A stretch of 64,000 nucleotides of DNA from IMG/VR virus record IMGVR_UViG_3300027747_004524, positions 1-64,000 of that record; one strand, given 5' to 3'. This document shows, piece after piece, positions 1 through 64,000 of the stretch. The DNA is from a virus. The stretch's first letter is position 1, and each line of letters begins with the position of its first letter. The notes under the pieces were generated by a model, which saw only the letters and a program-made list of their open reading frames with translations, was not told where the DNA came from and did not search any database. The translations under genes and the position numbers were made by a program.

Positions 1-59
1 GTGGTGGTGGTGGTGGTGGTGGCGGTGGCGGTGGTGGAACCGGTGGCGGTGGCGGTGGC
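1..59. repeat. CCA/CCG triplet repeat encoding polyproline
   Basis: The plus strand reads GTG/GCG triplets almost without interruption. On the minus strand this is an in-frame run of proline codons broken by one Val. It may continue beyond the window. Confidence 0.85.
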
Positions 60-310
60 TGGCACCCATCGTCACACTTGCATCCTGCCTCAAAAGTTTC
101 CTCGACCCAAGGACTTCCTATCAAAATGCATCCTTCAAAACTCCCTGTGAAACAAGGACAAGGAGGGCAACAATGGCAATCACATCCACACCATCCGCCT
201 GTTCCTTCGCAAGTCCACGGAGGCCCACAGGGCTCTCCTAGTTTCTTTAAAACTTTGCCTTCTTCATATGGTGGGGTTGGTATTGGGGTTGAAAATGGTT
301 CTTCTTCCAT
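1..310 (-). CDS. Cys-rich, polyproline protein, partial (3' end outside window)
   Basis: The minus-strand frame from the ATG at 310 stays open to the window edge, so about the first 103 codons are visible. The first 20 residues are Glu/Pro-rich. A middle block holds thirteen cysteines in close pairs (CDCHCC, CPC), then comes an almost pure proline run at the edge. No family is recognised. The cysteine block could bind metal or form disulfides, and the proline run could be a rigid linker in a virion protein. The ATG lies 4 nt past the stop of the preceding minus-strand gene, so the two are probably co-transcribed. A plus-strand open frame over the same bases looks like a shadow. Confidence 0.6.
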   Translation of the reverse strand, partial: MEEEPFSTPIPTPPYEEGKVLKKLGEPCGPPWTCEGTGGWCGCDCHCCPPCPCFTGSFEGCILIGSPWVEETFEAGCKCDDGCQPPPPPPVPPPPPPPPPPPP

Positions 311-313
311 TAA

Positions 314-577
314 TCATTTTTCGTTTCCGAAAAATCCCCGAGGATACTCTATTTTTACTTTCCCTTTTTCTGATGGATTTCCTTCTTCATCTTCTACCCA
401 CCATCTGACCTGCTCTACGGGTATGCCTAAATCATCCATGTGACACTTGTCTTCTTGAAATACAGGCATGTGATACTCTTTTCCCTCTATAAGGATTGCG
501 ACTTTGCACTCGTTCTTCAGGTTGTTAAAAAGCAAGCAGTTACCGCAAACCTTTTTTACGGGTTTCTTGTATTCCAT
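314..577 (-). CDS. Small Cys-containing protein (87 aa)
   Basis: Function not recognised. The pattern C-x2-C near the N-terminus (CGNC), then single Cys residues in ECK and KCH, suggests a small metal-binding site. I start at 577 because TGGAG stands 7 nt upstream of this ATG; a longer frame begins at 613 but has no SD. A TATTAT-like -10 element sits just before the SD. It overlaps or abuts the proline-rich gene downstream on the same strand. Confidence 0.6.
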   Translation of the reverse strand: MEYKKPVKKVCGNCLLFNNLKNECKVAILIEGKEYHMPVFQEDKCHMDDLGIPVEQVRWWVEDEEGNPSEKGKVKIEYPRGFFGNEK

Positions 578-632
578 TTCATGTCTCCAACTGTTATAAT
601 AGTATGAACACAATCACCTTGGGGTCATAAAC

Positions 633-1259
633 ATGATTATCGGAGCAGCTGCACAGCTTAATTCTGGCAAGGACGTTCTTTGCGATTATTTGTTCAATAA
701 ATTGAATAATAATGAACAATGGAAAAGATCAGCTTTTGCTAATGCGGTTAAAAATGTTTATGAGAGGAGTTTTGGGGTTGATCGTGATTTTATTGAGGCC
801 TGGAAAAGAGACCCTAACCCACCTCCTGGAATGTTAATGAATGTTAGAAAAGGTCTCCAATTCATTGGTGATGGCTTTAGGCAAATAAAGTCTGATATTT
901 GGATTGATATAGTTTTTAGAGAGAATGAAAATAAAAACATTATAATTTCAGACTGTAGGTACATAAATGAGGCAAAAGCGATTAAGAACAAGGGTGGCAT
1001 AACAATATTGATGCACAGAGTAGGGTTCTTGAACGATGATCCCAACCCCTCAGAGGCTCAAATAAGGCCTATAGTAGAATTTTGCTTAAATAAGCTTAAT
1101 GATGGGAAGATACCAAATCTGGGATCAATCGCTCATTTAAACCCACCAGACGGTATTGAATATTATGACTTTTTCCTGAATAATGACGGCACACTGCAGG
1201 ACCTTTATCAAAAAATTGATAAACTACTGGTTCCTTTTATTCAGGGTATAACGAAATGA
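633..1259 (+). CDS. Deoxynucleoside monophosphate kinase
   Basis: Phosphorylates dNMPs to dNDPs for phage DNA synthesis in the cytoplasm, as T4 gene 1 kinase does. The P-loop is visible at residues 4-14 (GAAAQLNSGKD). ISDCRY near residue 107 fits the second strand and Asp of these P-loop kinases. At 208 residues it is normal size for phage dNMP kinases. Its stop overlaps the start of a 42-residue gene (ATGA). It fits with ThyX about 1.5 kb downstream. Other P-loop kinases of the phosphomevalonate type look similar, but dNMP kinase is the usual phage function. Confidence 0.8.
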   Translation: MIIGAAAQLNSGKDVLCDYLFNKLNNNEQWKRSAFANAVKNVYERSFGVDRDFIEAWKRDPNPPPGMLMNVRKGLQFIGDGFRQIKSDIWIDIVFRENENKNIIISDCRYINEAKAIKNKGGITILMHRVGFLNDDPNPSEAQIRPIVEFCLNKLNDGKIPNLGSIAHLNPPDGIEYYDFFLNNDGTLQDLYQKIDKLLVPFIQGITK

Positions 1260-1384
1260 ACATATTTGGTTTCTTGAAAAGAAAGAAAACAGAAAAAAAA
1301 ATTGAAAATAGAAACAGGAGAATTAGGACTAGGTTTCCAAAGCCTACAGTGTACAACTATAGGGTCAACTTGGTTAAAGTTTAA
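1256..1384 (+). CDS. Small basic protein (42 aa)
   Basis: Starts in the ATGA overlap with the dNMP kinase stop. It encodes a short, strongly basic peptide (MNIFGFLKRKK start, RNRRIRTR in the middle). It overlaps the 3' end of the convergent nuclease gene by 11 bp. No family recognised; the tight coupling argues for a real gene. Confidence 0.5.
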   Translation: MNIFGFLKRKKTEKKIENRNRRIRTRFPKPTVYNYRVNLVKV

Positions 1385-2021
1385 TACCTTTTTTCAATTT
1401 CTGTAGACCCACCTCTGTTAATACCATGAATTGATATCCTCTGGATTCACAAAAGTATTGGCAAGACGCCCATTTGGCATTGTTTTTAGGTAGCGTAGTT
1501 TGGTTCGATGGCTTAATTTCCCATATCTCTACCCTACCGTCGCTAAAAAACACTTGTAGATCTGGGTTGTATTCATGTACGTTTCCATTGAAAGAATAGT
1601 TCAGCTTAAACGGTTCTACTTCGTAGCTTATAACTTCCTGCATTGCCTCTAAGCATTCATATACTTCACATTCCATCCCTGACCTGTAATGTACTTCTTT
1701 GCCGTTCTTCGCAGAGTACATATAACCTTCTCTGAACTTGGTTTTCTTCTGTGATACTTGTCCTGTTTTTTTATCTTGATCTTTCCATATTGTTGCTCTC
1801 ATTTGGCCTTGTTTTGGTACTTGTTCTGTTCTGTGCTTACTCTTAAAGTGTTGACGCAGGTCTCTAACACAAGCACCGCACCGTTGCAATGGGCATTTTA
1901 CGTATTCTCTTCCTTCGTCATGGCTTTCAACAATATGATTGTTAAAGGTGCCAAAATCTTCAAAAGCAACTCCACATACAAAGCAAGTAAATTGTCTTTT
2001 GTCGTTCTTAGGAAAGAACAT
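1374..2021 (-). CDS. Zinc-finger plus TnsA-like PD-(D/E)XK nuclease
   Basis: The N-terminal 70 residues hold two zinc-finger-like modules: C-x2-C...H-x4-H (CFVCG...HIVESH) and C-x4-C...H-x4-H (CPLQRC...HFKSKH). The C-terminal half carries a nuclease-like set: Glu in SGMECEVYE, Asp in YNPDLQVFF and E-x-K in EIWEIKPS, the order seen in TnsA-type and PD-(D/E)XK enzymes. This suggests a DNA endonuclease that recognises its site through the fingers. It overlaps the next minus-strand gene by 14 bp, so both are probably on one transcript. The exact role (processing, repair or host DNA degradation) is not shown. Confidence 0.65.
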   Translation of the reverse strand: MFFPKNDKRQFTCFVCGVAFEDFGTFNNHIVESHDEGREYVKCPLQRCGACVRDLRQHFKSKHRTEQVPKQGQMRATIWKDQDKKTGQVSQKKTKFREGYMYSAKNGKEVHYRSGMECEVYECLEAMQEVISYEVEPFKLNYSFNGNVHEYNPDLQVFFSDGRVEIWEIKPSNQTTLPKNNAKWASCQYFCESRGYQFMVLTEVGLQKLKKGIKL

Positions 2022-2310
2022 TGTCTATTTCCTCTTTTTCACAGACGTGAATATCCTTTATATCTTTTGCCGTAAATGTTTCATCCCCACCAGTTTTTAT
2101 ATTACGGCCTAGAAACTGTATGTTTTCTTTATCTGTGTTTATGTCTTTTATATCTTTTGTCTTTATTTTTGCGAACATTATTCGATCTTTTTCTTTTACA
2201 GCATAGTATTGGCCTTCTTTTTTGAAAAACATTGTAAAGCCCTCTTGTTCAAGGTCTTTTGATAACTGTTCTTTTAAGAAGTCATTCCACTTTTTCATTT
2301 TAGCTCGCAT
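2008..2310 (-). CDS. Tagged small protein (N-terminal W-x-x-F-L motif)
   Basis: Function unknown, 100 residues, Lys/Asp-rich with two similar KDIKDI segments. The N-terminus MRAKMKKWNDFLKEQL belongs to the tag family described in the findings and has an LKE site suited to a T4-type prohead protease. A second ATG at 2298 would begin directly with MKKWNDFLKE and may be the true start. A perfect TATAAATA octamer lies at 2330-2323 on the same strand. Confidence 0.6.
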   Translation of the reverse strand: MRAKMKKWNDFLKEQLSKDLEQEGFTMFFKKEGQYYAVKEKDRIMFAKIKTKDIKDINTDKENIQFLGRNIKTGGDETFTAKDIKDIHVCEKEEIDNVLS

Positions 2311-2322
2311 TTTTATGTGTTT

Positions 2323-2330
2323 TATTTATA
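2323..2330 (-). promoter_or_regulatory. TATAAATA late-type promoter
   Basis: An exact TATAAATA on the minus strand, 12 nt before the ATG at 2310. It matches the T4 late promoter recognised by the gp55 sigma factor. The downstream gene is one of the tagged proteins, which would be expected to be late. Identity is inferred from sequence alone. Confidence 0.5.
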
Positions 2331-2339
2331 TATAGTATT

Positions 2340-2765
2340 ATGTTCAAGTTATGTAGTTTTAGAGCTTTTTTAGAAGAAGAGCAACCCGAGCCAAAGACTC
2401 CTAGTAGCAAGCAAGACTATTTTGCTGCTTTAGGCGATGAGGAGGGCATAGAGTGGAGCGATCTTGTAAAAACTATGGAAGGTGAGCCATGGATTTCTTC
2501 CCACTTTAGTTTGGGGGCCCCAGACAAAGAAATTATGTATAAATTGTCACCTTGGGAGATTGTCAAGGGTTCTTTAACTCCCAATGGAGCAGATATCAGG
2601 CTAAAGCAGCAAAGAGGTTCTAGAAGCTATCTTCAAAACAATAGACTTAATAAATCGTCTTATGAAGATAAAAAAAGGTATCATTTAAATAGAGAAGAAT
2701 TAACTAAGTTTTTAACCACAGGTTGGTCTCCAGCTGTTCAGGCTGCAAGTGGTCCACCTGCTTGA
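2340..2765 (+). CDS. Tagged protein of unknown function (141 aa)
   Basis: N-terminus MFKLCSFRAFLEEEQPE fits the shared tag (F-x-x-F-L, LEE). The rest is unrecognised, polar, with a Lys/Arg/Tyr-rich stretch near residue 110. It is divergent from the tagged gene at 2310. The 30 bp between them hold TTTATTTATATATAG, which could serve promoters in both directions. Confidence 0.6.
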   Translation: MFKLCSFRAFLEEEQPEPKTPSSKQDYFAALGDEEGIEWSDLVKTMEGEPWISSHFSLGAPDKEIMYKLSPWEIVKGSLTPNGADIRLKQQRGSRSYLQNNRLNKSSYEDKKRYHLNREELTKFLTTGWSPAVQAASGPPA

Positions 2766-2815
2766 ACAAGTATTCATTTTACGTTATATTGGATTTCCCC
2801 GTCACGAGGTGAAGT

Positions 2816-3703
2816 ATGCCATATGATGTAATGAACAATTTAAGTCAAAGAACGATTAATTGTTTGGATCATGGTCACGTCACGCTTGTTGACGTTATGC
2901 CTCGTTTAGTTCCTGACGACCAAAAGACAGCCGACTATTGCATAGTTCAGTCGGCACGAGTCTCCTATGGCGATGGTACTAAGACCCTAAATGAAGATAG
3001 AGGGTTAATTAGGTACTTAATGCGTCATTTGCACACAACTCCATTTGAGATGTGCGAGTTCAAGTTTCATTGCAAGATGCCGATATTTATAGCTCGTCAA
3101 TGGATTAGACATCGAACAGCCAACGTTAACGAGTACAGCGGCAGGTATTCTATTTTAAAGGATGAATTCTTTATACCAGACACTGCTCGCCAACAGTCCT
3201 CTGTTAACAAACAAGGAGGAGATGCTAAGCTTGACAATACAACAAGCCAGCAGTTCTCTGATTATTTGTCTTCCGCTTGTGACTCTGCTTACTCTAAATA
3301 TGAAGAATTCTTAGAGAAGGGAGTTAGTCGAGAGCTTGCTAGAATATCCTTGCCTATCAACCTTTATACCGAATGGTATTGGAAGATTGACTTGCATAAC
3401 TTGTTTCATTTTTTGGCGTTGCGTTGCGACTCACATGCTCAATATGAAATAAGAGTATTTGCGGACGCTATGCTGGATTTGATTAGACCTATTGTGCCTT
3501 TATCTGTTGAGGCGTGGGAAGACTATCACCCCAATAGAGGAGGTGTAAAATTAACTAAGCTAGAGGTAGAAGCTATCAGAAAGACTCTATCCGATATTAA
3601 GGGACTAGACCTAGCACAGATTAATAGTGAAAATAAAAGAGAACAACAAGAATGGCTTACAAAAGCATCTAAGTTGGGTTTATACGAAAAGCTAGAAGTT
3701 TAA
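2816..3703 (+). CDS. thyX: FAD-dependent thymidylate synthase ThyX
   Basis: Makes dTMP from dUMP using FAD, NADPH and methylene-tetrahydrofolate, supplying thymidine for phage DNA. The ThyX signature RHR-x7-S is present at residues 98-108 (RHRTANVNEYS). The 295-residue length fits phage ThyX proteins, and the C-terminal part looks intact. The start has a GAGGTG SD 5 nt upstream. One base separates its stop from hldE, so the two are probably co-transcribed. Confidence 0.93.
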   Translation: MPYDVMNNLSQRTINCLDHGHVTLVDVMPRLVPDDQKTADYCIVQSARVSYGDGTKTLNEDRGLIRYLMRHLHTTPFEMCEFKFHCKMPIFIARQWIRHRTANVNEYSGRYSILKDEFFIPDTARQQSSVNKQGGDAKLDNTTSQQFSDYLSSACDSAYSKYEEFLEKGVSRELARISLPINLYTEWYWKIDLHNLFHFLALRCDSHAQYEIRVFADAMLDLIRPIVPLSVEAWEDYHPNRGGVKLTKLEVEAIRKTLSDIKGLDLAQINSENKREQQEWLTKASKLGLYEKLEV

Positions 3704-3704
3704 G

Positions 3705-5066
3705 ATGAGACATTCATTTAATGTTGGCGTCTTTGGTGACGCTATGATTGACGAATATTACTCAGTAAAGGTAAAGGGTGTATCTCCTGAATTCCCTATT
3801 CCTTCTATGCACTCTCATGATGCTGTTCCAATATCTTATCCAGGTGGAGCAGCAAACGTAATTAGGCAGTTTTGTTATTTTCCATGCATTAATCCTTGGC
3901 TGGTTTCTTTTATAGATGAAAATGCAAGGCGATGCTTTTCTGACCATTCAATTAATCTGGATCTATGTAGGCTAATTGATTCTGGGGTTCCTATAAAACG
4001 TAGATTTTATAGCGAAGGCTTTCCAACGTATAGGTGGGATGTTGAAAAGGAGAACTACGGTCTAGGGTCCGATGTACAGAATCATAGTATGGAGCTGTAC
4101 AAAAAATTTTTTTCTAATCTCTCTAATTTTGATGCTGTTATATTTTCTGATTATGATAAAGGTGTTTTTTCTTCAAACTTAAGTTATCCTCCTAAGAGTA
4201 TAATGACCGTTGTTGATTCTAAATCTAAAGATATAGACAAGTGGTACGGCTGCACAGTTTTTAAGCCTAATCTTAAAGAAGCTTCTGAGGTCTCAGGCAA
4301 AAGCAGTCCTATAGACGCTGGCATTTGGATAAAGAGTAGAATTAAATGCGACCATGTCGTAATCACGAACGCAGACAAGGACGTTACTGTGGTTTCCAAG
4401 GATGGTGTTGAAGTAATTGAGCCCTGCCGCACAATAGATGCTGTCTCTGTAATAGGAGCTGGGGACTGTTTTACTGCTATCTTAACTTTATCTCTTCTTG
4501 AAGGCATGAATATAAAAGATGCCGCAACTAGAGCTTGGAAAGCTGGCTCCTTGTATGTTCAAAATAAATATAATTCCCCAATAACGCCTTTGGATCTCTT
4601 AGGTGGTAAATATGTTGCTGATCCATCGCTTCTAAGAAATAGAAACTTTAAATTAGTATTTACAAATGGTTGTTTTGATTTAATTCATAAAGGCCATGTA
4701 CAAAACTTAAAATTCGCAAAATCTAAGGGCGATAAATTAGTTGTTGCTTTGAATGATGACGCGAGCATTGCTAGATTAAAACCCAACAGACCAATCCAGT
4801 GTTTGAATGATAGAATTGAGATCCTTTCTGCCTTAGAGGATGTGGACTTTTTGGTTTCTTTTTCTGAGGATAATCCTTTTAATTTAATACATGCTATTGA
4901 GCCTGATGTTTTAGTAAAAGGAAATGAATATCTCTTTAACGAGATCGTTGGGTATGGTATAGTAAAAGAAGCTTTCGTCTTTCCTATGGTTGATGGTTGT
5001 TCTACCACTAACTTGATAAGGAAGATGATAGAGTCGGAGCAAGCAGAACATTTTTCTTCAAAATGA
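3705..5066 (+). CDS. hldE: HldE: heptose-7-phosphate kinase / heptose-1-phosphate adenylyltransferase
   Basis: A bifunctional enzyme of ADP-heptose synthesis, normally used to build the LPS inner core. The N-terminal ribokinase-type domain (about residues 1-310) has the anion-hole motif GAGDCF near residue 250. The C-terminal nucleotidyltransferase domain begins at TNGCFDLIHKGH (near 319) with the H-x-G-H site, and ends with a STTNLI motif. The 453-residue length matches cellular HldE. It follows thyX with no gap. The window also has GT9-like proteins (38.8-41.1 kb) that could use the product; this link is inference. Confidence 0.9.
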   Translation: MRHSFNVGVFGDAMIDEYYSVKVKGVSPEFPIPSMHSHDAVPISYPGGAANVIRQFCYFPCINPWLVSFIDENARRCFSDHSINLDLCRLIDSGVPIKRRFYSEGFPTYRWDVEKENYGLGSDVQNHSMELYKKFFSNLSNFDAVIFSDYDKGVFSSNLSYPPKSIMTVVDSKSKDIDKWYGCTVFKPNLKEASEVSGKSSPIDAGIWIKSRIKCDHVVITNADKDVTVVSKDGVEVIEPCRTIDAVSVIGAGDCFTAILTLSLLEGMNIKDAATRAWKAGSLYVQNKYNSPITPLDLLGGKYVADPSLLRNRNFKLVFTNGCFDLIHKGHVQNLKFAKSKGDKLVVALNDDASIARLKPNRPIQCLNDRIEILSALEDVDFLVSFSEDNPFNLIHAIEPDVLVKGNEYLFNEIVGYGIVKEAFVFPMVDGCSTTNLIRKMIESEQAEHFSSK

Positions 5067-5078
5067 AAGGAAGCGAAT

Positions 5079-5366
5079 ATGATTAAGGTTGTTAAATTAG
5101 TTACCGGCGAGGATGTCGTGGCAGACATAGAGATTATTGATCAAAGTTCGGGCAAGGTGGTTGTTATGAAAAAGCCACAGAGATTTATGGTCACATCAGA
5201 GGGAGTCGGTTCAATTCCTTTGGTTCCTTTTTCTAATGATGAGACATACACGATTAGCTTTAATCATGTTTTGCTGATAGCAGATCCTGACCCGGATATC
5301 AAAAATGGCTATAACAGCCAGTTTGGTAGTGGAATTGTATTGCCTAATAAGGGCGTTCAAATATAA
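5079..5366 (+). CDS. Small beta-rich phage protein (95 aa)
   Basis: Not firmly recognised. It begins MIKVVKLVTGEDVVADIE, a pattern I associate with small Sm-like phage proteins; this is a weak recollection. SD AAAGGAAG precedes the start. It ends just before a strong hairpin, so it is probably the last gene of the thyX-hldE unit. Confidence 0.55.
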   Translation: MIKVVKLVTGEDVVADIEIIDQSSGKVVVMKKPQRFMVTSEGVGSIPLVPFSNDETYTISFNHVLLIADPDPDIKNGYNSQFGSGIVLPNKGVQI

Positions 5367-5382
5367 TTTTCGCCTTTTCTTT

Positions 5383-5424
5383 AGCTTTTATGGCTGTTGA
5401 TCAAATTCAACAGCCATAAAAGCT
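5383..5424 (+). terminator. Perfect 18-bp inverted repeat, probable terminator
   Basis: The arms 5383-5400 and 5407-5424 are perfectly complementary around a 6-nt loop. The right arm is followed by TATATATATTTT, a weak U-rich tail. It separates the thyX-hldE unit from the glycosyltransferase genes. Being symmetrical it could act in both directions. An RNA processing or mRNA-stabilising role is also possible. Confidence 0.65.
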
Positions 5425-5435
5425 ATATATATTTT

Positions 5436-7028
5436 ATGAAAAAGACTTTGATAGGTTTATGCAATAACGTATTCTACCACGAAGAAAAAATAAGGCTTTG
5501 GTCCAAAAGCTTTAGAAATCATTCTGATGGGAACATTGTTCTCCTCGTCGCAAATATGTCCGAGGAGGACAAGCTAGCGTGTGATAGGCTGGGAATTGAT
5601 TTTGAAACTTGTACAATAGAAGACACTTATCATATAAATCATAAAAGACTGGAGCACATTAAATGTTGGCTCCAGAAATCTGATACTGACTTAGTTCTTT
5701 CTACTGACGTCTTTGATGTCTTCTTTCAAGGCGATCCCTTTGAGAAGCTTGATATAGATAATTACGATATTTGGGTTTCAGGAGAGGGCGTTAACGTTAA
5801 TCAGTGTCCATGGAACCATCAAAATGTTTCGGTCCTTTTTCCAAATAGTGTTGATAGCTGTCGGCCTAAAGAAATAATAAACTCTGGCATAATTGCGGGC
5901 AAAAGGCTTCCCATGATAAGCCTTTATGAAAAAATGATTGATTTGTGTGAAAACGTTAGCACAGACGCACACAATATAAAAGACCAAGCGGCTCTTATCG
6001 TTCTTGTGGGAGAGGACGAGATACCCAGGTTAAAGAAGTTTAATTTAGACGATGCTTGGGCTATGCATTGCCATGTTTCTGGTCCCTCCCATTTTTTTGA
6101 AGCTTGGGGATACAAGAACAATATAAAGTATGGTTTGCCTAAGATTGAAAATAATCTTGTTTTAACAGCCGATGGCAAACGATATGACCTGGTTCACCAA
6201 TTCAACAGAATCCCAATATGGGATAAAATAATAAAGAAGTCCATCTCTGTTAACAGCACCTATGTTGTTAGCTCATACTATAGGACGTTAGAAGGCGATG
6301 GTAACAATCAAATTAAAAAGTTTTCTAAAAATTTTGGCGAATCTTTTTACGTTTTGTTTGACAATCAAACAAACAAGGACCCAACAGAGGTATCAGAGAA
6401 GTATGAGTCTAATGTTTGTTCATATAACGATGAAGATTTTGCTAAGCATTCTTTCGACAAGCCTATAGATAGAAGTCACAGGTGGGGCAGCCATCAAAAC
6501 CCGAAGTATTTTTATGCTCACTATAGAATGCTAATGTTCTATTTGAACCATCCTAACTTTGATTATTATTGGTTCTTAGATGATGATATTTCTTTTGATG
6601 GAGATATCAAGGGCTTCTTAGATTCCTATAATTATTTGGATGACGATTTTATGGCCATACAAGCTTTTAAGAAAGAGGAATATTCTGAGTTTCCTAGGGT
6701 AAGTGTTCTTAATTCTAGGATGCTTGGTTCCCGTGGTGCTTGGTTGGGTTGGTGTCCTGGTCCTGGAGATAAATTCAAATCAGTTCACAGGCACTTTGGG
6801 TGCTTTTTCCCTATAACTAGGTTCTCCAAAAGAGCTTTGAATTATTTGTTTAGGATTCATGAAGAAGGCTATTACGGATACCACGAAGGATTTGTTCCTA
6901 CATCCTTGGCATCAGCTGGCTTTAAAGTTTCTAGTATGATGGATGAGTTCAACAATTTCTTTATCGAAAGTGATGTTAATTGTACACTTTATCATAAAGG
7001 AGCTAAGTTCACATGGGAATGGCTATAA
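5436..7028 (+). CDS. Two-domain glycosyltransferase
   Basis: 530 residues with two GT-A-like halves. The N-terminal half carries LSTDVFDVFFQG, the D-x-x-D pattern of procollagen galactosyltransferase/PLOD-type domains. The C-terminal half has WFLDDDISFDGD, a second metal-binding acidic site. It would transfer sugars from nucleotide donors in the cytoplasm. I start at MKKTLIG (5436) because an upstream frame start at 5397 lies inside the hairpin. The gene overlaps the next one by 16 bp. No SD is evident, and CTATATATATTTT stands directly upstream. Confidence 0.75.
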   Translation: MKKTLIGLCNNVFYHEEKIRLWSKSFRNHSDGNIVLLVANMSEEDKLACDRLGIDFETCTIEDTYHINHKRLEHIKCWLQKSDTDLVLSTDVFDVFFQGDPFEKLDIDNYDIWVSGEGVNVNQCPWNHQNVSVLFPNSVDSCRPKEIINSGIIAGKRLPMISLYEKMIDLCENVSTDAHNIKDQAALIVLVGEDEIPRLKKFNLDDAWAMHCHVSGPSHFFEAWGYKNNIKYGLPKIENNLVLTADGKRYDLVHQFNRIPIWDKIIKKSISVNSTYVVSSYYRTLEGDGNNQIKKFSKNFGESFYVLFDNQTNKDPTEVSEKYESNVCSYNDEDFAKHSFDKPIDRSHRWGSHQNPKYFYAHYRMLMFYLNHPNFDYYWFLDDDISFDGDIKGFLDSYNYLDDDFMAIQAFKKEEYSEFPRVSVLNSRMLGSRGAWLGWCPGPGDKFKSVHRHFGCFFPITRFSKRALNYLFRIHEEGYYGYHEGFVPTSLASAGFKVSSMMDEFNNFFIESDVNCTLYHKGAKFTWEWL

Positions 7029-8404
7029 ATAGTCCTGTATTGGTGATGTCCCTCTACGATATAGGGAGGGATGGATGGAGTTCTTTTAGTTTGTCTTATG
7101 ACACTTATCTCCATTGGATGAGAAACACACTTTCTTTGAATTGCAAGATCGTCATCTACACAGAAGAAAAGTTCATAGAAGAAATTGAGGGATATAGAAA
7201 AGAGTTTGATCCTTCTTTTGAAAATACAGTTTTAATTAAAGAGCCCCTCGAACAGCTTTATTATTACAAGCACTATTATGATAAATTTTCTGACTTGATG
7301 AACTCAGAAGGCTTTAGAAACAAGACCCACTCTGACGTTCCTGAGATGATTCGTCCTCTCTACAACATTATTATGTTTAACAAAGTAGAGTTTTTGAAAG
7401 ATGTTAAGGATAAAAGATATTTTGACAATGACTTGCTAATGTGGGTGGACGCTGGTGGTTTAAGAGATAATATAGGTAAATACAAGGGTGAGATTTGGCC
7501 ATCCTTGGACAAGGTTAATCAGTTAGACAACTCAAAAGTAACTTTTTTTAGCCACTCAAAAAATATAATTGTCAACAACAAAGAGTCGCACGCTCTGTCC
7601 CAAGTCAGGTTCATTCAAGGAACTGCTTTTATGGCTCCCTCGAACCTAATAGACAACCTCGCCCAGGAGTTCAAAACAACAGTAGATGAATGCTTAGAAA
7701 ATGGATACATTGGAAGCGACGAAAAGATATTTGATATAACCTATTGTAAAGATCCTTCTAAGTACAATTTAATTAAATGTGACTGGAGAACATACTTTAA
7801 CATTCTAAAGCAAAATTCTCCTGATTTGTATGACAAGAAAGGCAATCAATCTAATAACGTTTTTATAGACTGCGGTTCTTATGAATGTTCTTCTTTACGA
7901 AAGAAAGTAGATGAGCTGGACATAGACTCCAGTTGGGACGTTCATGTATTTGAGCCAAATCCTATAGTGGATACGGAGAAATTTTCTAGTGCTTTTTCCT
8001 CCTGTAGGGTTAAGGTGCACAAAAAAGCTGTTTGGATTAGAGACGGTCGAACCATATTCAATCAATACGGCACAGACGGCAAAAATCAAGGTTCCTTGTT
8101 GGAGGAGACCGACGCTGGACGTTGGTATGGGAATTACTTTGGTAGTGTTATTGTGGAATCAATTGATATTTTGTCATTTATAAAGTCCTTTGATCCAAAT
8201 AAGGAAATCTATTTGTTCATGGATATAGAACATTCTGAATATAAGGTTCTGGAGCGTATGGTTAAGTTGGGTTGGCCTAATAACATAAAAAAACTCTGGG
8301 TAGAGTGGCATGACTCAAGGAATTCTGAGAATAGTAGAATTATAGAATTTGTAGAAAATGCCCTAAAAGAAACAAAGACAGAGTTTCACAGTACAAAAAT
8401 ATAA
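7013..8404 (+). CDS. HtrL/WlaTC-like glycosyltransferase fused to FkbM methyltransferase
   Basis: The N-terminal ~270 residues resemble the HtrL_YibB/WlaTC family: VPEMIRPLYN and LMWVDAGG are its typical blocks. The C-terminal ~190 residues are an FkbM-type SAM methyltransferase: VFIDCGSYE (motif I), HVFEPNP (motif II) and LFMDIEHSEYKVLE, the family's D-x-E-G-x-E-like segment. The fusion suggests that one polypeptide adds and then methylates a sugar. SD AAAGGAG lies 10 nt before the start. It sits between two other sugar-transfer genes. Confidence 0.78.
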   Translation: MGMAINSPVLVMSLYDIGRDGWSSFSLSYDTYLHWMRNTLSLNCKIVIYTEEKFIEEIEGYRKEFDPSFENTVLIKEPLEQLYYYKHYYDKFSDLMNSEGFRNKTHSDVPEMIRPLYNIIMFNKVEFLKDVKDKRYFDNDLLMWVDAGGLRDNIGKYKGEIWPSLDKVNQLDNSKVTFFSHSKNIIVNNKESHALSQVRFIQGTAFMAPSNLIDNLAQEFKTTVDECLENGYIGSDEKIFDITYCKDPSKYNLIKCDWRTYFNILKQNSPDLYDKKGNQSNNVFIDCGSYECSSLRKKVDELDIDSSWDVHVFEPNPIVDTEKFSSAFSSCRVKVHKKAVWIRDGRTIFNQYGTDGKNQGSLLEETDAGRWYGNYFGSVIVESIDILSFIKSFDPNKEIYLFMDIEHSEYKVLERMVKLGWPNNIKKLWVEWHDSRNSENSRIIEFVENALKETKTEFHSTKI

Positions 8405-8449
8405 TGTTGTTACTTAATTAGCTTGTACCCACACACAGGCTATTTTAAT

Positions 8450-9736
8450 ATGCAATCTTTGACTTCATTTATTAAAAAAAGTTTATCTAAGGACACTATA
8501 TTTGTCCAAATTGCCGCATATAGAGACCCACAACTTGTGCCTACTCTAAAGGATATGCTCCAACAGGCCAAAAACCCCAACGCCCTTTCTGTTGGGATAT
8601 CATGGCAGCATAGTAAAGAAGATGCGTGGGACAACTTATCTGAGTTTGAGAATGATGCAAGATTTAAAATTGTTGATATAGATCATAACGAGTCTAAGGG
8701 TGTGTGTTGGGCAAGAAATCTTGTTCAACAGCAATACGGTTCTGAAGCATACACTCTTCAAATAGACTCTCATATGAGGTTTGTTAAGGACTGGGATGAG
8801 ATTCTTATCAACATGGTTAAGGAACTACAAGCAAAGGGGCACAAGAAGCCTCTATTGACCGGATACGTTTCTTCTTTTGACCCAGATAATGACCCCAAAG
8901 GCAGGGTTCAACAACCTTGGCGTATGGTTTTTGACAGATTCACCCCAGAGGGGGTTGTTTTCTTTCTTCCAGAAGGAATACCTCAACACGAATCTTTAAC
9001 TGAGCCGATTGCAGCTAGGTTTTATTCGGCTCATTTCTGTTTTACTTTAGGTGCTTTTTGTAAAGAAGTTCAGCACAACCCCGACTACTACTTTCATGGC
9101 GAAGAAATTTCTATAGCTGCTAGAGCATATACCCATGGTTATGATCTTTTCCACCCTCACAAAATCGTTTGTTGGCATGAATATACTAGAAAAGGAAGAA
9201 CTAAACATTGGGATGACGATAAGTCTTGGTGGAAAAAGAACCAAGCTTGTCATCTAATAAACAGGAAGTTATTTGGAATGGATGGTGAGGCCCAAGAAGG
9301 GCATGATGGTCCTTATGGTTTTGGCAAGGAAAGAACCTTACGCGACTACGAAAAATACGCAGGTATTCTATTTTCAAAAAGAGGTGTTCAAAGATACACT
9401 TTAGATAAAAAGTACCCACCAAATCCTCCTTCGCAATCTGAAGAGGAATGGCTGGATAGTTTTTCTTTTGTTTTTAAGCATTGTATCGACGTTCAGTATT
9501 CTCAAGTTCCTGAAGATGACTACGATTTTTGGGTTGTTGTTTTTAAAGACGAAAATGGAACAGAGATATTCAGGAAGGATGCTGATATTAATGAGATTAA
9601 TGTAATGAAAAGGGACCCCGATAAATATTGCAAGATTTGGCGACAGTTTGATACTGTTGTTAGGCCTAAGTCATGGGTTGTATGGCCGCACAGCAAATCT
9701 AAAGGATGGTGCAATCAGATTAACGGCTCTATTTAA
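8450..9736 (+). CDS. GT60-like polypeptide GlcNAc-transferase
   Basis: 428 residues resembling the Skp1-type GlcNAc-transferase domain. IFVQIAAYRDPQL opens the domain, ARNL with LQIDSHMRF gives the D-x-H metal site, and FHGEEISIAARAY is the conserved acidic helix. In eukaryotes this family puts GlcNAc on hydroxyproline. Its stop overlaps the following HNH gene (TAATG). I use the ATG at 8450; a TTG at 8423 is possible but lacks support. A 2OG-Fe(II) oxygenase at 54.4 kb could supply a hydroxylated acceptor (inference). Confidence 0.78.
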   Translation: MQSLTSFIKKSLSKDTIFVQIAAYRDPQLVPTLKDMLQQAKNPNALSVGISWQHSKEDAWDNLSEFENDARFKIVDIDHNESKGVCWARNLVQQQYGSEAYTLQIDSHMRFVKDWDEILINMVKELQAKGHKKPLLTGYVSSFDPDNDPKGRVQQPWRMVFDRFTPEGVVFFLPEGIPQHESLTEPIAARFYSAHFCFTLGAFCKEVQHNPDYYFHGEEISIAARAYTHGYDLFHPHKIVCWHEYTRKGRTKHWDDDKSWWKKNQACHLINRKLFGMDGEAQEGHDGPYGFGKERTLRDYEKYAGILFSKRGVQRYTLDKKYPPNPPSQSEEEWLDSFSFVFKHCIDVQYSQVPEDDYDFWVVVFKDENGTEIFRKDADINEINVMKRDPDKYCKIWRQFDTVVRPKSWVVWPHSKSKGWCNQINGSI

Positions 9737-10011
9737 TGAAAAAGCATAAGCTTATAAATAAAAAAATAAAAAAGCTTATAGATAAAAAGTGCAAGTTCTG
9801 TGATTGTTCTACTTATGAGCTTTTAGACGTGCATCGTATAATAGAGGGCAATAAAGGCGGTAAATACACAGACCACAACACTGTCACTGTTTGCTCGTTG
9901 TGCCACAGAAAAATTCATGCTGGCATTATAAAGGTTGATAGAAAGTTTTTTTCCACCGCTGGCTGGGTTTTACATTATTTTGATGAAAACGGTGTTGAAA
10001 AGTACGACTAG
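9736..10011 (+). CDS. HNH endonuclease (91 aa)
   Basis: A compact HNH nuclease. C-x2-C (CKFC) is followed by DVHRI, a central Asn (DHNTVTVC), and C-x2-C-H-x3-H (CSLCHRKIH). Such small proteins nick or cut DNA as homing or packaging-associated nucleases. It directly follows the GT60-like gene. Its TAG stop shares the palindrome CTAG with the convergent gene on the minus strand. Confidence 0.82.
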   Translation: MKKHKLINKKIKKLIDKKCKFCDCSTYELLDVHRIIEGNKGGKYTDHNTVTVCSLCHRKIHAGIIKVDRKFFSTAGWVLHYFDENGVEKYD

Positions 10012-10253
10012 TTGTTGTTTCTACTGTTGTATGGCTCGATGAGCGGAGCGGACAGAGCTAGTCCTGTCATTATTGGTTTGTTTAACTCCGTTAAATCTAT
10101 TACCTGTTTTACTTCTTTTTTACTGTCTATCATCTGCTCTGACGAACTTGCTGACAATAAGATTCTTCCGTTCCCTATGTCTTGGAGTATTATTTTATAC
10201 TGTCCAACTTCTACCGTTGCTTCTTTTTTTCTCCATTCTTTAAAGTCTATCAT
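10008..10253 (-). CDS. Tagged small protein (MIDFKEW start)
   Basis: 81 residues, unknown function. The N-terminus MIDFKEWRKKE matches the shared tag. Its start overlaps the stop of the ArdC-like gene upstream on the same strand (ATGA type), so they form an operon. Its stop shares CTAG with the HNH gene. Confidence 0.6.
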   Translation of the reverse strand: MIDFKEWRKKEATVEVGQYKIILQDIGNGRILLSASSSEQMIDSKKEVKQVIDLTELNKPIMTGLALSAPLIEPYNSRNNN

Positions 10254-11608
10254 ACGGTCTGTTGGATTCCTTCTGATTTATAGTACTCTTGTATTGCCCT
10301 AATTAACAAAGACACTGTTTCTTTGATTCCCTTAGAGCGTAACTTGATCTTTTCTTTTGTTCCTCCCCACAATGAAAGGTAGACTGGTGAGTCTTTGCTT
10401 TCAAAGCCAAAGAACTTCAGAACTGTGAAGGCGACTGTCTCTGCGTCGTGTTCTGCTTCTGATCTTGTTATATCTGTTTTCTTTCCTACGAAGTGCATCA
10501 TTTTGTGTGCTATTTCGTGAATTAGGGTTGACGCTTTATTGATTCCATCAAACTTACTGTTTATTGTTACTCCGTGCTTAGTAGCATATCCTCCAAGTCC
10601 GTAGTTAAGATCTTTAAACTCTACAGGTATTTGATTGTCTTCGGCGTACTTTAGAACGCCAGCAATTATTCCTCCCAATTCTTCTACAGGCTCGTTGCTG
10701 TCTTGTCTCCACGAGTGTGGTTTATAAACAGATTTGGCACCAGCTTTTTCTATCGTGTCAGATATGTCATAGACGTATTCAACTGCGTAACTTTTCGGAA
10801 TTCCAAATTGTACTCTTTTCTTTATCTCTTTTTCTTCCCCAGTTGCCTTGTCTATTTCTTTTGATTTCACTATTCTTTGTCTTACGCCTACTGGCCTGAA
10901 TATTATCATGGCGTTTTTTTCTCCTTCTGGAGTTACTTGTCTGCCAAGTTCTAGCCATTTTGTTTTGCTTTGTACATCTGTTGCTTCTGGGTTTTGTGCG
11001 TAAATTAGCCACTGATTTCTAGCAGAGTACTGATAAAGCCTGCTTGCCATTTCTAAAAAGTCTTTTATTATTTTACTTTTTTTGGCTTCATCTACCATGT
11101 TGGCTACTTGATGAATTATTGTATCAAGCATTTGCTCTACTTTTTCGTTATCCTCTTTTTTACTTAGTTCTTTTACTGCTTCTAATTCTCCTTTTATTAA
11201 CTGATCAACTTTACTTCCTGTATAGTCTAAAGTTTTTCTGTTTTCTGCATCTGCTTGTGCTTGCTGGGCTTGTTTTTCTCTATCAGAAACTGCCTGTGCT
11301 TTTTTAGCTTGTCCCTGTGAAATGGCTGCTTGTCTATCCATATTGAACAGATCTATTTCTACCCCTACGCTTTTTAGCTCATTTTTTGCATTGTCATCTA
11401 GCTTTTCATATGCAAACCTAGGTAGGCTCCAGCTGAGATCTGGCTTGTAAAACCTAAATCCATATTTTTTAAGAACCTGATATATTTCTTTTGCGTTAAG
11501 TACAACCAAAAAGTCGTATTTTGGATCGTTTTGTTTTGTTGGGTTTGGCGTTAGGAGCGTGCTCGCGGTCTCCTCCGTTAACATCCATTCTTTAAAATTT
11601 AGTCTCAT
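10250..11608 (-). CDS. Tagged ArdC-like antirestriction protein with zincin domain
   Basis: 452 residues. N-terminal tag MRLNFKEWMLTEE with an LTE site. Residues ~60-150 are Gln/Ala/Lys-rich and probably coiled coil. The middle holds the ArdC-type ssDNA-binding pattern (SARNQWLIYAQNPEAT, KTKWLELGRQV, IIFRPVG). The C-terminal part is a zinc metallopeptidase with HEIAH near residue 361 and a downstream acidic helix (EAEHDAETVAF). ArdC proteins protect incoming DNA from restriction. Together with the tag this suggests a protein packaged in the head and injected with the DNA. SD AAGGA precedes the ATG. Domain calls are good; the packaging role is inference. Confidence 0.75.
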   Translation of the reverse strand: MRLNFKEWMLTEETASTLLTPNPTKQNDPKYDFLVVLNAKEIYQVLKKYGFRFYKPDLSWSLPRFAYEKLDDNAKNELKSVGVEIDLFNMDRQAAISQGQAKKAQAVSDREKQAQQAQADAENRKTLDYTGSKVDQLIKGELEAVKELSKKEDNEKVEQMLDTIIHQVANMVDEAKKSKIIKDFLEMASRLYQYSARNQWLIYAQNPEATDVQSKTKWLELGRQVTPEGEKNAMIIFRPVGVRQRIVKSKEIDKATGEEKEIKKRVQFGIPKSYAVEYVYDISDTIEKAGAKSVYKPHSWRQDSNEPVEELGGIIAGVLKYAEDNQIPVEFKDLNYGLGGYATKHGVTINSKFDGINKASTLIHEIAHKMMHFVGKKTDITRSEAEHDAETVAFTVLKFFGFESKDSPVYLSLWGGTKEKIKLRSKGIKETVSLLIRAIQEYYKSEGIQQTV

Positions 11609-11654
11609 AATATGAATCCTTAGTACTATATATGTTTACATACGGAGGTTTGTA

Positions 11655-11957
11655 ATGATTTCATTCACAGAATGGCTGGCTAAAAAGGGCGTGGTCGAAA
11701 ATGACCTTTACGCCAAATATGATTCCCAAAAAACTGCTTCTGTTGCACAGGCTTTAGCCTCTTCTGGCAACAACCCAAACCCAGATATAATAGCTAAATC
11801 TGTAATGAACGATCCCAAATTAAAAGGAGCGACCCCAAAAGGCCTAAGGCCTGATATGGATTCTATCAAGGGAGAAATATCCTCTTCGTTAAAGAGAAAG
11901 CAGGATGATCTTAAGAAGTCCCAAATGGCAGCCCAAAATGGTCGTTCTGGCCTTTAA
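11655..11957 (+). CDS. Tagged small protein (MISFTEWLAKKG start)
   Basis: 100 residues, unknown function, polar with a Lys/Ser/Asp-rich C-terminal half that is probably helical. The N-terminus MISFTEWLAKKG carries the shared tag. A GGAGG SD stands before the start. It is divergent from the ArdC-like gene; the 46 bp between them include CTATATATG, close to the CATATATAG seen on the other strand. Confidence 0.62.
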   Translation: MISFTEWLAKKGVVENDLYAKYDSQKTASVAQALASSGNNPNPDIIAKSVMNDPKLKGATPKGLRPDMDSIKGEISSSLKRKQDDLKKSQMAAQNGRSGL

Positions 11958-12060
11958 AGAATGGCTGTACGGAATTAAGAGAGGACACACGCCAGGTAGG
12001 CTTATGTCTACATCTATAAAGCCTGCTAAGCCTTTTATTCCTAAAAGAAAAATAAAATAA
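11938..12060 (+). CDS. Tagged 40-residue basic peptide
   Basis: Starts at ATG 11938 inside the end of the preceding tagged gene, in another frame. The N-terminus MVVLAFKEWLYGIKRG again shows F-K-E-W-L, and the tail is very basic (KPFIPKRKIK). Two overlapping genes with the same N-terminal motif in different frames is hard to explain by chance. A small basic head protein that travels with DNA is a natural guess. Confidence 0.5.
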   Translation: MVVLAFKEWLYGIKRGHTPGRLMSTSIKPAKPFIPKRKIK

Positions 12061-12072
12061 CTCTATTATTTT

Positions 12073-12654
12073 ATGATTTCTTATTTGGGTGAAGGATTGA
12101 ACATAACTATATCCTGTGACTATTTGCCTGGTCACAATTGGATGTCTTATTTATGTTGGTATTCGATTAACCAAAATTTACCTGATGCCAAGGTAAACAT
12201 TGTTTGTAAAAGGAACAACGTTTCTGGCACTATGTTTTTATGGACTAAAAAGATTGGAATACAATTTAAAATGTACAACGGTTCATCCTGTGAGGAAACT
12301 ATAGAGCTTAGACCAACTGTGATTGTTCCTCCATATTGTATGTGTGTTAGAGATTTTGAAGAATCTGGGTTTGATACAGGCACTATAAAAGAAGGTGATT
12401 TGCTCTATCTGAATGATACGGATTTAGTTTCAAAAGCCTCTTCCGATGATCCATCTTCTTTTTGTTCATACAAAAGAGGTTGGGGCCATTTTATCACGGC
12501 CGATTGGATACATAAGGAAGAATGTCCTTTGTATTTTTTGTTTGTGAAAAAGTTTTCTAAACAAGGTATGTCTTTAAACGAAAGAAAAATTGAAAGCTTG
12601 TGGAATGCTAGTCTAAAGTTGTTCCAAACGATTTCAGGAGGAGTTTTACAATGA
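12073..12654 (+). CDS. Unknown protein (193 aa)
   Basis: Not recognised. The opening (ISCDYLPGHNWMSYLCWYSI...LPDAKVNIVCKR) has the strand-helix-strand look of a nucleotide-sugar transferase N-terminus, but no D-x-D is clear. Several Cys and Trp residues. The start codon has no SD and stands right after CTATTATTTT. It overlaps the next gene by 4 bp. Confidence 0.55.
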   Translation: MISYLGEGLNITISCDYLPGHNWMSYLCWYSINQNLPDAKVNIVCKRNNVSGTMFLWTKKIGIQFKMYNGSSCEETIELRPTVIVPPYCMCVRDFEESGFDTGTIKEGDLLYLNDTDLVSKASSDDPSSFCSYKRGWGHFITADWIHKEECPLYFLFVKKFSKQGMSLNERKIESLWNASLKLFQTISGGVLQ

Positions 12655-12965
12655 GAAGGTTTGATTTTGATGACGAAGATCCAGATAGAGAGGAAGTAGA
12701 AAGGTTTCTCAACTCCGACTCTCAAGAGTATTTAATTACACCTGAGGAGTATAAAGGAATATTGGAAGAAGAAATGGTTCTTTACGAGGCCAAATTTAGA
12801 GAGACATCACAGAAACTCAAGTATAAATTGCTACTCAATGCCATAGATCTTTCAAAAGGTTCCTTCTTGTGGAAATTTTATTCTTTAAATACTAGATTAA
12901 ATCATATAGAAAAGGTTTACAAAAAACTAAATCTTTTGTTGGAGTTAGAACAAGAAGAAAAATAG
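12651..12965 (+). CDS. Unknown acidic/helical protein (104 aa)
   Basis: Not recognised. The N-terminal 40 residues are very acidic (FDFDDEDPDREEVE) and the rest is predicted helical. It starts with AGGAGG SD inside the previous gene's end and is followed by the FmdB-like gene, so these are co-translated. Confidence 0.58.
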   Translation: MRRFDFDDEDPDREEVERFLNSDSQEYLITPEEYKGILEEEMVLYEAKFRETSQKLKYKLLLNAIDLSKGSFLWKFYSLNTRLNHIEKVYKKLNLLLELEQEEK

Positions 12966-12972
12966 GTGATTT

Positions 12973-13308
12973 ATTCCAATCTATGACTTTCAGTGCCTTA
13001 GTTGCAATATTATTTTTGATGAATTTACGAGCTACGATGAAACAGGAGGGTATCCCTCTGTCATTTGCCCAAAATGCGGCTCAGATAAAAAAGAAAAATT
13101 AGCTTCCGCTTGCAACTTCAATTTTTCCAACCCTGTTGGCACAGACAGGTGGAATAGTGAGAATTCAGGGCATGACTACAGGTTTAAGCATAACTTGCCA
13201 TCTGTAATCGAGCAGCGTAAAAAAGCAGAGATCGCTTCAAAATCGCCCAATGCCCCCTATAATGAAATTAATGATTTAAACAAAAACGAATCCTGGGACG
13301 GAAATTAA
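12973..13308 (+). CDS. FmdB-type zinc-ribbon protein with ATT start
   Basis: No ATG, GTG or TTG opens this 111-codon frame. Homology fixes the start: FmdB-type proteins begin M-P-I-Y-(D/E)-(Y/F)-x-C, and here ATT is followed by codons for PIYDFQC. AGGTGA sits about 4 nt upstream. The zinc ribbon is CLSC...CPKCG. The C-terminal half is polar (Asn/Lys-rich). The frame is fully open between the TAG of the previous gene and TAA at 13306. A sequencing error or a frameshifted ATG is the alternative, but a second ATT-start gene follows at 15692. Confidence 0.72.
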   Translation: MPIYDFQCLSCNIIFDEFTSYDETGGYPSVICPKCGSDKKEKLASACNFNFSNPVGTDRWNSENSGHDYRFKHNLPSVIEQRKKAEIASKSPNAPYNEINDLNKNESWDGN

Positions 13309-13325
13309 ATTTTCGATATTGGTTC

Positions 13326-13353
13326 TTGATCTAGATCTTTTTATTCCTATAAT
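13326..13353 (+). promoter_or_regulatory. Sigma70-type promoter for prkA
   Basis: TTGATC (13326-13331), a 16-bp spacer, then TATAAT (13348-13353). The prkA ATG with its GGAGG SD lies about 20 nt downstream. This would let the PrkA operon be transcribed early by host RNA polymerase. Confidence 0.65.
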
Positions 13354-13374
13354 TAGTTGGTACCGGAGGACAAT

Positions 13375-15456
13375 ATGACTGACACGCTAAAAGAAATCAT
13401 CAACAGTTTCAACAAAGAACAGTTTCAAACATTAAACACTGAAATGAGTTTCAGTGAATATTTGGACTTGGTCAAGCAAAAGCCTTCTCTGCTTAGAAAC
13501 TCATGGCAGAATATTTATGAAATGATAATGGAGAAGGGCAGCAAGACTGTCGAAGAATATAGAAAGACCTATGTTCACTATAACTTTTTTGACGACTGTG
13601 ATCTACCAATTGTCGGCTTGACTCCTATGAAGGATGCTCTAGTAAAGTTTATCAAGGGAGCCGCTGGTGGGTACGGCACAGAGCGAAGAATCCTTTTGCT
13701 TCACGGCCCAGTGGGAAGCTCTAAGTCAACAATATGCAGACTAATAAAGAGAGGTCTTGAAAGGTTCTCTAAGACCGATAACGGTGCTTGGTATTCCTTT
13801 AAATGGGTAAATCTACCCACAGGTGCAGATGGTATTTATAATGATACAACCTGCGAATGCCCCATGCACGAGCAGCCTCTCAAGCTATTACCACTGGAAG
13901 TGAGACTTCCATTTGTAAAGAAAATTAATGAAATATATGAAGAGTCCCTATCAGATGATAAAAGGTCTGATACTTACACTCTCAAGTGCAATGACGAGCT
14001 TGACCCATTGTGCAAGAAGTTCATGAATGCACTACTTAAGAAGTATGATGGAGATTTAGAAAAAGTTTTAGAAAATCACATCAGAGTTGTAAGGAAGGTT
14101 TACAGCGAATCAGACCGTTGCGGAATAGCAACCTTCCAACCAAAGGACGAGAAGAATCAGGATTCGACTGAGCTAACTGGAGATATAAACTTCCGTCAGA
14201 TTGGTAACTTTGGTTCGGATTCTGATCCAAGAGCATTTTCTTTTGATGGTGAATTTTGTGCTGGGAATAGAGGCCTGATTGAATTTATCGAGGTTTTGAA
14301 GCTCGACACAGCGTTCTTATATGATCTTCTTGGTGCAAGCCAAGAACAATCAATTAAGCCAAAGAAGTTCTCTCAGGTATCAATCGATGAGGCTATTATC
14401 GCTCATACGAACGATCCAGAGTTTCAAAAGCTAAAGAGCAATCAGTATATGGAAGCTTTTAGGGACAGAACCACAAAGATAGACGTTCCATATACTTTAC
14501 GTTGGTCAGAAGAACTAAAGATTCTTGAAAAAGATTATGGTTCTGAAAAGGTCAAACAACATATAGCTCCACACACTTTGGAAATCGCTGCTCTCTTCTC
14601 TGTTCTCACTAGACTTCATGACGATAAAGACGGAAAGATCACACTAGTAGAAAAAGCAGAATTGTATGATGGAAGACTACTGCCTGGTTGGACAGAAGAC
14701 TCTGTAAAAGAAATGAGAGATAAGTATCCTGAAGAGGGTATGTCTGGCGGTGTGTCTGTCAGATACCTACAGGACAAAATATCTAATTGCTTGGCTAACA
14801 ATCATGAATATGTCAATATGTTCATGGTTCTTAACGAGTTGAAAGAGGGCCTAGACAATTGCTCCCTTTTAACAAACAAGGAGCAAGTAGGTAGATATAT
14901 TTCTTGTGTAGATCTAGCTCTCAAGAAGCTAACAGAAATACTTAAAGCTGAGGTGCAAAAGGCACTGGTCGGAGACGAAGATGCAATTATTAGACTTTGT
15001 ACTAATTATATCGACAATGTCATGGCTTATATTAATAAGTCTAAGATCAAGGATCCGATCACGGGTCAAGACCGCAAGCCGGATGAAAGGCTTATGAGGC
15101 AGATAGAAGAAAAGATTCAGATACCAGAAACTGGTGCTGAAGACTTTAGACGCCAGATTGCTGCTTTTATCGGTGATCTAGCTCATAAGAACAAGCAGTT
15201 TAGATGGGATTCAAATCCTAAGCTTAAGAAGGCTCTTGAGGCCAAACTTTTCGAGGATGTAAAGGATACCATCAAGTTGTCCGCACTAAATGTTAGCGGT
15301 GCCACAGTTGTAGACAAAGACATCCAAGAAAAGATCGACGCAATAAAAACAAGACTCATAAAGCAGTATGGCTATAACGAGCGTTCTGCTACAGACGTTT
15401 TGGACTTTGTTGGCGGTATATTTGCTAGGGGGGACTTAGCCGAGTCGGAGGACTGA
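13375..15456 (+). CDS. prkA: PrkA-family serine protein kinase / AAA+ protein
   Basis: 693 residues, close to bacterial PrkA/YeaG (about 640). It has an AAA+ N-terminal part with the PrkA-type Walker A GPVGSSKST near residue 115 and a C-terminal kinase-like domain. In bacteria PrkA phosphorylates proteins in stress, stationary phase or sporulation and is encoded with YeaH and SpoVR. The same order is kept here. ATG 13375 has a GGAGG SD 6 nt upstream; a TTG at 13357 is not needed. The stop is one base before the next ATG. Confidence 0.9.
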   Translation: MTDTLKEIINSFNKEQFQTLNTEMSFSEYLDLVKQKPSLLRNSWQNIYEMIMEKGSKTVEEYRKTYVHYNFFDDCDLPIVGLTPMKDALVKFIKGAAGGYGTERRILLLHGPVGSSKSTICRLIKRGLERFSKTDNGAWYSFKWVNLPTGADGIYNDTTCECPMHEQPLKLLPLEVRLPFVKKINEIYEESLSDDKRSDTYTLKCNDELDPLCKKFMNALLKKYDGDLEKVLENHIRVVRKVYSESDRCGIATFQPKDEKNQDSTELTGDINFRQIGNFGSDSDPRAFSFDGEFCAGNRGLIEFIEVLKLDTAFLYDLLGASQEQSIKPKKFSQVSIDEAIIAHTNDPEFQKLKSNQYMEAFRDRTTKIDVPYTLRWSEELKILEKDYGSEKVKQHIAPHTLEIAALFSVLTRLHDDKDGKITLVEKAELYDGRLLPGWTEDSVKEMRDKYPEEGMSGGVSVRYLQDKISNCLANNHEYVNMFMVLNELKEGLDNCSLLTNKEQVGRYISCVDLALKKLTEILKAEVQKALVGDEDAIIRLCTNYIDNVMAYINKSKIKDPITGQDRKPDERLMRQIEEKIQIPETGAEDFRRQIAAFIGDLAHKNKQFRWDSNPKLKKALEAKLFEDVKDTIKLSALNVSGATVVDKDIQEKIDAIKTRLIKQYGYNERSATDVLDFVGGIFARGDLAESED

Positions 15457-15457
15457 G

Positions 15458-15676
15458 ATGAACAATCATTGGCTAAGTTCTGTTAAAAAGAAAAAGCTCC
15501 TCAGGGCAATTGACGATGTTGGGATGGAGGTTTGGAGTTCAGATGGAACACTTGAGGATCTACTCAAGAGTTTGAATCGTGAACAAAGAAGCTTTCTCTT
15601 ATCAATGCAATTAGCTGATTTCTCTTGCGAAATAAACGATGAAACATTTCGTATAGAGCTAACCTTTCCCACCTAG
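15458..15676 (+). CDS. Small protein inside the PrkA operon (72 aa)
   Basis: Not recognised. It begins MNNHWLSSVKKKKLLRAIDD and is mixed charge. It fits exactly between prkA (1-bp gap) and yeaH (SD begins right after its stop), so it is translated with them. Confidence 0.6.
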   Translation: MNNHWLSSVKKKKLLRAIDDVGMEVWSSDGTLEDLLKSLNREQRSFLLSMQLADFSCEINDETFRIELTFPT

Positions 15677-15691
15677 TTAAGGAGGTGTACC

Positions 15692-16912
15692 ATTCCTCGT
15701 CGTATAGAAGAAGACCATAAAGACTTTAGAGATGTTGTATCCGGACGTATTAGAAAGGCTCTTAAAAAATTCATTAAGAGCGGCCAAATAGTACGTAACC
15801 GTGGTAAGAATGGCAAAGTCTCCATAACTATTCCTAAAATAGATATACCTCACATTGTCTTCGGAGACAGCGGCGAGGGCGTAGGAAGAGGTGCTGGAAA
15901 AGACGGAGACGTTATTGGCAAAGACCCTAAGCCGGGAAAAGGAAATAGTGCTGGGCAAGGGGATGCCGAAGGTATAACCATAAACCTTGATTTAGAGGAT
16001 GTCCTTAAGTTCATGCAGGACGAACTTAAGTTGCCCAACTTAAAGCAGAAGCCCAATGAAACGTATGATGAGATAAAGGTAAAGTATAACAATATATCCT
16101 TAGTTGGACCAGAGTCACTCAGGCACAACAGACGAACTCTTATGCAGACCCTCAAGAGGCAGGCTGCAGAGGGGACTTTGAACAACCTTTCTCATGTTCC
16201 GGGCTTAAAAGACCCTATAAGAATATTAAAACCAATCAACGAAGACAAAAGATACAGACAATATAACGAAATAAAAATTCCATCGAGTAACGCACTGATA
16301 GTGTTTGCCAGAGACGGTTCTGGAAGTATGGATGCAACTAAGTGCGACATAGTATCTGATATGTGTTGGTGGATCGATACATGGATTAGAAGATTCTATA
16401 CCAGAGTAGACAGGCTTTATGTCTGGCATGATTCTGCTGCTATGGAAGTAGACGAAGAGAAGTTTTATAAGTATCGCTTTGGTGGTGGCACCACCTGTAG
16501 CAGCGCTTTAAAGTTTATTTCAAAGCAATTTGAAAACCGCTATCCACCGAACAAATGGAACATTTATGTGTTTTATTTTACTGATGGTGAGAATTGGGAT
16601 GATGACAACTCTTTGTTTGTATCTACCCTTGCACAAGAGTTTACGCCAAATGTTGTCAACTTCACAGGCATTACCCAAATACTATCCACTATGCAGGGCA
16701 ATAGTGTAAAAAGCTTTGTTGATGATGCCATAAGAAATGGCACTTTGGACAGGGAATATGTAAGAACCGTTTCTATAGGCGAAGGTGGTACTCACTGGTC
16801 CTCTGGGCTTAGTGAAGAAGATCGTAATAAGCAAATTATTACCGCCATAAAGAAACTTCTTGGAAACGTTGAAGTCCCCGATGAGGAGTCCGCAAGCTTA
16901 AGCGAAGAATAA
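15692..16912 (+). CDS. yeaH: YeaH/YhbH (DUF444) VWA protein with ATT start
   Basis: 406 residues. The first internal ATG is at 16013, but homology continues far upstream: IRKALKKFI, VSITIPKIDIPHIVFG and GVGRGAG are the conserved N-terminal blocks of this family. The only plausible start is ATT at 15692, 6 nt after a perfect AAGGAGG and followed by codons PRRIEED. The C-terminal von Willebrand A domain has the MIDAS motif DGSGS, then GGGTT and FTDGEN. It is the partner of PrkA and SpoVR in bacterial operons. AUU is the same rare start seen at 12973. Confidence 0.85.
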   Translation: MPRRIEEDHKDFRDVVSGRIRKALKKFIKSGQIVRNRGKNGKVSITIPKIDIPHIVFGDSGEGVGRGAGKDGDVIGKDPKPGKGNSAGQGDAEGITINLDLEDVLKFMQDELKLPNLKQKPNETYDEIKVKYNNISLVGPESLRHNRRTLMQTLKRQAAEGTLNNLSHVPGLKDPIRILKPINEDKRYRQYNEIKIPSSNALIVFARDGSGSMDATKCDIVSDMCWWIDTWIRRFYTRVDRLYVWHDSAAMEVDEEKFYKYRFGGGTTCSSALKFISKQFENRYPPNKWNIYVFYFTDGENWDDDNSLFVSTLAQEFTPNVVNFTGITQILSTMQGNSVKSFVDDAIRNGTLDREYVRTVSIGEGGTHWSSGLSEEDRNKQIITAIKKLLGNVEVPDEESASLSEE

Positions 16913-16913
16913 T

Positions 16914-23855: not shown

Positions 23856-25262
23856 ATGAAAAACTGCGAAATTGTTGGCTTTGAACATTTGCATCTCCAT
23901 ACGGATTTTTCATTACTCGATGGCTTCGGCATGGTAGAGGAATTTGCCCAAAGAGCAACTCAAATAAATCAGAAATTTCTTACCGTGAGTGATCACGGTA
24001 TGCTGGGAGCGGTCCCTAGACAAATTCGTGCTTGCGAAAAAATAAATGAAAAAAAGGGAAAAGACACCCTTTCCTATATATTCGCAGCAGAACTCTATGT
24101 GAACCCGCTCCAGCCAGAGTCTAGCTGTTTGGAGGATATGCAGAAGTTCACTGCAGATTTAAACGAAGAAGAAAAAAAGGACATCAAGGCTAGTGCTCAC
24201 CTTTTAGCAATAGCTTACAGCGACGTTGGTTATAAAAACCTTGTTCGCTTAACCAGCTGGGGATGGACTAAAGGCTTTTATAGAAAGCCTAGAGTCAATT
24301 ACGATCAGCTTTTAAAGCACAAAGAAGGTCTGTTCTTTACTAGCTGTTGTTATAACAGTGAAGTAGGCAGGGCTTTTGACAGACACGGTGAAGACGCCGC
24401 TAATGCTGTTATAGAGCGTTATATTGAAATGTTTGGTAGGAGTCATTATTTCTTAGAGATAATGCTCTTAGACTTTAAGAAACAAAAACCCTATGACGCT
24501 TTTATAATTAAGGCCCATGAAAAGTATAAGCTTCCTTTGATTTTAACCAACGACTGTCATTACTGCAATCAAGAAGACAGCAAGTTCCAGAGGCTTATGT
24601 TGATGGTTCAAACAAATAGGACCGTTCAAGACATTCAGCGAGCTATGGCTGAAGACAATATGCAAGATTTCTTCGAGCTTCAGGATGCTAACCTTTGGAT
24701 GAAGAGCGAAGAAGAGCTAAATAAAAAGTGGCAAGAAGAATATTCCGACACGATTCCATACGAACTCTTTCAACAAGCAAAAAAGAACACCGTTACCATA
24801 TGCAACAAAGCAAAAGGTGTTCAATTAGACCGTAGCCTTAAGTTGCCTGTGCTTCCTGATGCTGATGATATACTAAAAGAAGAGATAATGAAGGGTTTTG
24901 CTGAAAAGAACCTTCCTAGAACCAAAGAATACCTAGGCAGGATTAAAGAAGAATACTCCTTAATAACTAGAAAGGGTTTTTCTAGCTACTTCCTTATACA
25001 AAAGAAAATGACCGACGAAGCCAGAAGAGTTTGTAGGAGTCTTTTGGGCTGGGGAGATGGAAGTCAGGCTGTAGGGCCTGCTAGAGGCTCTGCAGCGGGT
25101 GCTTTAACTTGTTACTGCTTGGGCATAACTACGGTTGACCCTGTGAAAGAAGGTCTACTGTTTAGTAGATTTATGAGTGAGGCTAGAGGCGGTAGGTCTA
25201 TTTGCTTAGAGTTTAAGAACTTGGACCCATTTCCCCCAAAAGAGGTTTTTAACGATCAATAA
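23856..25262 (+). CDS. dnaE: DNA polymerase III alpha, N-terminal gene (PHP and start of palm)
   Basis: 468 residues matching the N-terminal part of DnaE. The PHP domain opens with HLHTDFSLLDG and TVSDHG. The thumb/palm part ends with RGSAAGALTCYCLGIT (near residue 410) and LLFSRFMSEARG, after which normal DnaE continues with PDxDxDF. Here the frame instead ends after about 20 unrelated residues. The catalytic palm residues are in a separate gene at 32166. GGGAG SD. The two products presumably assemble into one polymerase. Confidence 0.88.
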   Translation: MKNCEIVGFEHLHLHTDFSLLDGFGMVEEFAQRATQINQKFLTVSDHGMLGAVPRQIRACEKINEKKGKDTLSYIFAAELYVNPLQPESSCLEDMQKFTADLNEEEKKDIKASAHLLAIAYSDVGYKNLVRLTSWGWTKGFYRKPRVNYDQLLKHKEGLFFTSCCYNSEVGRAFDRHGEDAANAVIERYIEMFGRSHYFLEIMLLDFKKQKPYDAFIIKAHEKYKLPLILTNDCHYCNQEDSKFQRLMLMVQTNRTVQDIQRAMAEDNMQDFFELQDANLWMKSEEELNKKWQEEYSDTIPYELFQQAKKNTVTICNKAKGVQLDRSLKLPVLPDADDILKEEIMKGFAEKNLPRTKEYLGRIKEEYSLITRKGFSSYFLIQKKMTDEARRVCRSLLGWGDGSQAVGPARGSAAGALTCYCLGITTVDPVKEGLLFSRFMSEARGGRSICLEFKNLDPFPPKEVFNDQ

Positions 25263-25302
25263 AAGCTTTAAACTTACTTTAATAGATTAGAAAGGATAAT
25301 TC

Positions 25303-25518
25303 ATGTTATACCATACAACAATTAATAAAGATGATAGGTGCCTAGACCTTCTCTTAACCGAAGAAGAGGTAGTCAAAGCTTTTGAGCGGTCTGTTGAAGC
25401 TTCAAACAGGTCTTATATTGATGAAAAGAAATGTTGCGGATGTTGGAGTATTGAGAAGCCTCCTAAATGCACTTTTTGGGCTAAAATAATGGGCTTGTGT
25501 TCCGAGTGTGATGAATGA
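25303..25518 (+). CDS. Small Cys-rich protein (71 aa)
   Basis: A C-terminal cluster of six cysteines (CCGC...C...C-x2-C) suggests metal binding. AAAGGA SD upstream of the ATG. Function unknown; the first gene inserted between the two polymerase genes. Confidence 0.55.
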   Translation: MLYHTTINKDDRCLDLLLTEEEVVKAFERSVEASNRSYIDEKKCCGCWSIEKPPKCTFWAKIMGLCSECDE

Positions 25519-25706
25519 GTGCTGGTCTTATTTTAGTAGGCTCAATATTACTGGTTACATTCTTGGGTATGTTCTTTATTACTATAGATATCTTTTACCC
25601 CAAGGAGCAGGAGCCTCGTTATCCTAAGATTGTAGAGCAATCTGAGGAATATTTCGAAAACAACCTTCATTATGACGAGCTAACAGAAGACACAGGGCCT
25701 TATTGA
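25515..25706 (+). CDS. Small membrane protein (63 aa)
   Basis: One N-terminal TM segment (LILVGSILLVTFLGMFFI) with an acidic tail. Starts in an ATGA overlap with the Cys-rich gene. Function unknown. Confidence 0.55.
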   Translation: MSAGLILVGSILLVTFLGMFFITIDIFYPKEQEPRYPKIVEQSEEYFENNLHYDELTEDTGPY

Positions 25707-25916
25707 ATGATTACTTTAGTTAAAATTATTGGTAGCTTTGTGCTATCGGTCTCTGTTTCTCTTGTTGTTTTGATTGCTACTTTGTTTCTTTTTGCTGCTT
25801 TAGTGAAAACATTTCGTTTAAACAATGGTGTAGATGCTTATTGGGTATTTTCACTTACTACAATTATAACAATAATATCATGGATAAGCAGCTTTATGTA
25901 TTTTTTGTTGCTATAA
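25707..25916 (+). CDS. Small membrane protein, two TM segments (69 aa)
   Basis: Almost wholly hydrophobic, with TM segments about 7-35 and 45-68 around a short polar loop. It begins immediately after the previous stop. Function unknown. Confidence 0.55.
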   Translation: MITLVKIIGSFVLSVSVSLVVLIATLFLFAALVKTFRLNNGVDAYWVFSLTTIITIISWISSFMYFLLL

Positions 25917-25920
25917 AATC

Positions 25921-26026
25921 TTCCTGTACGGGATTTTTCCAATATGATGTTACTAAATTTTCCTGCACGGGAATTTTTTAATTAATATTGACAAATTTTG
26001 TGATAAATTTCCCGTTCGGTAAATTT
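25921..26026. repeat. Three imperfect TTCC-N-CGG-T-run elements
   Basis: Copies at 25921-25938, 25960-25979 and 26009-26026 share TTCC(T/C)G-N2-CGG followed by a T-rich run, each able to fold into a small hairpin. They could be stacked weak terminators after the membrane genes, or protein binding sites upstream of the gene at 26074. Confidence 0.45.
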
Positions 26027-26047
26027 TAAATAAAACTGTTGTTTGTT

Positions 26048-26055
26048 CATAAATA
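26048..26055 (+). promoter_or_regulatory. CATAAATA late-type promoter
   Basis: CATAAATA, one base from the T4 late octamer, 18 nt before ATG 26074 with an AAAGGA SD between. A reasonable late promoter for that gene. Confidence 0.42.
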
Positions 26056-26073
26056 ACAAGTAGAAAGGATCAT

Positions 26074-26487
26074 ATGAAAGGCCCAATGCCTCTTGAGGAT
26101 CTCCCTGAGTATCTAAAGTCGCTCCAAAGAAACGGTTCTTTAGGAGATGGAATGGTTGTAGATATGGGCACAATAGTTTCCCCAAGAAAAAGCTGGCTAA
26201 AAGCTGCTTCTTACCTATCTGTTGCTATTCTATTTGTGGGAATAAGTGGATTAATGACTTACAACAAGTTGTCCACACAGAACGTCACAGTTGTTTTACA
26301 CGCCAACAACTCAGACCCTGACACAGTTTCAAAGATTGTAACAGATGGTGGAGACCATGTCGTTTCGGTTGAGCAAAAGAGCGATTCAACTTATGAAGTA
26401 AAGCTTTCTACTAGAAAAAGTTTAGCATCACTCATTGATTTACTTCTTAAAAACAAGGATGTTAGAAAGGTCGAACTAGAAGACTAG
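26074..26487 (+). CDS. Single-pass membrane protein (137 aa)
   Basis: A polar N-terminus (~45 residues), one TM segment (AASYLSVAILFVGISGLMTY) and a C-terminal domain with beta-alpha-beta character (VTVVLHANNSDPDTV...VVSVEQ), probably periplasmic. AAAGGA SD. Its stop shares CTAG with the convergent gene. Function unknown. Confidence 0.6.
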   Translation: MKGPMPLEDLPEYLKSLQRNGSLGDGMVVDMGTIVSPRKSWLKAASYLSVAILFVGISGLMTYNKLSTQNVTVVLHANNSDPDTVSKIVTDGGDHVVSVEQKSDSTYEVKLSTRKSLASLIDLLLKNKDVRKVELED

Positions 26488-28250
26488 GCTTCTACGCTTC
26501 TAGAGGAAGGTACTGGTTTCTTTTTTTCTATGTCTTCGTATGTTGCTGGCATATTTCTGATGTCGTACTCAAATTTGCTAGGATCATCGAACATAGATAC
26601 AAATTGCAATATTCTTTCTGATGCTTTTGTAACATAAGGCCAATAGTTCCAGAAACTAACAACTCTGTGGTCCAACCATAAGCGACCTAGAATAACTTCG
26701 GGATTAACACGAAGTAATGAACTTCTACCGTCTGTCCATTCAAGTTCATCTGTTACTTTTCTTATTGTTTTAATTGTTCCTGGCCCCATTCTTCCTACTT
26801 CTCTAGCAGCACCTGTCCAAGGATTCGCTTTTTCAAAGTTTGTGAGATGTTCTTCACCACCAGGATATGAGTTTGCTATTACTTTAAAAGCTAACCAATG
26901 ACATAAATCATCATGAAATGCACCTTTCACAGTTGGTGCATAAACTGAGTAGTCTTTGAACAATATGAACGTAACAGCAAACGAATCTATAGCTTTGAGT
27001 TTAGGCCTTCCCGTAATAGGGTTTCTTGAGACTTCGTTTGGATCTTCTTTTAGTAGCTCTAATCCTTCAAAAAAAAAAGATTCTAGAAAAGAGAGCCATT
27101 CTTTAAAGCTTATTTGTTCTGGACTTGTTTGTTCTCTCTTTCTCATGAAATCGTCCCATGCGGCATCTATCTCTTTTTGAGTTCTTCCACGAAATCCGCC
27201 AAGGGTTCGACCACGCATTCCTGCTGTCTGCCCCGGCTCAGAAGTTGTAGGTAGAACAGGTTCTGTACCACGTCCTTGCATGAATCCTTTGATCTGTCCT
27301 TTAGCTGCTGCACCACCATATTTGCGGCGAAGTAGTTCTCGTGTTGGTGCGAGTCCTCTCTCAATCTCTGGTTTGACAGAATATAACCCGTCTTTTTTCG
27401 CTCCTTGGTATGTTATATCTATACAATCACTGGATGGTAAAAACCCTCTTAGCTCTGGGTTTTCCTCTACAAATTCTTGGGTGAAAATTCTGCACAACGT
27501 TTCTTTTGCTCGTTTTCCTTCTAGGGTCGCCCCGGCACTATGCATTGCCGTTCTAAGTTTCTCAAAGTCTGAATATGTGTACATTGAGCTTCCGACTTTG
27601 TACTCTTTATCAAAGTCAGTTTTTGACTCGACTCCTGCTGAAACTGAGGAATATGGATAAAAGGAATTTCCAAGTTGAAAATAAAACTCTTCTGGATCTT
27701 CTCCTAAAGCTTTAATTAATTTTGTGATTAGCCCCAATGATGGTTTGAGCTGTTCGGGTGAATAAAGTCCCCAGAAAGAAACTACCTTATCTGTTAGTGG
27801 TTCCTCGTAGACTTCTTCGCCCTCTTCTGGCATTTCCGGAGCATTGTGTGCAGTAATTCCTGTGCCTCGCCACAATCTTCCTTTTAACATTAATTCTGAT
27901 GCGTCATAAGACCAAGGAGATTTATCACCAGACAGGAAATCTTTTGCTAAAGACTTTGCCGCAGGACCCATTTGTCCTATTGTTTTTAGGTGATCTTTGT
28001 AAAACTCCCAAGCATCTTCTTGATCTTCATCAAGTGATATATTGTTTTCTTGTCTAAGCTTAAGGGCCCATGCTTCTGCTAATGCTACGTGTCCACTGTT
28101 AGAACTGTTGGCCCGTGCTCCTTCAACACCAGCTGTTGAATAGACCACGTATCCTTCTGTGAAGGCTATGAAAGATACTGCGTCTTCTCTCGTATACCCT
28201 ACACGTTCATTATTTATATAAAAGTTATCTGGGCTTTCATTTAATTTCAT
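26484..28250 (-). CDS. 588-residue protein with an internal duplication and embedded tag motif
   Basis: Function unknown. The N-terminal and C-terminal halves share motifs in the same order: an Asp-Ser/Ala-Phe-Val-x-F strand (residues ~23 and ~415), GRLW, VVSFW and a DP-x-x-F segment (residues ~190 and ~570). Between the halves lies ISFKEWLSFLES, the same motif that starts the tagged proteins. The simplest reading is a fusion of two related proteins, the second of which once began with a tag. It lies downstream of two tagged genes on one minus-strand operon. Confidence 0.62.
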   Translation of the reverse strand: MKLNESPDNFYINNERVGYTREDAVSFIAFTEGYVVYSTAGVEGARANSSNSGHVALAEAWALKLRQENNISLDEDQEDAWEFYKDHLKTIGQMGPAAKSLAKDFLSGDKSPWSYDASELMLKGRLWRGTGITAHNAPEMPEEGEEVYEEPLTDKVVSFWGLYSPEQLKPSLGLITKLIKALGEDPEEFYFQLGNSFYPYSSVSAGVESKTDFDKEYKVGSSMYTYSDFEKLRTAMHSAGATLEGKRAKETLCRIFTQEFVEENPELRGFLPSSDCIDITYQGAKKDGLYSVKPEIERGLAPTRELLRRKYGGAAAKGQIKGFMQGRGTEPVLPTTSEPGQTAGMRGRTLGGFRGRTQKEIDAAWDDFMRKREQTSPEQISFKEWLSFLESFFFEGLELLKEDPNEVSRNPITGRPKLKAIDSFAVTFILFKDYSVYAPTVKGAFHDDLCHWLAFKVIANSYPGGEEHLTNFEKANPWTGAAREVGRMGPGTIKTIRKVTDELEWTDGRSSLLRVNPEVILGRLWLDHRVVSFWNYWPYVTKASERILQFVSMFDDPSKFEYDIRNMPATYEDIEKKKPVPSSRSVEA

Positions 28251-28260
28251 GTTTTATCTG

Positions 28261-28764
28261 TTATTCTAAGCTTATTTGTTGTGCACCGTTCATTATTGGA
28301 TTGTCTTCACTGTGTCCAACACTATCGGCTACATTGCCAGTCAAATTGGCCACGGTTACGTGATAGACTCTATTTGGTTCTATTTGAATGTTTGTCTGCT
28401 GTGCAAGTTCTTCCATGTATCTTTTAAGTGCTTCTTGTTCGACTACCACAGCAAAAACTGACTTTTTGCCATCTCTTTCTACTGAATAAATTTGGCTTGG
28501 ATTAAAAGTTATTTCTGTCTGCAAAGGAGGCAGAACAGCTCCTTTTAAAGGCTTTGCAAGCTGTTGGTGTAACATGGTTACATGTAGCTTGTCTTGTGGC
28601 AAAGGCTTCAAGTCAGGAAACTTTTCTAGAACTTTATTTTGTATTTCTACTATTTGGGTTGGATTTGGTTTGACCTTCAGTATACCAGTGTGCTCTGGTT
28701 GGTAATTTTCCTGAAGAATTCTAGATTTAACCCACTCGTTAAAAGAAAAATTATAGCTATGCAT
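28261..28764 (-). CDS. Tagged 2H phosphoesterase
   Basis: 167 residues. The N-terminal tag MHSYNFSFNEWVKSRILQE ends in an LQE site. Two H-x-T motifs at residues 61-63 (HVT) and 135-137 (HVT) define the 2H phosphoesterase fold, which cleaves 2',5' or cyclic phosphodiester bonds in RNA or signalling nucleotides. Phage 2H enzymes include Acb1, which destroys CBASS cyclic nucleotides; that role is only possible here. Start overlaps the upstream gene by 8 bp. Confidence 0.72.
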   Translation of the reverse strand: MHSYNFSFNEWVKSRILQENYQPEHTGILKVKPNPTQIVEIQNKVLEKFPDLKPLPQDKLHVTMLHQQLAKPLKGAVLPPLQTEITFNPSQIYSVERDGKKSVFAVVVEQEALKRYMEELAQQTNIQIEPNRVYHVTVANLTGNVADSVGHSEDNPIMNGAQQISLE

Positions 28765-30184
28765 TTTTTCCTTTCGTTTGAAGTAATTTAGCCATTTTTG
28801 ATTCTAGTTCTTTTACTTTTTGTTTGGCTTTCTGTAGTTCGGATTCAAGCTCTCGGACCTTTGCCCCTTCTGGTGTGTTCGAATATCCGCGAACCGCCGC
28901 ACGACGTGCCCTGCTCCCCCCGTCAGTGAATTTTCCGACTGTTCCTCTAGTATCGGTCCACTTTTTAGCTTCATACACGTCATCAGCCATCCCCATTTGT
29001 ACGAGTGTAACCATTTTTGCTTCTATTTCTTTTACTCTTTTTTTTGCATCTGCTAGCTGGATCTTAAGCTTTGAGTATGGTCTTCCATCTGTTCTTTTTT
29101 CTTCATCCGAAAATGGCTCTCTCATTGATGTTAGTCTTTCTCTTGCACTTTCTGGAGCATCTACACTCCCTAGTGATGCCATCATTCTAGGGTGCCATGT
29201 TGCTTCTTTTGGTAGAAATGGGTTTTCATTGCTATTTGGTCCCATGTTCATGCCCATTCCCATTCCTGCTCCTTCATGGTCTTCTTCGTCTCCCATGTCC
29301 ATGTCATCATGGCCTTCTTCATCTTCCATGTCTTCATGGTCTTCATGGTCATGGTCGTGGTCTTCACCTTCTTCGTCGCCCATTTCTTCCATGTCTTCAT
29401 GGTCATGGTCTTCATCGTCGTCCATGTCTTCATGATCGTGATCTTCACCTTCTTCGTCTTCCATGTCTCCGTCTTCGTTTTCGTAATCTTCATCTCCTTC
29501 ATGATCATGGTCTTTGTGGCCTTCTTCATCGCCCATTCCTTCCTCATCTTCTAAACCAACAGGCTCAGCGACCATTTCGTTAAACATTTTGTCAAAATTT
29601 GTTGAGTAGTTCTTACTTTCAATTAGCTTAGAAAGTATGTCGTATGATTCTGGAGTGTTGAAAACTTCCTTCATCAATCCTTCTAGTATCTTTCCTCTTT
29701 TAGCTTCTCTTACAAATGTGAGTAGGTTCTTTTTATTGCACTGACATGCTTCAACTAGTTTTTTTGCTGCTTCGTGTACACCTTCTGAGCAATTGCTTTC
29801 TTTCTTCATTCTTTTTGCAAGTTCTGCTATTGATAGGTTCTTTGTATCTTTTACCCATTCTGATACGCCTGTTTTGGGCCATGTTCTTGTTTCTTTTGAT
29901 TTTTCATCTACATTTGGTTGGTAAACTAGTTTTTGGTCGCCTTTGTAAACCAATCCGTTTTTGTCTTCTTTGTTTGGATCCTTTGCGTTCTCACCGTTTG
30001 AATAAGGACTTGCATCCCCAACTTGTCCTTTTCCACCACTTGAGCAACCGCAATCGGTTTTCTTCAAGGATTCCTTTTCTGGTTTTCTGGGTTGTTTCCC
30101 TTCAAAGTCTGCTACTTTTGCAACTTTTGGCTTTTCTACTAGCTTTTTGTTTTGATCAATGTATTCTTGAAAACTTTTGAACAT
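28757..30184 (-). CDS. Tagged protein with long Asp/Glu/His-rich region (475 aa)
   Basis: The N-terminus MFKSFQEYIDQNKKLVEK carries the tag. Next is a charged linker with Cys pairs, then a helical domain (~130-210). Residues ~215-310 are a very acidic stretch with repeated (D/E)-H-D-H units, and the C-terminus holds two similar coiled-coil helices (KVKELESKM, RVKEIEAKM). It could be a head core or scaffold-like protein, a metal sink or a DNA mimic. First gene of the minus-strand operon, with AAAGGAG SD and CATATATATC upstream. Antisense open frames over the acidic repeat are shadows. Confidence 0.65.
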   Translation of the reverse strand: MFKSFQEYIDQNKKLVEKPKVAKVADFEGKQPRKPEKESLKKTDCGCSSGGKGQVGDASPYSNGENAKDPNKEDKNGLVYKGDQKLVYQPNVDEKSKETRTWPKTGVSEWVKDTKNLSIAELAKRMKKESNCSEGVHEAAKKLVEACQCNKKNLLTFVREAKRGKILEGLMKEVFNTPESYDILSKLIESKNYSTNFDKMFNEMVAEPVGLEDEEGMGDEEGHKDHDHEGDEDYENEDGDMEDEEGEDHDHEDMDDDEDHDHEDMEEMGDEEGEDHDHDHEDHEDMEDEEGHDDMDMGDEEDHEGAGMGMGMNMGPNSNENPFLPKEATWHPRMMASLGSVDAPESARERLTSMREPFSDEEKRTDGRPYSKLKIQLADAKKRVKEIEAKMVTLVQMGMADDVYEAKKWTDTRGTVGKFTDGGSRARRAAVRGYSNTPEGAKVRELESELQKAKQKVKELESKMAKLLQTKGKNA

Positions 30185-30228
30185 GGGGATTTTTCTCCTT
30201 TTGTGATATATATGGTGCTAAATTCAAT

Positions 30229-30257
30229 TTTACGAGCCCTAATTTGTGTGCTATAAT
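30229..30257 (+). promoter_or_regulatory. Sigma70-type promoter of the tmRNA
   Basis: TTTACG (30229-30234), a 17-bp spacer, then TATAAT (30252-30257). The tmRNA 5' end begins about 10 nt later, as expected for its own promoter. Confidence 0.72.
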
Positions 30258-30266
30258 GCTATTAAT

Positions 30267-30615
30267 GGGGTCGTAAAGGTATCGACGTAGTGATAGGAGG
30301 TATTGGTGGCACGTCGAGGTTGGTCGATGGCCTCGTAAAAATCGACTAAAGCCTTAACTGGCGAAGTTTCTTACGCAATGGCTGCCTGAGAAGGTATCCA
30401 CGAATCTAGGAAGCCACGCGGGAAGCGTCCAAAGATTCGTCGCAAAATCCTGCTGGTATCAAACTGGTCGGCTTAGTTTGGTATGAGAAAATAGGCCGAA
30501 AGACTCAAAGACCTTTGTTCATTGTGGTCAATGAAGTCTTATGAACAATGAAACAAACGTGTAGAAGCCATATCAAGTACGCTTACGGACAGGGGTTCGA
30601 CTCCCCTCGACTCCA
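30267..30615 (+). ncRNA. ssrA: tmRNA (SsrA)
   Basis: Trans-translation RNA that rescues stalled ribosomes. The tRNA-like ends pair as GGGGTCG/CGACTCC with discriminator A; the T arm is AGGGG-TTCGACT-CCCCT. CCA is not encoded. The tag frame is at 30351-30386 followed by TGA and reads ALTGEVSYAMAA, ending in the usual AA degradation signal. About 349 nt, a normal length. It has its own promoter and a strong terminator and lies between the two dnaE genes. No smpB is in the window, so it would rely on the host protein or one encoded elsewhere. Confidence 0.95.
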
Positions 30616-30617
30616 CT

Positions 30618-30655
30618 AAAGGGAGGACTACTAAAAAGTGGTCCTCCCTTTTTTT
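30618..30655 (+). terminator. Rho-independent terminator of tmRNA
   Basis: AAAGGGAGGAC(T)AC / GTGGTCCTCCCTTT hairpin followed by seven or more T. It ends the tmRNA transcript. Confidence 0.92.
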
Positions 30656-30686
30656 GTTAAATGTTTAGACAGTTGTTTAGGAAAAG

Positions 30687-30815
30687 TTATAAGCGACATC
30701 CCAGATCCTGATTAACTGTTATTGAGTAGTTACTTCCATTAATTGTGTAAAACGATTGATCAAAATGATTTTGATTTAATTGGTTTTCTAAAAGCCATTG
30801 ATTAAATGTTTTCAT
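30687..30815 (-). CDS. Tagged 42-residue protein (MKTFNQWLLENQ start)
   Basis: A short minus-strand frame whose N-terminus MKTFNQWLLE is the closest match in the window to the T4 capsid-targeting sequence (MKTYQEFIAE kind), with LLE for cleavage. The remaining 32 residues are Asn/Gln-rich and unrecognised. It starts 4 nt past the stop of the ParB-like/methyltransferase gene on the same strand. Confidence 0.58.
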   Translation of the reverse strand: MKTFNQWLLENQLNQNHFDQSFYTINGSNYSITVNQDLGCRL

Positions 30816-30818
30816 AGT

Positions 30819-31838
30819 TTATCTATTTAACATATACGTTTTTCTTCCAAAATTTCCTGTGTTATCATCTTTGGAATTGTCTGACACCATGTTGATTTTG
30901 AATCCTAAATCATTCATATATTTTAATTGTTCGTATCCCTCTTTATCATTGTTTGTTTCTAAAAATATTGTTTTTGCAATCCTAGAGACGTTAAGATACA
31001 AGCCACGCCAGTTTTTAATCCATGATCCTAAAGAAAACAGGAAAGCTACATCGAACTCTTCTTTTATGTCAAGCGGCAGATTCAAGTCTTTTTTTTGAAA
31101 TTCAAGATTGTACGTAAATTGAAATATCTTTTTAAGTTGGTTTGCACAATCTATACATCTTTTGTCAAATTCTAAACCAACACCTCTTTTGATCTCAGTC
31201 AAGTGAAATAGCATTCCTCCATTGTTGCATCCTAGATCTAGCACTGTCTTGCCTTCGAAGTTGTAATATTTTTTTAGACTTTCTATTCTTTTCTTTGGTG
31301 TTCTTTGTCCTTTAAGGTTTATGTTTCCAATGTTAAAAGAATGATACCCATTTTCTGTTCTGTTGAACCACGGATTAGTTTGGTCGGACTTTCCACAAGT
31401 TTTTTTTATTTCTTTTTCTACAAAGTCTATTGAAAGACGATCAAAATACAAATCAAAATTATTTTCCTTCAACTGATCGGTTACCAACCTATTGTTTATA
31501 CACACGCAGATTCTATGAAGTCCATCTATTATTACAAATTTATCTAATTCTAAAGAGTGAAACACACTTATCTTTACTCTTTCTAGGTTTTTGATGTCCG
31601 ATGCTAGTTGAAGAAACTTTTCTTTACTTCGTCCATACTGTTCAGCTTCTTTGATGTACTTTTCATATTCTTCAAAATTGTTCGAAGATAGTGCTTTAAA
31701 ATTTACTGTTTCTTCAATTGGCACTATTTTGAACGATGGTGAGTTTTTGAATGCTTCATCTTTGAACTTGCAGCCACCAAAAGGACTTGATATGGTCAAG
31801 TTTTGGAGGGCAAATATTCTATTTAATTTTATGGGCAT
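30819..31838 (-). CDS. ParB-like domain fused to SAM methyltransferase
   Basis: 339 residues. The N-terminal half has a ParB/sulfiredoxin-like pattern (VPIEET...FVIIDGLHRICV), and the C-terminal half is a class I methyltransferase with motif I VLDLGCNNGG near residue 200 and GVGLEFD as motif II. ParB-like modules in phages often bind DNA or nucleotides, so this could modify DNA or a small molecule. It is divergent from tRNA-Asn. Substrate unknown. Confidence 0.65.
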   Translation of the reverse strand: MPIKLNRIFALQNLTISSPFGGCKFKDEAFKNSPSFKIVPIEETVNFKALSSNNFEEYEKYIKEAEQYGRSKEKFLQLASDIKNLERVKISVFHSLELDKFVIIDGLHRICVCINNRLVTDQLKENNFDLYFDRLSIDFVEKEIKKTCGKSDQTNPWFNRTENGYHSFNIGNINLKGQRTPKKRIESLKKYYNFEGKTVLDLGCNNGGMLFHLTEIKRGVGLEFDKRCIDCANQLKKIFQFTYNLEFQKKDLNLPLDIKEEFDVAFLFSLGSWIKNWRGLYLNVSRIAKTIFLETNNDKEGYEQLKYMNDLGFKINMVSDNSKDDNTGNFGRKTYMLNR

Positions 31839-31841
31839 GAT

Positions 31842-31870
31842 TTGACATTTGTCCCTCCATAGTCTATTAT
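31842..31870 (+). promoter_or_regulatory. Strong sigma70 promoter for tRNA-Asn and dnaE C-terminal gene
   Basis: Perfect TTGACA (31842-31847), a 17-bp spacer, then TATTAT (31865-31870). The tRNA begins 10 nt later, and the transcript can continue into the membrane gene and polymerase gene. Confidence 0.8.
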
Positions 31871-31879
31871 AAAAGAAAT

Positions 31880-31951
31880 TGCTTGGTAGCTCAATGGTAG
31901 AGCAGCCGGCTGTTAACCGGCGGGTTATAAGTTCGAGTCTTATCCAAGCAG
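31880..31951 (+). tRNA. tRNA-Asn (anticodon GTT)
   Basis: Acceptor stem TGCTTGG/CCAAGCA, D arm GGTAGAGC, anticodon stem GCCGG/CCGGC around CTGTTAA (anticodon GTT), T loop GTTCGAGTC, discriminator G. CCA is not encoded. It lies 3 bp before the next coding gene, so it must be cut from that mRNA. Confidence 0.95.
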
Positions 31952-31954
31952 CTT

Positions 31955-32161
31955 ATGGAAAATTCTTTTGTATATCGTTTCTTTTTGGTCTTGGCCCGTA
32001 CTATAGACCATAGAGTTGGGAAGACAGATTCTGATGCACCTGACATACCTGTGTTGACCATGCAAGAAGCTTTGGTTTCTTTTTTTATCAAGTTTTTTAT
32101 TGTATTGGTCAATTTTATTACGTGTGCTTTTGTAATAGCAAGTATTATCCATCACTGGTAG
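31955..32161 (+). CDS. Small membrane protein (68 aa)
   Basis: A polar N-terminal half and a C-terminal TM segment (FFIVLVNFITCAFVIASII). The ATG is 3 nt after the tRNA and there is no clear SD, so translation may be weak or depend on tRNA processing. Function unknown. Confidence 0.5.
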   Translation: MENSFVYRFFLVLARTIDHRVGKTDSDAPDIPVLTMQEALVSFFIKFFIVLVNFITCAFVIASIIHHW

Positions 32162-32165
32162 AGAT

Positions 32166-35100
32166 ATGTCAAAAGAAGATGAAGACCTTGAAGCATTGTG
32201 TGTTTCTTCTCTTAAAAACAAGAAGCTAGATAATGATCCTAATTTTTATAAAAGGCTTAGGTGGGAGCTTGAGGAGATCAAGGCAAAGAATAGGTCCAAC
32301 TATTTCTTAGATCTACACAAAAGAAAAGTTTTTTATCCAAGTAATGAGAATAACTTACTGACTTGTTGGCTTCTGGGTATCGTTTCTAGCGTTGATATCA
32401 ACAAAGAGCCTAAATGTGAGTATGGGGATTATCCCGATATCGACGTAGATTTTATTCCGGTTGTGAGAGAGTATTTAAAAAATACTTGGGCTCCTTCTAC
32501 TTTCGGTGAAGAGTACGTTTGCAACATAGGAAATTATACTACCTTCGGGATTAAGTCCGCTTTAATAGACATGGCTCGTGTTCATGGTGAAAGCCGTGAT
32601 GAAATTTTAGCCTTAACCAAGAACTTAGATGCCAAAGACGATGAAGGCAAGGCTATGACTTGGGACTCAGCCATGAAGCTGAATCCTGATCTTAAAAAGT
32701 ATTGTGACAGATATCCTGAGATAGCTGAGTCCGCGAAAAAACTTCTGAATAGAAATAGAGGAATGGGTGTTCATGCTGGAGGGTTGATAATATCTAACTC
32801 TCCACTGCCCGAACTAGTTCCACTTGTAAAAAGAAAAGATAACCCTCAAGCGTCTGCTTGGGTTGAGGGCTTGCACGGCCAAGACCTTCAGCCGGTCGGC
32901 CTTGTTAAATTTGATCTTCTAGTTATATCAAATCTGCTACAGATAGCTAAATGCTGCGAGTTAGTTAAGAACAGACATAACCTAAAGGGTATTTGTGCAT
33001 TAGAGGGACAGGCAGACTGGTCAGACGTTAAAGCCTGGCGAAACGACTCTGTTGCTTTAGAGATGGCAAACTCCGGTGATCTCAAAGGCATCTTTCAGTT
33101 TGATAGTGAAACTGTAAGAGGCATGTGCCAGAATGGTGGTGTGGACAGATTTGAAGATTTAGTTGCTTATACGAGTTTGAATCGTCCCGGTCCTCTTAAC
33201 ATGAAGATGCAGGAACGATACATCGAAAGAAAAAGGGGTCGGGAAGATTATTCACTACATTCTTTGATAGAACCCATATTAGGCGACACTTATGGGGTTA
33301 TGATTTATCAAGAACAAGTCATGAAAATCCTTAACGTGGTTGGAGAGATTCCTCTTAAGGATTGCGAGCTTGTTCGAAAAGCAATAAGCAAGAAGAAGAT
33401 AGATAGCTTCATAAAGTACAAAGAGATGTTTGTTCGTAACGGCCAAAAGAATTTAGGCGTTAACGAAAAAGAGGTTGAAGATCTTTGGCGAGCTATTGAG
33501 GCTTTTAGCGAATATGGTTTCAATAAATCTATGCACCAAGATACATATATATCTACGCCTAAAGGACTTAAGAAAATTTGTGATTTTCAAAAAGGGGACA
33601 TAGTTTATTGTATCGATGAATTAGGCAACACGGTAGAAACGGAAGTGGTCAATCTTCACTATCATGGGATCTTACAAGGTTATAAAGTAGAATTTGATGA
33701 TGGCTATAAAATAGTTTGCACTTTAGACCATAAGTTTCTCACACAAGAGGGACAGAAGCCTCTCCATGAAATTATATTGAATAAGACTTCTGTTCTTTGT
33801 GAAAAAGAATTTGGAGGAAATTATGCCGAAGAGAAGAGAAGATGGTTGGATGTCGAAGTGCAAAAAGAAGTTCCCCAGGCTAGAGATGTCTTGCTTCCAC
33901 AGCAGCACAGGAAGAATGACGTTAGAATGGTGGACCACCTTTCAGAACATGCTCCAATCTCCAATACCCGGGGTTTGGTGTCTAGGAAAATTGTACGAGT
34001 TGTGCCCGTGGGCGAACGACAAATGTACGATCTTGAAGTTTCCTGCCTAACACACAACTTTATTTTGCCAAATGGAGTAGTAACAAGTAATAGCCATGCC
34101 GTTGCTTATAGCTATGTCTCTGCATATCTTCTTTATCTAAAGTCTCATTATCCCCACGAGTTTTATACCAGCATACTTAGTTGTGAAACACTAAGCGACA
34201 AAATAAAAGAATACAAAATGGAGGCTAAACTCCATGATGTAAACGTGCTTCCTATAGAAGTTAATCGATCAAAGGTCAATTTTGATCTTCAAGGTGAAGA
34301 CATATACTTTGGACTATCCAACGTTAAAGGAGTAGGAGAAGCTCCCGCGAAGAGAATAGTAGACCTACAACCGTTCAGTGGGTTTGAAGATTTTCTAGAA
34401 AGATTTGGGACTGATGCCAACGTTCTCAAACCTTTAATTGGCCTTAGGTGTTTTAATGAAAGCGACCCGGTCACTTTGTGGAAGTTCTCAGAGTGTTATA
34501 AACTTTTTTCAAAAAGAAACGAAGACAAAAAGAAAAGGTACATTGCTGCTTTAGAAAAGTACGAAGAAGAGTTTAAGGAGCTTTTTCCTGAGGAGAGCAT
34601 AAGGCTTAGTGATATAAAAGGAGACTCTCCTTTTGAAGATCCTTATTGGATCAAGTACAATGCAGACGGCGACCAATTTATAGAGAAAAGAGTTGAGTGT
34701 GATAAAGATGATGAAGGAGCTTATGCAAAAGTCGTAAACACCCCAGTAACTTTGGATTGCGGTTTGACCATAGAGAAAGAGACTGTTAAGTACTATAAAA
34801 AGGTTAAAGTCAGAAGAAACTGGAATCGGTTAGTTGCTTTTAGATCGCTTTGGAACAAGAGAAACAAGTCCATTGAAAGGTATAAGCTCATATCAAAGGA
34901 CAGTCCAACGCTTGCAACTTTTGATCCATCAAAACACGATATTGATGGAAACCTTGAAGAAGAACTTAGCAACTTAGACTTTTGTGAAAATAAGTACTAT
35001 GGATTTAGCTGGATACATCCATTGGAGAACAGCCCAGACTATAGGGGCAATCTCACCTTTAACAATTTAAAAGCATCAGAAGACGTTGCTGTGGGGGCAG

Positions 35101-35399
35101 TAGAGATTAAGGTACTTAAGGCTACGAAAACAAAGAGTAAAAAAGGCACAGAATATTACCAAATTCAGGCCGAAGACGTCACAGGGCAATCGAACAAGAT
35201 AATAGTTTGGTTGGACGATTGGGAAAGATGGAGCGAGGAGCTTTCTCCAAACAATCTACTTAGAATAAGGCTTCAGCCGCCTTCTAATGGATTCGCTACT
35301 TTTACACTTGAATCGAACAGTAGCGGATTTAGATGGAAGGGCGTCAAAAAGTACCCTGACAAGAAGGACGATATTAGGATTGTTGTTCTTAGTAGTTAG
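32166..35399 (+). CDS. dnaE: DNA polymerase III alpha, C-terminal gene (palm to C-terminus) with intein
   Basis: 1077 residues encoded, about 889 after intein removal. The catalytic palm begins with YPDIDVDF near residue 90 (two metal-binding Asp). Finger blocks VMIYQEQVM and FNK/SHAVAYS follow, and the C-terminal region carries OB-like sequence (GAVEIKVLK). The first ~85 residues are a worn copy of the segment that ends the other dnaE gene: LTCWLLGIVSSVDINKEP aligns with LTCYCLGITTVDPVKEG but has lost RGSAAG. The third palm Asp of DnaE appears as Glu (DCELVRKA); that alignment is uncertain. It would replicate phage DNA together with the 23856 product. Confidence 0.88.
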   Translation: MSKEDEDLEALCVSSLKNKKLDNDPNFYKRLRWELEEIKAKNRSNYFLDLHKRKVFYPSNENNLLTCWLLGIVSSVDINKEPKCEYGDYPDIDVDFIPVVREYLKNTWAPSTFGEEYVCNIGNYTTFGIKSALIDMARVHGESRDEILALTKNLDAKDDEGKAMTWDSAMKLNPDLKKYCDRYPEIAESAKKLLNRNRGMGVHAGGLIISNSPLPELVPLVKRKDNPQASAWVEGLHGQDLQPVGLVKFDLLVISNLLQIAKCCELVKNRHNLKGICALEGQADWSDVKAWRNDSVALEMANSGDLKGIFQFDSETVRGMCQNGGVDRFEDLVAYTSLNRPGPLNMKMQERYIERKRGREDYSLHSLIEPILGDTYGVMIYQEQVMKILNVVGEIPLKDCELVRKAISKKKIDSFIKYKEMFVRNGQKNLGVNEKEVEDLWRAIEAFSEYGFNKSMHQDTYISTPKGLKKICDFQKGDIVYCIDELGNTVETEVVNLHYHGILQGYKVEFDDGYKIVCTLDHKFLTQEGQKPLHEIILNKTSVLCEKEFGGNYAEEKRRWLDVEVQKEVPQARDVLLPQQHRKNDVRMVDHLSEHAPISNTRGLVSRKIVRVVPVGERQMYDLEVSCLTHNFILPNGVVTSNSHAVAYSYVSAYLLYLKSHYPHEFYTSILSCETLSDKIKEYKMEAKLHDVNVLPIEVNRSKVNFDLQGEDIYFGLSNVKGVGEAPAKRIVDLQPFSGFEDFLERFGTDANVLKPLIGLRCFNESDPVTLWKFSECYKLFSKRNEDKKKRYIAALEKYEEEFKELFPEESIRLSDIKGDSPFEDPYWIKYNADGDQFIEKRVECDKDDEGAYAKVVNTPVTLDCGLTIEKETVKYYKKVKVRRNWNRLVAFRSLWNKRNKSIERYKLISKDSPTLATFDPSKHDIDGNLEEELSNLDFCENKYYGFSWIHPLENSPDYRGNLTFNNLKASEDVAVGAVEIKVLKATKTKSKKGTEYYQIQAEDVTGQSNKIIVWLDDWERWSEELSPNNLLRIRLQPPSNGFATFTLESNSSGFRWKGVKKYPDKKDDIRIVVLSS
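33528..34091 (+). other. Mini-intein in DnaE (residues 455-642)
   Basis: 188 codons interrupt the finger motif FNK/SHAVAYS. Block A starts with Ser1 (SMHQDTYISTPKG...GDIVYC), block B is TLDHKFLT, and block F is YDLEVSCLTHNFILPNG, ending T-S-N before Ser+1. No LAGLIDADG or HNH homing domain is present. The residue before the terminal Asn is Ser rather than His. The insertion point is a few residues beyond the one I remember for cyanobacterial split DnaE inteins. Confidence 0.88.
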
Positions 35400-35441
35400 A
35401 TTTATTGGAAACTAACTTATTTATAGGCAAAAGGAAAAATT

Positions 35442-35939
35442 ATGAACCAAGAACTTGTTATAGATGAGAACAACTTTACACAGTACTTTAGAGATTGCAG
35501 AAATTGCCGTCCTGAAAAGGGAGACATTATGGCAAGATTCACTGCTATCGCTGAGTTCGTAGACGGCAGGATGAAGAAAGATATAATAGATCTTCTTTAC
35601 AACAAAGATAACAAGGTAAATGCAGCCATCCAGGTTATGAGGAAATTAGGCTGTGCCACAGAAAAAGATGCTATACGTATTTGTAAGGACATATGTCAAG
35701 ACCTGTTTTCTGGTATGAAACCTGAAGAAGTTGAGAGTAAAGTGTATAAATACCAAATGGAATCGTTCTATTATACGAAAAAGGAATTCGTACCATTAGA
35801 CGATCCCCATTGGTCCTTAATCGGCATAGCGAACTTAGATGAGTTCCTAGACAAGTCAGGCAACAAACTTAGAATGGAGTCGAAGTTAAATTCAAATCCT
35901 ACAAAGGAAGGGGATGAGCAACAACAGGAAGTTCAATGA
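35442..35939 (+). CDS. Unknown protein (165 aa)
   Basis: Not recognised. Mostly helical, with an N-terminal Cys pair (CRNC) and a Glu/Gln-rich tail. SD AAAGG. It overlaps the next gene by 26 bp. It follows dnaE and could be a replication accessory protein. Confidence 0.58.
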   Translation: MNQELVIDENNFTQYFRDCRNCRPEKGDIMARFTAIAEFVDGRMKKDIIDLLYNKDNKVNAAIQVMRKLGCATEKDAIRICKDICQDLFSGMKPEEVESKVYKYQMESFYYTKKEFVPLDDPHWSLIGIANLDEFLDKSGNKLRMESKLNSNPTKEGDEQQQEVQ

Positions 35940-36480
35940 AACGCTATATGTAACAACACCGTATAGACCAGAGCCAGGAAGCTTTGCAAGGTATAAGGGT
36001 TTTTCTGGAGATAAGTATAGAATACCACAGTGGCATTACTGCAGGGATATATTCCACCCACAGCTTTATAACTTAGATCTTTTTTTCTTTTCTCACGACC
36101 CTAATAAAAGCTACAATGTAGCTCGTTTTATGGAAAGATTAGAAAATATGGTGGATATAGACTTCCCATCAGAATACGGTCCAACACAGAGGAAATCTAT
36201 TATGTGGATTAGGCCTTCTGCTTGGTGGACCATAAGATCCATGAGAAGGTCTTTATTTACTATACTTTTGAGATGCGGTAACAGCTATTCGCCAAGCAAG
36301 AAGAATTTTGAGGAATCACTTTTCAGTGATCCTTATGCTCTTGCAACTAAATACGCCATAAAAAGGTTTTTAAGGGGTTATACGCTTTATACTGGAACAA
36401 AAAAAGGATGGTTAGACCAATTTTATGAGGTTAGACTTAATAAAAAGACAATAGATTCTTTGTTGGTAGAGCCTATATAG
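35914..36480 (+). CDS. Unknown protein (188 aa)
   Basis: Not recognised; rich in aromatic and basic residues (PSAWWTIRSMRRSLF). It starts inside the end of the previous gene after an AAGGGGATGAG stretch. Possibly DNA-binding. Confidence 0.57.
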   Translation: MSNNRKFNETLYVTTPYRPEPGSFARYKGFSGDKYRIPQWHYCRDIFHPQLYNLDLFFFSHDPNKSYNVARFMERLENMVDIDFPSEYGPTQRKSIMWIRPSAWWTIRSMRRSLFTILLRCGNSYSPSKKNFEESLFSDPYALATKYAIKRFLRGYTLYTGTKKGWLDQFYEVRLNKKTIDSLLVEPI

Positions 36481-36503
36481 TATTAACTAATTGGAGGTTA
36501 TTT

Positions 36504-37061
36504 ATGGGCGACATGATGGACGATATTAACAAGTTTGCTAAAATATGGGATAATGCTGTACAAAAAGGCATCTTCAATGCCCCTTCATTGCCTGCTAACA
36601 CAGAAGCAGAAAGAGAAGAAGAGACCGACAGAGGTACAGACTTTTTTGGTCAATATCTAGCAGACGATTACGACAGAGATAAGCCTTTAAATGAAGTTGA
36701 TACCAAATATTGGGCCATACTTTCTAGAAAAGCAGACCCGTTGAGTGAAGAGAATAATCCTTTAAAGACCGTTGTTAACGCCATAGGTACTTCTCAAAAC
36801 CCAGTATATCCTAATTCTGTAGGAAAGGACCAGGATTTAAACGTAACTCCAAACTGGGGGTCTGGCGGCAAAGAGATAGAAGAGCTAGAGAAACTAAAAG
36901 TAGAACTACATGAACTTGAATCAAAATTGAATTCTTTAGTTTCTAAAGATCAAGATTCAAAGGTTGAAGGGGTTCAATCCAAGATAGATTCCTTAAAAAA
37001 TGAAATAGACAAATTGAGTGATTCACTAGCGGGCAACAGGTTTGATCCTAAATCTGCTTAG
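36504..37061 (+). CDS. Unknown coiled-coil protein (185 aa)
   Basis: Acidic N-terminal region, a middle linker, and a C-terminal coiled coil with heptads (LEKLKVELHELESKLNSL). GGAGG SD. Ends just before a sigma70 promoter. Function unknown. Confidence 0.58.
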   Translation: MGDMMDDINKFAKIWDNAVQKGIFNAPSLPANTEAEREEETDRGTDFFGQYLADDYDRDKPLNEVDTKYWAILSRKADPLSEENNPLKTVVNAIGTSQNPVYPNSVGKDQDLNVTPNWGSGGKEIEELEKLKVELHELESKLNSLVSKDQDSKVEGVQSKIDSLKNEIDKLSDSLAGNRFDPKSA

Positions 37062-37062
37062 T

Positions 37063-37090
37063 TGACACTGAATTTCTAGTTGATTACAAT
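37063..37090 (+). promoter_or_regulatory. Sigma70 promoter with start codon at the predicted +1
   Basis: TTGACA at 37063-37068, about 16 bp, then TACAAT. Only 6 nt (AGCTCC) lie between the -10 and the ATG at 37097, so the mRNA should be leaderless or nearly so. Confidence 0.72.
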
Positions 37091-37096
37091 AGCTCC

Positions 37097-37510
37097 ATGC
37101 AAAATAGGGTATTTGATTTTATCATTTTAGGTCTTTGGATACTTATCGCTGTTGTTCTCTACGTTCAAGTTGACCTTGCTAAAAATGGCGCCCCCATAAT
37201 AGCCAAAAGCTTAAGCCTTAGTGAAGAAGAAATAGATATAAGAAAAATTTCTATTTTAGGCGATAATCTTTTTGATTTAGTTTTAGAGGATCAATCTAGC
37301 TCCATGTCTATTGTTGGAAAGATAGATTGTGATGCAATTAACTGCACAGATTCTGAGCTTAGAGACTTATTTAGAAAAGCAACTAAACCTAAAGCTGTTT
37401 TAATTCAAAAACAGAGCAATGATGTTTGGCTTTTAAAAATAAATTTTACCTTAGGTAATAAAAGAACTAGCTTAGGAAGTTGGCTGAACTCTCGCAGGGT
37501 AGACAAATGA
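37097..37510 (+). CDS. Membrane-anchored protein (137 aa)
   Basis: An N-terminal TM anchor (FIILGLWILIAVVLYVQV) is followed by a ~110-residue domain with beta strands (RKISILGDNLFDLVL, VWLLKINFTLG), on the periplasmic side if N-in. Function unknown. Probable leaderless gene; its stop overlaps the next start (ATGA). Confidence 0.58.
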   Translation: MQNRVFDFIILGLWILIAVVLYVQVDLAKNGAPIIAKSLSLSEEEIDIRKISILGDNLFDLVLEDQSSSMSIVGKIDCDAINCTDSELRDLFRKATKPKAVLIQKQSNDVWLLKINFTLGNKRTSLGSWLNSRRVDK

Positions 37511-38637
37511 AGAAGGAAGAAGAATCTGGAATCTCTATAAAAGAAAGACCTAAAAAGAAGATAAGAGAAACAACTGTTTCTAGGTGTCATAAATTCTTGT
37601 CTGATAAGATTAGCAAAGTTGTGTGTGAAAGAGGCCATGTCAAGGTTGCCGTTTTTACGCACCCCTCACCAGACCCAGATGCTGTTGGTGGTCTTATGGG
37701 TTTTGCTTGGATGCTTAAAAAATCTTATGAGAATTTAGAAGTAGATTGCTTTTACGATGGAATAATATCTCATCCACAAAACCAAAGAATGGTGAATCTG
37801 CTAGACCCAGATTTGAAGTTGTACACTGAGTGCGATCCGTCTTCTTATGACATTAAAGTTTCTATTGATGTAATTCCATCTCATGCTGCATGTCCTCCTA
37901 ATATTTCCTTTGATTTGGTTATAGACCACCATAAAGAAGCACCTAGCAATTCTTTTAAAGGACTTTATTTAAATCTTAAGGCAGGGAGTGCTTGCTCTAC
38001 GGTTTATCAGCTTATCAAACAACATGGCTTATCTTTTGAAGAGGACAATGATAACGACTCAAAGGTTGCCACTGCTTTGCTTGTTGGAATTATAATAGAT
38101 ACAGATTATCAAACTTCTGATGACACCTCTGAAATAGATCACAAAGCTTATAGCGAACTTTTCAACTTTCGCAATCCGGTTGCACTTAAACAGATAACAA
38201 AATTTAAACACCCTAGAGATTGGGTTCAAGCCAGAGCAAATGTTGCACAAAAAGCTCATGATAGAATAAAAGATGGAGTCTTGATTCATGGTATAGGTTT
38301 TATAACAAGTAGTAACCGAGATTTGATTGCAATTGTAGCGGATGAGATGCTTTCTTGGGAAAACGTAGAGACATCTGTCGCATTTGCTATAGTTGATGGT
38401 GTTCGGGTTGAAGGGTGTGTTAGAAGCACCAACGCTGCTTTGGCTGTCCCGTCCCTTTGCAAAGAGCTAGGCGGTAGTTACGGCGGAGGAGGGGGAAAAC
38501 TAGGAAAAGGTGCATATTATTTTAATCTTGGAAGCTTGTCATTAGACAACGATAGCGAGGATTCTTCCCGCGATAAGCTTTGGGAATGCTTAAATGATAG
38601 AGAGCTAAAAAGAGTATTCAAAATAATAAAGAAATAA
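37507..38637 (+). CDS. DHH/DHHA1 phosphoesterase
   Basis: 376 residues. Motifs of the DHH family: HPSPDPDAVGG near residue 60, then VSIDVI, VIDHHKE, IIDTDYQ, and the C-terminal DHHA1 glycine patch GGGGGKLGKG. Members cut nanoRNA, pAp or cyclic di-AMP. In a phage it could recycle short RNAs or destroy signalling nucleotides. It starts in an ATGA overlap with the membrane gene. Confidence 0.83.
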   Translation: MKKEEESGISIKERPKKKIRETTVSRCHKFLSDKISKVVCERGHVKVAVFTHPSPDPDAVGGLMGFAWMLKKSYENLEVDCFYDGIISHPQNQRMVNLLDPDLKLYTECDPSSYDIKVSIDVIPSHAACPPNISFDLVIDHHKEAPSNSFKGLYLNLKAGSACSTVYQLIKQHGLSFEEDNDNDSKVATALLVGIIIDTDYQTSDDTSEIDHKAYSELFNFRNPVALKQITKFKHPRDWVQARANVAQKAHDRIKDGVLIHGIGFITSSNRDLIAIVADEMLSWENVETSVAFAIVDGVRVEGCVRSTNAALAVPSLCKELGGSYGGGGGKLGKGAYYFNLGSLSLDNDSEDSSRDKLWECLNDRELKRVFKIIKK

Positions 38638-38657
38638 TATGTTTACTCTTATAATTA

Positions 38658-38846
38658 GTGGCTAACTTTATTTTAAGATGCAACTTTTGCTCCTGGCTTA
38701 GGCTATCTAAAGGTCGTTCTGACGAATTGGATGACCTTAAAGAGGTAGTGTCTTCTTGCTCCAAATGCGGCAAGCCTAGACAGTTCCTTTGTCCCAGATG
38801 TGGCAACAAGGTCAAGATGTTCAGGGCAAAGAATGAAACTAATTAA
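38658..38846 (+). CDS. Zinc-ribbon protein (62 aa), GTG start
   Basis: Three C-x2-C knuckles (CNFC, CSKCG, CPRCG) in 62 residues. A TATAAT ends 2 nt before the GTG and no SD is seen, so expression is unclear. Overlaps the next gene. Function unknown. Confidence 0.52.
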   Translation: MANFILRCNFCSWLRLSKGRSDELDDLKEVVSSCSKCGKPRQFLCPRCGNKVKMFRAKNETN

Positions 38847-39990
38847 ACGGACCCTAAGAAATCTGGGGTGTGGCTCTCCTAGAGAAGAAGAAAAGGTCCT
38901 TAGCGATATAAAATTCGATAAATTCAAATTCACCAGCAGACAACCTCCTTCTGACAAGAAGGATATTCTGTTTATAAGCTGTTTTGGTGAGTTTGGCTGT
39001 GAGTCTATGGCTTTGATGTATTGCATACCTAGAATCGTTCAAGACACCAATTATTATACCATTTGTGTCGGTTGGCATGGCAGGGAGTATCTTTATAGAC
39101 ACTTGGTCGATGAATTTTGGGGCGTTAAAAAAGAGTATCAATGGATGAGGGAGTATTCAAATGGACTTAAAAACAGCTCAAAGAACATTGTTAATTTAGA
39201 GAAGAGCCTTTCAAAGTACGGCAGGCTGTGTAACCATTATCACTTCTCGGCCATATGCTTCCAGAATAAATGCAAGTCTTGTGGTAATGTTTGGTATAAA
39301 TCTAAACTTCCTTGTACTAAGTGCGGATCTAGCGACACAGAATGGGGAATACTTAATGATGTAAAGAGCAATAAGTCAAAAGCTATCAAGATCCCTTCGC
39401 CTAGTAAAGATTGTTTGGACCATGTAGCAAAGTACTTAAAAACAAATTCAGTCGGTATTTTCGCAAGAGGAAGAGCCTGTTGGGGCAGAAACTTAAGTAA
39501 AGACTTTTATGTTGAACTTATAAACTTTCTTAGATCAAAAGGGTATGATCCAATCTGGCTAGGAGAGAAACAGAGCATTCTTCCATGTCCTGTTTCTGAT
39601 GTAACAGACTTTAGCGTTACTGAAGATGCTTCAAAATTGGAACTTACATTAGCATTAATATCAAAATTGAAGTTCACCGTGCAGTTTTGGACTGCTTCTA
39701 CAAGACTAGCATCCATGGTTGACACTCCTTGGATATTGTTTGAGTCTCCTGACCAAATAGTAGGTAATGGTCAAGAGGGCTTAAGAATTGCCCTTACATC
39801 TGACTTTAACAAAAGGAAGCTAATTCTAGCACAATATAAGAACATTGCTGAGAATGAATCTATAGCTTTTAAGTACCTAGATCAGGCTATAAGCGATCTA
39901 GAGTCGAATAATTGGGACGATATCATAGGCCCTGTGGAGAATCCTGGTGTGATAAAAAACATGCTCCAGAAACAGGAGTCTTGGAGGTAA
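38833..39990 (+). CDS. GT9-like glycosyltransferase with inserted zinc ribbon
   Basis: 385 residues. The C-terminal half resembles heptosyltransferase (GT9/GT-B) proteins: VGIFARGRACWGRN, WLGEK, DVTDFSVTEDAS and a TASTRLASMVDTPWIL block. The middle has a four-Cys ribbon (CKSCG...CTKCGS) unusual for GT9. It may transfer heptose made through the HldE pathway; this is inference. ATG 38833 is in frame with a longer frame from 38800. Confidence 0.6.
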   Translation: MKLIKRTLRNLGCGSPREEEKVLSDIKFDKFKFTSRQPPSDKKDILFISCFGEFGCESMALMYCIPRIVQDTNYYTICVGWHGREYLYRHLVDEFWGVKKEYQWMREYSNGLKNSSKNIVNLEKSLSKYGRLCNHYHFSAICFQNKCKSCGNVWYKSKLPCTKCGSSDTEWGILNDVKSNKSKAIKIPSPSKDCLDHVAKYLKTNSVGIFARGRACWGRNLSKDFYVELINFLRSKGYDPIWLGEKQSILPCPVSDVTDFSVTEDASKLELTLALISKLKFTVQFWTASTRLASMVDTPWILFESPDQIVGNGQEGLRIALTSDFNKRKLILAQYKNIAENESIAFKYLDQAISDLESNNWDDIIGPVENPGVIKNMLQKQESWR

Positions 39991-39991
39991 A

Positions 39992-41128
39992 ATGAATTCA
40001 GTTGCTGACTTTTTAAAAAGAGCTGCCGATAGAAACGGCTTTAACAGAGAAAGGTTTGAGGAAAGAAGGATACCCACCGACTTTTCTGGAATTAGCATCC
40101 TTCCTTTTTTTGGGGATATAAGAAGTTCTTTTGTTCTTTCTTCCTTTTTGCTTTCGAGCTATAGGAAGCAGTTTAAGTCTTCTAAGTACTTTGTATTAGC
40201 ATCTTGGCCCGGAATGCAGAGTTTATTTCCCTACGTTGATGAGTATTGGTCTATCAACGACTTCTCACAGGTTAAAAGGTTCTATGAGGGGGCGGACGGT
40301 TTTTCTAACGATACTGATTTAAATACTATCTTTTCAAGAAACCTAAATGAATTTTTTCGAGATGTCATAAACCCCAAGTCTTTCTCAGAATTCTATATCA
40401 ATGGATTTAGAGATAACTTTTTTGATAAGTTCAAATCTGTTGAAAGGTTTTTGCCGTTTGTCGCTTCATCTGCTGTTCTTGGAAGAGAGTTTCTGAAGGA
40501 TCTTTCAACCTATCCTGGCTATAAGGTTTTTATACACCCATCATTTACTTTTAATAGATGGAATAATGGCAAGGCACAAATTACACCTTTGAGTAAAGAC
40601 TTTTGGCAGGAGCTTATTTCTTATTTGGTTTCAAACAACTGCACACCCGTGGTGTGGCAAAATTATCTTTCATATAACTTACAAGAAGAAACAAACAATA
40701 AATGCATATTTTTTAGAGAAAACGATATTTCTAGGGTTTTACCTGCAATGAGAGCTACCGGTCTTTGCCTAGATTTCTTTGGCTATTTGTCCTATTTTTC
40801 CCTTATGGCTAGATGTCCTTGTATCTCTTTTGACGAACGTCCGAGGTACTTTTTACAAAAGGACTATGAATTAGAGGACTTGTTTCCTTGTGTTAAAAAT
40901 AATCATATTTTTACGTTTTCTACTATATTAATTAACGGAAGTCCTTTTAACTGGAGAAATGATCTCTTTAAGATTGTTTCCTCTAAGATCGAAAAGTTGC
41001 TTCCAGAGGTTGATAGGGATTCGCTTCCTTCAACCGGCGAGTCTTTTGAAATCGTGTCTTACGACAAAGTTAGAGAGTTAAAACTTAGGAAGTTAGGCAC
41101 TAAATTGTTAAGAGTACCAAAAGAATGA
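39992..41128 (+). CDS. GT-B-like protein, possible glycosyltransferase (378 aa)
   Basis: Not firmly recognised. VFIHPSFTFNRWNNG and SKDFWQELISYLVSNNCTPVVW resemble the nucleotide-sugar-binding half of GT9-type enzymes, and the gene directly follows a similar one. They may be distant paralogues. One-base gap to the previous stop. Confidence 0.5.
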   Translation: MNSVADFLKRAADRNGFNRERFEERRIPTDFSGISILPFFGDIRSSFVLSSFLLSSYRKQFKSSKYFVLASWPGMQSLFPYVDEYWSINDFSQVKRFYEGADGFSNDTDLNTIFSRNLNEFFRDVINPKSFSEFYINGFRDNFFDKFKSVERFLPFVASSAVLGREFLKDLSTYPGYKVFIHPSFTFNRWNNGKAQITPLSKDFWQELISYLVSNNCTPVVWQNYLSYNLQEETNNKCIFFRENDISRVLPAMRATGLCLDFFGYLSYFSLMARCPCISFDERPRYFLQKDYELEDLFPCVKNNHIFTFSTILINGSPFNWRNDLFKIVSSKIEKLLPEVDRDSLPSTGESFEIVSYDKVRELKLRKLGTKLLRVPKE

Positions 41129-41137
41129 GGAAAATAA

Positions 41138-41383
41138 ATGGTTAAAGTTTACCAGAAAGATCTCCCAGCAAATGCTAGTTCTCAAGATAGAGAGTACGCG
41201 TTCAAAAGGATGTTTTCTATATTTAAAAAGGCTGTTGTAGACGCTGGGATTCTTCAAGAATATAAGAAGAGAGAGTTCTATGAGAGTCCAGGTGAAAAAA
41301 GAAGAAGAAAAAAGAAGGAACAGCAAAATCAAATACTAAAGTCTAAGTTAAGAGAAAACTTTCCAGAAAGATACGGTGAATAA
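41138..41383 (+). CDS. rpsU: Ribosomal protein bS21
   Basis: 81 residues with the bS21 pattern: FKRMFSIFKKAVVDAGIL, then KKREFYESPGEKRRRKKKE. bS21 sits on the 30S platform near the anti-SD and assists initiation. A phage copy can replace host bS21 and bias initiation to phage mRNAs. SD GAGGAAA. It overlaps the RHH gene by one base and lies close to peptide deformylase; IF3 is 6 kb away. Confidence 0.9.
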   Translation: MVKVYQKDLPANASSQDREYAFKRMFSIFKKAVVDAGILQEYKKREFYESPGEKRRRKKKEQQNQILKSKLRENFPERYGE

Positions 41384-41649
41384 TGAGTTCTAATAAGATT
41401 TTAAGTTTATCAATAGACACTGATTTTCAAGAGAGGGTCAAGAAAGAGGCCAAGAGGAAGGATGTTTCTGTTTCTAAGCTTATTCGTGACATTGTAGAAA
41501 AGAGTCTGCCTCCTGAATCAAACGATGGCACTGTTTACGATACGATAATTCTCAAAGTTCCCAGTGAGGCTAAGGCCGACTCTGAAACCCTGAATAATTG
41601 GCTTAAGCCAAGGGTCGAATTAATCGTAAAGAATTTAACTTCAAAATAG
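41383..41649 (+). CDS. Ribbon-helix-helix (Arc/CopG-type) regulator
   Basis: 88 residues. The N-terminal KILSLSIDTDFQERVKKEAK...VSVSKLIRDIVEKSL is a ribbon-helix-helix domain, and the C-terminal ~35 residues are extra. Probably a dimeric DNA-binding regulator; it could act on the promoter that directly follows it. Confidence 0.75.
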   Translation: MSSNKILSLSIDTDFQERVKKEAKRKDVSVSKLIRDIVEKSLPPESNDGTVYDTIILKVPSEAKADSETLNNWLKPRVELIVKNLTSK

Positions 41650-41654
41650 AGCTA

Positions 41655-41682
41655 TTGATTTTTCAAATTTTTTTTGTAAAAT
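41655..41682 (+). promoter_or_regulatory. Sigma70 promoter with start codon at the predicted +1
   Basis: TTGATT (41655-41660), a 16-bp T-rich spacer, then TAAAAT (41677-41682). Six nt (GCAAGG) separate it from ATG 41689, the same layout as at 37063. Confidence 0.62.
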
Positions 41683-41688
41683 GCAAGG

Positions 41689-42162
41689 ATGCAATACAGG
41701 CTAGTTGAACTCAAAGATATACCCCCCTCTACAAAAAATCCTTTGGAGAGCATGGGGCCAATAGAAATTTTTAAAATCTGTAACCAAATGGAAAAGGTCT
41801 GCAGAGACAATAATGGTATAGGTCTATCAGCGGTTCAGGTTGGGCTTCCCTTGGACCTTTTTGTTTTGAATAGAAATGAATCTTACGAGTACTATTTGAA
41901 CTGTAGATACGAACCAGCAGGAGATAAGGTTCATTCTATTGAGGGCTGTCTTTCTTTGCTAGATGAATCTGGTTCCATAAGAAGGTTTGAGGTTCAAAGA
42001 CACTCTAGCGTTATTGTAAAAGGCCAGCGTTTGAATGGAGTTGATGTCGAGGACTTTAATTCAACTGAAGTTGGACTCTATTCTATAGTTTTCCAGCACG
42101 AAATAGACCATTCTTTTGGTATCTTCATCAAGGACATAGGTAAAGAAATTTATCTCTCTTAA
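41689..42162 (+). CDS. def: Peptide deformylase
   Basis: 157 residues with all three motifs: GIGLSAVQVG (43-52), EGCLS (85-89) and QHEIDH (136-141), giving the Cys and two His metal ligands and the catalytic Glu. It removes the formyl group from new proteins. Phage copies are known and may compensate when host deformylase is limiting. Probably on a leaderless mRNA. Confidence 0.95.
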   Translation: MQYRLVELKDIPPSTKNPLESMGPIEIFKICNQMEKVCRDNNGIGLSAVQVGLPLDLFVLNRNESYEYYLNCRYEPAGDKVHSIEGCLSLLDESGSIRRFEVQRHSSVIVKGQRLNGVDVEDFNSTEVGLYSIVFQHEIDHSFGIFIKDIGKEIYLS

Positions 42163-42163
42163 T

Positions 42164-42439
42164 ATGCTTAGTAAAAACCATCTCAAAGATGTTTGTTTGG
42201 TAGATAGCAACAACCACAATAAGTGCAGGTACTTAGCAGAAGACGAGAATGAAGCAGGAAAGTACCACTGTTTAAAAAAGTCGTCCAAGGCCAAGGATAT
42301 AGACATTGAGGTTCAAGACTTCTTAGCAGAAATGCAAATGAAAGGAAAAGACCCCAAAAGACAGAATGTTCCAATAGGGAACAATTGTTCTGGGTATGTT
42401 ATTCTTCGCAATAAAGAGCAGGGTTACGATAAAAACTAG
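42164..42439 (+). CDS. Small protein with dispersed Cys (91 aa)
   Basis: Not recognised. Cys residues at about 11, 21, 36 and 75 could bind metal. Starts one base after the deformylase stop. Its TAG shares CTAG with the convergent lipoprotein gene. Confidence 0.55.
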   Translation: MLSKNHLKDVCLVDSNNHNKCRYLAEDENEAGKYHCLKKSSKAKDIDIEVQDFLAEMQMKGKDPKRQNVPIGNNCSGYVILRNKEQGYDKN

Positions 42440-42936
42440 TCAATAACAGCCTGGTTCAAAATTTTGAATACTTGCTTTCCTTGTCCTGCTTTTATAGCAC
42501 TTTTTATTATGTCGTCATTTAATTCTACTAGGTTGTGTTTTGCAACCTCTTTAGCAATTATAGAAAGATTCTTCTCGCTTTTTATTGCTCTTACTCTGTA
42601 CCAAAGCGTTGCACCTACGATAAACATAGAAAATACAAGTATTAGTGATCCATCCCCTTGCAAAATTTGTATACCGCTATTCTCATTTCTAGATAATGTA
42701 CCGTTAATATTAAGCAATCCACTCTGTACTTCTTTTAATTGGCTGTTAATTAAGTCAAAGTCTTGTTTTAGTTTCCCTACTTCTGCCATCAGCCCGTTTT
42801 GGTTTGATTTAATCTCTTCTATTTTACCATTACTATTGTTTATTTTTTGTTGGTTTCTTGGGCTAAAGGGACTTACAGAACACCCAGAAAAAACCATTAT
42901 CGATAAAACCAAGCATAGAGCTTTTATTGCTTTCAT
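42436..42936 (-). CDS. Lipoprotein with coiled coil and TM segment, possible unimolecular spanin
   Basis: 166 residues. A signal peptide with lipobox (MVFSGCS) predicts lipidation at Cys ~19. A periplasmic coiled coil (~25-85) and a TM segment (ILVFSMFIVGATLWYRV) follow, then ~50 cytoplasmic residues. Outer-membrane lipid anchor plus inner-membrane TM is the layout of u-spanins that fuse membranes at lysis, though these usually lack a long cytoplasmic tail. ATG 42936 has GGAGGAAAT; an upstream TTGACA on the minus strand may be its -35. Confidence 0.58.
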   Translation of the reverse strand: MKAIKALCLVLSIMVFSGCSVSPFSPRNQQKINNSNGKIEEIKSNQNGLMAEVGKLKQDFDLINSQLKEVQSGLLNINGTLSRNENSGIQILQGDGSLILVFSMFIVGATLWYRVRAIKSEKNLSIIAKEVAKHNLVELNDDIIKSAIKAGQGKQVFKILNQAVID

Positions 42937-43002
42937 ATTTCCTCCTTTGTTATCTATTGGATTTTTTGTCAAATCTTTTGCCTCTATTGGAGAAAATAGA
43001 CA

Positions 43003-43443
43003 ATGGCTAGTATAGACTTTTGTGATTGTGGGCTAGAAGAAGACTCCTTAGAAACCGCAGATTATAACCCAGATTTAGAGCGGCAGTTACTGTTATTTGC
43101 CACTAGTTTTGTTGGGGAGTTAAAATATATTGCTAAAAAGTATATGGTTGATTTCTTTGCTCAACAGAGCTTTCACCAAGGTGGAAAGATACCTTATGCA
43201 TTATTAAATGATAACTCTAATCTTTCTATGGTAATAAACTATGATATTATCAGAGGGGTTGATCTTGCCTACCATTCTTTAAAAACGCATGATGTTTCAC
43301 AAGATTACACAGATTCCCAAGAAGACATAAGGCTGGTTGTGGATATATTGAACAAACTTTCGGCAGCAAACATACCACAGCAGTTTGCTGGGGGTATGAT
43401 TATTTTGTATCTTAAGTTTGTTGAGGGGGTTCATATTGGTTAG
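43003..43443 (+). CDS. Unknown protein (146 aa)
   Basis: Acidic N-terminus with a Cys pair (CDC), otherwise helical. GGAG SD 10 nt upstream. Overlaps the next gene by 8 bp. Function unknown. Confidence 0.57.
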   Translation: MASIDFCDCGLEEDSLETADYNPDLERQLLLFATSFVGELKYIAKKYMVDFFAQQSFHQGGKIPYALLNDNSNLSMVINYDIIRGVDLAYHSLKTHDVSQDYTDSQEDIRLVVDILNKLSAANIPQQFAGGMIILYLKFVEGVHIG

Positions 43444-43759
43444 CAAAAGAGATCTACTATTCTTAGCAGGTAATTTTGATGAAATTGATCTGCCTAAAGA
43501 AAAAAACTATCTTTTCAAATACTTTAGAAAAGAAATCCAACAGAAATTTATTAGATATTTCTTTGCGTTTAATAGTTTTGACAACTTTGTGGACCATACC
43601 GGCTTTTATTGTCAAACTAGATGGCTTAAAATACTCCACAATAAATTAATCAGCCTAGAGTCATTACATAGGGAAGCGAAATCTAATGTAGACCTAGAAA
43701 CTCTATTGAAGATAGAATCTGGAAAATATAAGATTAGGAGGAACGGTGGAAAACAATAA
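43436..43759 (+). CDS. Unknown protein (107 aa), TTG start
   Basis: TTG at 43436 stands 6 nt after GAGGGGG and is the best start; the frame is open further upstream. Basic and aromatic-rich, mostly helical. Overlaps the next gene by 14 bp. Confidence 0.55.
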   Translation: MVSKRDLLFLAGNFDEIDLPKEKNYLFKYFRKEIQQKFIRYFFAFNSFDNFVDHTGFYCQTRWLKILHNKLISLESLHREAKSNVDLETLLKIESGKYKIRRNGGKQ

Positions 43760-44090
43760 ACCTTGGTTTGAAGGAAAAGCCACGCTGGGCATAAACACAC
43801 AGATAGACAGATGGCTTATCGCTGTAGACAAACTATCTAAGTCTATAGAAGAGCTCAAATCGGCAAAAGAGAAGTTTAAGCAAAAGATTTCCAAGTTAAA
43901 AACCCCCACAGGCAAGAGTAAGATAGATACCAAGGAAAAGCAGACGGAACCTTCAAAAGAATTAGAAAAAACAAAGTCCTCTCGAACAGACAAGAAAAAG
44001 CAAGACGTAAAAAAGAAAGACGAAAAGAAGCTTGAGAAACCTTCCGTAAAAGGTAAAAAGCAAAAAGAAGCCAAAGAAGATACTAAGTAA
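43746..44090 (+). CDS. Lys-rich tail protein (114 aa), GTG start
   Basis: GTG with TAGGAGG SD. A ~55-residue helical N-terminal part is followed by a long Lys/Glu/Ser-rich disordered tail (KKKQDVKKKDEKK). It may bind nucleic acid or phage proteins through the tail. One-base overlap with the next start. Confidence 0.58.
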   Translation: MENNKPWFEGKATLGINTQIDRWLIAVDKLSKSIEELKSAKEKFKQKISKLKTPTGKSKIDTKEKQTEPSKELEKTKSSRTDKKKQDVKKKDEKKLEKPSVKGKKQKEAKEDTK

Positions 44091-44506
44091 TGAATGCTGC
44101 CGACAATAAGATTGTTAGTCCAATAAAAAACGATCTGGTTTTTTCTGTCCTAGATAGTTGTGGGACACGTATATTTCTCGCTGCTTATAGTGAAGTTAAA
44201 GAGTTAAATGAAACTAGGTTCTTAAGTTGTAAAAATCTTTTGCCCCTTAGTAACTTGGTTTATGATTCTAAGTCTGATAATTATGTTGTTAGCTGTATTG
44301 GTTGTCTAGAAGTTGCAACCATACCAATAAGCATCATTGCCACAATGAAAAACTGTCCCGGTTGGAGTGTTAAGATTCCTTTGCCTGAGAAAATAATTAA
44401 AAGACATTTAAGCTTAAAACATAAGAGGGAAATAAAAAGCTTCCTCTCTAAATTTGATGTAAAAGTCTCTTCTTTTTACATTCAAATGTTGGACCCTAAT
44501 GTATGA
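44090..44506 (+). CDS. Unknown protein (138 aa)
   Basis: Not recognised. Central CIGC pair and a basic helical C-terminus. Overlaps neighbours by 1 and 4 bp, so it is part of one translated chain of small genes. Confidence 0.55.
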   Translation: MNAADNKIVSPIKNDLVFSVLDSCGTRIFLAAYSEVKELNETRFLSCKNLLPLSNLVYDSKSDNYVVSCIGCLEVATIPISIIATMKNCPGWSVKIPLPEKIIKRHLSLKHKREIKSFLSKFDVKVSSFYIQMLDPNV

Positions 44507-44916
44507 ATCTGAATGAACCCGATTTCTTCTTAGGCCTTTGCTTTCTTTTTTCTTCTCTCTCAAAAGATAAAAGACCGCAAGCTTGCTTGGTTGTCAAAAA
44601 GAAGAGAATCATATCCTCAGGATTCAGCAGCGTAGATCTCTTGGGTCCGTTAGAAGGCAGTGCAGAATTTCTTGCTACGTGCAGTATTAGCGACTCACTT
44701 TCCAACTACGAGATTTATTTAGACCACACACCTTCAGTTGTAGTCCTTAATCATCTATCTCATTTTCTGCCTCGAAGAATTGTTTACTTTGAAACAAACC
44801 CTCTTTGTACCGAAGAGGCAAGCTTTACAAAATTTGAGTTCATAAGATTTCAAGGCAACATAAATTGGATTAGAGACAAGGTGGCTTTGATGAAGAGTTT
44901 TGATATTTTTAACTAA
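44503..44916 (+). CDS. Deaminase-fold-like protein lacking active-site residues
   Basis: 137 residues. The order of elements resembles dCMP/cytidine deaminases: RPQACLVVKKKRIISSGF (first strands), GSAEFLATCSI where H-A-E is expected, and IYLDHTPS where T-x-x-P-C-x-x-C is expected. His and both Cys are missing, so any enzyme activity is unlikely. It could be a decayed or repurposed deaminase; the fold call is tentative. Confidence 0.4.
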   Translation: MNLNEPDFFLGLCFLFSSLSKDKRPQACLVVKKKRIISSGFSSVDLLGPLEGSAEFLATCSISDSLSNYEIYLDHTPSVVVLNHLSHFLPRRIVYFETNPLCTEEASFTKFEFIRFQGNINWIRDKVALMKSFDIFN

Positions 44917-44918
44917 TG

Positions 44919-44926
44919 CATAAATA
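44919..44926 (+). promoter_or_regulatory. CATAAATA late-type octamer
   Basis: CATAAATA 4 nt before ATG 44931, upstream of a virion-like gene. Position suggests a late promoter giving an almost leaderless mRNA; the spacing is tight. Confidence 0.38.
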
Positions 44927-44930
44927 CATT

Positions 44931-45608
44931 ATGAGCTGTTCAAACAACAACAATAGTGCCTGTTCTGACCAATGTGGCTGTCCTTCCGGGATTTGCCCAG
45001 ACTTCTTAATCAGAAGATATGACACCAAACCCGACTACAGGGTTCTTATGGAGGACTGCAATGGGCCTATGGACCTTACGGACTTAATTTTAGAGTCTAC
45101 CATGTGGGCAAAGTCCAAACTGAAAACGAACATAACAAGCACAGATACTGCCCTCTCTTTAGCCGACAACATAGGATTTAACCAAATAATAGTTGGCGAC
45201 ATGCTAATAATAGAAAGAACAAGAGGCTCAGAAAAAGTTCTCGTTACTTCCTTTGACGAGAACAATAAATTAGTTTATGTTGATAGGGGGCAAGACGGCA
45301 CCACAGCACAGGATTGGAGCAGAGGAAATCCAATTAAAATTGTTAAGTTTATGAATAGACCTTCAAAGGTAGAAATGGTTTACGAAGACATTTTAGAAAT
45401 AGATGGAACAACAACACAGAATGTTCTACAGGAAAGTTATTTTATTCATGAGTGGTCGCTCCCTGAGACAGACGCTCCTGGCTGCTATTACCTTGAGTTT
45501 AAACTCATGACACAGGTTTCTGCTCCTGATCAGTGGATCAGGCGTTTTCCTGCTGACAAAGAAGGCTTCTTGATCAAGATAACGGATACTTTTACCAGCG
45601 AGTCTTGA
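44931..45608 (+). CDS. Putative virion structural protein (225 aa)
   Basis: A Cys-rich N-terminus (CGCPSGIC) precedes a block DYRVLMEDCNGPMDLTDLILESTMW of the kind found in baseplate or tail proteins, then VYVDRGQDGTTAQDWSRG, typical of phage structural proteins. ATG 44931 is chosen because the late-type octamer covers the earlier ATG at 44916. Ends near the start of the ThDP enzyme gene. Confidence 0.55.
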   Translation: MSCSNNNNSACSDQCGCPSGICPDFLIRRYDTKPDYRVLMEDCNGPMDLTDLILESTMWAKSKLKTNITSTDTALSLADNIGFNQIIVGDMLIIERTRGSEKVLVTSFDENNKLVYVDRGQDGTTAQDWSRGNPIKIVKFMNRPSKVEMVYEDILEIDGTTTQNVLQESYFIHEWSLPETDAPGCYYLEFKLMTQVSAPDQWIRRFPADKEGFLIKITDTFTSES

Positions 45609-45610
45609 AT

Positions 45611-47158
45611 ATGCCATTGGTATCTGAATTTTTATGCGAAAGATTGGGAAACGCAGGCGTTAAGCACATTTTTGGTGTACAAGGCCCTTACATAAACAAT
45701 TTTTTAGATGTAATCTCTCAAAGTGACAGAATCAAGTTCATCAGTAACACTGATGAAAGCCACGCGGGCTTTGCGGCTAACGCGTACGCTAGATTTAATG
45801 GAATAGGCTGCGTTTGTGCTACTTACAACGTTGGTGCGTTAAAGCTGTGCAATTCGGTTGCCGGTGCTTACGCCGAAAGGTCGCCTGTTGTTATCATAGG
45901 CGGTTCCCCAGGTATGAAGGACAGGAATAAAGACTTTCTATCTAATCATTTGGTTGAAAGCTTTAGTTCTCAAAAAGAGATGTTCGACCACATTACCGCA
46001 CATAGTGTCGTTTTAGATAATGCAACAACAGCTGGCTGGAAGATTGATAACGCTCTCAATATTTTAAAAGAAACAAAGCAACCTGTTTATATCGAAATTC
46101 CAAGGGATGTTGCTTCACAACCTATAAAGTATGACGTTTATACGCAAGGCACCCCTAATAACGATAAAAGCGATGGAGCCAGTTTAAAAGAAGCTATAGA
46201 AGATGTCTCTAGCTACCTAAAATCTTCTAAAAATCCCGTTATAATTATGGGAGTTCAAATCACAAGGTTTAATCTTGAGGACTCTTTAATCAAGTTTGCA
46301 GAGAAGCATAATATCCCTATAGTTACAACCTTTTTGAGTAAGTCTTCTATTTGTGAAACCCATCCATTATTTTCTGGTGTTTATTTTGGCGAACAAACCC
46401 GTAATTTAGAGGTTAAGAATCGCGTAGAGTCATCAGACTGCTTGCTGATATTTGGAGAAATGCTAACTGATACTGGCTTTGGGTTTGTTACGCCCAAGTT
46501 TGACAACAGCAATACTATTTTTTGCTCTATAGAAAACTTAAGAGTTAAAAACCACATTTATTGTGGAATTAGGTTCATTGACTTTTGCAAAGACTTTTTT
46601 AGAATTGATTTAGGAAAAAAAGAATTTGTTTCTTCGACTAAGAGCAATAGAACAAAGTTTGTTCCCATAGAAGGACAAGGGATAAGTTTAAAAAGATTTT
46701 TTGAAAAATTGAATAGTATATTAGACGAAAACTTTGTTGTGTTAGCTGATATCGGTGAGTACATGCTTGATGCCGCTGAGCTTGTTGTGCCACATCATCG
46801 TTTTATAAGCTCTGCCTTTTACTGCAGCACTGGCTTGGCTTTGCCCGGTGCAATGAGCGTCCAACTGCTTAATGCGGGCATTCGTCCCTTAGTGGTTGTT
46901 AGCGAAGACTCTTTTCAAACTTCTTCTATGGAAATTAGCACCCTTGTACAAAATAATTTAAATCCAATAATTTTGGTTATCAATCAGAAAAAAAATTCAA
47001 TTAAAAGTTGGAATTACGAAAAAATATGTGATACAATTGGAGGAGTTGGTTATCTCGTAAACGATGAGACAGAGCTTGATAATGCAATTAACGCCTGTCT
47101 TAAGAAAAAGTCCTTATCCGTTATCAATGTTGTTCTCGATGTTTCATCTCAAGTCTGA
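45611..47158 (+). CDS. ThDP-dependent decarboxylase-like enzyme
   Basis: 515 residues in the pyruvate/indolepyruvate decarboxylase-acetolactate synthase layout. The catalytic Glu region is TDESHAGFAANAYAR (~48-62), with a central domain and a C-terminal ThDP region. The usual ThDP motif GDG-x(26)-NN reads SEDSFQTSSMEIST...NQ, so metal and diphosphate ligands are altered. It may use ThDP unusually or be inactive. Two genes downstream is an aldehyde dehydrogenase, suggesting a 2-oxoacid-to-acid route. Confidence 0.72.
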   Translation: MPLVSEFLCERLGNAGVKHIFGVQGPYINNFLDVISQSDRIKFISNTDESHAGFAANAYARFNGIGCVCATYNVGALKLCNSVAGAYAERSPVVIIGGSPGMKDRNKDFLSNHLVESFSSQKEMFDHITAHSVVLDNATTAGWKIDNALNILKETKQPVYIEIPRDVASQPIKYDVYTQGTPNNDKSDGASLKEAIEDVSSYLKSSKNPVIIMGVQITRFNLEDSLIKFAEKHNIPIVTTFLSKSSICETHPLFSGVYFGEQTRNLEVKNRVESSDCLLIFGEMLTDTGFGFVTPKFDNSNTIFCSIENLRVKNHIYCGIRFIDFCKDFFRIDLGKKEFVSSTKSNRTKFVPIEGQGISLKRFFEKLNSILDENFVVLADIGEYMLDAAELVVPHHRFISSAFYCSTGLALPGAMSVQLLNAGIRPLVVVSEDSFQTSSMEISTLVQNNLNPIILVINQKKNSIKSWNYEKICDTIGGVGYLVNDETELDNAINACLKKKSLSVINVVLDVSSQV

Positions 47159-47172
47159 GGTATTTATTAAAA

Positions 47173-47709
47173 ATGTCTTTTGAAGAAGACCTTCCTGTCA
47201 ACAGACAGATAAGAAGTCGCCAGGTTCGTGTAATTTTAGAAGATAGGCAGCTAGGCGTTTTTCCTTTTGAAAAAGCCTTAAAGATGGCGCAGGACGCCAA
47301 TCTAGACTTGGTAGAAGTTTCTCCTCCTATCAATGGCACCTCAGTCTGTAGAATAACAGATTATGGCAAGTTTAGGTACGAGAAACAATTAAAAAAGAAA
47401 GAGCAGTTGAAAAAACAACGAACCTCTCAGGTGAATCTTAAGGAACTTAGACTTAGACCTGTTATAGGAAAGCATGATATGGAAGTCAAAATATCACAGG
47501 CAAGGAAGTTTTTAGAGGACAACTCTAAAGTACAGTTCAATATTGTTTTCAAGGGACAACGTGAGATGTCTCACAAAGAACAGGGTTTTTCTGTTATTAA
47601 ACAAATTATAGAGAGCCTATCAGATGCTGGTTTGGTCGAAAGAAATCCTAGGCTTGATGGAAACTGTATAACTTGTGTTATTTCTCCTAAAGTTCAGATT
47701 AAGAAATGA
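47173..47709 (+). CDS. infC: Translation initiation factor IF-3
   Basis: 178 residues, full length. The N-terminal domain shows VNRQIRSRQVRVI and LDLVEVSPPINGTSVCRITDYGKFRYE, then a Lys-rich linker, and the C-terminal domain shows LRPVIGKHDMEVKISQARKF and FKGQREMSHKEQG. IF3 keeps 30S subunits free and checks the start codon. Starts with ATG (host infC often uses AUU), with GAGG 12 nt upstream. Overlaps the next gene by 4 bp. A phage IF3 can retune start choice during infection. Confidence 0.95.
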   Translation: MSFEEDLPVNRQIRSRQVRVILEDRQLGVFPFEKALKMAQDANLDLVEVSPPINGTSVCRITDYGKFRYEKQLKKKEQLKKQRTSQVNLKELRLRPVIGKHDMEVKISQARKFLEDNSKVQFNIVFKGQREMSHKEQGFSVIKQIIESLSDAGLVERNPRLDGNCITCVISPKVQIKK

Positions 47710-48668
47710 GCCAAGCTACTGCGTACAAACTTCTTAGAGAGATATCAGAGTCTGACGAAGACCTTGTCTATCGTATTATGGGCGATTTCGGTCTTGGTCT
47801 TAAAAGATTCGTTGGTGCTGCCGACTTAACCCATCCTGAACTCAATGCTCTTTTCGAAGAGTTTTATACTGAGGACGGTCTTTTCCTAGATAGATGTTTT
47901 GAATTCGTTAAAACAATTAAGTACGCTAATCAAAATGGCTTCTCTAGTTCAGCCGGAGTTTTTGAAGAAAAACTAAATTCTTTCTTTAGGGGAAAGTTAC
48001 TCAACAAGATGTCAAACATCAGGTTGCTGAAAAGTTCCTCTCAAAGGCGAGAAATGAGGTCTCTTAAAAAATATAAGGCGATAAACCTAGACTACCTTTT
48101 TTCTTCTGAGTTTTGGCACGATTATCCTGAGTGTTTCGACTATTATGAAAGAAATAGCTTACTATATGAACAGAAGGTGTCTGATCTTCTTAGCAAAAAA
48201 GATACATATCTTTCTTTAGGCTTTTATTCTTTAGCAGAAGAAGCTGATAAAGACATAAATGAAATAAAGAGATCCGCTGAGTCTCATTATGGTTTTCATC
48301 AAATTAAGTCCACAACAGCTTCTGTCATTCTAGCACGAATGCTTGGCTTTTATTTTGATAAACACGGGATCTTTGTAGAAGGCAAGCTAAAATATTGTCC
48401 TTTTATATGTCCTGTAGAAGATATATTGTATGATGTTCCTCCTGTTATAAAAGATAAAATTGCTTGTTTAGAAGGCTTACCAGAAGCTGATGGCAAACCA
48501 ATCTTTGACGTATTTGCACTTATAGTTCCCACATGTTGTGGTGCCGTTAAGATTCCTGATAAAGATCAAAAAGAAGCTTTAAGGTTTTTTGTAAAAAATA
48601 AGGTCTTTAAGTCTGTACTTGTTGGGGAAAAAAGTAACAAATTATATTTTATAGACCTTGTTTCCTGA
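47706..48668 (+). CDS. Unknown protein (320 aa)
   Basis: Not recognised. Mostly helical, with a C-terminal segment holding several Cys (CPFICPVED, PTCCGAVK). Translationally coupled to infC, so it may have a ribosome-related or regulatory role. Confidence 0.58.
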   Translation: MSQATAYKLLREISESDEDLVYRIMGDFGLGLKRFVGAADLTHPELNALFEEFYTEDGLFLDRCFEFVKTIKYANQNGFSSSAGVFEEKLNSFFRGKLLNKMSNIRLLKSSSQRREMRSLKKYKAINLDYLFSSEFWHDYPECFDYYERNSLLYEQKVSDLLSKKDTYLSLGFYSLAEEADKDINEIKRSAESHYGFHQIKSTTASVILARMLGFYFDKHGIFVEGKLKYCPFICPVEDILYDVPPVIKDKIACLEGLPEADGKPIFDVFALIVPTCCGAVKIPDKDQKEALRFFVKNKVFKSVLVGEKSNKLYFIDLVS

Positions 48669-48701
48669 TTTATATTTTGTAGAATATTGTTGAGGTGAAT
48701 T

Positions 48702-50180
48702 ATGTTAAGAAATGGTTTTAATTACATTAACGGAAAGTTCTGTGAGCAGAGGAATGACTTTCCTAGCTTGAACCCCTCGGACGAATCAGCAATAGGATAT
48801 TTTCCGCAGTCCACTGTGGATGAGGTCAGTACAACAATACAGGTTGCTAAAACCGCATTCTCAAGCTGGAAAGAAATCTCAAGGTTAAAACGTGCTGAGT
48901 ACTTTTGGAACTTATGTAATATTCTTGAGAAAAGAATTGATTATGTATCAAAAGCGATATCGCTAGAAACTGGTAAGACGCTCAACGAGAGCAAAGCAGA
49001 AGCAATAGAAGCTTTGCATATGGCTCAATACTGTTTTGGAAAAGCAAGAATTAGCAACGGCGAGATAGTTCCATCAGAGATAGCAGAAAGAGATTGCAAT
49101 GTTATAAGGAAGCCTAAGGGGGTTGTGGCTATAATTGCCCCATGGAACTTCCCTTTTGCAATTGGTGGATTTTGGTGTGCCGGTCCTTCTCTGCTTGAGG
49201 GCAATACCGTTGTTTTTAAGCCTAGTGAGCTTACTCCTTTGGTCGGCCAAATAACCGCTGAACTTTTTCATGAAGCTGGTTTTCCCGCCGGGGTTTTTAA
49301 CCTTGTTCATGGCGACGGATCGGTTGGTGAGTCGATAGTTAAAAATGATCTTGTTGATCACATTTGCTTCACAGGAAGTGCTGAGGTAGGAAGACTTATA
49401 AGAATAGCCTGTGCAGAAAGTTGGCATAAGACTTGTAGTTGTGAAATGGGCAGCAAGTCTGCCGTTATGGTTTTTGATGACGCTGATTTAGATTTGGCAA
49501 TTCCTGCTTGTGTAAACAGTGCTTTTAAGCTTAGTGGACAACGTTGTGTTTCTTCGGGTCGTCTTCTTATACAAAGAAGCATACTTGAAGAGTTTAAGCA
49601 GAAATTTGTTGCTGAAGTCTCTAGGTGTCATGTTGGAGATCCCTTTGCTAGTGTCCCGGGCGTTTGTTCTGTCGCTTTTGGGCCTTTAATTAGCAATGAG
49701 CAAAAACTTCGTGTTGAAAGCTTCAACAAAATGGTTTTGGAAGATAAAGACTGCACCGTGCTTTATCACAATTCGACACCCGTAGACAAAGGGTACTTTC
49801 TCTCTCCTTTTGTTTACCAGTGTGAGTGGTCAGATAAGGCCTTTTTGAAGCAGGAGGTCTTTGGTCCTCATGTCGCCATAATACCTTTTGATACTATTGA
49901 GGATGCTATAAAAATATATAACGACACTGAGTATGGCCTTTCCTTGGGCGTGGTGACCAATGACTTTAAGAAAGCCAAGAGAGTCAGGGACAATTGTGAT
50001 TTTGGTTTGGGCTACTGGAATGGTGGAAGCATAGCAGCAGAGTCTCACCTTCCTTTTGGTGGAGTTAAAAAGTCTGGGAACGGTCAACCGTCTGCTGCTG
50101 GACTGTTCGACAGCATTGTCCATAAGGTTTCTTGGACCGTTAATTATGGTGAACTTTCTTTCCCACAAGGATTAAAATAA
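48702..50180 (+). CDS. Aldehyde dehydrogenase
   Basis: 492 residues, full length. Cofactor and catalytic blocks are all visible: APWNFPF, FTGSAEVGR, catalytic Glu in CEMGSKSA and catalytic Cys in GQRC, plus FGPHVA and PFGG near the end. It oxidises an aldehyde to an acid with NAD(P). Very unusual in a phage. SD GAGGTGA. Its place near the ThDP enzyme suggests a short pathway; substrate unknown. Confidence 0.93.
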   Translation: MLRNGFNYINGKFCEQRNDFPSLNPSDESAIGYFPQSTVDEVSTTIQVAKTAFSSWKEISRLKRAEYFWNLCNILEKRIDYVSKAISLETGKTLNESKAEAIEALHMAQYCFGKARISNGEIVPSEIAERDCNVIRKPKGVVAIIAPWNFPFAIGGFWCAGPSLLEGNTVVFKPSELTPLVGQITAELFHEAGFPAGVFNLVHGDGSVGESIVKNDLVDHICFTGSAEVGRLIRIACAESWHKTCSCEMGSKSAVMVFDDADLDLAIPACVNSAFKLSGQRCVSSGRLLIQRSILEEFKQKFVAEVSRCHVGDPFASVPGVCSVAFGPLISNEQKLRVESFNKMVLEDKDCTVLYHNSTPVDKGYFLSPFVYQCEWSDKAFLKQEVFGPHVAIIPFDTIEDAIKIYNDTEYGLSLGVVTNDFKKAKRVRDNCDFGLGYWNGGSIAAESHLPFGGVKKSGNGQPSAAGLFDSIVHKVSWTVNYGELSFPQGLK

Positions 50181-50596
50181 TGTCAAATTTTGCAAAAGTA
50201 TCTAAAAGTGGCCTTATTGATTTTGCTAGGTTGATATACAAACAGGCTTTAAATGGCTATTGCGACTTAGAGGACTCTGTTTGTATAGGAGAAACTAATA
50301 GTTTTTTTAATTCGCTTGAAAAAGACTTTTCTATTTCTGTTGCCTCTTCAACTTCTAATATGACATTTATTTCATCTAATCCACAAAATTCGCAATACTT
50401 TGTCGGGTTTGACCCTTCATTTAGCTGCACAGTTGGACAAACCAACTATGTAATTGGGGAAGCAAACCCCACTGAACAACAATTGTTGCTTTTTAACGAA
50501 GCAGATTCTTCTGGGAATACTATTAATGAAGTTATAGGAAACGATGAAGAAATCCTCGTTGATAGCAATGAAGTTCATGTTTTTCACAATTTTTAA
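50180..50596 (+). CDS. Unknown protein (138 aa)
   Basis: Not recognised. Ser/Asn-rich, with a middle part like a beta structure (FVGFDPSFSCTVGQTNYVIG). Shares one base with the ALDH stop. Possibly virion-associated. Confidence 0.55.
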   Translation: MSNFAKVSKSGLIDFARLIYKQALNGYCDLEDSVCIGETNSFFNSLEKDFSISVASSTSNMTFISSNPQNSQYFVGFDPSFSCTVGQTNYVIGEANPTEQQLLLFNEADSSGNTINEVIGNDEEILVDSNEVHVFHNF

Positions 50597-50607
50597 GAAA
50601 GGTTTAT

Positions 50608-50925
50608 ATGAGCGTTCCAAAGGTTGCGGGTGTTAAGCCAACAGGCTCCCAGGTTCTAGTAGAGATATTGACTCCCAACGAGTTGATGGGAACAAGTTTG
50701 GCAATTACAGACAAGGTAGATCTCAAGGTCCCACTCCAAGGTTATGTAAAAGCAGTAGGTCCTTCTTTCAAGGCAGAGTCTTGGGGCTATGACGTTGGAG
50801 ATAGGGTTCTTATCTCTGGGACTGGTGTAATGGCACCTAATTACGACAGTTCACACAGAGATAGATTTTTTATGGAGCCAACTTCTATAAAGAGCGTTCT
50901 ACTTGAACAAAATGAATCCGTATGA
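50608..50925 (+). CDS. GroES-like co-chaperonin
   Basis: 105 residues with the Cpn10 order: PTGSQVLVEIL, a mobile-loop region, LQGYVKAVGP, GYDVGDRVLISG and a C-terminal IKSVL strand. Phages such as T4 (gp31) replace GroES to fold the capsid protein. AAAGG SD. Overlaps dnaJ by 14 bp, giving a chaperone operon. Confidence 0.82.
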   Translation: MSVPKVAGVKPTGSQVLVEILTPNELMGTSLAITDKVDLKVPLQGYVKAVGPSFKAESWGYDVGDRVLISGTGVMAPNYDSSHRDRFFMEPTSIKSVLLEQNESV

Positions 50926-51964
50926 AGTTCTTGGCCTTAAGAATTCTGCTTCGATAAAAGATGTAGAAAAAGCCTATAGGGATCTTGCAAAAAAGTATCA
51001 CCCTGACCTTAATCCGGAGGATACAGGTGCAGCGGACAAGTTCAAAGATGTTCAGTCTGCCTATGAGATTCTTAAAAAAGTAAAAACTTCTAACTCATCG
51101 GCTTTTGACTTTGATGAGCGGATGAAGTTCCGCTCCAAGTCAAAATTTAATGACAGTGTTGAAGTAGATTTAAATAGCTTCTTCTCTAACTCCCTATTCA
51201 GGGGAAGGAACATACAGTCAAAAGTAGAAGTTAACTTTTTAGAGGTTTTAACTGGTGTTAAAAAGAATATCAAGATAAAGAAGAAGACTGTTTGTTCTTC
51301 CTGCTCTGGTGAGGGGTTCACAGACTACGTATTTTGTGAACGATGCGAAGGCAAAGGAATTTCTCAGGTACTTCAGCCACCATTTTCTTTAAATCGTCCC
51401 TGTGGCTTCTGTGGAGGCACAGGAAAGATAAACGTTAAAAAGTGTTCTTCTTGCTCTGGCATGGGTTACTCTTCTTACGAAGAGGACTCGGTTGAGGTTA
51501 ACATACCACCGGGTGTGGAACATGGTACTTCAATAACTATTAGTGGAGGCGGGGAGCCTTCTCTTAAAGGCGGTGAAAGCGGTGACCTCATAGTCTTGGT
51601 TGTTGTAAAACCTGATCCTCTTTTTAAGAGGGATGGGGCATCAATCCTTTTAGAGGTTCCTGTTTCTTATACACAAATAGTTTTAGGTTGTTCTTTAACA
51701 ATTCCATGCGTTTCTGGCGAAAGAATTGTTTTGAAAGTTCCGCAATTTACTCAACCTTATTCCAAGTTTAGAGTAAGAGGCAAGGGTCTTCCTTACAAGG
51801 GAAATATTGGAGACATGATAGTTTCTTTAAGGCTTGAAGTTCCTAAAGAACTTGACGAAGAATACAAAAAGCATTTAGAAGGACTTTCTTTTTTTGAGAA
51901 AAAGTATATAACTCTTGGTAGAAGTAGCTGGAACGAAAAGTTTGGTGATTCACAAAAGGAGTAA
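50912..51964 (+). CDS. dnaJ: DnaJ (Hsp40) co-chaperone
   Basis: 350 residues. J domain with HPD at about residues 30-32, a short linker, four C-x2-C-x-G-x-G zinc repeats (CSSCSGEG, CERCEGKG, CGFCGGTG, CSSCSGMG) and the C-terminal substrate-binding domains. It activates host DnaK ATPase for phage assembly or replication. ATG at 50912 lies inside the GroES-like gene. Confidence 0.94.
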   Translation: MNPYEVLGLKNSASIKDVEKAYRDLAKKYHPDLNPEDTGAADKFKDVQSAYEILKKVKTSNSSAFDFDERMKFRSKSKFNDSVEVDLNSFFSNSLFRGRNIQSKVEVNFLEVLTGVKKNIKIKKKTVCSSCSGEGFTDYVFCERCEGKGISQVLQPPFSLNRPCGFCGGTGKINVKKCSSCSGMGYSSYEEDSVEVNIPPGVEHGTSITISGGGEPSLKGGESGDLIVLVVVKPDPLFKRDGASILLEVPVSYTQIVLGCSLTIPCVSGERIVLKVPQFTQPYSKFRVRGKGLPYKGNIGDMIVSLRLEVPKELDEEYKKHLEGLSFFEKKYITLGRSSWNEKFGDSQKE

Positions 51965-51968
51965 AATT

Positions 51969-52181
51969 ATGAGTACAAACAAGCTGGTTTATGTTTTTTT
52001 AGCTTTAACTGGTCTGATTCTGACTTTTAGTCTTGGGATCAACTTTTTTGTAGACAAGGTCTCAGACCGTGTAATCCAAAAGCTAAAACAGGATTATTCG
52101 CCTTCTCCGTATGGTCCAACCATAGATCCTGATAAGATAGATCTAAACAAGGTGAACATAAAGGTCGATCCTAGTTTATAA
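51969..52181 (+). CDS. Small membrane protein (70 aa)
   Basis: One N-terminal TM segment (LVYVFLALTGLILTFSLGI) and a polar tail rich in Pro/Asp. AAAGGAG SD. Its end overlaps the convergent tagged gene by 11 bp. Confidence 0.58.
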   Translation: MSTNKLVYVFLALTGLILTFSLGINFFVDKVSDRVIQKLKQDYSPSPYGPTIDPDKIDLNKVNIKVDPSL

Positions 52182-52515
52182 TTCTACATGCTGTTATTTT
52201 TGAAGGATACACAGAGGTATCATTTCCAAGCCTTTGCATTGTTAGTTGCATAACTTTACCAATCAAAGGCGTTCCTTGTATTCTTTTAAATTCATCGTAT
52301 GTGAAGAATAGCTTTGACCCATCTTCTAGTTGCATATAAATTGGGTTTATTTTATCATTTAATATGGATATTTTAGACTTTTTTTCGACACTAGGCAGAC
52401 CTAGATCCAAGCTAGGCAGGTGTATCTTTTTTGCCCAAAGGAAGTTTTCCTCTATGCATAGAGACTTAACTTCTTGTATATTCTCTGATATCTCTAGGAA
52501 TTTGTTAAATTGCAT
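52171..52515 (-). CDS. Tagged protein (MQFNKFLEISE start), 114 aa
   Basis: The N-terminus MQFNKFLEISENIQE fits the tag with ISE for cleavage. The rest is unrecognised, probably alpha/beta. A CATAAATA octamer lies 26 nt upstream on the same strand. Confidence 0.58.
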   Translation of the reverse strand: MQFNKFLEISENIQEVKSLCIEENFLWAKKIHLPSLDLGLPSVEKKSKISILNDKINPIYMQLEDGSKLFFTYDEFKRIQGTPLIGKVMQLTMQRLGNDTSVYPSKITACRIIN

Positions 52516-52540
52516 GGTTTATTACTCTATTACTCTTAGA

Positions 52541-52548
52541 TATTTATG
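52541..52548 (-). promoter_or_regulatory. CATAAATA late-type promoter
   Basis: Minus-strand CATAAATA, with the tagged gene's ATG (52515) 26 nt downstream. The reverse strand of the same bases contains the start codon of the divergent gene at 52546. Confidence 0.42.
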
Positions 52549-52878
52549 AAAAACTACAATATTTTATCTGTTTCATCTTTAGTCCCTCTGTCCGTAGAGA
52601 TCAGAGACGAACAAGACGCGGAACCACCAAAATTTTTGAACGTAAAAATAGACTATAGAAATGAGAAGGTTTATTTTGAAGATCCCCCTGAAGGTTTAGA
52701 CCTTAAGGCTCTGGAGAGGCAAATCATTGACTATTTTAAGCCTCCGGTAGTAGAAATTCCAAATGTCTATTATGACTATTTGGAGAAAGTTAAAGAAGTT
52801 AGATCGGGAAATTATGCTACTTCTTTTATGGACGATTATCAAATTAATGGAGAAAACAATGACAGTAGGGAATCCTGA
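52546..52878 (+). CDS. Unknown protein (110 aa)
   Basis: Not recognised. Acidic, with a Pro-rich middle (EDPPEGLD, FKPPVVEIP). No SD before the ATG. Overlaps the next gene by 20 bp. Confidence 0.54.
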   Translation: MKNYNILSVSSLVPLSVEIRDEQDAEPPKFLNVKIDYRNEKVYFEDPPEGLDLKALERQIIDYFKPPVVEIPNVYYDYLEKVKEVRSGNYATSFMDDYQINGENNDSRES

Positions 52879-53446
52879 GAACTTTAAGGTTCAAATTAAG
52901 ACCGGTCGAGACGAGGTGGACTCTCGTGTGCCCTGTGACTTTACGAATTTAACTTTGAAAAAATTATTTTCTTGGATAGATGCTCAGCAAGTTAGTAGCT
53001 TTTTAAAAGCTGAGCTGAAAAGAAGTGCTTCAAGATTTCCCCACCAAGCTCTTCCTGCCTGGCAAAGAGATTTTGATAAACATCTTTCAAAGGCACATTC
53101 TAGATTAAGAAAGAAAAAGAATTTATTGAAGCCTGAGGTTAAACCTCTAGAAGATAAGAAAGAAGATCTTTCAAGGCATGTTGAAATGAGGGCGTCCGAT
53201 TTTTCTGGTTTTGAGGATGAAGAACTAGATGAAGGGCTTGAAAATGAAGATTTGTTAGGTAATGAGCTAGAAGCAGATGGCCTTATAAGCAACGTAGAGA
53301 CGCCAACAGAGCTTGAAGCATCTGATCATGTTGAAGCATCTGATCATGTTGAAGCTTCGCAAAACTCTGATCCTGAGCCCATCATTGAGGTGGTGAACGA
53401 AGAGGGTTCTAGTGCTTTTGACGTTTGCAAGGAGAACAATATATGA
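52859..53446 (+). CDS. Acidic-tail protein with short repeats (195 aa)
   Basis: Not recognised. The N-terminal ~100 residues are mixed and basic (RLRKKKN). The C-terminal ~90 residues are acidic and disordered, with EASDHV repeated in tandem. ATG 52859 has GGAG SD. It could be a scaffold or DNA-mimic type protein. Confidence 0.57.
   Translation: MTVGNPENFKVQIKTGRDEVDSRVPCDFTNLTLKKLFSWIDAQQVSSFLKAELKRSASRFPHQALPAWQRDFDKHLSKAHSRLRKKKNLLKPEVKPLEDKKEDLSRHVEMRASDFSGFEDEELDEGLENEDLLGNELEADGLISNVETPTELEASDHVEASDHVEASQNSDPEPIIEVVNEEGSSAFDVCKENNI
53315..53350 (+). repeat. Tandem 18-bp repeat encoding EASDHV
   Basis: Two perfect 18-bp copies in tandem inside the acidic-tail gene, followed by a partial third (GAAGC). 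Likely slippage-driven length variation. Confidence 0.8.
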
Positions 53447-53652
53447 AAGCTTTTGCAATCATATCCATTGCTAGACAAGTTGATGGAGAATATTGTGTAG
53501 TTAAAATAGAAAAGGCATACAAAGACTCTTCTTTTGCTGAATCCTATGCAAAAAACCTTTCCAAAAGATATGCCGAAACAATATCGACTCCAAATGGTCC
53601 AATAGATTGCGTTTGTGAAAGAGGCATTTTTGAGATCGATATAGAGGATTGA
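53443..53652 (+). CDS. Small conserved-looking phage protein (69 aa)
   Basis: MKAFAIISIARQVDGEYCVVKIEKAY then a helical part. ATGA overlap with the previous gene and AAGGAG SD. Function unknown. Confidence 0.57.
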   Translation: MKAFAIISIARQVDGEYCVVKIEKAYKDSSFAESYAKNLSKRYAETISTPNGPIDCVCERGIFEIDIED

Positions 53653-53677
53653 TCAACTTTTATTTTTTTGTTACAAT
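53649..53677 (+). promoter_or_regulatory. Sigma70-type promoter
   Basis: TTGATC (53649-53654), a 17-bp T-rich spacer, then TACAAT (53672-53677). It overlaps the previous stop codon and precedes the GT2 gene, which has an AAGGAG SD. Confidence 0.68.
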
Positions 53678-53702
53678 TATTTGATACCAAGGAGAACCAA
53701 TC

Positions 53703-54440
53703 ATGAGCACCCCAATAACACCACATAATCCCCTAGAAGGCGACAGGCCAGAACTAAATATAAAACTGCACGAAAGTACAGATGAGCACGTTTCTATAAT
53801 TATTGTTCATAAAGACAGACCAGAATACTTGAACATATGCCTTCAATCTATTGCTGTTACCTCTTTCAACAATAATTACGAAATAATTGTTGTTGATAAT
53901 AATAGCGGCAAAGACTCACAAGACTTTTTATCAGACATAGAAAATGAAGTAAAGGTTGTTAGAAATGACACCAATCTTTATTGGTCTGGTGCCTGCAATA
54001 AAGGCGTTCAGGCAGCAGATAAGAACTCTAAGTACTATATTTTTCTTCATTGCGATGTTGTAATTCTAAACCCAGCTTGGATTGATCTTTTGATAAATGT
54101 TTCTGAAGCACAGCAATCTGGAGTGATAGGTGTTGACACTCAATCTTACATGATAAGCAACAAAAAAGTCGATTTTCTCCAAGATCATATCTTGTTGTTT
54201 ACTAAAGAAGCTTGGAAAGACGTTGGCCCCTGGCCAGAAGAACTGCCAATGATCGGTCATTCCTTTATCATGACCATGAAAGCTCAAGCTAAGGGTCACA
54301 AGCCGCAGGTGGTAAAGAACCCGATTATACACCATTACAGAATGTTTAGTCTAGATGTAAGCGAATTCGAGAGAATGACCGAACACGCTATGTCTCATAT
54401 TCCAAAACTTATGACCGATGTACAGTCGAGGGCAATATAA
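53703..54440 (+). CDS. Family 2 glycosyltransferase
   Basis: 245 residues. GT-A fold: VSIIIVHKDRPEYLNICLQSI, EIIVVDNNSG, a D-x-D-like HCDVVIL near residue 118, and a C-terminal acceptor part with HHYRMF. It transfers a sugar from a nucleotide donor. The next gene, starting directly at its stop, is a 2OG-Fe(II) oxygenase, so the two may act on the same substrate. Confidence 0.82.
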   Translation: MSTPITPHNPLEGDRPELNIKLHESTDEHVSIIIVHKDRPEYLNICLQSIAVTSFNNNYEIIVVDNNSGKDSQDFLSDIENEVKVVRNDTNLYWSGACNKGVQAADKNSKYYIFLHCDVVILNPAWIDLLINVSEAQQSGVIGVDTQSYMISNKKVDFLQDHILLFTKEAWKDVGPWPEELPMIGHSFIMTMKAQAKGHKPQVVKNPIIHHYRMFSLDVSEFERMTEHAMSHIPKLMTDVQSRAI

Positions 54441-55106
54441 ATGAAACTACTTGTCAAAGACAACAACTACGCCGTTCTAGATTCGGTGCTAGATGATGCT
54501 TATTTTAAGCAATTCTGTCACTACTTTAACACCTTAGACTTTGCGTATCGCTCCCTCACAGGCTGGCAGAAGGTCTGGAGAATCTCAGACGGCCAGGTTT
54601 TAGCAGGCTCACCGTACTATGCTTCTAAAGGTCCTCATAACTGTATGATGGACGGAATGATAGAAGTTATAAACACATTGGCCACACAGCACTTAGAAAC
54701 CATAGTGGGAAAAAAGGGAGAAGATTGGGATGATTTTCTCTTAACGCCATACATATATCCTGTTAACACAAAGATATCATGGCATAATGACTATGGATAC
54801 TCAGCTGCTGCCATATTCTACACCCATAGTTTTTGGGATCCCCACTGGGGCGGTGAACTTTTTATTGCAAAGACTTCTCCGGAGTCGGACGCCAGACTCA
54901 CCTCTCAGCCATCCGATGCTATTGATCGATCATATATGCCAGAGCTATTAAATGAATATGGCCTTGGCCAATATATTTCTCCTCTTCCAAACAGACTTGT
55001 TTTTACAAAAGGAAAAGTTTGGCACGCCATCAACAGAGTTGATGCTTCTGCCGGTGATGCTCTTCGTCGTTCTGTAGTAGCCTTCTTTTACAAAAAGAAA
55101 GATTGA
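54441..55106 (+). CDS. 2-oxoglutarate/Fe(II) oxygenase, prolyl-hydroxylase type
   Basis: 221 residues. Iron ligands H115-x-D117 (WHNDYGYS) and distal His195 (KVWHAI) are visible, with Arg209/210 placed to bind 2-oxoglutarate. WGGELFI and PNRLVFT are typical of prolyl-4-hydroxylase-like enzymes. Substrate could be proline, another residue or a base. Co-transcribed with the GT2 gene. Confidence 0.85.
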   Translation: MKLLVKDNNYAVLDSVLDDAYFKQFCHYFNTLDFAYRSLTGWQKVWRISDGQVLAGSPYYASKGPHNCMMDGMIEVINTLATQHLETIVGKKGEDWDDFLLTPYIYPVNTKISWHNDYGYSAAAIFYTHSFWDPHWGGELFIAKTSPESDARLTSQPSDAIDRSYMPELLNEYGLGQYISPLPNRLVFTKGKVWHAINRVDASAGDALRRSVVAFFYKKKD

Positions 55107-55107
55107 T

Positions 55108-55455
55108 ATGCCCTACATTGAAAACAGCTTCAGAAAAAGACTTGATATACACATAGAGAAACTAGTGGACTCTTTGTTCAATGCTGTTTCGGAAAAGGAC
55201 ATATCAGAATTTGATGCAAATGATTTACTGAACTGTTCTGGTAATTTAAATTACGTCATGACCAGAATTTGTTCTTCTTTGCTCGTAAACAAACCAACGT
55301 ATGCTAAGGTAGCCATTATTACAGGCGTTCTTGAGAACGTTAAGCAAGAGTTTTACCGTAGAGTCGCTTCACCATATGAAGACAAAAAGATAGAGCAAAA
55401 TGGTGATGTAAAGGGTTATTTAAGCGAAGAGACGAATTTGTTCCATTCTTCGTGA
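55108..55455 (+). CDS. Conserved phage protein of DUF6899 type
   Basis: 115 residues. MPYI start, SGNLNYVMTRI, then GVLENVKQEFYRRVASPYEDKKIEQNGDV, a block I recall from many phage genomes (DUF6899). Function unknown. Overlaps the convergent metalloprotease gene. Confidence 0.68.
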   Translation: MPYIENSFRKRLDIHIEKLVDSLFNAVSEKDISEFDANDLLNCSGNLNYVMTRICSSLLVNKPTYAKVAIITGVLENVKQEFYRRVASPYEDKKIEQNGDVKGYLSEETNLFHSS

Positions 55456-55847
55456 TCGTGGATCCTAGGGCAATGATCCCCAGAATAGAAGCAAGCATAG
55501 GCCATACAAAATAGCTCTTCGTCATTTTGTTTTTGCCTATTTTTTGTTCCCTTAACTATCTTTGACCATTCTTTTTTCTTGCTTTTGTCTATTAGGTGTT
55601 CCCATACCATGTGTGCTATTTCGTGTAGCGTTGTGAACTTTCTTGAATAATTCCACGGTGCTGCTACCACTATTTTCTTCTTGTGCACATAGCCAATATG
55701 ATCCTCGTCCCCTTTTAGAGTGTTTTTAGGGGTATAGGTAAACTTAAACTTGTTGAGTATTTCTTGATGCTTCTTGGGAAGTGCAGAAATAAGCTGGTCT
55801 ACGTTTTCTTTTTCTTCTGCCTCTATAAAAAGCTTAAAATTCATCAT
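55416..55847 (-). CDS. Tagged zincin metalloprotease
   Basis: 143 residues. N-terminal tag MMNFKLFIEAEEKE. HEIAH at 75-79 and a later Glu pair (NDEELF, ~110) give a gluzincin-like zinc site, as in ImmA/IrrE or SprT-type proteins. Start chosen at 55847 so that the tag is N-terminal; a longer frame from 55868 exists. A second tagged zincin after the ArdC-like protein. Confidence 0.7.
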   Translation of the reverse strand: MMNFKLFIEAEEKENVDQLISALPKKHQEILNKFKFTYTPKNTLKGDEDHIGYVHKKKIVVAAPWNYSRKFTTLHEIAHMVWEHLIDKSKKKEWSKIVKGTKNRQKQNDEELFCMAYACFYSGDHCPRIHDHEEWNKFVSSLK

Positions 55848-55851
55848 ATGG

Positions 55852-55859
55852 TATTTATG
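55852..55859 (-). promoter_or_regulatory. CATAAATA late-type octamer
   Basis: Minus-strand CATAAATA 4 nt before the ATG at 55847. The tight spacing repeats that at 44919. AGGAG overlaps its upstream edge. Confidence 0.38.
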
Positions 55860-55899
55860 CTCCTGCAATCTTTTTACGCCTACATGGGTAAATACATAT

Positions 55900-56781
55900 A
55901 TGTCAAAGCTCTCTTTTAAATTCTGGCTTTTGGATGAAGACTCAAGAAGTTTAGCAAAAGTTTATGCTGGTCTTCTCAAGAACGTCCCCCAAGACAAGGA
56001 ACATCATCCTGAAGGTGATGTTCTTACCCATGTTAAGCTTGTTAGAAAAGCCATCCCAGGTGCTATACGTAGATTAAATGTTCTAAAGAACACACCACCG
56101 TTTTCTAACATTCTTGAAGATATGGACTTTAGTTTAACACCAAAAGAGCTACAGATACTTTACATAAGTGCTTGGCTGCACGATGTAGGCAAGGCGACCG
56201 CAACAACAATAGGTGGGGTAAATTATGAGTTCTTGAGGCAGATGGACATTCAATATCAAAATGATGCCTCTAAGATAAAGTCTGTTGGACACGATCTTCC
56301 GGCACACTACTCCCCTTTAATTAACAGGCTTGGAGGTTTCGCTCCACCTGAGACAAAAGCTCTTTACGAAGAAAACAAGGACGTCATAGATTTTATAATT
56401 GACCATCACATGCAATTAGGTCAATTTCCAAAATCTTTTATAAGAGAGCATTTTAATAATGGAAAGGCCATAAACACTCAAAAGCTTAAACTTCTGCTTG
56501 TTTTGATGTGGGCAGACAAAATGGGCAGAACACCAGAATCTGTTAATAAGGCAATGAGCGAAAACGAACGTAAGCTTCTTGACTGCTCTAATGAATCCAT
56601 TAAACAAAAGCAAAATCAAGAAAAGACAGCTAGTAGACAAAAGTCCTTTAATGATCCTGTTGCTATGGCTAGAGGATTGTTACAAAAAGGTCTCTCTAAA
56701 GAATCTGTACTAAAGTCAATAAAGGGAAAGTTTCCCAATATTACAGACGAAGAACTATCATCCATTTTAAGGAGCACATGA
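55900..56781 (+). CDS. HD-domain phosphohydrolase with tag-like N-terminus
   Basis: 293 residues. His44, H94-D95 (WLHDVGK), a GHD segment and a later Asp (ADKMG) outline an HD metal site like that of tRNA nucleotidyltransferase HD domains. It would hydrolyse a phosphomono- or diester. The N-terminus MSKLSFKFWLLDEDS resembles the tag, with LDE. No SD; TAAATA stands 5 nt before the ATG. A longer frame from 55774 runs across the divergent gene and is unlikely. Confidence 0.72.
   Translation: MSKLSFKFWLLDEDSRSLAKVYAGLLKNVPQDKEHHPEGDVLTHVKLVRKAIPGAIRRLNVLKNTPPFSNILEDMDFSLTPKELQILYISAWLHDVGKATATTIGGVNYEFLRQMDIQYQNDASKIKSVGHDLPAHYSPLINRLGGFAPPETKALYEENKDVIDFIIDHHMQLGQFPKSFIREHFNNGKAINTQKLKLLLVLMWADKMGRTPESVNKAMSENERKLLDCSNESIKQKQNQEKTASRQKSFNDPVAMARGLLQKGLSKESVLKSIKGKFPNITDEELSSILRST

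Positions 56782-64000: not shown

Follow-up and report, generated by a model that had tools for sequence, protein, structure and literature searches.

Recurrent AUU start codons with a fixed ribosome-binding layout at two genes of IF3-carrying phages

Introduction

AUU start codons are thought to be rare curiosities, and in E. coli two genes, infC and pcnB, have one. According to established biochemistry, the AUU-class codons are those which the initiation factor IF3 discriminates against; TTG, GTG and ATG are codons which it does not discriminate against. The phage sequence analysed here raises the question where translation of two of its genes, fmdB and yeaH, begins, and whether the IF3 encoded by the same phage has a part in it. 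The window, a stretch of 64,000 nucleotides, comprises positions 1 to 64,000 of the IMG/VR record IMGVR_UViG_3300027747_004524, which holds 122,854 bases. A first-pass annotation had proposed that both genes start with AUU and that rising phage IF3 shuts them off, giving a timed switch.

Results

Start codons of fmdB and yeaH in the window

The genes lie on the plus strand in a cluster with the order ORF 12651 – fmdB – prkA – small ORF – yeaH – spoVR, and the IF3 block is situated on the same strand. The first ORF (12651–12965, 104 amino acids) has no Pfam match, and its TAG stop codon overlaps the fmdB Shine–Dalgarno sequence. The fmdB-like zinc-ribbon gene (12973–13308, 111 codons) begins with ATT at 12973–12975, from where the frame reads IPIYDFQCLSC... 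The frame is closed upstream by an in-frame TGA (12967–12969) contained in the Shine–Dalgarno sequence, and the first ATG, GTG or TTG in frame after the ATT is a TTG at 13195, inside the gene. The gene was assigned by Pfam Zn_ribbon_8 and by alignment with orthologues. The Pfam score (34.2 bits) is marginally under the cut-off of 34.4; the cysteines C7, C10, C31, and C34 are invariant, yielding the two CxxC pairs of the zinc ribbon, and the protein conforms to the MPxYxF start.

Downstream of fmdB follow prkA (13375–15456; YeaG-type serine protein kinase, Pfam AAA_PrkA and PrkA) and an ORF of 72 amino acids without a Pfam match (15458–15676), both starting with ATG. The frame of yeaH (15692–16912, 406 codons) is opened by ATT at 15692–15694, reads IPRRIEEDHKDF..., and is closed upstream by an in-frame TAG at 15674. 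Here the first canonical codon after the ATT is an ATG at 16013, 107 codons in. The assignment to DUF444 is clear (207 bits, cut-off 27), and PrkA and SpoVR adjoin. The gene spoVR/ycgB (16914–18512, Pfam SpoVR) starts with an ATG 1 nt past the yeaH stop codon and is probably translationally coupled to yeaH. Both prkA and spoVR were used as controls from the same cluster.

The next canonical codons, TTG 13195 and ATG 16013, fall deep within conserved proteins. The open reading frame list, which was limited to ATG, GTG, and TTG, missed fmdB entirely and began yeaH at 16013; gene finders with the same limitation will mis-start or miss such genes. The statement of the first-pass annotation that both genes lack a canonical start at the homologous position was borne out by the orthologue columns and the upstream stop codons. 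The strong Shine–Dalgarno sequences that it had described are AGGTGA (12964–12969) for fmdB and the extended AAGGAGGTG (15679–15687) for yeaH; they are correctly placed, the GGTG in each (12965–12968 and 15684–15687) ending exactly 4 nt before the ATT. A phage tRNA was considered as AUU initiator and rejected: none was found in the window genome, which has only tRNA-Pro, tRNA-Asn, and tRNA-Thr. As the ATT is kept in independent metagenome records, a read or assembly error was ruled out. At the level of sequence comparison the AUU start codons of fmdB and yeaH are thus confirmed as genuine.

Start codons in related phages

In alignment-based scans of a viral collection we found fmdB at 57 and yeaH at 60 non-identical loci, and the start column was aligned in all of the latter. 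The fmdB genes start with ATG (37), ATT (9), TTG (5), or GTG (5), and one locus is misaligned. For yeaH we counted ATG at 34 loci, ATG one codon earlier ('MC-P') at eight, ATT at six, ATC at two, and TTG and GTG at five each. The ATG, GTG, or TTG of the orthologues, or the ATG one codon earlier, sits exactly in the column of the window ATT. AUA, CUG, and ACG were not found as start codons at any of these 57 + 60 loci, so that AUU and AUC are the only noncanonical ones.

Conservation of the ATT at orthologous loci had been named as a check of the proposal. The fmdB ATT is kept in four further phages of the clade (L003, L004, L005, and L007), the proteins of which are 65–84% identical to the window protein in amino acid sequence, and is also present in the more distant L016. 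For yeaH, ATT was also found in L235/L236 and in further lineages. In the yeaH tree the AUU/AUC state needs at least six changes, all of them forced by well-supported (starred) branches; in the tree of the shorter FmdB protein the AUU state needs three. Judged from these trees, the AUU/AUC start has evolved several times in the same two genes of related jumbo phages.

The start codons of the two control genes are different. The prkA orthologues start with ATG (53), GTG (2), or TTG (1) and the spoVR orthologues with ATG (61) or TTG (1); AUU does not occur in either set. Furthermore, a survey covered 1,878 ORFs with homology support in 17 related contigs. It looked, under strict criteria, for coding similarity extending 5' of the first canonical start codon; in 421 gene instances an AUU-class start would have been visible in this way. 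AUU was found at fmdB (six contigs), yeaH (two contigs), and one other gene (G016 35317), which is likely a further AUU gene. Consequently, 8 of the 25 start-informative fmdB/yeaH instances have an AUU-class start versus 1 of 405 for other genes (Fisher p = 3e-10, kinship ignored).

A fixed GGTG-N4 layout

In all 17 non-identical AUU/AUC sites a GGTG is located exactly 4 nt upstream of the start codon, whereas only 8 of 71 AUG orthologues have this layout (p = 2e-12, kinship ignored). It is found at 12 of 20 TTG/GTG orthologues and, in the 17 related contigs, at 44 of 1311 AUG starts (3.4%). The position directly before the start codon is a pyrimidine (T or C) at 17 of 17 AUU/AUC sites (p = 3e-6 against the AUG orthologues, kinship ignored). 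Where this pyrimidine is a U, it may provide extra pairing with A37 of the initiator tRNA.

A generally stronger Shine–Dalgarno interaction at the AUU sites was considered and rejected, as the mean duplex energy at fmdB is not stronger than at AUG sites. Since energy alone fails to separate the fmdB classes, the register of the Shine–Dalgarno sequence seems to be the requirement; pairing was judged against the canonical anti-Shine–Dalgarno sequence, which may differ from that of the host. The GGUG-N4 spacing is presumably close to the optimum for pairing with the 16S tail. Shine–Dalgarno sequence and start codon may co-vary through lineage-specific junctions rather than through compensation.

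The same layout is present in E. coli pcnB, the AUU start of which is established (Binns and Masters 2002, cited by PMC13009471 and PMC9410913). Its initiation region, GAGGTG-TACT-ATT, shares with the phage sites the AUU, the GGTG-N4, and the T at -1, and pcnB is translationally limited. Unlike the phage genes, for which recurrent evolution was seen, pcnB is a single bacterial gene. The shared layout offers a testable sequence rule to recognise AUU/AUC starts. The start region of E. coli infC, GGAGGAATAAGGT-ATT, is spaced differently (GGAGG-N8-ATT). Its start is likewise of the AUU class and is discriminated against by IF3, but in the phage it is fmdB and yeaH that have AUU, while the IF3 gene starts with AUG.

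AUU and AUA starts with extended Shine–Dalgarno sequences have been described in S. aureus, where they give about 10% of AUG output (PMC13009471). The genes cvfC1 (AUU) and ccpN (AUA) resemble the phage genes in combining a noncanonical start with an extended Shine–Dalgarno sequence, and cvfC1 encodes a small possible zinc-finger protein, comparable to the zinc ribbon of the phage FmdB. They are bacterial chromosomal genes with measured expression, whereas the phage sites were read from sequence.

The phage IF3

The IF3 gene of the window (47173–47709) has its full length, encodes both Pfam domains, IF3_N and IF3_C, belongs to the PHROG translation initiation factor, and is syntenic in relatives. 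It starts with ATG, as the first-pass annotation had noted. All phage IF3 copies examined begin with canonical codons, and phage IF3 therefore lacks the autoregulatory AUU-class start of the cellular infC. Among the 26 records that extend for 40 kb or more past the downstream end of the cluster, 25 carry IF3, nearly always 17–46 kb downstream; the records without it are mostly truncated. All AUU lineages with enough downstream sequence carry IF3 except the borderline G061 (38 kb). Because IF3 is near-universal in the group (25/26), its co-occurrence with AUU is uninformative and was dropped as evidence. Sister phages with IF3 have TTG, GTG, or ATG at yeaH. Since close relatives that carry IF3 have UUG, GUG, or AUG instead of AUU, sensitivity to IF3 is not conserved.

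Residues of E. coli IF3 linked with 30S binding and codon discrimination are Y75, R99, R112, R116, R131, R147, and R168. Compared with this list the window IF3 keeps Y75 and R99, has lysine in place of R116 and R131, and has S, Q, and N in place of R112, R147, and R168, respectively. Among the phage IF3s R112 is lost and R168 mostly lost.

IF3 genes have already been reported in huge and jumbo phages (PMC7162821, PMC7824862); as far as excerpts of these reports go, AUU targets in those phages are not mentioned. Elevated IF3 inhibits noncanonical starts, and its overexpression in E. coli cuts re-initiation about threefold and blocks the propagation of M13 (PMC2268962). In Streptomyces IF3 represses the GTC start of sigR in trans (PMC5472188). 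Like fmdB and yeaH, sigR is a gene other than that of IF3, regulatory in this case, with an IF3-sensitive start beside a partner gene with a canonical one. It differs in its codon and its bacterial origin, and the IF3 effect has been tested in sigR, whereas the phage case is known from sequence alone.

Discussion

The recurrence of AUU/AUC in two genes together with one exact docking sequence points to a deliberately throttled protein production. We think it probable that initiation at fmdB and yeaH is attenuated by the AUU, with the Shine–Dalgarno sequence held in a fixed, optimally placed register. The initiator tRNA pairs poorly with AUU, and the codon would thereby act as an attenuator of both genes. 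The exact placement (GGUG-N4-AUU/AUC with a pyrimidine at -1) would anchor the 30S subunit at the start, and the site would work only in this way. The predicted output of FmdB and YeaH is a fraction of the AUG rate, hence low expression, while the neighbours prkA and spoVR would stay at AUG. The AUU starts are probably IF3-sensitive, so rising free IF3 would be expected to lower the output from these sites. Because IF3 discriminates against AUU-class codons, the IF3 of the host and the AUG-started phage IF3 are likely inputs. The phage's own IF3 might adjust the throttled output, which could in this way also be timed. These phages offer a natural system to ask whether viruses use the fidelity of initiation, via IF3, as a control dial.

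We considered whether AUU initiation takes place at all. A start at the GTG within the GGTG, 7 nt upstream, followed by a +1 shift, would agree with the presence of this GTG at 17 of 17 AUU/AUC sites, and a fusion with the upstream ORF would equally do without an AUU start. However, the GTG frame runs into a stop within 4–13 codons in every case, and in-frame stops lie just 5' of fmdB and yeaH in the window; by these stops both variants were ruled out. No slippery sequence is evident at the sites, most orthologues with ATG in this column lack the GTG, and E. coli pcnB, with its established AUU start, has a GTG at -7 as well. Taken together, this makes such a route extremely improbable. A stronger contender, although we would not favour it, is a static tuning without any role of IF3, in which weak starts (UUG, GUG, and AUU) drift at two genes of low demand. 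This would fit the TTG (5 + 5) and GTG (5 + 5) starts of fmdB and yeaH in relatives, which hardly occur at prkA and spoVR, and the GGTG-N4 shared by 12 of 20 TTG/GTG orthologues. Drift does not readily agree with the strong preference for AUU among the noncanonical codons and its recurrence, and since AUU is biochemically IF3-sensitive some effect of IF3 is hard to avoid.

The other two alternatives concern the purpose of the phage IF3. It could have another role, for instance to reduce re-initiation or to keep out competing phages or messages of the host, and merely coexist with the AUU genes. The effects of IF3 overexpression on re-initiation and M13 are in line with this, as is the near-universal IF3 beside a patchy AUU within the group, but it would not account for the confinement of the recurrent AUU to fmdB and yeaH; we regard this as somewhat unlikely. 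The timed switch of the first-pass annotation, in which rising phage IF3 shuts off fmdB, yeaH, and the coupled spoVR at a set time of infection, stood in its components, namely the AUU starts, the Shine–Dalgarno sequences, and the AUG-started IF3. The freedom of the phage IF3 genes from the AUU/AUC/AUA autoregulation of the cellular infC, the presence of IF3 in the AUU lineages bar G061, the confinement of the noncanonical starts to AUU and AUC, and the sigR precedent speak for it. Its link between the phage IF3 and these sites did not hold up as well: IF3 is near-universal, which leaves the co-occurrence without meaning, sister phages with IF3 use IF3-insensitive codons, and the C-domain of the phage IF3 lacks R112 and mostly R168. 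A dedicated switch is therefore unlikely in our view. For the more specific form, in which an altered, AUG-started phage IF3 runs an AUU regulon of fmdB, yeaH, and the coupled spoVR with obligatory GGUG-N4 as an infection-stage switch, we see a slightly lower probability still.

An interruption in the polymerase III PHP gene

The survey for further AUU genes also yielded a false lead, the interrupted gene of the polymerase III PHP domain. This gene is intact in the window (23856–25262) and interrupted in many relatives. The interruption consists of a stop codon and a few further nucleotides, together 5–8, and immediately follows a perfect coding hairpin of 11 bp. It was found at 19 of 65 loci, all with 11 of 11 hairpin pairs; the other loci have 7–10 pairs. 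The downstream frames after the interruption are of all three kinds, and other hairpin inserts occur near the site. The arrangement resembles programmed ribosome bypassing.

Interruption of the polymerase III PHP gene

Among 65 non-identical phage loci of the pol III PHP-domain gene, 19 (L341, L342, L344-L347, L353, L355, L357, L367, L371, L372, L376-L378, L383, L392, L397, and L406) have the gene interrupted by TAG or TGA; the window copy (23856-25262) is uninterrupted. In these 19 loci the stop is placed immediately 3' of the HLHLH codons, and the gap between the last His codon and the conserved (T/S)D codons is 5-8 nt, with all three frames represented. A perfect 11-bp inverted repeat in the coding sequence precedes every one of these interruptions and shows compensatory variants. 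In the other 46 loci, pairing at this place reaches 7-10 base pairs.

This arrangement looks like programmed ribosome bypassing, or frameshifting. In the case of bypassing, CAY would serve as the take-off codon and mostly NAY as the landing codon. Such bypassing would be comparable to that of T4 gene 60.

Further interruptions of the PHP gene lie at most about 20 nt from the HLHLH motif (L356, L358, L370, L379, L384, L389, L398; L366, L368, L369; and G004/L397). They are either GC-hairpin inserts of roughly 40-46 nt or the sequence CTT TAA CTT between SVL and DG, where a hop from CTT to CTT would give back the exact PHP protein sequence.

Split polymerase gene and putative inteins

In the window, DNA polymerase III alpha is encoded by two gene halves (23856-25262 and 32166-35399), which are 7 kb apart. 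The break falls around position 98 in the DNA_pol3_alpha domain, and an intein-like domain starting near GFNKS is present in the second half. The PHP gene of the related contig G002 (7380-9998, L334) also seems to contain an intein, with the terminus ...VHNC followed by ELYVNP; the window copy lacks this putative intein. The product of window 22051-23499, which has a Cas12f1-like TNB domain, is probably a TnpB-type transposon nuclease.

IF3 and a likely third AUU-start gene

A CAP-like lipoprotein gene in the related contig G016 (35317-35829, L128) is likely a third AUU-start gene; its initiation region reads AGGAG-TCGA-ATT. The ATT lines up with TTG in G019, and the phage carrying this gene also encodes IF3.

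Among the phage IF3 proteins (G000, G006, G007, G009, G010, G013, G016, G017, and G034), most have one extra residue in the C-domain loop, reading FKG-x-RE rather than F(R/K)G-RE, and have N at the position of R168 (E. coli numbering). Metabolic genes surround the window IF3, namely a thiamine-pyrophosphate enzyme adjoining it upstream (45605-47158) and an aldehyde dehydrogenase as second gene downstream (48702-50180); such cargo is unusual in a phage.

What the first reader, a model, noticed from the sequence alone, without database searches (positions are those of the whole stretch)
23856..35399. Split DNA polymerase III alpha with overlapping, decayed junction segments
The N-terminal gene ends after RGSAAGALTCYCLGIT...; the C-terminal gene begins with a degenerate copy of the same segment (LTCWLLGIVSSVDINKEP, lacking RGSAAG) and then continues with PDIDVDF. 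A simple break would not duplicate this stretch. It fits a tandem duplication followed by complementary loss, leaving two subunits 7 kb apart with tmRNA, a tRNA and packaged-protein genes in between.
Basis: partly seen in the sequence, partly recalled or inferred. Interest (0 to 1): 0.75.

Follow-up and report, generated by a model that had tools for sequence, protein, structure and literature searches.

The report
Two-gene DNA polymerase III alpha subunit
A group of large phages encodes its main DNA-copying enzyme as two separate proteins, each holding a different half of one active site plus a worn copy of the other's half, apparently because the gene was once duplicated and each copy then lost what the other kept.

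Summary
Confirmed, and larger than reported. The window has two dnaE genes, N (23856-25262, PHP plus the start of the palm) and C (32166-35399, rest of palm, fingers, HhH, an intein). Together they tile E. coli alpha (3-396 and 398-759), and they share about 110 homologous residues. The loss is reciprocal. N keeps the nucleotide-binding RGS motif and ends in a strand that has lost the catalytic aspartates. C keeps PDIDVDF but has lost the RGS motif. The same state holds in about 60 IMG/VR contigs. No full-length dnaE was found in the split-family records searched; one has an extra 573-aa mini-DnaE. Four related phages have an intact dnaE, and in three of them gene order shows that C sits at the ancestral locus while N lies upstream of a conserved gene and the tmRNA. 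Duplication with complementary loss is therefore the best history. Separating the GS and DxD halves is already known from a minimal Pol III of RaK2-like jumbo phages (Iyer 2021), there as a clean break. Side finding: in many relatives the N gene is interrupted inside its PHP motif by stop-containing inserts next to covarying hairpins, possible translational bypass elements.

The parts
23856..25262 (+). [quoted passage not shown]
   Evidence: PF02811 E 2.5e-30, PF07733 3-98; aligns E. coli/T. aquaticus alpha PHP and palm
24858..25214 (+). overlap segment in the N chain (residues about 335-453), homologous to the C-chain head
25083..25091 (+). R410-G411-S412, nucleotide-binding GS motif, kept only in the N chain
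   Evidence: invariant in alignment A1 and in N tails
25197..25214 (+). pseudo-DxD strand SICLEF (residues 448-453) at the N chain's end, aspartates lost
   Evidence: no DxD in the 19 N tails aligned; in several relatives the chain stops right after it; read against KDYPDVDVDF of the intact L075 protein
28757..30184 (-). conserved gene of unknown function (475 aa, His/Asp/Glu-rich repeat) between the halves
   Evidence: homolog between the halves in 15 of 15 split loci; upstream of the intact dnaE in L075-L077
30267..30618 (+). tmRNA gene
   Evidence: Rfam RF00023, 131 bits; also between the halves in L010, L012, L014, L017, and upstream of intact dnaE in L075-L078
31880..31952 (+). tRNA-Asn (gtt)
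   Evidence: ARAGORN and Rfam
32166..35399 (+). [quoted passage not shown]
   Evidence: PF07733 100-259, PF17657, PF14579; residues 88-455 align E. coli alpha 398-759
32166..32426 (+). C-chain head (residues 1-87): second copy of the palm start without the GS motif
   Evidence: pN/pS 0.35-0.49
32343..32381 (+). NENNLLTCWLLGI, the place of RGSAAGALTCYCLGI with the GS motif lost
   Evidence: GRGS absent in 15 of 15 C heads
32433..32453 (+). PDIDVDF, catalytic aspartates D91 and D93, kept only in the C chain
   Evidence: invariant D91 and D93; aligned to E. coli PDFDVDF
32913..32915 (+). D250 (GLVKFDLLV), third catalytic aspartate
   Evidence: aligned to GLVKFDFLG of E. coli alpha
33528..34091 (+). 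intein, residues 455-642, between FNK and SHAVAY
   Evidence: Pfam Intein_splicing and NCBIfam intein_Nterm matches, both below the curated cut-off; missing in closest relatives

Best explanation
The two genes encode a two-chain replicative DNA polymerase III alpha. An ancestral intact dnaE, lying downstream of the conserved minus-strand gene and the tmRNA as in LR756511, was duplicated. The upstream copy lost everything after the DxD strand and became the N chain (PHP nuclease plus GS motif). The copy at the original locus lost the PHP and the GS loop and became the C chain (catalytic aspartates, fingers, HhH). Shown: the split, the shared segment, the reciprocal motif loss, its conservation across the clade, the common origin with intact dnaE, the gene order and the purifying selection. 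Inferred: that the chains bind each other, that the GS loop of N and the aspartates of C form one active site, and that the duplicated helices help form the joint.
For: Tiling of E. coli alpha 3-396 / 398-759. Homology of the overlap. N tails end 36-61 residues after the GS motif, and C heads lack it, in all split loci classified; no intact relative is among them. In 17 of the 20 records searched both halves occur together and alone; of the other 3, one is a 36-kb fragment with N only, one is the intact-dnaE phage, and G017 has both halves plus an extra mini-DnaE. Both chains cluster at 100/100 with the intact dnaE of L075-L078. Gene order A-B-MF(-)-tmRNA-dnaE-E-F-G (intact) against A-B-N-MF(-)-tmRNA-C-E-F-G (window). 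Purifying selection on N overlap (pN/pS 0.05-0.20) and C head (0.35-0.49). Two relatives have an insertion in the N gene exactly at GRG|S, intein-like at its end, as inteins often sit at active sites. No family B polymerase in these records.
Against: The C head evolves about three times faster than the rest of C. A PolA-family gene (430-449 aa) exists in 8 of 12 records, including the window phage's second assembly, so replication need not rest on DnaE alone. One relative also carries a small one-chain DnaE (L083). Monophyly of the split is not statistically secured. The records are metagenomic contigs of unknown completeness.
Confidence: 0.76

Rival explanations
1. N is no longer part of the polymerase: it is a free PHP nuclease or regulator, and C polymerises alone with its degenerate head.
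For: C carries all three catalytic aspartates, the fingers and HhH; N carries a complete PHP motif set.
Against: The GS loop of N is invariant and under strong constraint although a free PHP nuclease would not need it; no C head has any GS loop.
Confidence: 0.12
2. Simple break by an inserted element; the similarity of the C head to the N tail is fortuitous.
For: Phage genes are often split by mobile elements (PMC2988022); a TnpB-like gene lies just upstream of N.
Against: Significant profile homology, continuous alignment of C from residue 8 to intact dnaE, conserved C-head motif in 15 of 15.
Confidence: 0.04
3. The split is ancestral and the intact dnaE of L075-L078 is a later re-fusion.
For: In the C-only tree the intact clade is nested among split ones with weak support; AU test does not reject nesting, p 0.30 and 0.22.
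Against: Outgroup phages and bacteria have intact dnaE; the concatenated maximum-likelihood tree places the intact clade as sister to all splits, so one event suffices.
Confidence: 0.14
4. The two halves are joined again after transcription or translation (split intein or trans-splicing).
For: Inteins and a group I intron occur in these genes.
Against: No intein or intron signature at the break; both chains have their own ends; the duplicated segment would be retained in a joined product; Rfam finds no intron in the window.
Confidence: 0.03

Closest known systems
Split minimal DNA polymerase III alpha of group 2.2 (RaK2/GAP32-like) jumbo phages, Iyer et al. 2021, PMC7824862
   Same: GS (nucleotide-binding) and DxD (metal-binding) halves of the palm on separate, distant genes, broken at the same joint of the palm.
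   Different: RaK2 chains are about 172 and 213 aa, without PHP, with a clean break (N ends ...LDVNEFLKY, C begins about 15 residues before DIDID), beside a family B polymerase. Here nearly all Pol III domains, an overlap of about 110 residues, and no family B polymerase. That the RaK2/GAP32 genes are the ones Iyer et al. meant is my reading; the paper's text names group 2.2 without these accessions in the parts I read.
Intact DnaE of huge phage LR756511 and IMG/VR relatives (L075-L078)
   Same: Closest sequences (47-56 per cent for N and C) and the same neighbourhood.
   Different: One chain with both motifs.
Split family B polymerase genes 43A/43B of Aeromonas T4-like phages (PMC2988022)
   Same: A replicative phage polymerase as two chains; there 43A and 43B co-purify and are active.
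   Different: Family B; clean break by an inserted sequence; no duplicated segment described.
Split-intein DnaE of cyanobacteria (own knowledge)
   Same: dnaE in two genes.
   Different: There a split intein joins the chains; no split intein here.
Interrupted dnaE of Staphylococcus phage RQ1 (PV344601)
   Same: Interruption at the DxD strand (LPD | IDID).
   Different: An insert with an endonuclease frame between abutting pieces, no overlap.

Membership tests
C-family DNA polymerase (Pol III alpha, DnaE) | PHP domain | tested here: met
   PF02811 E 2.5e-30 in N; D46, H47, E79, H115, C164, C165, D233, H235 invariant
C-family DNA polymerase (Pol III alpha, DnaE) | Pol-beta-like palm with GS motif, DxD and third Asp | tested here: met
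   GS in N, DxD and D250 in C; met only by the pair
C-family DNA polymerase (Pol III alpha, DnaE) | fingers and HhH domains | tested here: met
   PF17657, PF14579 in C
C-family DNA polymerase (Pol III alpha, DnaE) | single polypeptide | tested here: not met
C-family DNA polymerase (Pol III alpha, DnaE) | DNA polymerase activity | not testable with these tools
   no biochemistry available
Group 2.2 split minimal Pol III (Iyer 2021) | GS and DxD halves on separate genes | tested here: met
Group 2.2 split minimal Pol III (Iyer 2021) | minimal chains without other Pol III domains | tested here: not met
   PHP, fingers, HhH present
Group 2.2 split minimal Pol III (Iyer 2021) | accompanied by family B polymerase | tested here: not met
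   no PF00136 in 12 records
Group 2.2 split minimal Pol III (Iyer 2021) | clean break without duplicated segment (seen in RaK2 and GAP32) | tested here: not met
   overlap here
Split-intein DnaE | intein halves at the break | tested here: not met
   no intein match at N end or C start

The most novel reading that the evidence does not exclude
An obligate two-chain replicative polymerase whose single active site was divided by duplication and reciprocal loss, the GS loop on one chain and the catalytic aspartates on the other, with both pseudo-halves kept as the interface, fixed across a clade of large phages.
Probability: 0.6. Interest if true: 0.75.

Novelty: new variant of a known kind. Interest (0 to 1): 0.64.

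Why it matters
It looks like duplication, degeneration and complementation acting inside one catalytic site of an essential enzyme, with intact relatives, gene order and both worn copies still readable, so the path from one chain to two can be traced and tested. It also suggests that the joint between the GS helix and the DxD strand of C-family polymerases tolerates separation, since RaK2-like phages are broken at the same place.

Tried and rejected
Structure prediction of both chains (closed), so no fold search. Remnants of PHP or of the C part between the halves in nine split loci: none at E up to 1. Two separate origins for N and C: rejected, both group with the same intact clade. Assembly artefact: rejected, the split recurs in about 60 contigs and in an independent assembly of the same phage (L003/L034). 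Other two-gene or interrupted dnaE in cultured phages (Trina, Aesir, MrMiyagi, AM8, RQ1) were looked at: Trina and Aesir break before the GS motif, MrMiyagi and AM8 after the aspartates, RQ1 has an insert at the DxD strand; none shows this arrangement. AU test could not decide between one split and split plus re-fusion.

Full report
Observation. N (23856-25262) has PHP and the first third of the PF07733 palm domain; C (32166-35399) has the rest of PF07733, the fingers and HhH, and an intein between FNK and SHAVAY. Against solved structures, N aligns with E. coli or mycobacterial alpha up to the residue before the SMPDFDVDF strand, and C aligns from that strand on (N to E. coli 396, C from 398). 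The own record holds no third PF07733 match. The tmRNA and the tRNA-Asn between the halves are real.

The overlap. C does not begin at the catalytic strand. Its first 87 residues repeat the palm start that N also carries. Profile comparison of 19 N tails with 15 C heads gives score 33.1 (P 1.5e-5) over 44 columns, against at most 19.6 in 60 column shuffles; intact dnaE of LR756511 aligns to N residues 5-444 and, over the shared stretch, to C from residue 8. The loss is reciprocal. All 19 N tails aligned keep RGS and have no DxD; they end in a strand such as SICLEF, SLQLEF or QIKLKF where intact relatives have PDVDVDF, and in some phages the protein stops right there. All 15 C heads aligned lack the GS loop but keep, with variation, YxKRLxWExxEI, YF, NNLLxCWLLGI and then PDxDxD.

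Distribution. Searches of IMG/VR by N, C and motif patterns gave about 60 contigs, not dereplicated, of the split type; the motif classifier found N tails closed 36-61 residues after the GS motif and GS-less C heads, and no intact gene among them. Where contigs are long enough both halves are present. Intact dnaE was found in four close relatives only, LR756511 and L076-L078. In the collection of 50,697 phage records no other close relative exists. One split-type contig (G017) also carries a separate 573-aa mini-DnaE with both motifs in one chain.

Origin. N and C separately, and concatenated, fall with the intact clade at 100/100, so both come from one lineage. The concatenated tree places the intact clade outside all splits, with weak support; nesting is not rejected (AU p 0.30, 0.22). 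Gene order is the strongest evidence. The intact loci of L075-L077 read A, B, MF(minus), tmRNA, dnaE, then E, F, G; the window reads A (15692), B (16914), N (23856), MF minus (28757), tmRNA (30267), C (32166), E (36504), F (38800), G (39992). The MF homolog lies between the halves in 15 of 15 split loci. C therefore sits at the ancestral dnaE place and N is the extra copy, as expected after duplication of the stretch MF-tmRNA-dnaE, or of the start of dnaE, with later losses.

Function. Both copies of the shared segment are maintained: pN/pS is 0.05-0.20 in N and 0.35-0.49 in the C head, against 0.13-0.17 in the rest of C (synonymous sites are near saturation, so these are rough). The invariant GS loop in N, which a free PHP nuclease would not need, and the aspartates in C argue for one composite active site. 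Two relatives carry insertions in N exactly at GRG|S. A small family A polymerase is also present in 8 of 12 records, including the intact-dnaE phage, and family B is absent, so DnaE is the likely replicase but not proven.

Comparison. Iyer et al. 2021 (PMC7824862) described a minimal Pol III alpha in group 2.2 jumbo phages split into nucleotide-binding and metal-binding chains. I located the candidates in RaK2 (172 and 213 aa) and GAP32: they break cleanly at the same joint, without PHP. Split family B genes 43A/43B of T4-like phages co-purify and are active (PMC2988022). The present case differs in its near-complete domain set, its overlap and its reciprocal degeneration. I found no paper describing it; the library searched is open-access only.

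Side finding. In many relatives, though not in the window, the N gene is interrupted at one site, the PHP motif HLHLH-TDFSLLDG. Inserts either begin with TAG directly after the His codon and total 6, 7 or 8 bases, or hold a GC-rich hairpin of about 40 bases. The coding sequence just upstream then forms a long stem: z -4.6 to -9.4 against synonymous codon shuffles, against -1.3 to 0.9 in uninterrupted genes; L017/L029 are an exception in that 45-base window, but their stem reaches further upstream. The stem covaries (154 of 154 cells paired; four pairs changed on both sides). The downstream reading frame differs between phages, so readthrough or one frameshift cannot explain all. Phage T4 gene 60 bypassing has a UAG right after the take-off codon and a 5' stem loop (PMC5009743). 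Bypass is a candidate; the bases before the resumption point match the His codon only loosely, so RNA-level removal is not excluded. One relative has a group I intron at the same site.

Noticed in passing
L010 (about 9960-10010), L012, L014, L015/L021, L016, L017/L029, L023 group, L028, L032, L036, L110-L136: N-chain gene interrupted inside the PHP motif HLHLH-TDFSLLDG by stop-containing inserts (6-8 nt beginning with TAG, or about 40 nt with a GC-rich hairpin), directly after a long covarying hairpin made of coding sequence; downstream frame differs between phages. Candidate translational bypass elements like T4 gene 60, or RNA-level removal.
   Followed up: partly
L026:9725-9987: Group I intron (Rfam RF00028, 74.7 bits) at the same site of the N-chain gene.
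   Followed up: partly
L026, L027 (N chains); window 33528-34091; L010, L017, L033, L005: Insertions at active-site motifs of the split polymerase: at GRG|S of N in L026 and L027 (intein-like ends), an intein at FNK|SHA of C in the window, others elsewhere in N and C of relatives.
   Followed up: no
L083:1495-3213 (G017, 145-kb contig): A second, small DnaE-like protein (573 aa, GS and DxD in one chain, no PHP) in a contig that also has the split pair.
   Followed up: partly
window 22051-23499: TnpB/Cas12f-like gene (PF07282) directly upstream of the N chain.
   Followed up: no
window 28757-30184 (-): Gene of unknown function with His/Asp/Glu-rich repeats, conserved beside the tmRNA and dnaE in split and intact phages.
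   Followed up: partly
G001:C1:86856-87650: PolA-family polymerase domain (449-aa frame) in the second assembly of the window's phage, not found in G000 itself; similar genes of 430-446 aa in seven of the other records searched.
   Followed up: no
PV344601.1 23777-28700 (Staphylococcus phage RQ1): dnaE interrupted at the DxD strand (LPD | IDID) by an insert with an endonuclease frame; no Rfam intron match.
   Followed up: partly
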